In this document: piece by piece, positions 1-25,083 of the stretch | How the letters are laid out: each line of letters begins with the position of its first letter | Position numbering within the stretch: position 1 is the first letter of the stretch | Source of the DNA: a virus | DNA: 25,083 bases | IMG/VR virus record: IMGVR_UViG_3300032087_003789 | Location: 1 to 25,083 of that record | Reading direction: 5' to 3' (one strand) | Position numbers and translations under genes: made by a program | Notes under the pieces: model-generated | Database searches by the model: none | What the model saw: the letters and a program-made list of their open reading frames with translations, nothing else | Told to the model about the DNA's origin: nothing

Positions 1-10
1 CCGTTAATGT

Positions 11-847
11 TTAGATTGGATCGTCAGCTAGCTCATCGTCTTGCGGATAGTTCGTCTCGTCGTAAACAACCTCGGCATCTAGCACTGCGCCGCTATTGTC
101 ATTGACAACGGTGCTCGATTCGGCGATGACTGAAGCTGCGCGAGTTTGCTTCTTTGCAGGCTTCACTGGTGTCGGCTCATCTTCAGGCTCTGGTTGATCA
201 ACGGTAAAGTTCTCATTGTCGTGATCGAACATCTGATCGACATCAGCAGAAGAGGGCAGATATTTCGCTATGCGTCGAAGCACTGACTTCTTCGCCATCT
301 CTTCAGGCCATGACTGCCAAGGTCCACCGTTCTTACTGCGGCTAACGTTTCGCACCTTGTCGATCTGCTGCATGTTCATTATCTCGACAACGACTCCACC
401 ATCTTTCATGCGTGCTACCGCATAGACACCAATCATCTCGCCTCTATCACCGAACCAGTCTGGAGAGTGATTAGGAACGTCATCCATCGCTGGGTTATAT
501 TTAAAGTTATCGTTCTTATGCACCGTCTGAGCTACGATTGTGCTCAGCATGCCTGAGTTGCGAAGCTTCTTAAGTACGCCAGCGACCATTGGCATGTACT
601 GAGCTGAACCTTTAAACTGAACAAGGGCGGCCTCTCTGCCGTCTAAGATCAATCCATCCTGAGCGGCCTTTTGGCACGCGCTAAAGATTGATTGTCTGTT
701 ACACTCAAGTATCTTAGGGTTATTCTGAACGGCTCCGACCACCGTGCGCATGAACTTCTTAGGCTCGATATGCGCAGGCAGTACCGACTCAAATGATTTT
801 TGATGAGTTGCTAGCTCTTTACTGAATGATGCTACTAAGTTTGTCAT
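11..847 (-). CDS. recT: RecT-family single-strand annealing protein
   Basis: 278 residues. The protein probably coats single-stranded DNA and anneals complementary strands during phage recombination in the cytoplasm, as the annealing half of a Red-like pair. The RecT core is easy to see: the N-terminal KFMRTVVGAVQNNP, then SIFSACQKAAQDGLILDGREA (around residues 53-73), QYMPMVAGVLKKLRNSG, and the C-terminal WPEEMAKKSVLRRIAKYLP (around 180-198). The tail after about residue 205 is acidic and Pro-rich, as is common in this family. The start has a strong SD (AAGGAG, complement of 858-863) that lies within the last codons of the upstream exonuclease gene. That gene stops 4 nt before this ATG, so translation is probably coupled. 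Length is normal. The family is secure; the role is inferred from the family. Confidence 0.96.
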   Translation of the reverse strand: MTNLVASFSKELATHQKSFESVLPAHIEPKKFMRTVVGAVQNNPKILECNRQSIFSACQKAAQDGLILDGREAALVQFKGSAQYMPMVAGVLKKLRNSGMLSTIVAQTVHKNDNFKYNPAMDDVPNHSPDWFGDRGEMIGVYAVARMKDGGVVVEIMNMQQIDKVRNVSRSKNGGPWQSWPEEMAKKSVLRRIAKYLPSSADVDQMFDHDNENFTVDQPEPEDEPTPVKPAKKQTRAASVIAESSTVVNDNSGAVLDAEVVYDETNYPQDDELADDPI

Positions 848-851
848 AGTT

Positions 852-1817
852 TTATTTCTCCTTACGTTTAGTTACACGAAACTGCCTATACCCTTTTCTA
901 CCTTTCGATAGCTCGATTTCTTTTCCAACCATATCCTCAGTGACCATCATGGTTTCGGGTGATGATCCCTTCGTCATGCCGCACGATATCGAGTAACCGT
1001 GTGCAATCACTTTGCTGGCTTCTCCGATCTGGCTCCACACTTCAGCCTTAACCGATTCACGCATGGCTTCGAGTCGTTTGATCTCGTTCCCCCAGTCTTG
1101 ATAATTCGACAACAGTGCTGTGATTTCCTCATCAGCACCGGCATCATAAACCTCATCAGGGTTTGATGATGATCCGTACAGCTGCTTAAGTGCTGCAACG
1201 TCGCCCTGATAATTGGGTGATGGCTCAATACTGTTATCTACGTCATGCCAGAATTTTTTAATGCGCTGATCGATCCCCATAATCATATCGTTGTCGCGCT
1301 CTCGAATAATCCACTTGAGATCGTTGCCACCAACGCAGGCCAGAATAATCGCGCCAGGCGCACCGGAAACCATGCATTGATGCTGTACTTGCACTTCAAT
1401 GTGAGGAGGTGCTTCGCCGTCGCCCTCTGAGTCGTAGGTCCATTGGTCTCTGAAAACCAGATAGTCTACGTTTTTGATTTCAAGGTTGTAGTCTTTGAAT
1501 GGTCCAGACTTTACCTTGTAATCGAATGAGCTCCCGATTCGCTTCTCAGGTATTTCGAGATAATCTTTAAGCGGCTCGTTATCCCAGCCACTGATGCGCT
1601 TGAATGCTGCAGCGATACCGCTCTCAACTTCTTGGCCGATGATGGTTCTCTGATTCTCTTTGAAGTCGTCTTCAATGTTGCCCTTCATGAGGTGATACAG
1701 CTGAAACTCTGTTTTGTAACTGGATAGATTGAATAGCGCGGCTGTGTCCGTGCTGTTGACATTACGTTTGCGCAAATTGAGCCATTGCTCTTCAGTTAGG
1801 TTTGTGTGTACTTTCAT
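852..1817 (-). CDS. YqaJ-type viral exonuclease (lambda Exo-like), partner of RecT
   Basis: 321 residues from the ATG at 1817. An upstream extension to 1877 is open, but 1817 is preferred because a good SD (GGAAGGGAG) precedes it and the extension would run through the promoter. The PD-(D/E)XK core of the YqaJ family is visible: STDTAALFNLSSYKTEFQLY near the N terminus, GQEVESGIAAAF, IGSSFDYKV (conserved Asp), LEIKNVDYLVF (Glu-x-Lys), then HIEVQVQHQCMVSGAPGAI. The C-terminal third looks helical. The expected activity is 5'-3' resection of double-strand ends to produce the ssDNA that RecT anneals. Order is exonuclease then recT in one leftward operon. The family call is strong; the polarity of digestion is family knowledge only. 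Confidence 0.93.
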   Translation of the reverse strand: MKVHTNLTEEQWLNLRKRNVNSTDTAALFNLSSYKTEFQLYHLMKGNIEDDFKENQRTIIGQEVESGIAAAFKRISGWDNEPLKDYLEIPEKRIGSSFDYKVKSGPFKDYNLEIKNVDYLVFRDQWTYDSEGDGEAPPHIEVQVQHQCMVSGAPGAIILACVGGNDLKWIIRERDNDMIMGIDQRIKKFWHDVDNSIEPSPNYQGDVAALKQLYGSSSNPDEVYDAGADEEITALLSNYQDWGNEIKRLEAMRESVKAEVWSQIGEASKVIAHGYSISCGMTKGSSPETMMVTEDMVGKEIELSKGRKGYRQFRVTKRKEK

Positions 1818-1848
1818 AATAATATACTCCCTTCCGTTGTTGAGAATA

Positions 1849-1877
1849 AATATAACCCCAGTGTTGAGAAAATACAA
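1849..1877 (-). promoter_or_regulatory. Candidate leftward promoter for the exonuclease-recT operon
   Basis: On the minus strand TTGTAT (complement of 1872-1877) is followed after exactly 17 bp by TATATT (complement of 1849-1854), about 30 bp upstream of the exonuclease ATG. It lies in the 79-bp gap below the repressor stop codon. The plus strand carries TTGAGAA twice, at 1840-1846 and 1864-1870, 24 bp apart, flanking the -10 box. These are plausible binding half-sites. Promoter and operator roles are inferred from sequence form only. Confidence 0.5.
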
Positions 1878-1896
1878 ACACTTTTTACAAAAAAAA

Positions 1897-2484
1897 TTAT
1901 GGCTTGATCCATTGTATAGGTGCTGCGCTTGAAGCTTTTTGGTCTTCTATTTGATGGCCGATATACGTGATGTCAAAAATACCAACGGATAGACCTCTTC
2001 GAAGTATGCCGATAATTATCCTGTTATCCTGCAGGGTGATCACTGAAGGTTTGCCCACCATGATATCAGGAGGGTAACGGTCGTTTGGGTTGAAAAATAT
2101 CAATGCGCCATCAAGCGCACCAGCTGAAGATGATCTCACCTGAATAGCGGCAAGCTTAGCCATTGATGCTGATTCGACCTGTATATATAGGTTTTCCTGC
2201 AATGTCACGGCACCTATATCGTCAACGATTCCTATTAGAGGTACTGAAAACGTGGAGCCGGAGCCGCTGAGCTTTACACCTGCATGCTTCAGTACGGCGT
2301 CAACAGGTTCGCCTATAAAACTTGATATCTGCTCGGCCTCTTCCAGTCGAAGGTGCCGTTTACCGTTTAGTATGTGCGTGATAGCGCTGGCGTCCAGGCC
2401 CATATAGCGGGCGAGGGCACGCTGCGACCTGTTGCGATCTGCCAGCCTATCAACAAACCATTGCTTATCAATCATCAATATCAT
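1897..2484 (-). CDS. CI-like phage repressor: HTH plus degenerate S24-like domain
   Basis: 195 residues. An N-terminal XRE-type HTH (about residues 19-45, SQRALARYMGLDASAITHIL then NGKRHL) is followed by a linker and a LexA/CI-like C-terminal fold starting at VPLIGIVDDIGAV (81-93). This is the likely lysogeny repressor, because it lies between the leftward recombination operon and the divergent rightward early promoter. Where a self-cleaving repressor has GDSM, this protein reads VRSSSAGALDGALIFF (116-131). Where the catalytic Lys is expected it reads IIIGILRRG (156-164), with no Lys. Classical RecA-stimulated self-cleavage may therefore be absent. No SD precedes the ATG at 2484 or the alternative ATG at 2475. 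Repressor identity is likely; the loss of protease function is an inference by eye. Confidence 0.85.
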   Translation of the reverse strand: MILMIDKQWFVDRLADRNRSQRALARYMGLDASAITHILNGKRHLRLEEAEQISSFIGEPVDAVLKHAGVKLSGSGSTFSVPLIGIVDDIGAVTLQENLYIQVESASMAKLAAIQVRSSSAGALDGALIFFNPNDRYPPDIMVGKPSVITLQDNRIIIGILRRGLSVGIFDITYIGHQIEDQKASSAAPIQWIKP

Positions 2485-2493
2485 GTATCAGAT

Positions 2494-2522
2494 TTGACAA
2501 CCCCAATCAAGGGGTATATTAT
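2494..2522 (+). promoter_or_regulatory. Strong rightward early promoter (PR-like)
   Basis: A consensus -35 TTGACA (2494-2499) is followed, 17 bp later, by TATTAT (2517-2522). It lies just upstream of the repressor start, divergent to it, and reads into the early operon that begins at 2554. The spacer contains the inverted repeat ACCCC-N6-GGGGT (2500-2515), a likely operator for the neighbouring repressor or a Cro-like protein. Confidence 0.7.
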
Positions 2523-2536
2523 TGGAAATATCACAA
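2522..2536 (+). promoter_or_regulatory. Candidate operator, dyad TTGnnA-N3-TnnCAA (site A)
   Basis: TTGGAAATATCACAA covers the end of the -10 box and the expected transcription start of the rightward early promoter. The outer TTG/CAA pairs, the inner A/T and the overall 15-bp length match similar dyads at 6090, 8956, 9738 and 13975. It is probably a binding site for one of the phage's HTH proteins; which one cannot be told from sequence. Confidence 0.4.
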
Positions 2537-2553
2537 CACTGGAGGTCAAAAAA

Positions 2554-2733
2554 GTGGCTGAAACTAAAACAGATAGAAAACAAAAGGTTCTCGATGAGCT
2601 GAGGAAACACGGCAATTTTAGCCGTGCAGCTCGTCGGGTGAACATCAATCGGCGCACCATATTCGGCTGGCGGCAAAGAGACAAAGTATTTGAGTCGGCT
2701 GTTAAAGAAGCGCTTCGTGAGGCCTTGGAATGA
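2554..2733 (+). CDS. Small homeodomain-like HTH protein, first gene of the early operon
   Basis: 59 residues from a GTG start with a strong SD (GGAGG, 2541-2545, 8 nt upstream). The protein is basic and reads as one helical DNA-binding domain: DRKQKVLDELRKHGNFSRAA then RRVNINRRTIFGWR, the pattern of homeodomain-like HTH units that open transposases and some small terminase subunits. Its position as the first gene after the rightward promoter, opposite the repressor, fits a Cro-like regulator, but the fold is not the usual Cro one. The next gene starts at ATGA overlapping its stop. The fold is likely; the regulatory role is inferred from position. Confidence 0.75.
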   Translation: MAETKTDRKQKVLDELRKHGNFSRAARRVNINRRTIFGWRQRDKVFESAVKEALREALE

Positions 2734-2984
2734 GACCGAGACACTACGCGACCGAGATCCTTAAGATTGGAGATCTTGAAGGTAGAAGGAAGTACTTGAG
2801 TGAAAAGGTGCCTGCTGAGTGGCAGGAATGGGTTTCAATATACGTTCGCCAGTGGTGGAAAAACAGAAAGAGTATTCTTGATGGTATCGAGAAACGGAAG
2901 AAAGGAAGGCATACTATAAGGGTAGGCGTTAATAATGACTATAGTGTTGAGAAATTACCAACAGGAAGCGGTAGGCAACGTTAG
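2730..2984 (+). CDS. Small hypothetical early protein
   Basis: 84 residues; no family recognised with confidence. It starts in an ATGA overlap with the upstream HTH gene and overlaps the helicase gene by 50 nt, both typical of a phage early operon. The protein is basic and rich in Trp and Arg/Lys in its middle (EWVSIYVRQWWKNRKSILDG), with a short N-terminal block RHYATEILKIGDLEGRRKYL. It may bind DNA or a partner protein, but nothing beyond charge supports that. The SD is weak (GAGG just upstream), so translation may rely on coupling. Confidence 0.6.
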   Translation: MRPRHYATEILKIGDLEGRRKYLSEKVPAEWQEWVSIYVRQWWKNRKSILDGIEKRKKGRHTIRVGVNNDYSVEKLPTGSGRQR

Positions 2985-4479
2985 ACAAGCGCTTAGATCT
3001 GTAAGAAATGTTTTGCTACAAGCTCCAACAGGAGCGGGTAAGACCGCGATTGCGAGCTATATGCTTGGTAATGTGCAAGAAAAAGGGAATCGAGGTTTTT
3101 TTATTTGTCATCGGCAGGAGCTCGTTGATCAAACAGCAAAAACTTTTGATAAGACGGGTATTGATTATGGTTATATCGCAGCGGGGCACAAGCCTAATTA
3201 CTTCAAGCCGATACAGATATGCAGCATTGACACGCTCAAAAATAGGATTGAGCATGTACCTTTACCAACGGTATGCCTCTGGGATGAGGCTCATCATCTT
3301 AGGGCTGCTGGCTGGACAAAAGTTCATGACTTTTATGACAAAGCTTATCACGTTGGGCTTTCTGGTACTCCTCAGCGTCTTGACGGCAAAGGTCTTGACG
3401 ATCGGTTTGATTTCCTTGTTCCAGGGCCATCCGTCTCATGGTTGATAGCCAATAAATTCCTAGCGGAATATAAGCTCTATTCTATTCCAGGGGCGAACAG
3501 AGATTCTCTCGGCTCAAGGATGGGCGACTTCATCAAGAGCCAGTCTGAGACAATGATGGATAAACCGGCTATTACCGGCAACATAGTCTCTCACTGGAAA
3601 AAATACGCTCAAGGTAAGCTTACAATCGGCTTCGCAATATCTCGCAAGCTGTCGGAAAAGTACGCTCAAGAGTTCACTGCTGCTGGTATCCCTTCGATCC
3701 ACCTCGATGGAGAGACGCCAAAGGCAGAGCGTAAGCGCAAGCTGAAGCAGTTTGCCAAAGGTGAGTATAGAGTCGTCTGGAATGTCGGTCTCTTCGGTGA
3801 AGGCTTCGACGTGGCTGCTAACAGCGGCATGGACGTTACTGTGGGCTGCGTTATCGATGCCGCTCCAACGCAAAGCCTTACGAACTGGCTACAGCGATGT
3901 GGGCGTGCGCTCAGGCCTCAAGAAGGCCATGCAATCATATTGGACCATGCTGGCAATCTTCCGGTTCACGGTCTTCCTTGCCAGGAAAGAGAGTGGACTT
4001 TAGCAGGCAGAGAAGATGTCAGGAGAGGCTCCGAAGAAGATGCTGGCGCTCCTATCCGGCAATGCGAGCAGTGCTACCATGTTCATAAGCCAGCGCCTAA
4101 GTGCCCAGAGTGCGGCTATGTGTACCCTGTGCAGCACAGAGAGATCGAAGAGGTTAAGGGTGATTTGCAAGAGATCGATCCAGCTGCTCAGCGTGCTCAG
4201 ATTTTTGCAGAACAAGGCCAGGCTGATACGGCTGAGAAGTTGAAAAAGCTCGAAGCGCAAAGAGGTCACAAACCAGGCTGGGCCGATCATGTTGAAAGGG
4301 CCAGGCAAGAGAAGAAAGAGCTCCAGACTAAGCTATTCAATCTCATTGTAGGCGCTAGAACAATGGGCATCAGTACCGGCCTTAATAGCCGTGATGTCTA
4401 CAAAATGAAACCGAAAGCATTAAAGGAAAGTATAGCTGTAATCGATTTAATGATGAGACAGCAACCACAATATAATTAA
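2935..4479 (+). CDS. Superfamily 2 DEAD/DEAH-box DNA helicase with C-terminal zinc ribbon
   Basis: 514 residues. An ATP-dependent nucleic-acid helicase or translocase of the phage replication/recombination module. Motif I APTGAGKT (30-37), motif II DEAHH (117-121), motif III SGTPQR (143-148) and motif VI QRCGRALRP (around 320-328) are intact, so both RecA-like lobes should be active. After them comes a four-Cys zinc site (C377, C380, C390, C393 in CEQCYHVHKPAPKCPECG), then a charged helical tail. This layout is typical of phage SF2 helicases placed with RecT and VRR-NUC genes. Start chosen at the ATG after AAGGGTAGG. Function as a helicase is secure; the exact step (fork restart, branch migration) is unknown. 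Confidence 0.93.
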   Translation: MTIVLRNYQQEAVGNVRQALRSVRNVLLQAPTGAGKTAIASYMLGNVQEKGNRGFFICHRQELVDQTAKTFDKTGIDYGYIAAGHKPNYFKPIQICSIDTLKNRIEHVPLPTVCLWDEAHHLRAAGWTKVHDFYDKAYHVGLSGTPQRLDGKGLDDRFDFLVPGPSVSWLIANKFLAEYKLYSIPGANRDSLGSRMGDFIKSQSETMMDKPAITGNIVSHWKKYAQGKLTIGFAISRKLSEKYAQEFTAAGIPSIHLDGETPKAERKRKLKQFAKGEYRVVWNVGLFGEGFDVAANSGMDVTVGCVIDAAPTQSLTNWLQRCGRALRPQEGHAIILDHAGNLPVHGLPCQEREWTLAGREDVRRGSEEDAGAPIRQCEQCYHVHKPAPKCPECGYVYPVQHREIEEVKGDLQEIDPAAQRAQIFAEQGQADTAEKLKKLEAQRGHKPGWADHVERARQEKKELQTKLFNLIVGARTMGISTGLNSRDVYKMKPKALKESIAVIDLMMRQQPQYN

Positions 4480-4489
4480 GGAGGTAGAT

Positions 4490-4576
4490 GTGGATAACAA
4501 ATCTGATAAACTACTGACAGCGGCCTGCGCGATCATTTGGATCGGCGCTTTCTTTGTCGCTCATGTAAATCTTTAA
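4490..4576 (+). CDS. 28-residue single-span membrane peptide
   Basis: A GTG start at 4490 follows a near-perfect SD (AAGGAGGT, 4478-4485, which also contains the helicase stop region). The product has a short charged N terminus (MDNKSDKLL) and then one hydrophobic segment, TAACAIIWIGAFFVAHV, long enough to cross the membrane. It lies between the helicase and the zinc-finger gene with no wasted bases. The strength of the SD is the main reason to accept it. Function unknown; small phage membrane peptides of this kind are often accessory or superinfection-related, but that is a guess. Confidence 0.6.
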   Translation: MDNKSDKLLTAACAIIWIGAFFVAHVNL

Positions 4577-4587
4577 GGGGGTGCCTG

Positions 4588-4767
4588 ATGGATTGCGTTA
4601 AATGCGGTTTTCAAATTAGCAGCACCAGAGAGTTAGAGCATGAGGATGTCGATACTTGCGAGGATTGCTGTGCATCCCTTGAGGTAACAGCTCATATTAA
4701 AAGAGAGGACAAACTAAGAGGAGAAGGGAATGTCATCAATAAAGAAAGTTGGAAAAGTCACGATTGA
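4588..4767 (+). CDS. Small zinc-finger-like protein
   Basis: 59 residues from the ATG at 4588, preceded by a G-rich SD (GGGGGTG, 4577-4583). The N-terminal half has two Cys pairs, CVKC (3-6) and CEDCC (about 24-28), spaced for one zinc ribbon. The remainder is charged and polar. The 3' end overlaps the next gene by 38 nt. Such small CxxC...CxxC proteins are common in phage early operons; a DNA- or protein-binding role is likely but no partner is identifiable. Confidence 0.7.
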   Translation: MDCVKCGFQISSTRELEHEDVDTCEDCCASLEVTAHIKREDKLRGEGNVINKESWKSHD

Positions 4768-5173
4768 TAAGTACGGGATAACAATGGACGGGTTTGATTT
4801 TTCAGACCAGAGAATGAGTCAAGCTGAAAGAATCCAGCTAGTCATGAAATGGGTCTTCGGTAAAGTCGGATCTGTACAGAATCTATGTGACGCGAAGTTG
4901 AAAGAGCGAAATAGTGGCCTTGATAGAACGCCGTTTTTATTCAGTGAAGCGCTTATCTCAAGCAAAGAAATATTTGTCTGGCTTAGAAATAGCTTAAAGC
5001 CTATTGGTAATGATGAATATCTGATGCCGGATAATACAGCGTTTAGTAGGAATGATGCCAATAAGATTCTTAAGGGAGAGCTGACAGGCCACGCTCAGGA
5101 CTTGGTTTTAGATTACATTGATACTGCGGTTTATGTCGTTGATGATTTTATTGAGAGGATGATAGAGCAGTGA
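4730..5173 (+). CDS. Hypothetical early protein, 147 residues
   Basis: I do not recognise the family. The start has a purine-rich SD (AAGAGGAGAAGGG directly upstream) and the gene ends in a GTGA overlap with the VRR-NUC gene, so it is clearly in the operon. The N terminus looks like a beta hairpin (KVGKVTIDKYGITMDGFDF). The rest is predicted helical, with FLFSEALISSKEIFVWLRNS in the middle and a C-terminal acidic hydrophobic helix (YIDTAVYVVDDFIERMIEQ). No catalytic motif is visible. Its place just before a nuclease hints at a replication or recombination accessory role, nothing more. Confidence 0.8.
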   Translation: MSSIKKVGKVTIDKYGITMDGFDFSDQRMSQAERIQLVMKWVFGKVGSVQNLCDAKLKERNSGLDRTPFLFSEALISSKEIFVWLRNSLKPIGNDEYLMPDNTAFSRNDANKILKGELTGHAQDLVLDYIDTAVYVVDDFIERMIEQ

Positions 5174-5589
5174 GGGAAACACCACTGCTTAAAGAAATAC
5201 TTTTAACCGCGAGCTCCATGGGTTCGCGGCTCTTTCGTAATAACGTCGGTAAATGCTGGGCTGGAAAATCAGAAGTAATTACCCGTAATCAATCGGTGTA
5301 TGTAGAGCGTGGTGATGTAGTGGTTCGCCAGGCGAGAAGATTCCATGCAGGGCTTACTAAAGGTTCGGCTGATCTTGTCGGGTGGACGCCAACGGAGATA
5401 ACTCCTGAAATGGTTGGACGCACTGTTGCGATATTTACAAGCGTTGAGGTTAAAACTAAATCGGGGCGACTCAAGAAGGAGCAGCACAATTTTCATTGTG
5501 CCGTTCGTTCTGCCGGTGGCTTTTCGCTGGTTGCTCGCTCGGTTGAAGAGGTTCGCCAGTTTTTAAGTCGTATTCTGCCCAGCAAATAG
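5170..5589 (+). CDS. VRR-NUC domain nuclease
   Basis: 139 residues, almost entirely one VRR-NUC domain, the restriction-like PD-(D/E)XK nuclease fold shared with FAN1. Visible motifs are LFRNNVG (21-27), KGSADLVGW (64-72, the catalytic Asp) and SVEVKTKSGRLKKEQ (91-105, the E-x-K motif plus Gln), then GGFSLVARSVEEV. The length is typical of stand-alone phage VRR-NUC proteins, which are thought to cut branched DNA (Holliday-junction resolvase-like). The GTG start overlaps the upstream stop (GTGA). It is the last gene before the terminator at 5788-5812. Family is secure; substrate is inferred from the family. Confidence 0.92.
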   Translation: MRETPLLKEILLTASSMGSRLFRNNVGKCWAGKSEVITRNQSVYVERGDVVVRQARRFHAGLTKGSADLVGWTPTEITPEMVGRTVAIFTSVEVKTKSGRLKKEQHNFHCAVRSAGGFSLVARSVEEVRQFLSRILPSK

Positions 5590-5604
5590 AGTAAGCCTTT
5601 TTAT

Positions 5605-5745
5605 TCATTGACGTGAATCTGATAAATGTCGTGCATAAATTGCATTTAACCTGCATCTTATTTCCACCAGTTTTTTATGTGCTGCGTAATTCATGCCGCG
5701 TGACTTGAGTTTTATGTAAATTCTGATATTATCTTTCATATGCAT
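5605..5745 (-). CDS. 46-residue basic protein in leftward small-gene cluster
   Basis: An ATG at 5745 follows a good SD (GGAAGGGA, 9 nt upstream). The product is short, basic and helical (IYIKLKSRGMNYAAHKKLVE then IRCRLNAIYARHLSDSRQ) and could be a single HTH or helical-hairpin DNA-binding unit; no family recognised. It is the last of three leftward short genes opposed to the early operon, stopping 16 bp beyond the VRR-NUC stop codon. Its upstream leader shares the 11-mer AACGGAAGGGA with the leader of the exonuclease gene. Evidence for expression is the SD and the clustering only. Confidence 0.5.
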   Translation of the reverse strand: MHMKDNIRIYIKLKSRGMNYAAHKKLVEIRCRLNAIYARHLSDSRQ

Positions 5746-5775
5746 GATAAAATTCCCTTCCGTTTTGTTATGCGC

Positions 5776-5961
5776 TCAATGTATTTTAGCCCGGTTTGTC
5801 CGGGCTTTTTTTATGCCTGCATTTTTTCTGTAATGAACACTGTTCACAAGAGACCTAGGGCATACTTTCAGCTCTCTTGCTATATACTTCCAAGGTATGC
5901 CCATAGTTCTCATTTCCATAGCAAGCGCTATCTCCTGAATTTCTATTTTTTTTGGTTTCAT
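5776..5961 (-). CDS. 61-residue HTH-like protein in leftward small-gene cluster
   Basis: The ATG at 5961 has a strong SD (GGGAGG, 7 nt upstream) and overlaps the stop of the preceding leftward gene (ATGA). The sequence is a compact homeodomain/sigma-like helix set: KKIEIQEIALAMEMRTMG then IPWKYIARELKVCPRSLVNS, where IPWKYIARELKVCPRSL is the probable helix-turn-helix, followed by a basic tail. It is likely a DNA-binding regulator. Its last codons contain the rho-independent terminator that serves the opposing early operon, so coding and termination signals are stacked. Family not named; the HTH call is by pattern. Confidence 0.65.
   Translation of the reverse strand: MKPKKIEIQEIALAMEMRTMGIPWKYIARELKVCPRSLVNSVHYRKNAGIKKARTNRAKIH
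5788..5812 (+). terminator. Rho-independent terminator of the rightward early operon
   Basis: A perfect 7-bp stem AGCCCGG / CCGGGCT (5788-5794 and 5800-5806) with loop TTTGT is followed by a run of seven T (5806-5812). It is oriented for rightward transcription and lies about 200 bp beyond the VRR-NUC gene. In the other direction the stem is followed by AAAATACATT, so it should not stop leftward transcripts. It is embedded in the 3' part of the leftward HTH-like gene. Confidence 0.85.
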
Positions 5962-6056
5962 TTTGACACCTCCCGCTCTCCATCATTAAAACCCCCAAGC
6001 TTATAAATTTTTGATATAGTAAAAGCTATAGGTATAACTACAAATAATTTAATCAT
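5958..6056 (-). CDS. 32-residue hydrophobic peptide, first gene of the leftward cluster
   Basis: The ATG at 6056 is preceded by GAAGGGAGAAAGGAA, a strong SD, and the ORF ends in an ATGA overlap with the HTH-like gene at 5961. The N terminus is one hydrophobic stretch (MIKLFVVIPIAFTI), followed by a polar, acidic tail (GGFNDGEREVSK), so it may be a single-pass membrane peptide or a leader for coupled translation of the HTH gene. The 12-mer TGAAGGGAGAAA in its leader is identical to that before the leftward gene at 8874. Function unknown. Confidence 0.55.
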   Translation of the reverse strand: MIKLFVVIPIAFTISKIYKLGGFNDGEREVSK

Positions 6057-6089
6057 TTCCTTTCTCCCTTCATTTTGCCTTTATTAGTG

Positions 6090-6118
6090 TTGCGATATTC
6101 ACAATAAGCGTATATTAT
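6090..6118 (+). promoter_or_regulatory. Rightward promoter for HTH/primase genes, with overlapping operator (site B)
   Basis: TTGCGA (6090-6095), 17 bp, then TATTAT (6113-6118). The -35 box is the left arm of a 15-bp dyad TTGCGATATTCACAA (6090-6104), so repressor binding would block RNA polymerase. A weaker copy, TTTCGAATTGCACAA (6121-6135), covers the expected start site. The promoter reads into the GTG gene at 6153. Confidence 0.6.
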
Positions 6119-6152
6119 TATTTCGAATTGCACAACCTATAGGAGTATTTTT

Positions 6153-6350
6153 GTGAAAAAAAACCAGGCTGAGATCAGGCGTCTCATGGGGTCACACGAT
6201 GTTAGCAGTAAGCAAGTGGCGGATTTGCTTAAAAAATCGCAGGAGACAATCAATCAATATAGATGCCGTTCCGGCAGATCAATAAGTGACGCTGACTTGT
6301 ATTTTTTGAAGGGGTTACTTGAGATACATTATCCAATTACAGGGAGTTAA
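6153..6350 (+). CDS. Small helix-turn-helix regulator
   Basis: 65 residues from a GTG start with SD AGGAG (6141-6145). The sequence MKKNQAEIRRLMGSHDVSSK then QVADLLKKSQETINQYRCRS is a lone HTH domain: the turn is VSSKQVADLLKKSQETINQYR, the form of Cro/XRE-like and plasmid-type regulators in which the recognition helix carries Gln/Thr/Asn. It lies 3 bp upstream of the primase gene and directly downstream of a promoter carrying TTGnnA-N3-TnnCAA dyads, so it is a good candidate to be the protein that binds them. The fold is likely; the target is inferred from position. Confidence 0.78.
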   Translation: MKKNQAEIRRLMGSHDVSSKQVADLLKKSQETINQYRCRSGRSISDADLYFLKGLLEIHYPITGS

Positions 6351-6353
6351 CGT

Positions 6354-8660
6354 ATGGAATCTAAAGCTGAGAAAATAAAATCATCAGTTGATATAGAAGA
6401 AGTCATAGGAAGATACATTGAGCTAAAAAAGAACGGGCCTGAATATCAAGCATGCTGTCCGTTTCATGAAGAGAAAACACCATCATTTAGCGTGGTGCCT
6501 AACAAGGGATTTTATCACTGCTTTGGCTGCGGTGCTCATGGCGACGTTATTGATTTCGTTATGGAGTACACGAAGTGTTCATACAAAGAAGCGGTTGCGT
6601 CGCTCTCTGATGGCGTGCTTGAAGCCGGTGAGGTCGTGAAGAAGAAGTCTAAGCGCGTGGATCCATACGATCCATACACACCAGTTGCCAAGAATGGAAA
6701 GACTATCAAGCCAGGTCAGCAGGTAAGCCTGATTAATCCAAAACGCGATGGCCAGATCTGGAGGGCTAAGCCTTCAATGGTTCATGATTACGGTCCTCAA
6801 GGCTATGTGTTGCGAATCGATATGGATGACGGCAAGAAGGTCACCCCCATGGTGCGCTGGTGTAACGGGCCAAAAGGCGAAGGCTGGCACTGTTACCCGT
6901 TCGACGAACCGCGTCCGATTTACGGTTACAAGGAAGGCCAAAGTCAGGTTCTGGTCGTTGAAGGTGAGAAGGCGCGTGATGCAATCCAAGCCGTTGCAGG
7001 CGATAAGATCACTGTGGTCTCATGGTCTGGCGGGACCAGCGGCGTCGAGAAAACGGATTGGAGTCCCTTATCAGGAAGAAAGATAATACTGTGGCCAGAC
7101 AACGACAAGCCAGGCTTCAAGGCTATGGCTCACTTGTACGGCTATCTTACAGCTATTGCTGACTCGGTTCGCTTGATCACTCCACCTGAAGGCCTCCCTA
7201 AAGGCTGGGACGGTGCTGATAAAGAATGGTCGAGCGCTCAAGAGCTCTTTGCGTGGTGTAAGGCCAATGCATCGGAGTCGCCCCCAAAGCCAGAATGGCT
7301 CGGTGAAGAGGTGGCATCCGAGCCAGAACCAAAGCCTGAGCAGCAACCTGAGCCACCATTGCCTACAGAGGAGGATTATGGCGCTCCTATGGCTGATGTG
7401 ATTTATCTCGACCAGTATGGAGCGGTTGAAGATAAGCCACCAGCAACGGTTGAGTCATCCGAAAGCTGGAAGGCTGAGCTGATGTTCAAGGATGATGGCG
7501 AAAAGCTAGTAGCCAATGTAAACAATGCTCAGGTGCTCTTGTCGTACCATCCAGATATGAAGGGGGTGCTTGGCTATAACCAGTTCAAGAAAGAGATCGA
7601 GATACGAAAAACGCCAGTCTGGGATACTGAAGGAAAATCGAACTACCCTCGACCTCTTGAAGATGTGGACGACACAAGGGCCACGGCATGGCTTGAGCGA
7701 AAAGGCTGTAAGCTTACGATAGGTACGGTACACAATGCGATAGTATCAGCGGCTCATCACAATCCGTTTAATCCTCTGCAGGACTACCTTCACGGTTTAG
7801 AGTGGGACGGTAAGCCACGACTCAATAGAGCGCTTCATCGGTTGCTTGGCTGCGCTGATAATGAGTATGTCTCTGCCGTATCTCGTCGATTCCTCATCGG
7901 TGCGGTGGCCAGAGCTCTTAATCCAGGCTGTAAAATGGATACGATGTTGATTCTCGAAGGCCAGCAAGGCTTGAAGAAATCCACGGCAGTCGCGGCTCTC
8001 TTTGGTGATGGCTGGTTCACTGATGAGCTCGGTGATCTCGGATCCAAGGATGCAGCTATGCAGGTGCAGGGGATATGGTGTGTTGAAATAGCTGAGCTTG
8101 CAACGATGAATCGAGCTGAGTCTAATCGTATCAAAGAGTGGATCACGCGCCGAATAGATCGCTTCCGTCCTCCGTATGGTCGCAATATCATTTCAGCACC
8201 TCGTCAATGTGTGCTCATTGGCACGGTCAATCCTGAGGGTGGATATTTGAAGGATGCCACTGGTGGCCGACGGTTCTGGCCGGTTGAGTGTACTTCGATC
8301 AATATCGAATGGATCGAGAAATATCGCAATTTGCTATGGGCTGAAGCCGTGCAGGCGTATAAGGACGGCGAGAGATGGTGGTTTGATCACGACGAGCGGC
8401 ACATTGCTGAAGCTGAGCAAGAGCAGCGCTATGAGTCTGATCCTTGGGATGATCGCGTGTCTGACTTCCTGAAGAGTCGTACGACGACCTCTGTGTCAGA
8501 GATAATGGAGACGTGTCTCGATTTGCAGACTTCGAACCAGAACCAGATTGCTCAAAATCGATTAGCAAAGATTCTTCGTATGCACGGATGGAAGAGAAAG
8601 CAGCGTAGGTGGAATGGCGTTAGGCAGTGGGTTTATGTAAATGAGAATCCGGAAGGATAG
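6354..8660 (+). CDS. Primase-helicase: CHC2 zinc finger, TOPRIM and VirE/D5-like ATPase
   Basis: 768 residues; a self-contained replication initiator that should prime and unwind DNA. The N terminus is a DnaG-type CHC2 zinc finger: CPFHEEKTPSF with C35 and H38, then CFGCG with C56 and C59. The middle has a TOPRIM domain: LVVEGEKARDAI (around 200-211) and LWPDNDKPG (around 245-253), carrying the Glu and Asp-x-Asp metal site. After a Pro/Glu-rich linker (about 305-345) comes a virulence-associated-E-like P-loop ATPase: LEGQQGLKKST (about 534-544, Walker A), GIWCVEIAEL (about 573-582, Walker B), and FRPPYGRNIISAPRQCVLIG for later motifs. All key residues seem present. SD GGGAG precedes the ATG. 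No DNA polymerase gene is visible in the window. Confidence 0.95.
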   Translation: MESKAEKIKSSVDIEEVIGRYIELKKNGPEYQACCPFHEEKTPSFSVVPNKGFYHCFGCGAHGDVIDFVMEYTKCSYKEAVASLSDGVLEAGEVVKKKSKRVDPYDPYTPVAKNGKTIKPGQQVSLINPKRDGQIWRAKPSMVHDYGPQGYVLRIDMDDGKKVTPMVRWCNGPKGEGWHCYPFDEPRPIYGYKEGQSQVLVVEGEKARDAIQAVAGDKITVVSWSGGTSGVEKTDWSPLSGRKIILWPDNDKPGFKAMAHLYGYLTAIADSVRLITPPEGLPKGWDGADKEWSSAQELFAWCKANASESPPKPEWLGEEVASEPEPKPEQQPEPPLPTEEDYGAPMADVIYLDQYGAVEDKPPATVESSESWKAELMFKDDGEKLVANVNNAQVLLSYHPDMKGVLGYNQFKKEIEIRKTPVWDTEGKSNYPRPLEDVDDTRATAWLERKGCKLTIGTVHNAIVSAAHHNPFNPLQDYLHGLEWDGKPRLNRALHRLLGCADNEYVSAVSRRFLIGAVARALNPGCKMDTMLILEGQQGLKKSTAVAALFGDGWFTDELGDLGSKDAAMQVQGIWCVEIAELATMNRAESNRIKEWITRRIDRFRPPYGRNIISAPRQCVLIGTVNPEGGYLKDATGGRRFWPVECTSINIEWIEKYRNLLWAEAVQAYKDGERWWFDHDERHIAEAEQEQRYESDPWDDRVSDFLKSRTTTSVSEIMETCLDLQTSNQNQIAQNRLAKILRMHGWKRKQRRWNGVRQWVYVNENPEG

Positions 8661-8765
8661 AAAACGCCCCTTTCGGGGCGCTTGCTTCATGATAAGCGCG
8701 GCAAGCGGCATACATGCCATTACTACGCAGTTTAGCGCGACCAGAGCCATAGTTAATAAAACCAT
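8562..8765 (-). CDS. Short leftward membrane protein; 3' half antisense to primase
   Basis: 67 residues from the ATG at 8765, preceded by SD GGGGAG and one base after the stop of the leftward gene above it. Only the first 26 residues look like protein: MVLLTMALVALNCVVMACMP then LAALIM, a single hydrophobic span. From residue 27 on the frame crosses the terminator hairpin at 8661-8680 and then runs antisense to the primase 3' end, with no protein-like pattern. The leftward transcript may well end before the stop codon. The start is credible; the C terminus is doubtful. Confidence 0.4.
   Translation of the reverse strand: MVLLTMALVALNCVVMACMPLAALIMKQAPRKGRFLSFRILIYINPLPNAIPPTLLSLPSVHTKNLC
8661..8680 (-). 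terminator. Hairpin terminator, best oriented leftward
   Basis: A 6-bp GC stem CGCCCC / GGGGCG (8665-8670, 8675-8680) sits immediately after the primase stop. Read on the minus strand it has a GAAA tetraloop and is followed by TTTTC, the form of an efficient terminator. Read rightward, the stem is followed by CTTGCTTC, a poor U-tract. It may work in both directions with different strength. Confidence 0.65.
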
Positions 8766-8766
8766 T

Positions 8767-8874
8767 TTACTCCCCTGTATTGTCCGTTATTCCATCAACG
8801 CCAAGCATGATACATATCGCTACTGCTGACATAGTAACTGCTATCCTTGCCGTTATTTTAATCATTTTAAACAT
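8767..8874 (-). CDS. 35-residue hydrophobic peptide, leftward
   Basis: The ATG at 8874 is preceded by TGAAGGGAGAAAAATC with a strong SD. The product is basic at its N terminus (MFKMIKITAR), has one hydrophobic span (IAVTMSAVAICIMLGV) and a short acidic tail, the inside-positive layout of a small inner-membrane protein. It is followed after one base by a second short leftward ORF. The 12-mer around its SD is identical to the one upstream of the peptide gene at 6056, suggesting a shared origin of the leaders. Function unknown. Confidence 0.5.
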   Translation of the reverse strand: MFKMIKITARIAVTMSAVAICIMLGVDGITDNTGE

Positions 8875-8944
8875 GATTTTTCTCCCTTCAGGTTTATGTT
8901 TACTGCGTCATATTCTCAAGTGTGGGGCATTATTAGAAAAAAGG

Positions 8945-8973
8945 TAAATATCGTTTTGTAATAATAGCAACAA
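8945..8973 (-). promoter_or_regulatory. Candidate leftward promoter with overlapping dyad (site D)
   Basis: On the minus strand TTGTTG (complement of 8968-8973) is followed after 17 bp by TATTTA (complement of 8945-8950), about 70 bp upstream of the leftward peptide gene. The dyad TTGTAATAATAGCAA (8956-8970) overlaps its -35 box and matches the TTGnnA-N3-TnnCAA pattern. Only sequence form supports this. Confidence 0.4.
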
Positions 8974-8995
8974 TTTTTATAGCCGTACTTTTTTT

Positions 8996-9182
8996 GGTGA
9001 TATCACTACGCCTATAGTGGCACCTTAAAGGCAACGTATAATCGCATTTCTATTATCTTGCAAACTGAGTGGTGACAGTGGTGATACTGGTTATTGGTAG
9101 TGGTGATTGGTGACATATACTGGTTATAGCAAAGCCCTTACCGCTCTAGGCGAGAACTACTATAACCACTATAACCAGTATA
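8996..9182 (+). repeat. Noncoding repeat-rich control or origin-like region
   Basis: No gene is visible from 8875 to 9297. This part holds: the palindrome GTGATATCAC (8997-9006); GTGGTGA three times (9069, 9078, 9100); ATACTGGTTAT twice (9084-9094, 9117-9127); a perfect 14-bp inverted pair TATACTGGTTATAG (9116-9129) and CTATAACCAGTATA (9169-9182) around a 39-bp spacer; and ACTATAACC in tandem (9159, 9168). GGTGA(C/T) occurs five times here and once more at 9276. A strongly A+T-rich stretch (9181-9240) follows. Iterons beside A+T-rich DNA and a primase gene fit a replication origin, but a multi-operator control region is equally possible. Confidence 0.6.
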
Positions 9183-9201
9183 AAGTATATATAATATAAT
9201 A

Positions 9202-9230
9202 TTGATATATAATACAGTTAACTGTATAGT
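9202..9230 (+). promoter_or_regulatory. Rightward promoter enclosing a 16-bp perfect palindrome
   Basis: TTGATA (9202-9207), 17-bp spacer, TATAGT (9225-9230). The spacer and -10 box contain ATACAGTTAACTGTAT (9212-9227), a perfect palindrome, which is a textbook operator position. It would drive the HNH-like gene at 9298 and possibly the terminase block. A weaker alternative promoter is TTGGTA-16-TATACT at 9094-9121. Confidence 0.6.
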
Positions 9231-9297
9231 TATATTGTTTTTTAAAAAGTGTGGGAAAAAATTTTCCTGGGTACTGGTGACATATAAGGAGTTCAAA

Positions 9298-9741
9298 ATG
9301 TATACAGACCACATTGATGAGTTAATTGAATATGATTCTGAGACCGGGGAGTTCTTCTGGAAGGAATCTGTTAAGTATGGGAACAGATGTAAACCTGTGG
9401 GCGGCTATGCCGGTTCTTACAATGATAACGGGCACAAATACATAGGCATCAACGGAAAGCAGCTAATAGCTACCAAGATAGCTTGGTATAAAATGCGAGG
9501 GATCTGGCCTAATTTCAATCTTACTTACAAAGATGGTGATATGACCAATTTCAGATGGAATAATATAATTCCTTCTAAGTTTTGGAATGATAAGATTTTA
9601 AAATCAGCGTCAGCCACTCCTGGGATTTATGTCACGCATGACGGCTGGTTTGCCAAGCTCCGCAATGGGGGCTCAATAGGGCCGTACGCGAAACCGCATC
9701 TAGCGCATAATGCTCGAATTGCTTTCTCGCTTTCTGGTTGA
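9298..9741 (+). CDS. HNH-endonuclease-like protein lacking the catalytic histidines
   Basis: 147 residues from the ATG at 9298 (SD AAGGAG, 9286-9291). It follows the layout of phage HNH endonucleases: an N-terminal YDSETGEFFWKE, then GGYAGSYNDNGHKYIGINGK, the AW helix (ATKIAWYKMRGIWP), a LTYKDGDMTNFRWNNI segment, and a C-terminal AP2-like piece (GIYVTHDGWFAKL to ARIAFSLSG). In active members the two central blocks normally read AHRLAW and a His-containing DHxxGD; here they read ATKIAW and LTYKDGD, so both histidines are missing while the Asn-x-Arg part stays. It is probably a catalytically dead relative kept for DNA binding, or a decaying mobile nuclease. It sits between the repeat region and the terminase genes. 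Confidence 0.75.
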   Translation: MYTDHIDELIEYDSETGEFFWKESVKYGNRCKPVGGYAGSYNDNGHKYIGINGKQLIATKIAWYKMRGIWPNFNLTYKDGDMTNFRWNNIIPSKFWNDKILKSASATPGIYVTHDGWFAKLRNGGSIGPYAKPHLAHNARIAFSLSG

Positions 9742-9770
9742 CAAATTCTCAAAATGGCTCACAATTGTGA
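9738..9770 (+). promoter_or_regulatory. Candidate promoter/operator with site E and TCACAATTGTGA palindrome
   Basis: TTGACA (9738-9743) overlaps the HNH-like stop codon and begins the dyad TTGACAAATTCTCAA (9738-9752), another TTGnnA-N3-TnnCAA match. Seventeen bp later lies ACAATT (9761-9766), a weak -10, inside the perfect 12-bp palindrome TCACAATTGTGA (9759-9770). Transcription would begin near 9772, where an ATG of the next gene lies. Confidence 0.4.
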
Positions 9771-10416
9771 TATGAGCAAAAACCTATCCCCGAAGAAAAA
9801 ACTTACCCCTAAGCAGCAGCGTTTCGTTGAGGAATATTTAATCGACCTCAATGCGACGCAGGCTGCTATTCGGGCTGGGTATTCTGCAAATGATGAACCG
9901 CCTAAAGATAATTACTACACTTACGCCTTGATATGCCCCCAGTTGAATGATGTTTTTTACATAGGCAAAGGCAGAGGTAGAAGGGTTTTTGATCATGAAA
10001 GACAGCTGAAATCTCCGATGAAGTGCAATCAAGATAAGCTTCGAAGGATAGCGGCCATAAAACTGGCGAATATGGAGTTGAGACACCTGATACTATCAGA
10101 GCACTCATCGGAATCAGAATCATACGAAGCTGAGTCCGAGTTGATTGCTTCGATAGGAATCGAAAATTTGACGAACATATCTTTAGTTGAATCAAGGTCG
10201 TCCAGATCTTTAAGTAACGAATGGCGTTACTTGCCTGAATTGCAAAAGTATGATTCCCGCTCTGATTGGGCGAGCGTGTGCTTAAGTATGCTTGAGCCTT
10301 TCAAGGGTGAAATTATGTTTCTCGGTCAGCTTCTTTCTGATGAGAGTCAATATCTTTTGCTTGGCTTGCTTCGAGGTATAGCAAGAGAAAAACCAGCAAC
10401 AAACTGTCTATTTTAG
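9754..10416 (+). CDS. Chimera: small-terminase N-terminal HTH fused to GIY-YIG nuclease
   Basis: 220 residues. Residues 17-45 (KLTPKQQRFVEEYLIDLNAT then QAAIRAGYSA) are the diagnostic N terminus of Terminase_2-type small terminase subunits. At about residue 53 the sequence changes abruptly to a GIY-YIG domain of the LEM-3-like kind: YYTYALI (54-60), FYIGKGRGRRVFDH (68-81), YEAESELIASIG (124-135), ENLTNI (137-142). The Tyr, Arg, His and catalytic Glu positions all look intact, so it may cut DNA. Residues 146-220 are not recognised and do not look like the rest of a small terminase. The start may be the ATG at 9754 or at 9772; neither has an SD. It may be a homing endonuclease lodged in terS or an endonuclease using the TerS HTH as its DNA-binding arm. 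Confidence 0.85.
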   Translation: MAHNCDMSKNLSPKKKLTPKQQRFVEEYLIDLNATQAAIRAGYSANDEPPKDNYYTYALICPQLNDVFYIGKGRGRRVFDHERQLKSPMKCNQDKLRRIAAIKLANMELRHLILSEHSSESESYEAESELIASIGIENLTNISLVESRSSRSLSNEWRYLPELQKYDSRSDWASVCLSMLEPFKGEIMFLGQLLSDESQYLLLGLLRGIAREKPATNCLF

Positions 10417-10430
10417 AGTCAATTTAGATT

Positions 10431-10748
10431 ATGGCTGAACAAGATCAATTCAAACCCAAGCGCGCCAAGACTGGAGGCAGAAAAAAGGGGACCAAAAACA
10501 AAACCTCTACAGCTCTCAAAGAAGCCATCATGAATGCTTTTGAAGAGGTTGGAGGGAAGAAATATCTTGTTATGGTTGCCCATGAAGACCCTAAAACGTT
10601 TTGTACCTTGCTTGGCAAAGTTCTACCTGCTGAGCTTAACGCCAAAGTTGAGGGTGACGTTAGCTTCACAATCATGTCGGGCATAGACGATTCACCTGGT
10701 TTGCTTGTGAAACAGAATAAAAATGACGGTGCAGCAACACACCATTGA
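10431..10748 (+). CDS. Probable small terminase-like protein
   Basis: 105 residues, ATG at 10431 with no clear SD. The N terminus is basic (KPKRAKTGGRKKGTKNKTST) and is followed by ALKEAIMNAFEEVGGKKYLV and HEDPKTFCTLLGKVLPAELN. This GRKKGxxNKTT plus GG-x-x-YL-x-LLGKVLP pattern is found in proteins encoded right before phage large terminases and often called small terminase subunits. Its 3' end overlaps the large terminase gene by 26 nt. It is therefore the likely working TerS, which recognises phage DNA and regulates the large subunit, leaving the upstream GIY-YIG chimera free for another role. The functional call rests on position and pattern. Confidence 0.75.
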   Translation: MAEQDQFKPKRAKTGGRKKGTKNKTSTALKEAIMNAFEEVGGKKYLVMVAHEDPKTFCTLLGKVLPAELNAKVEGDVSFTIMSGIDDSPGLLVKQNKNDGAATHH

Positions 10749-12063
10749 TCTAGGCTACAGGCCTAGACCTATCCAAAGAGCAATTCATCAAGCCATGGCA
10801 AGGCACCGCTTCGGTGTTATCGTGGCTCATCGCCGTTTTGGTAAAACCGTTTTTTGTATCGCGGCTCTCGTTGATGCTGCGTTGAGATTCAATAAGCACA
10901 GCAATGGCCGCTTCGGCTACGTCGCACCGTTTTACAAACAGGCGAAGGATGTTGCATGGTTGTATTTAACAGACTTCGCTCGTAAAATTCCAGGCACTCA
11001 GATATCTAACCAAGAACTTGCGGTAACCTTCCCAAATGGCAACAGAATTAAATTATATGGCGCTGATAATCCCGATAGTATGCGGGGATTATATTTTGAT
11101 GGCATTGTCGTTGATGAGGTTGCAGATATAAAACCGCACGTATGGGGCGAGATACTTCGGCCTGCGCTGTCTGATCGCAAGGGTTGGGCTATCTTCATCG
11201 GTACGCCAAAGGGCGTGAACATCTTTTCAGAGCTGTATTACAACGCGGTCAATGATCCAGATTGGTTTGCAGGTCTCTATAGCGTCGATGATACTGGTTT
11301 GTTAGACGCTGATGAGCTTCGCATGATACGCGCCACGTCAACTGAATCTCAGTATGCTCAAGAAATGCTTTGCGATTTTAATGCTGCCGTTGATAACGCG
11401 CTGATCTCTCTGGATTCAGTTCAGCAGTCCTGCGGTAAGCATCGCAAAATCGAAGAGGTTGAAGGTTCTCCTAAAATACTTGGCGTCGATGTCGCTCGCT
11501 ATGGCGATGACCGTTGCTGTATCTTCCCAAGGCAAGGGCTTATTGCGTTCAAGCCTAAGACCTACAAGGGAATCGATAACATGACCTTTGCAGGCTACGT
11601 GTCTGCAGCTATGCAAAAGTGGGAACCGGATGCGGTGTTCGTTGATGCAGGTCGAGGTGAGGGGGTGATTGATCGTCTTCGACAGCTCGGCCATAGTAAC
11701 GTGATCGAGGTTAACTTTGGTGGTAAGGCTTCAGATCCGCACTATGTCAATAAGCGCTCTGAGATGTGGGATAACCTCAAGCGATGGATTGATGCAGGCG
11801 GATGTCTTCCTCCAATCCCTGAGCTCAAGATTGATCTTTGTGCGCCGACCTTCAGCTATGCCAATGCAGCGAACAAGTTCCAGCTCGAAAGCAAGGATAA
11901 AATCAAAGAGCGTGGACTGCCGTCTCCCGACCTTGGTGATGCTCTGGCGTTAACATTTGCCATGCCTGTTGTCAAAAAAGCAACGGTTGGTCTACAATCA
12001 ACACAACGTAAACAGCAACAAGCTTACAACCCAGTTCGAGATCGACTCAAAAAACGAGGATAA
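10723..12063 (+). CDS. terL: Terminase large subunit (ATPase and nuclease)
   Basis: 446 residues; the packaging motor that pumps and cuts phage DNA into proheads. The ATPase half has Walker A AHRRFGKT (35-42), Walker B GIVVDEVAD (127-135) and a coupling motif FIGTPKG (158-164). The RNase H-like nuclease half shows DVARYGDD (256-263), VFVDAGRGEGV (305-315) and PDLGDALAL (402-410), giving the acidic triad. Length is at the short end of the family but all motifs are there. The ATG overlaps the upstream gene by 26 nt and has no strong SD, so coupling is likely. Its type (T7-like or other, hence ends by direct repeat, cos or headful) cannot be set from motifs alone. Confidence 0.97.
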   Translation: MTVQQHTIDLGYRPRPIQRAIHQAMARHRFGVIVAHRRFGKTVFCIAALVDAALRFNKHSNGRFGYVAPFYKQAKDVAWLYLTDFARKIPGTQISNQELAVTFPNGNRIKLYGADNPDSMRGLYFDGIVVDEVADIKPHVWGEILRPALSDRKGWAIFIGTPKGVNIFSELYYNAVNDPDWFAGLYSVDDTGLLDADELRMIRATSTESQYAQEMLCDFNAAVDNALISLDSVQQSCGKHRKIEEVEGSPKILGVDVARYGDDRCCIFPRQGLIAFKPKTYKGIDNMTFAGYVSAAMQKWEPDAVFVDAGRGEGVIDRLRQLGHSNVIEVNFGGKASDPHYVNKRSEMWDNLKRWIDAGGCLPPIPELKIDLCAPTFSYANAANKFQLESKDKIKERGLPSPDLGDALALTFAMPVVKKATVGLQSTQRKQQQAYNPVRDRLKKRG

Positions 12064-12067
12064 CCGC

Positions 12068-12271
12068 ATGTGTTTAAGCACACCCAAGCCACCCAAACTG
12101 CCACCTCCGCCACCGGAGCCTCCGCGCATGGTTGACGCGGATGTTCGCTCATCAGGCGACAAAGAAAAGCGTAGACTGAGAGCCGCGTCTGGCCACAGTG
12201 GCACAATCCTAACTGGAGCGGGTGGAGCAATGAACTCACCCAACGTAGGTAAAACCCTATTAGGTGGTTAA
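12068..12271 (+). CDS. Small Pro-rich virion-block protein before the portal
   Basis: 67 residues from the ATG at 12068 (SD-like GAGGATAA). The N terminus is a proline run (TPKPPKLPPPPPEPPRMVDA), followed by charged DKEKRRLRAASG and a Gly/Ser end. Short proteins with this Pro-rich start are repeatedly found between terL and the portal in T7-like podoviruses, where their role is not known. Spacing is tight: 4 nt after terL, and its stop directly abuts the portal ATG. The gene is real by position and RBS; function unknown. Confidence 0.75.
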   Translation: MCLSTPKPPKLPPPPPEPPRMVDADVRSSGDKEKRRLRAASGHSGTILTGAGGAMNSPNVGKTLLGG

Positions 12272-13960
12272 ATGAAACCAAAAAGCCTTAAGCAACGTAC
12301 ACTGGACCGGCATGAAGCGCTTAAGCGTGAACGCTCTCCTTGGATCACTGACTGGCAGGACGTAAGTGATTATGTGCTCGGCATCCGTGGGCGTTTCTTG
12401 GGCGATAGTAAAACAAGCTCGTCATCGAACAAAGAGCGACCTGAGCGAAACGAAACCCTCTACAATGAGACGGCCAAGTTTGCATCAAACACGCTGGCCA
12501 GTGGCATGATGGCGGGAATCACTTCTCCAGCTCGACCTTGGTTCAAGCTGACCACTCCTGATCCTGAGATGATGGAATATGGTCCTGTTAAGACTTGGCT
12601 CGATGATGTGGAAAAGGTTCTCTTCTTGATCTTCTCGCGCTCGAATTTCTATAACATCATGCATCAGTCATATCGTGACATTGGTGCTTTTGGTGTTACT
12701 GCGCTCGGTGAATATGAAGACTTCGACAATGTGGCTCATTTCGAGAGCTACGCTCCAGGTTCTTATTGCTTGTCACTGAATGGTAAGCGGCAGGTGGATA
12801 GCTTATTCCGTGAGTACAGAATGAGCGTTAAGTCTGTGGTCGATAAGTTCGGCCTTGATGCCGTGTGTAAAACCACGAAGTCGCTCTATGATCGTGGGAA
12901 CTATGAGGAAGGCGTTGACATTGTGCATGTGATCGAGCCGAATGAGGGGCGTGAGTTTGGTAGCCCTTTGGCCAGAAATATGCCTTGGCGCTCGGTGTAC
13001 TTCGAAAAGGGTGCGCCGGACCACCAGAAACCTCTTCGATTCTCTGGCTTTCAAGAGCAAGCTTTCTTCGCGCCTCGCTGGTCCGTGATTGGTGAGGACG
13101 TATATTCTGTAATTTATCCAGGCATGGACTCGATGGGCACGAACAAAGCGCTCCAGGTTCAAGAGATGGACAAAGCCATTGCCATTGAGAAGATGCACAA
13201 TCCGCCATTGGTGGGTGATGCAGCTCTGGCTAACAGTGCGCTTGATCTCATTGCAGGCGGAGTATCGTACGTTCCAAACATGGCTGCTACGGGCAAGCCT
13301 GGCCTTACTAGCGTGTACGATGTCAATCCTCGCATTGCTGAGCTCGTTGGTGATATACAGGAAAAAGAGAACCGCATCATGCGCCACTTCTTCGCTGATC
13401 TCTTCCTGATGGTCACTGAGATGGATCGAGCGCAGATTACAGCCACTGAGATAGCTGAGCGCAAAGAGGAAAAGCTTCTCATGCTGGGGCCAGTGCTTGA
13501 GAGCTTGAATAACGAGCTGCTTGATCCAGTGATTGACCGAACCTTCGCTATGGCTCAACGGGCTGGAATACTCCCTGAAGCACCAGAGGAGCTCTCCGAT
13601 ACCGACCTCAAGGTTGAATATATTTCAGTGCTGGCTCAAGCGCAGAAAGCCGTGAGCACTGCGTCAATGGAGTCAACGGCTGCCTTCGCCATGAATCTCG
13701 CTCAAGCTAATCCTGATGCCATTGATAAGATCGATATGGATCAAATGATTGACGAGCACAGTAAAGCCAAGGGCGCACCTCCGAAGGTTATTCGTTCGGA
13801 TGATGACGTGGCTGAGATTCGCGAGATGAGACAGCAGCAAATGGCTCAACAACAGGCTATGGAACAGGCCAATATGGCGGCTCAAGGCGCTAAAACACTG
13901 AGTGAAATGGATGTTTCTCCTGATAACGCTCTAGGCCTTATGAGTGGTGCTGTTACTTAA
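12272..13960 (+). CDS. Portal / head-to-tail connector protein, T7 gp8-like
   Basis: 562 residues. It forms the dodecameric channel at one capsid vertex through which DNA is packaged and ejected. The family signature of T7-like head-to-tail connectors is clear: LKRERSPWITDWQDVSDYVL (near the N terminus), NETAKFASNTLASGMMAGIT, SPARPWFKLTTPDPE, YRDIGAFGVTALGEYED, and later AIEKMHNPPLV and MEMDRAQITATEIAERKEEK-like text (TEMDRAQITATEIAERKEEK). The C terminus (from about 515) is Gln/Met-rich and probably a coiled barrel. Length fits the family (about 510-560). It follows the small Pro-rich gene with no gap. Confidence 0.95.
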   Translation: MKPKSLKQRTLDRHEALKRERSPWITDWQDVSDYVLGIRGRFLGDSKTSSSSNKERPERNETLYNETAKFASNTLASGMMAGITSPARPWFKLTTPDPEMMEYGPVKTWLDDVEKVLFLIFSRSNFYNIMHQSYRDIGAFGVTALGEYEDFDNVAHFESYAPGSYCLSLNGKRQVDSLFREYRMSVKSVVDKFGLDAVCKTTKSLYDRGNYEEGVDIVHVIEPNEGREFGSPLARNMPWRSVYFEKGAPDHQKPLRFSGFQEQAFFAPRWSVIGEDVYSVIYPGMDSMGTNKALQVQEMDKAIAIEKMHNPPLVGDAALANSALDLIAGGVSYVPNMAATGKPGLTSVYDVNPRIAELVGDIQEKENRIMRHFFADLFLMVTEMDRAQITATEIAERKEEKLLMLGPVLESLNNELLDPVIDRTFAMAQRAGILPEAPEELSDTDLKVEYISVLAQAQKAVSTASMESTAAFAMNLAQANPDAIDKIDMDQMIDEHSKAKGAPPKVIRSDDDVAEIREMRQQQMAQQQAMEQANMAAQGAKTLSEMDVSPDNALGLMSGAVT

Positions 13961-13974
13961 TAATCAACACAATG

Positions 13975-14003
13975 TTGCGAAAATCGCAAAATGAGTCAAT
14001 AAT
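13975..14003 (+). promoter_or_regulatory. Candidate rightward promoter within the virion block, with perfect dyad (site C)
   Basis: TTGCGA (13975-13980), 17 bp, AATAAT (13998-14003). The -35 box is the left arm of TTGCGAAAATCGCAA (13975-13989), whose 6-bp arms are perfectly complementary. It has the same geometry as the promoter at 6090. The predicted start, 6-7 nt past the -10, coincides with the ATG at 14011. It could supply extra transcript for scaffold and capsid. Confidence 0.5.
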
Positions 14004-14010
14004 TCGGCAT

Positions 14011-14310
14011 ATGAACAAACATGAAACAGAGCTCAAGCGCGAGGAAGATCGCAAGCGGGCAGAAGACCACGCAAAGCAGTTAGAAATGGACTGCGAGAAA
14101 CTGCTCACTCTTCCTGAGTTTAAGCGCTATATGGCTGATGTTTTGCGCAAAGGTGGAATGTTTCGCTCAGTGATGACGGGCAATAGTCACACGTACTACC
14201 AGAGTGGGCGACAAGATTTTACGCGAGAAATTTGGGCGGGGCTGGCTCAAGTCAATAAAGGGCTGGCCTTCGAATTGTTGAAAACAGATTTTGGAGAATC
14301 TAATGACTGA
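14011..14310 (+). CDS. Hypothetical protein between portal and scaffold
   Basis: 99 residues from the ATG at 14011; an in-frame ATG at 13972 would add 13 residues but runs through the promoter/operator dyad, so the later start is preferred. Neither has an SD. The N-terminal third is a highly charged helix (MNKHETELKREEDRKRAEDH), then LPEFKRYMADVLRKGGMF, YYQSGRQDFTREIWAGL and AQVNKGLAFELLKTDFGE. This DFTREIWAGL-like helical pattern is common in small proteins encoded next to the portal of such podoviruses; function not established. The 3' end overlaps the scaffold start by 8 nt. Confidence 0.75.
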   Translation: MNKHETELKREEDRKRAEDHAKQLEMDCEKLLTLPEFKRYMADVLRKGGMFRSVMTGNSHTYYQSGRQDFTREIWAGLAQVNKGLAFELLKTDFGESND

Positions 14311-14989
14311 GGATAGCGGGACGAATGACACCAATGCCGGCGACTCCCAGACTGAAGGCACTTCTGGATCTGAGCAGACACTACTGACGGGTGATAGCGG
14401 TGGGGAATCAACCCAAGCTCAAACTCAGGAAGGTGGCGAAAGCTCAAGTGAAGGAGGTGCCAATCAAGCTGGCGATGAAAGCAATCAGAGCGAAGGAGCA
14501 CCAGACTCATACGAGTTCACGGCTCCTGAAGGCATGGAAATGGACCAGGGTCTAGCCGACTCTGTAACACCCATTTTCAAAGAGCTGAATTTGAACCAGG
14601 AGCAAGCCGGTAAGCTGTCGGCTGCTTATGCTGATCACATGAAAGCTCAGGCCGAAGCAAGCCAGGCGGCATTCAGCGAGCAGCTTGAAACATGGAAAAC
14701 GGAACTGAAGAACGACCAAGATTTTGGTGGTGACAAGTTTGAAGAGAATGCTGGAGCGGTATCTGGATTCCTTCACAAAACTGTACCCGCTGATCTCAAG
14801 GACGATCTTCTGGGCATGCTGAACAGTACCGGAGTAGGCAATCATCCGGCGCTAGTGAAGTACGTCCATCACCTGAGCAAGCAGTTTCCAACGGGTGAAG
14901 ACAATCCCGCTTCCAGTGGTGCTAACCCACCATCACGAACCACTTCCGTGGAAGAAAGAATGTATCCAGGAATGGTGAATCAGTCTTAA
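14303..14989 (+). CDS. Scaffolding (capsid assembly) protein, T7 gp9-like by position
   Basis: 228 residues from the ATG at 14303 (SD GGAG, 14293-14296). The first 65 residues are a low-complexity Ser/Gly/Glu/Gln tract (GDSGGESTQAQTQEGGESSS). The middle is an amphipathic helical, coiled-coil-like region (NLNQEQAGKLSAAYADHMKA then ETWKTELKNDQDFGG), with HPALVKYVHHLSKQF near the end. An acidic, helical, disordered-ended protein just before the capsid gene is what a scaffold looks like. It would fill and shape the prohead and then leave. Identity is by composition and gene order. Confidence 0.9.
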   Translation: MTEDSGTNDTNAGDSQTEGTSGSEQTLLTGDSGGESTQAQTQEGGESSSEGGANQAGDESNQSEGAPDSYEFTAPEGMEMDQGLADSVTPIFKELNLNQEQAGKLSAAYADHMKAQAEASQAAFSEQLETWKTELKNDQDFGGDKFEENAGAVSGFLHKTVPADLKDDLLGMLNSTGVGNHPALVKYVHHLSKQFPTGEDNPASSGANPPSRTTSVEERMYPGMVNQS

Positions 14990-15008
14990 CACATAGGAGC
15001 AATTAATC

Positions 15009-16031
15009 ATGGCTGGTATTGGTAATTCATACGTCGATTTAGTCGATATTTACAAACAACAGGATCCTGATGGTTCGATGGCGGATGTCATTGAAATGCT
15101 GATGGAGCTCAATCCGATGATGAAAGATGCTTATGCTGTAGAGTGTAACAACGGCACTTCTCATCGTCATTCAATCAGAACAGGTCTGCCTAGCGTTTCC
15201 TGGGGTAAGCTTTATCAGGGTATCGCTCAAAGCAAGTCAACCTTCGCGCAAGTGGATGACACCACTGGTTTCGTGGAAGGCTTGAGCACTATCGATAAGC
15301 GGGTTCTGGATATCTCCGGTAATCCTGCAGCTGTTCGCTTGAGTCAAGCTCGCGGATTCCTTGAGTCAGTGGCTCAAGAGGTTCAAGAGACCTTGATTTA
15401 CGGTAACAGCAATAGCGCACCTGAAGAATTCATGGGGCTTGCGCCTCGCTTCAATAGCACAACTGCAGCGAATGGTAATCAAATCATTCTTGGCGGTGGT
15501 GCTGGTGCGGATAATACATCCATCTGGTTTGTGACCTGGGCGGATCATGCCTGTCATACAATCTACCCGAAAGGCACGCAGGCCGGTGTTCAGCGTGAGG
15601 ACAAGGGTGAGCAGCGTGTCACAGACGGCAGCTCTAACGCCTACTATGTGATGGAAGAGCTCTTCCGTCAGCACGTTGGTCTAGCTGTTAAAGATTGGAG
15701 GTATGTATCTCGAATAGCGAACATCGACGTGTCTGCGATGCAAGCCGATCCTACCAACATCGATGGATCGAATAACAGCTTGTATCACTTCATGCGCAAG
15801 GCTTACTACGCGCTTCAGAATCGCCGTCAGCCTAAAGGTGGGAAGCTTTGCATCTACTGTAACACTGACGTGTTGGAGGCTTTGGATGCATTAGGTACGA
15901 ACGCAGGCGCAAACGACACCTTTGCTCGTTTGAGACCGATGGAAATTCAAGGTGAGGAAGTGTTGACGTATCGCGGAATTCCAATCCGTGAAACTGATGC
16001 GATCACCAACGCTGAAGCTCTAGTCTCTTAA
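15009..16031 (+). CDS. Major capsid protein (HK97 fold, Bordetella phage BPP-1-like)
   Basis: 340 residues with SD AGGAG (14995-14999). Recognisable pieces of this capsid family are the N-terminal DPDGSMADVIEMLMELNPMM, HRHSIRTGLPSVSWGKLYQG, AQVDDTTGFVEGLSTIDKRV, and the YVMEELFRQHVGLAVKDWRY block. The protein has no long N-terminal delta domain, in line with a separate scaffold gene. It forms the icosahedral shell. The gene just after encodes a Bbp16-like cement protein, the same pair as in BPP-1. The family is confident; HK97 fold is knowledge of the family. Confidence 0.93.
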   Translation: MAGIGNSYVDLVDIYKQQDPDGSMADVIEMLMELNPMMKDAYAVECNNGTSHRHSIRTGLPSVSWGKLYQGIAQSKSTFAQVDDTTGFVEGLSTIDKRVLDISGNPAAVRLSQARGFLESVAQEVQETLIYGNSNSAPEEFMGLAPRFNSTTAANGNQIILGGGAGADNTSIWFVTWADHACHTIYPKGTQAGVQREDKGEQRVTDGSSNAYYVMEELFRQHVGLAVKDWRYVSRIANIDVSAMQADPTNIDGSNNSLYHFMRKAYYALQNRRQPKGGKLCIYCNTDVLEALDALGTNAGANDTFARLRPMEIQGEEVLTYRGIPIRETDAITNAEALVS

Positions 16032-16074
16032 TTGAGGCTAGAACCCTTCCTTAACCAACTTAGGAGATTAAACT

Positions 16075-16524
16075 ATGATCCTTTCAGCAGAACTTTTATT
16101 GTCGGATGATCAAGACCTTGCGCAATCTGCAGGCTCTTATGCTTCGACAAATTACATTGACCTTGGTGCAGCGGGTACTCCTTACGGTGCGGCTGCCGCA
16201 TTAAGCAATGATCCTGGGCCTGGAACTCCAGTTCCTCTTGAGGTGTTAATCACTGAGGCATTCACCTCTGGTGGCGCTGCAACCTTGAGCGTTGCGCTTG
16301 AGATGGACGATAACACTTCGTTCTCTTCAGCGACTACAATCAAGACCAGTGAGACCTTCGCTCTAGCTGATCTCACTGTCGGCACGAACATCTTCCCTGA
16401 TTTGTTCATCCCGACTGGATTGACTGAGCGTTATTTCCGATTGAACTACACTATTGGTACAGCTGCGACCACTGCGGGTAAGATTACTGCAGGCGTATCT
16501 GGCGGTCGTCAGACCAACCAATAA
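16075..16524 (+). CDS. Bbp16-like capsid cement (decoration) protein
   Basis: 149 residues with SD TAGGAG. The sequence is beta-rich, poor in charge and high in Ala/Gly/Thr: MILSAELLLSDDQDLAQSAG, STNYIDLGAAGTPYG, GPGTPVPLEVLITEAF, then GGAATLSVALEMDDN and LTERYFRLNYTIGT. This is the pattern of jelly-roll cement proteins such as Bordetella phage Bbp16, which sit as trimers on the capsid and lock it. Its position straight after the major capsid gene agrees. No signal peptide is expected or seen. Family call fairly sure. Confidence 0.85.
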   Translation: MILSAELLLSDDQDLAQSAGSYASTNYIDLGAAGTPYGAAAALSNDPGPGTPVPLEVLITEAFTSGGAATLSVALEMDDNTSFSSATTIKTSETFALADLTVGTNIFPDLFIPTGLTERYFRLNYTIGTAATTAGKITAGVSGGRQTNQ

Positions 16525-16542
16525 TGAGTTGCTTGTAATACG

Positions 16543-16576
16543 TGTAAGGCTGGGGCTTGTTGTTCTCAGCCTTACA
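16543..16576 (+). other. Intergenic hairpin after the capsid and cement genes
   Basis: TGTAAGGCTG (16543-16552) pairs perfectly with CAGCCTTACA (16567-16576) across a 14-nt loop. No T-run follows (TTAACC), so it is not a standard terminator. It sits after the two genes likely expressed most, before the next SD at 16582-16586, and could protect the upstream mRNA end from 3' exonucleases or partly reduce read-through. Confidence 0.6.
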
Positions 16577-16592
16577 TTAACCTGGAGGATTT

Positions 16593-16865
16593 ATGTTTAA
16601 ATACAAAGTGATATCCAAGGGGTTTTATGCAGGTTCGAGACGAAGGCCAGGCGAAACAATCGTCACAGAAGAGGCTTTTACGCCTACTCCAAAATGGCTT
16701 GAGTTGCTCGAAACTGAAGAAGCTTCGGCTGATGAAGTCACCACCGAGGCGAAACCGAAACCCAAAAGACGCGGAAAGAAAGTAGCTGTTGCTGAGGGGC
16801 AGGAAGACGCTCCAGGCATACCTAACGGTTTAGCCGATTCGGCGTCTGATCTTGAGGTGATTTAA
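16593..16865 (+). CDS. Hypothetical virion-block protein
   Basis: 90 residues, strong SD (GGAGG). The N-terminal third reads as a small beta unit (MFKYKVISKGFYAGSRRRPG then ETIVTEEAF), as often seen in short proteins between capsid and tail genes. The middle is acidic and then very basic (KPKPKRRGKKVAV), and the end is acidic. It lies one base ahead of the tail tubular A gene, whose SD is inside its last codons. Possibly a head-completion or joining protein, but I cannot assign it to a family. Confidence 0.75.
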   Translation: MFKYKVISKGFYAGSRRRPGETIVTEEAFTPTPKWLELLETEEASADEVTTEAKPKPKRRGKKVAVAEGQEDAPGIPNGLADSASDLEVI

Positions 16866-16866
16866 T

Positions 16867-17550
16867 ATGTCAACGACTGAGGTGGAGCTGTGTAATTTAG
16901 CGCTGTTCAGGGTTCGAGCCAACGAGATAGGCGACCTGAATGAGCAAAGCGTAAATGCTGAGAAGTGCCGTGTGTTCTATCCTCAAGCTCGTGACACCGT
17001 GCTGGCTGAAGCTCCGTGGGGTTTTGCCAAAACAACTAGGGCGCTCTCCTTGAAGTCTGAAGAGCCGGAGCAGTGGCAATACCTATATGATCATCCGAAT
17101 GATTGCGTGACTGCGCTGTACATCATACCACCAGGTGCGACCGGCATTGTGGCGCAATCTGGTGTTACGCTCACCAATGTGGATGTCGAGCATATCCCAT
17201 TTGAAATCATGCTGGATTCAAGCGATTCGAAATCAATCGCTACGAATTACAAGGACGCGAAACTTGCGTACATCAAATACGTGACCGATGTTAAACTGTT
17301 CACTCCTGCGTTCGAAGAAGCTGTCATCTGGAAGCTGGCGCATGACCTAGCCATTCCTCTTGGCGGCGATTCAGGCAAGAAGTACCGAGATGATGCGGCC
17401 AGGGCTTACCAGTCTGTGATTGAAAAGGCCAAGGCTCAAGCTTTCAACCAGCAAGTACCAAGGAAAAGACAGCAGCGACCTCGTGAAATCCAGGCGCGTG
17501 CTGGCAGTATCTATTCCCGCAACTACAATGGACAACCTTATTGGAGGTAG
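16867..17550 (+). CDS. Tail tubular protein A, T7 gp11-like
   Basis: 227 residues. The protein forms the ring between portal and nozzle in podoviruses. The family pattern is clear: the N-terminal EVELCNLALFRVRANEIGDL then NEQSVNAEKCRVFYPQARDT, followed by VLAEAPWGFAKTTRALSL, the WQYLYDHPNDCVTALYI block, and a helical C-terminal third (EEAVIWKLAHDLAIPLGGDS). The length is somewhat larger than T7 gp11 (196 residues) because of a basic C-terminal tail (PRKRQQRPREIQ). SD GAGGTG lies within the previous gene. It is followed after 3 bp by the tail tubular B gene. Confidence 0.92.
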   Translation: MSTTEVELCNLALFRVRANEIGDLNEQSVNAEKCRVFYPQARDTVLAEAPWGFAKTTRALSLKSEEPEQWQYLYDHPNDCVTALYIIPPGATGIVAQSGVTLTNVDVEHIPFEIMLDSSDSKSIATNYKDAKLAYIKYVTDVKLFTPAFEEAVIWKLAHDLAIPLGGDSGKKYRDDAARAYQSVIEKAKAQAFNQQVPRKRQQRPREIQARAGSIYSRNYNGQPYWR

Positions 17551-17553
17551 TTT

Positions 17554-20298
17554 GTGCCTCGTACCATACAACCGACGTTTACGGGCGGAGAGATAACGCC
17601 TAGCTTGCACAGTAGGGTTGATCTTAATCGATATCACGCGGCTTTAGCTCTCTGTAAGAACTGGTTCATCCATGCTCAAGGCGGCGTGAGTACCAGGCCA
17701 GGGTTTGAGTTCGTTGGTGAATTTATAAATAACACCACGCGATTGATCCCCTTTCAATTCAACACCGAACAGGCTTATGCGCTCGTGTTTGGCGACCAGG
17801 TAATGCGCGTCATCAGGAACGGCGGCTATGTGCTTGAACCATCCCAGAACATCACGAATATCACGGCTGCAAATCCGGCTGTTGTTACAATAACAGGCCA
17901 CGGTTACTCGAACGGCGAAACGGTCTATCTTGCAGGCACTGGAGTTTCCGCGCTTGATAACAAATACTTCACGGTTGCCAATGCCACGGCGAACACCTTT
18001 GAGGTTGCTGAAGATGGCACTGGTTGGTCCTCAGGTGGGACCGCAAGCAGACTGTTCGAGTTGACTACTCCTTACACGGCAGCAAACCTATTCGGGATAC
18101 GCTTCACCCAATCAGCGGATGTAATGACCTTGACTCACGTTAGCTATGGCGAACGGGAGCTCACCAGAACGGACCATCACGTATGGACTCTATCGACAAT
18201 AACTCATGGCACGACTGCGACGGCTCCTACTGGCATGCAGGTCAACCAGATAGGAAAACCATCCACGTCTGATGAGCGTCACTATCGCTATGTGGTGACT
18301 ACTGTTGACGGAAACGGCAATGAGTCGCAGGCCTCGTCTGTGTTTGGTACGGCATCGCTGGAATCATCGCAAAGCATCACTGCAGCAACTCAGGCTAACC
18401 CTTGCGTGATTTCGTGTACTTCACACGGTTACTCGAACGGCAACACGGTCTACATTGATAATGTTGTCGGCATGACTGAGCTGAACGGTCGCTATTTCCG
18501 AGTAACAGGCTCGACAACGAACACTTTTGCTCTGGAGGGTGTTAACTCAACGGGCTACACGGCCTACACCTCTGGAGGCGATGTTCAAAGGCAGATAGGC
18601 GAGATCAAAGCTTTAAGCCAGACCTACGGGAACCAGGTATCTTGGCTTTCTGTAGCGGGTGCTGCTTATTACAGAATTTACAAAGAGCAAGCGATTAACT
18701 CCGGCATATTCGGTTACATTGGCGAGACCGACGGCGATGAGACCTTGTTCACTGATTACAATCTTGGTCCTGATATTTCAGAGACTCCACCAGAAGGCAA
18801 TAACCCGTTCAACGGGGCTGGTAACTGGCCTAGGTGCTCTACGTATTACCAGCAACGGCAATTCTTCGCTAGCACAACGAACAACCTTCAGACCTGTTGG
18901 GGCTCTCGCTCTGCAAGCTTTAAGAACTTCGATACGTCGAGACCTCTTCGAGATGATGACTCAATTCAGTTTTCTATCAATGCTCAGGAAGTGAACGAGA
19001 TCCGTCATCTGGTTTCGCTTGATGCGCTGATTGCTTTCACGTCTGGCGCAACCTGGCTGGTCTCTGCTGACCAGGATGGTGTTCTCACGCCCAGCAACGT
19101 CAATCCAAGAAAGCAAGGCGGCTATGGGAGCTCTGACGTTAGGCCGTTGATCATTGGTGAGACGGCGCTCTATATCCAGGAGAAAGGCGGTAGGGTTCGA
19201 GATCTCGGTTACACGTTCCAAGATGACAAGTATGTCGGTAATGATTTAAGCATTATGTCCGAACACTTATTCACTGGATACACAATAGTGGATTGGTGCT
19301 ATGCGGCTGAGCCATATGGCACGGTTTGGGTGGTGCGCAGCGATGGCGCCATGCTTACCCTCACCTACTTGAAAGAGCATCAAATCTGGGGGTGGACTCA
19401 ACACGACACGGATGGAGAGTTCGAGTCTGTCTGTAGTATCTCTGAAGGCAATGAAGATGCCGTCTATGCGGTGGTCAAAAGGACTATAAACGGCAGTGAC
19501 AAGCGATACATTGAGCGGCTGCATACTCGCCAGTTCTCGGATGTTAAAGATGCGTTCTTCGTTGACTCCGGCCTGACTTACGAGGGGCCAAGTTACACTA
19601 TTTCAGGCGCGACTCAAGCCGATCCTGTTGTGATAACCGCAACAGGGCACGGGCTAACCAATGGCGATATCGTTTGGATAACGGGCGTCGTGGGCATGAC
19701 CGAGCTGAATAATCTTCAGTTTAAGGTGGCAAACACTACGGCCAACACGTTCGAGATCACTGATCTGGATGGCAACAACGTTGATGGTTCAGCGTACACG
19801 GCATATGCCTCTGGTGGTACAGCTCAGTACGCAACAAAGACAATCACGGGGCTTGATCACCTTGAAGGTGAGACGGTGGCAATACTGGCTGATGGTAACG
19901 TGGTTGAAGATATATCGGTATCCGGCGGCAGCATCACTATGCAGACAGCGGCAAGCGTGGTTCAAGTTGGGCTCGGCTACAATTGCGACCTGCAAACTCT
20001 AAACATCGACTTTAGGGCAGGTGAGACTATCCAGTCCAGGAAGAAGGCTGTTGTGCGCTTGGCTATGAAGGTCAGAGATACTAGGGGGCTTCAGGCTGGT
20101 ATTACTTCAGCGAAGCTCTACGAGACCAAGGAGCGCGATGTCTCAATGGCTTACGGCTCAATCCCTGTGAAGACGGGTGAGCAAATATTCGAGCTTGGCG
20201 GTGGATGGACTGAGGGCGGCCAAGTGTTTGTGAGGCAAAGCTACCCATTGCCTGCAACAGTGTTAGCCATGATACCGGAGATTGATATCAGTGGCTGA
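17554..20298 (+). CDS. Tail tubular protein B (nozzle), T7 gp12-like, with three FCCH-like inserts
   Basis: 914 residues from a GTG start (SD GGAGG, 17543-17547). The N terminus FTGGEITPSLHSRVDLNRYH then CKNWFIHAQGGVSTRPGFEF, plus LIPFQFNTEQAYALVFGDQ, is the standard opening of podovirus nozzle proteins. WPRCSTYYQQRQFFASTTN and VRPLIIGETALYIQEKGGRV belong to the same core. The core is interrupted by three related beta units resembling the FCCH domain of ubiquitin-activating E1 (about residues 99-165, 272-346 and 680-760), each with HGxxNGxxVxxxG, the later two with GMTELN, and (Y)xSGG at the end. T7 gp12 is about 794 residues, so part of the added length is these inserts. They likely decorate the nozzle, perhaps for glycan or host contact. 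Confidence 0.93.
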   Translation: MPRTIQPTFTGGEITPSLHSRVDLNRYHAALALCKNWFIHAQGGVSTRPGFEFVGEFINNTTRLIPFQFNTEQAYALVFGDQVMRVIRNGGYVLEPSQNITNITAANPAVVTITGHGYSNGETVYLAGTGVSALDNKYFTVANATANTFEVAEDGTGWSSGGTASRLFELTTPYTAANLFGIRFTQSADVMTLTHVSYGERELTRTDHHVWTLSTITHGTTATAPTGMQVNQIGKPSTSDERHYRYVVTTVDGNGNESQASSVFGTASLESSQSITAATQANPCVISCTSHGYSNGNTVYIDNVVGMTELNGRYFRVTGSTTNTFALEGVNSTGYTAYTSGGDVQRQIGEIKALSQTYGNQVSWLSVAGAAYYRIYKEQAINSGIFGYIGETDGDETLFTDYNLGPDISETPPEGNNPFNGAGNWPRCSTYYQQRQFFASTTNNLQTCWGSRSASFKNFDTSRPLRDDDSIQFSINAQEVNEIRHLVSLDALIAFTSGATWLVSADQDGVLTPSNVNPRKQGGYGSSDVRPLIIGETALYIQEKGGRVRDLGYTFQDDKYVGNDLSIMSEHLFTGYTIVDWCYAAEPYGTVWVVRSDGAMLTLTYLKEHQIWGWTQHDTDGEFESVCSISEGNEDAVYAVVKRTINGSDKRYIERLHTRQFSDVKDAFFVDSGLTYEGPSYTISGATQADPVVITATGHGLTNGDIVWITGVVGMTELNNLQFKVANTTANTFEITDLDGNNVDGSAYTAYASGGTAQYATKTITGLDHLEGETVAILADGNVVEDISVSGGSITMQTAASVVQVGLGYNCDLQTLNIDFRAGETIQSRKKAVVRLAMKVRDTRGLQAGITSAKLYETKERDVSMAYGSIPVKTGEQIFELGGGWTEGGQVFVRQSYPLPATVLAMIPEIDISG
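17848..19833 (+). repeat. Three diverged FCCH-like domain repeats inside the nozzle gene
   Basis: Copies are near 17848-18048, 18367-18591 and 19591-19833. Copies 1 and 2 share an identical 18-mer CACGGTTACTCGAACGGC (17899-17916 and 18424-18441). Copies 2 and 3 share VVGMTELN and TAYxSGG at the protein level. The pattern is one of domain duplication with shuffling, with the first two copies closest at the DNA level in this stretch. Confidence 0.8.
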
Positions 20299-20761
20299 TG
20301 CGCGAGTCGTAGAGGCTCAACAGGAGTATATGAATCACATAGCTGATAACTTGCGCAAGGCCGACCTTGATGAGATTAAAGCGGCTGGCAATTCTTCAGC
20401 AAGAGAGTGTCTAGCGAACGGGCTCAACGTTTCATCCAAGTGCTGGGTGGCTCTCATTGATGATGAACCAGCTTGTGTATTTGGTGTTGCTCCGATCTCT
20501 ATATTGGGCGGAGTCGGGGCTCCTTGGTTGCTTGGGACTGACAAATTATTCAAGGTTAGGCGTCGTTTTTTGACCGATAGCCGCATATACTTCAAAGAGA
20601 TGCTAAAATTATACCCAGTATTACAGAATTATGTGGACGCCAGGAACTCAATGAGTATTCGCTGGCTGAAGTGGTTAGGGTTCTCAATATTGCCTGCAGT
20701 TCGATACGGCATTAATGATGAGCTCTTCCATCCGTTTATCGCGAGGGCTAAAGATGTGTGA
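20291..20761 (+). CDS. Internal virion protein A-like, T7 gp13-like (GNAT-fold)
   Basis: 156 residues from GTG at 20291 (SD GGAG, 20277-20280; overlapping the stop of the nozzle gene). The sequence follows the gp13/DUF2833 type, an acetyltransferase-like fold: ADNLRKADLDEIKAAGN at the start, CWVALIDDEPACVFGVAPIS, GAPWLLGTDKLFKVRRRFL, LYPVLQNYVDARNSMSIRWL and KWLGFSILP at the end. The fold resembles N-acetyltransferases but in T7 the protein is a morphogenesis factor, not a known enzyme. Order gp12-gp13-gp14 is the same as in T7. Confidence 0.88.
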   Translation: MADARVVEAQQEYMNHIADNLRKADLDEIKAAGNSSARECLANGLNVSSKCWVALIDDEPACVFGVAPISILGGVGAPWLLGTDKLFKVRRRFLTDSRIYFKEMLKLYPVLQNYVDARNSMSIRWLKWLGFSILPAVRYGINDELFHPFIARAKDV

Positions 20762-21233
20762 TCCAGCAACAGCGCTAGTCGTTGCCAGTACGGCGGTTAC
20801 AGCTTACGGGCAGTACGAGCAAGGTGAGTATCAATCTAAGGTTGCTAGAAATAATGCCATTATTCAGGACCGGCTCGCTAAGGATGCCGTAAAACGTGGT
20901 GAGGTTTCTGAGCAGCGGCACAGATTAAAGGTTGCCCAAATGAAGGGTAAGCAACGGGCTAAGCTTGCCGCGTCTGGCGTTGATTTGTCATCGGGTTCGG
21001 CTAGCCAGATACTGACTGATACGGCTGAATTTGGCGAGCTGGATGCTTTGACTATCAGGAGCAACGCAGAGCGCGAGGCTTTCGGGTATCAGGTCAAAGG
21101 CTCAAACTATCTTGCTGAATCAGAACTGGCTCGCAGTGAAGGTCGGTATGGTGCAGCCAGTACAATCCTATCTGGAGGCAGCCAAGTCTCTAGTAGGTGG
21201 AATCCTGGAGGTGGCCGCAATGCCAAAGGTTGA
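20754..21233 (+). CDS. Internal virion protein B-like, T7 gp14-like ejection protein
   Basis: 159 residues, starting at ATG 20754 (SD GAGGG) with an 8-nt overlap of the gp13-like gene. MCDPATALVVASTAVTAYGQ opens the protein with the Cys-Asp-Pro and Ala-rich hydrophobic helix usual for gp14-like proteins. Then comes a long helix with many Arg/Lys and Gln/Asn (RNNAIIQDRLAKDAVKRGEV, QRHRLKVAQMKGKQRAKLAA) and SGVDLSSGSASQILTDTAEF. In T7 gp14 forms the outer-membrane pore of the ejection channel. Family is firm; role by homology. Confidence 0.9.
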   Translation: MCDPATALVVASTAVTAYGQYEQGEYQSKVARNNAIIQDRLAKDAVKRGEVSEQRHRLKVAQMKGKQRAKLAASGVDLSSGSASQILTDTAEFGELDALTIRSNAEREAFGYQVKGSNYLAESELARSEGRYGAASTILSGGSQVSSRWNPGGGRNAKG

Positions 21234-22809
21234 GCGCGTAACAGGGCCGTCGGTAGGCGTGCAGAGTGTTGGAAACATATCTCAGAATGTAAGGCCTAGC
21301 GCGGGGGCGTTTGGTGCTGGATTGGGCAAAGGCCTGTCTGATATGGCAAGGGCTCAAGCAGAGATCCAGGAAAAGGATGATCAAGCAGCGGTTAAACAGG
21401 CAACATCAGCTCTCAGGAAGCGAATCAATCAGCGCACCTATCTCGATGAGGACAGCTATTATAACCGTCAGGGTCAAGATGCTTATAAGTCTCTGGCTCA
21501 ATTCCAGCGTGAGCTCGATGATGCTCGAAAGGATGTAGCTCGGTCCCTCACTCGCGGGAAGCAGCAAAATCTGTTCAATCAGGTTTCGCAGGATTATCTC
21601 GATAGAGAGTATGACTCTATGGCTCGGCATGCATCAAAAGGCCGAAAGCAATGGCTCGACGGGCAAGATCTCGCTATTGCTGAACAAGCTCAAGAGGATG
21701 GATCTCTTCGCTGGAATGATAATGCAGAGTACGCAATACAGATTAGAAAGTCTGTCGGAAACTTGGCCAAGCGAAACGGGTGGTCTCCTGAGAAGCGAGA
21801 GCTTGAGGTTGAGAAGCAGCTGACCGGCATGCACAAGCAAGCTATCGATAATATTCTCGAACAGAACCCTATGCAGGCTGAAGAGTATTTTAGAGATAAC
21901 AAAGAGGAGATCTCCTCTTCAATTCATGACGACATTCAACGCGCCATCAATCAGCAGGTGGATAGCCGGTGGTCACAAAGCACGGCGGATGCCATACGAA
22001 TATCTGGCGGGTCAAGGTCTGAGCGGTTCGCAATGGTGAACGAGATTGACGATCCTGAACGTAGGAAATTAGTTCGTGCTCAAGTGGAGTATGACCTACG
22101 TCAGGAAAAAATAGCGAAAGAAGAGTCTCAGGTCGAATGGTATGACGAAGCTTCCAAGGCTGTGATGGGTGGTACTTCTGCGACTCAATGGGCGGCTGAT
22201 AATCCTGAAGCTTGGGACTCTCTTGATGCCTCAATGCAAAAGACTCTCCTCAACCCTAAGCATACAACCACCAATACGGACCTTGCGACCTATTACGAGA
22301 TTCGCGGCCTTATGACCACAGATAAGGACGCGGCTCGTGAGAAGCTTCTGAAGAGTTTTGGTAAGCTCAGTGCCAGTGATGCCAAGGGTTTTATGGATGA
22401 ATTGGCTAAACCTCCGAAGGACAAGAGAAAGAGTTTTTTGAGCAACCCCACTGTATTTAATCGCTCAATACAAACCATCCTAGGAAAGGAGCCATCAAAA
22501 GAAGGCCAGGCAAAAAGAGAATGGAATAAGCGTTATCAAATCTTGGCTGGCGTTTTTCAAGATGAGCTAGATCGATGGTTCGATGCCAATCCAGGAAAGA
22601 CGGCTATACCCGATCAGGATCGGCAAGAGATCCTTGATAGAATGGCAATTCAAACCACGGTAGAGGATGCAGGGTTCTTATGGTTCGATGCTGAGGGTGG
22701 GCTCGGTGATATCCCTGTCGAAGATCTCGAGCAGATCAGGGCGGTGATTCGAGCTAGGGGTGAACCTATGTCACCTGAGAATATCATGAGGTACTACAAC
22801 AATGAATAA
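21220..22809 (+). CDS. Internal virion protein C-like, T7 gp15-like by position
   Basis: 529 residues from ATG 21220 (SD GGAGGT, 21207-21212), overlapping the gp14-like gene by 14 nt. The start MPKVERVTGPSVGVQSVGNI and GAFGAGLGKGLSDMARAQAE resembles many phage ejection proteins. What follows is a very long run of charged helix: the LRKRINQRTYLDEDSYYNRQ block, QDAYKSLAQFQRELDDARKD, and WYDEASKAVMGGTSATQWAA. Helical, Gln-rich and without enzyme motifs, it is expected to form the inner core/periplasmic part of the ejection tube. T7 gp15 is about 747 residues, so this is shorter. Assigned by composition and order. Confidence 0.8.
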   Translation: MPKVERVTGPSVGVQSVGNISQNVRPSAGAFGAGLGKGLSDMARAQAEIQEKDDQAAVKQATSALRKRINQRTYLDEDSYYNRQGQDAYKSLAQFQRELDDARKDVARSLTRGKQQNLFNQVSQDYLDREYDSMARHASKGRKQWLDGQDLAIAEQAQEDGSLRWNDNAEYAIQIRKSVGNLAKRNGWSPEKRELEVEKQLTGMHKQAIDNILEQNPMQAEEYFRDNKEEISSSIHDDIQRAINQQVDSRWSQSTADAIRISGGSRSERFAMVNEIDDPERRKLVRAQVEYDLRQEKIAKEESQVEWYDEASKAVMGGTSATQWAADNPEAWDSLDASMQKTLLNPKHTTTNTDLATYYEIRGLMTTDKDAAREKLLKSFGKLSASDAKGFMDELAKPPKDKRKSFLSNPTVFNRSIQTILGKEPSKEGQAKREWNKRYQILAGVFQDELDRWFDANPGKTAIPDQDRQEILDRMAIQTTVEDAGFLWFDAEGGLGDIPVEDLEQIRAVIRARGEPMSPENIMRYYNNE

Positions 22810-25083
22810 GTACGAGAATGTACCTCTCCTGAGCGACACCCAGCAAGAGCAGCTGAAGTCTAATCTTGAGCGATCAATGGACGCATCTCCAGATCAAGCT
22901 GCCAAGGCCAGCATTGAGAGCCAAAGGTCAGGACTGCCTTTTGAGGTGGTTGAGCGCAACCTGCCAAAGATTGAGAAGAGTAACCGATACCAGAGTGTTC
23001 GGCCTCTGATTGATGATTCTCCAGTCACAAAAGAATTTCTCTCCACTCCTGAGAACGCAAAGCAATCCCACGATGACATTGAGAACCTGTCATTTCTTGA
23101 GAAGATATTTTCAGGCCAGGGTCGTGTAGCCGGTGAATCGTTCGCTCAAGCGGCGCGTGGCATCATGACTGCTGGCGTTGATGCTGCACCAGATCGGATT
23201 GATGATATCGTTCCGTTCACGGCTGTACCTGTAGGCATGGAAGATATCGCCATACAGACCAGTCGAGACATTGCCGAGAACCTTGGAATTAAGAGCGATC
23301 AAGAGTTACAGCAAGCCAAGCAAGAAGAGCTAGTCCATTGGCTTGAGCAAATCCACCAGGGTGATCAGCGTATCGATGAGCTCACTCCTGATGATATGAA
23401 CATCATTGAAGAGGGCATCCGGTCAGGCATCACCTCGCTCATGGTTCAAGGTCCGGCCTTTTTGGCATCGCTCGCAACCAGATCCCCATCGATCATGCTT
23501 GGCAGTATGTCTGCTCATGTCGCGGCTGAGTCCTATGGTCAGGCCAGAGCTCAGGGATTACCACCAGCTGAAGCGGCTCGCTTTGCTTCGATTGAGGCAT
23601 CCATTGAATTTATAACTGAAAAGATCCCAGCTGAATCACTGGTAAAGCTTGCCGGTGGGCGCACTGGTGGCAAGGTTGGAGAAGAAGCTCTCAGGTTTCT
23701 AATCAGTGAGGGGCTCGGTGAGCAGCTGGCGACCTTTGGCCAAACTGTAAATGCCTATCTGCATGGGCTCGATGAAGAGCTTGAACAGGCGGAATCGCTC
23801 AGTGAGCAAGCAGAAATCCAGGCAAGAAGGCAGGCGGTTACATTCTTTGCCACTCTTACAGCTGGGGGCGCTCAGTCTAGCGTTGCTTATGGCGTGGGCA
23901 AGGCATCCGATAAGCTTGAAGAGCGGCGAATCAAATCGCTGAATGATCAAGAAAAGCTTGGAGAAATAAGCGAGGCATCACAACAAGCTTCATTGAAGGA
24001 GCGTAACAGTCGTTTATTCAAGGAGCTAATACAAAAGTATGGTGAAAAATACGGCGCGGAGAAGGTCTATCTGGATGCAGAAGAAGGGTCGAGATACCTG
24101 CAGGAAGGAAAGCTCCCAGAGGAGACGGCTCGCCTCATTCAAGAGCAAGAGCAAGCGGCGTTAGAGTCGGGTGCTCCTATAGAGATTCCAATCGATGTTT
24201 ATGCCTCTGAGATTGCAGGTAGCGACATTGAGGCGGATTTATCACAGTACATGAAGATTGATCCTGATGCGCTCACTCCTGCGGAAATGCAGAGCGATAG
24301 CATAGAGGAAGAGATTCAAGGGCTGGTTGAACAGGAGTCAGAACAGGCAGGGCAAGAGTCTCTCGTGTACAATGACGTGCTTGGCCATCTGCTCTCTGCA
24401 GGTCGCAATAGGTCGGAATCAGAGCAGTACGCGGGACTATGGGAGGCTGCGTTTAGAACAATCAGTAGGAAGTCGGGTGTTACTGAATCAGCAACAGATC
24501 TCTACAGGCGATACAATCCATCCATACGGCAGGAGATACCTGAAGAGCTTAAGCAGAAAGCACGGCAGATTGAGCAGATCGACATCATGCTGGACCGTTT
24601 GAGAAGTGGAGACGTGCCTTCTGACGGCGATATATTCGGAGAGTCGCTCCTTCAGTTCATTGTTAGGCAGGGCGGCATACTTGACGAGGGCGGTGAGCTT
24701 GCGGCCAGGGATGTTGATGCGGGTCGCGTTGGTCGAAACAGGCTTACTCGAAAAGAAGGGCGAACACTGGATGAGGCGGCTGAGCTTGCAGTCGAGTCTG
24801 GCTATATTGAAGAAAGAACAGAACAGGCTTTACTTGATGCAATTGATAGAGAGCTTGCCGGGGATAGTGTATACTCATTAGGCAACGAGAACCGTCAGAG
24901 ACAAGAAATAGCCAGAGACCTTGAACAACTCAATGATCTTCTACTAAGCTATGGGTTAGATTTGGCCACGATGGACAATGAGCAGATCAAATCTGCTATC
25001 CTTGGACCTGAAGAGGTGGCCGCTGGCGATATCTTAATGAATCAGGATTTTGGTGATATGCAGCTATCAGAAGATCTTGAGAT
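22802..25083 (+). CDS. Large internal virion / ejectosome protein, T7 gp16-like by position (partial)
   Basis: At least 760 residues; open to the right edge, so the 3' end is missing. The ATG at 22802 overlaps the upstream stop. The N terminus (DASPDQAAKASIESQRSGLP, then LSTPENAKQSHDDIENLSFL) is that of very large phage ejection proteins. A Gly/Ala-rich hydrophobic region follows (about 150-300). Later blocks IEIPIDVYASEIAGSDIEAD and SLLQFIVRQGGILDEGGELA, then LTRKEGRTLDEAAELAVESG, match the large polyvalent protein-associated regions found in such giants. In the family such proteins enter the cell with the DNA and may carry transglycosylase or other enzymes; none is visible in the part shown. 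Confidence 0.88.
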   Translation, partial: MNKYENVPLLSDTQQEQLKSNLERSMDASPDQAAKASIESQRSGLPFEVVERNLPKIEKSNRYQSVRPLIDDSPVTKEFLSTPENAKQSHDDIENLSFLEKIFSGQGRVAGESFAQAARGIMTAGVDAAPDRIDDIVPFTAVPVGMEDIAIQTSRDIAENLGIKSDQELQQAKQEELVHWLEQIHQGDQRIDELTPDDMNIIEEGIRSGITSLMVQGPAFLASLATRSPSIMLGSMSAHVAAESYGQARAQGLPPAEAARFASIEASIEFITEKIPAESLVKLAGGRTGGKVGEEALRFLISEGLGEQLATFGQTVNAYLHGLDEELEQAESLSEQAEIQARRQAVTFFATLTAGGAQSSVAYGVGKASDKLEERRIKSLNDQEKLGEISEASQQASLKERNSRLFKELIQKYGEKYGAEKVYLDAEEGSRYLQEGKLPEETARLIQEQEQAALESGAPIEIPIDVYASEIAGSDIEADLSQYMKIDPDALTPAEMQSDSIEEEIQGLVEQESEQAGQESLVYNDVLGHLLSAGRNRSESEQYAGLWEAAFRTISRKSGVTESATDLYRRYNPSIRQEIPEELKQKARQIEQIDIMLDRLRSGDVPSDGDIFGESLLQFIVRQGGILDEGGELAARDVDAGRVGRNRLTRKEGRTLDEAAELAVESGYIEERTEQALLDAIDRELAGDSVYSLGNENRQRQEIARDLEQLNDLLLSYGLDLATMDNEQIKSAILGPEEVAAGDILMNQDFGDMQLSEDLE

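Follow-up and report, generated by a model that had tools for sequence, protein, structure and literature searches.

Iteron origins of the SaPI/PICI type are known already: iterons and an AT-rich region lie 3' of the gene encoding the initiator helicase, Rep or Pri-Rep (excerpts of PMC7581432 and PMC6092414). As far as the consulted parts of these papers go, the C-terminal domains of SaPI Rep and of Cch2 recognise iterons just 3' of the gene (PMC7581432), and in E. coli PICI origins the AT-rich region is always flanked by two sets of iterons (PMC6092414). For Cch2 of SCCmec, a non-phage element with a separate primase, the excerpts describe a putative origin with three short iterons, direct repeats located 3' of the helicase gene and bound by the C-terminal domain of its product (PMC7581432). 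Single features recur in two further systems, described in excerpts of PMC4234260. In P4 alpha, considered here by that description, a TOPRIM primase and a helicase are combined in one protein, and a winged helix binds the origin repeats. The origin of pRN1 is non-coding, essential and located 3' of the gene for the replication protein; in those excerpts it is a stem-loop in which its authors found no iterons, and a stem-loop origin of this kind is proposed for several bacteriophages too.

Among phages, a 302-base non-coding origin is annotated in Streptococcus phage Sfi21 (NC_000872), located 3' of a putative primase gene and taken here from the record annotation alone. Iterons with the word TGGTTACT surround an A+T-rich core directly 3' of this gene, an arrangement that resembles the locus described here. 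The Sfi21 gene product belongs to DUF5906/Pox_D5 and not to VapE, and the iteron arrangement is therefore not confined to VapE proteins.

The window, i.e. the whole stretch of DNA analysed here, is a virus record from IMG/VR of 25,083 bases and represents a 25-kb fragment. It shares with the SaPI/PICI origins the combination of iterons and an A+T-rich region 3' of a gene for a putative initiator helicase, and with the SCCmec system a C-terminal helicase domain, predicted here as a winged helix, that may bind such repeats. Unlike the SaPI/PICI elements, it is a replicon that itself encodes terminase, portal and further structural proteins, its array lies 0.4 kb from the gene and is asymmetric, and the proposed initiator also carries a CHC2-TOPRIM primase. 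We consider it probable that this array is a cis-acting iteron origin and that the VapE primase-helicase encoded by the phage itself reads it (Table 1).

Table 1. Features of the candidate origin and its proposed initiator in the window
Feature	Position	Strand	Basis or detail
Small gene directly upstream of the primase-helicase gene	6153..6350	+	Matches a family of phage repressors weakly (PHROG E 0.0006)
Primase-helicase (CHC2 zinc ribbon - TOPRIM - VapE domain), proposed initiator	6354..8660	+	Family profiles; fold match 7pds
Predicted C-terminal winged-helix domain, proposed iteron reader	8442..8639	+	Model residues 333-398
Weak outlying match TTTGGTGATAT	8993..9003	+	8.9 bits vs 12.4-15.9 for the nine other copies (9068-9283), from which the scoring matrix itself was built
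Six direct iterons	9068..9129	+	9068-9078 AGTGGTGACAG, 9077-9087 AGTGGTGATAC, 9086-9096 ACTGGTTATTG, 9099-9109 AGTGGTGATTG, 9106-9116 ATTGGTGACAT, 9119-9129 ACTGGTTATAG
Perfect 14-base inverted repeat (one direct and one inverted iteron)	9116-9129 / 9169-9182		39 bases between the arms
Two inverted iterons	9160..9179	-	Minus-strand reading: 9160-9170 AGTGGTTATAG, 9169-9179 ACTGGTTATAG
A+T-rich tract, candidate unwinding element	9183..9246		87.5% A+T; unwinding inferred
Perfect 16-base palindrome ATACAGTTAACTGTAT, operator-like	9212..9227		Within the A+T-rich tract; no second copy in the window when as many as 3 mismatches are allowed
Ninth iteron ACTGGTGACAT	9273..9283	+	Beyond the A+T-rich tract, just ahead of the HNH gene

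Gene setting and the primase-helicase

Protein-family searches identified genes for a CI-like repressor, an SSL2-like helicase, a VRR-NUC protein, the small protein with the weak repressor match, the CHC2-TOPRIM-VapE primase-helicase, an HNH protein, TerS, TerL and portal. The small protein shows 36% identity over 47 residues to its counterpart in a related record (L002), and the HNH gene starts at an ATG at 9298, as judged by eye. In the primase-helicase the VapE-like domain matches PF05272 with 273 bits, where the cut-off is 25, and the TOPRIM match stays below Pfam's cut-off.

In the structural model of the VapE part (mean pLDDT 85.6), the C-terminus consists of a helix and a short strand followed by a pair of helices and a pair of strands, an order that predicts a winged helix. 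Its best fold match by far is PriRep1 with double-stranded DNA (7pds; Z 32.6, 391 residues aligned, 27% identity), followed at a distance by a match of Z 14.3. The VapE-part profile likewise matches PriRep1 and no other PDB sequence at E 0.01 or better, and the PDB deposit of PriRep1 is entitled 'Similar to D. nodosus vapE'. We take PriRep1 to be a staphylococcal island protein, and 7pds is presumably the structure from the PriRep1 paper of Qiao et al. 2022.

Some further observations were made in this part of the window. Left of the array, at 8562-8874, lie short minus-strand ORFs (35 and 67 aa) with leaders resembling ribosome-binding sites; by eye they cross a hairpin at 8665-8680, where the terminator scan lists no terminator. 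The segments 6048-6072 and 8866-8890, located in the two non-coding gaps that flank the primase gene, are 80% alike and by eye correspond to the starts of leftward small ORFs. In the gene at 9754-10416, the N-terminus of TerS (about 46 residues, Terminase_2) continues in frame into a GIY-YIG domain. TerS of G003, the nearest complete relative, has 187 aa and matches nearly the whole family, and it therefore seems that a homing endonuclease was inserted in the TerS gene of the window.

The iteron array and the adjacent A+T-rich tract

The earlier note had described several kinds of repeats at 8996-9182. An exact search of 8600-9320 located every one of them: TATACTGGTTATAG at 9116 and its inverse CTATAACCAGTATA at 9169, with 39 bases between, an extra ATACTGGTTAT at 9084, tandem ACTATAACC at 9159 and 9168, three copies of GTGGTGA (9069, 9078 and 9100) and six of GGTGA[CT] (8996, 9071, 9080, 9102, 9109 and 9276), the last of which falls outside 8996-9182. 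Their iteron-like character was borne out, but they do not represent several kinds, as the repeats in 8661-9297 are variants of a single word, A[C/G]TGGT[G/T]A[C/T]A, present in nine copies, seven direct and two inverted. The layout of six direct, two inverted and one distal copy is less mirrored than in several relatives. The array starts 407 bases past the end of the VapE gene, with small minus-strand ORFs in between, and it lies after the primase-helicase gene and before an A+T-rich tract, as had been noted. Judged by the ORF list, the statement that no gene explains the structure is also correct for 8996-9182.

The repeats in 8661-9297 are beyond chance. Word clusters were located by a scan that takes, for each 300-base window, the best eight-letter word on both strands with one mismatch allowed. 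No cluster in the 25 kb is stronger than the array, which scores 9.2 against 5.4 for the next. With the word not preset, this score for 9021-9320 was reached by none of 500 shuffles (largest 4.8); when plain copies were counted instead, one of 500 shuffles reached 8. The exact word TGGTKAYA occurs eight times in 8661-9297, compared to a mean of 0.15 and a maximum of 3 in 2000 shuffles. Nucleotide similarity searches of 8661-9760 against phage records gave no match, nor did the exact paired-arm pattern in IMG/VR or Rfam at gathering thresholds. As for a DnaA-dependent origin, TTATCCACA with at most one mismatch has four matches in the window, none of them between 4498 and 12606, and this candidate was rejected.

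The longest exact inverted repeat in 8661-9297, 14 bases, is perfect and far above chance, since none of 200 dinucleotide shuffles reached this length (largest 12). This repeat, rather than the words, could be the functional unit, as a hairpin or cruciform signal comparable to the stem-loop origin that lies 3' of the replication gene in pRN1 and that, according to the same excerpts, has its proposed equivalents in bacteriophages (PMC4234260). We regard this as very improbable, as the advantage of the region over shuffles in single-stranded DNA folding is slight (z -1.76; 8 of 200) and the alignment with the counterpart in G003 shows a gap at the first arm and a changed second arm.

The A+T-rich tract adjoins the array, with only one word (9273) on its far side, and contains the least stable 60-mer of the whole window (9186-9245). 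The GC-skew check that had been suggested revealed a small dip, to -0.01, with positive values on both sides of 9 kb and no change of sign. This neither supports nor refutes an origin, because gene strand confounds the skew and the record is a 25-kb fragment; for the latter reason a second origin elsewhere is also possible.

The surroundings of the tract also bear on a regulatory function, in which the words would bind a phage regulator and the array would be an operator or activator region controlling the HNH, TerS and TerL genes to its right and possibly also the small ORFs that run leftward. The divergent gene arrangement fits such a role, as do the overlap of the word at 9273-9283 with the leader of the HNH gene and the small gene with a weak repressor-family match that precedes the primase. 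Promoter-like hexamers at 9202-9230 match at 10 of 12 positions, yet the region holds six of these against 4.2 in shuffles. Eight of the 14 exact TGGTKAYA sites of the window are concentrated at 8995-9275, whereas none occurs in the gap between the repressor and early genes (2485-2935) or at 5600-6150. This distribution argues against an operator array, which we consider unlikely.

Word clusters near VapE genes in other genomes

Sfi21 served as a positive control for the scan: the highest-scoring cluster in the 12 kb analysed falls exactly at the annotated origin, with the word TGGTTACT and a score of 7.6 against 3.6. The scan was applied to three sets of VapE loci. Set A, the discovery set, consists of the window and 15 records and includes loci whose 3' regions had been read beforehand. 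The rank-1 cluster lies at most 650 bases after the VapE domain in 10 of the 16, and six of these ten share one related word group. Among the six misses, G002 and G003 represent one genome; two more have the cluster in second place, G001 at +2.1 kb, behind a repeated stretch inside an ORF, and G014 at +0.24 kb.

Set B comprises annotated records of 19 phages and of a single satellite phage, 20 in all, that were hand-picked for host variety before their 3' regions were seen; for W04, W05, W09 and W15 the last bases were left out of the scan. The rank-1 cluster falls within -20 to +400 of the CDS end in half of them, the satellite phage included. In the others it was found 1.95 and 2.8 kb downstream (two records) or upstream of the gene (one), while in one record the near cluster has rank 3-4 and in six no near cluster ranks above fifth.

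An alignment search found at least 598 relatives, and set C was derived from the 80 that matched best, viral contigs in which phages and satellites were not separated. After removal of 3 loci with short flanks and 38 redundant loci (80% identity), 39 were kept, with an overlap with set A of at least two records (L229 is G004 and L259 is G006). The top cluster lies within -150 to +1000 bases of the CDS end in 28 of the 39, compared to 4.2 expected if placement along each locus is assumed to be uniform, and five of these 28 score below 8. No near rank-1 cluster was found for the other 11, as for 10 of 20 in set B. Clusters scoring at least 8 follow 23 of 39 VapE genes, but only one of 259 other ORFs of at least 250 codons, which were defined from stop to stop and so may include non-gene frames. 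In the 300 bases directly past the VapE gene, 17 of 39 real segments reach a score of 8, against none of 390 shuffles. That clusters follow VapE genes in other phage sequences argues further against an operator function and suggests that the arrangement is shared among phages with VapE proteins.

Within the zone searched (-20 to +700 or +1000), 45 arrays, including the window's own and one duplicate record, start at either -20 to +61 or +280 to +407 from the gene. Among 44 VapE-linked arrays, 25 coincide with the weakest 40-mer of the locus and 40 with one of the weakest 2% of 40-mers, compared to 1.5 and 13.4 expected by random placement. Part of this A+T signal is common to non-coding DNA, since in 30 VapE loci lacking an array the weakest 40-mer lies just past the gene in 3 and one of the weakest 2% in 16. 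A code linking the word to the C-terminal domain was also considered. Word similarity tracks the identity of this domain over the 44 arrays (rho 0.33, reached by none of 2000 permutations), but among 22 divergent representatives (below 60% core identity) the correlation is not significant (rho 0.11, 122 of 2000), and such a code is therefore not claimed here.

Relatives of the phage and the terminase genes

G003 (62% identity in the primase and 52% in the portal protein; its ends join through G002) has no cluster after its VapE gene at the settings tried. A non-coding stretch that aligns with that of the window is located 5 kb from VapE, directly before TerS, and holds the weakest 60-mer of the genome. 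It contains only two matches of at least 7 bits to the word of the window, ACTAGTGAT[AC]G, and some copies resembling TGGTGCAG. Other scan settings revealed in G003 only a nine-base tandem repeat (CCAGATAGA/CCAGATAGG) near 27976 (locus L127), which is in frame by eye. The L002 record has RecT, helicase, VRR and primase in common with the window and carries TGGTCA words around an A+T core after the replication module, together with a terminase of the gpA type.

The counterpart in G003 indicates that the element stays beside TerS in this phage group, and it may therefore still have a role in packaging or as a late promoter; its position ahead of the late genes likewise fits an operator array. 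As a packaging site (cos or pac), the words would be TerS-binding repeats close to the HNH, TerS and TerL genes. The order in the window, where these three genes follow the array, agrees with this, as do the position in G003, directly before TerS and away from VapE, and the array in L002, about 1.8 kb from the large-terminase gene. On the other hand, L002 has a terminase from a different family and still retains words of the TGGT type, and when the two top clusters were taken for each of ten loci of TerL relatives, some of which have little upstream DNA, none scoring at least 8 lay beside TerL. Furthermore, nine of the ten set-B records with a rank-1 VapE-linked cluster have no terminase annotated within 2.5 kb on each side of the VapE match, though hypothetical genes could hide one. 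We consider a packaging site improbable, and because of these last two findings an origin is ranked first. One of the TerL relatives, L106, has a strong word cluster (GTTTCCGG, score 11.0) about 2.6 kb before TerL.

Proposed function and implications

We favour an origin because word clusters recur 3' of VapE genes, the least stable 60-mer adjoins the array and the scan recovers the annotated origin of Sfi21, and on these sequence-based grounds the possible origin of the earlier note is supported. We infer the following order of events at such an origin. The winged helix at the C-terminus of the primase-helicase would bind the A[C/G]TGGT[G/T]A[C/T]A words, on which hexamers of the protein would assemble; the tract at 9183-9246 would then melt, the VapE motor would load onto the single strands, and the CHC2-TOPRIM part would prime synthesis, so that the origin fires.

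With somewhat less assurance, we lean towards the view that VapE primase-helicases act throughout the tailed phages as self-loading initiators. Each would have an iteron origin of the PICI type 3' of the gene that encodes it, and the C-terminal winged helix would read a word specific to the lineage. A search of the open-licence literature found no paper that states a VapE-linked iteron origin in phages, which is a weak negative. The annotated origin of Sfi21 already resembles the VapE-linked arrangement, and what is worth testing is the breadth of the rule among phages. To our knowledge, most tailed phages lack a known replication origin. Searching the DNA 3' of VapE genes for a single word that recurs on both strands next to weak DNA is a simple rule that would provide testable origin candidates in many genomes.
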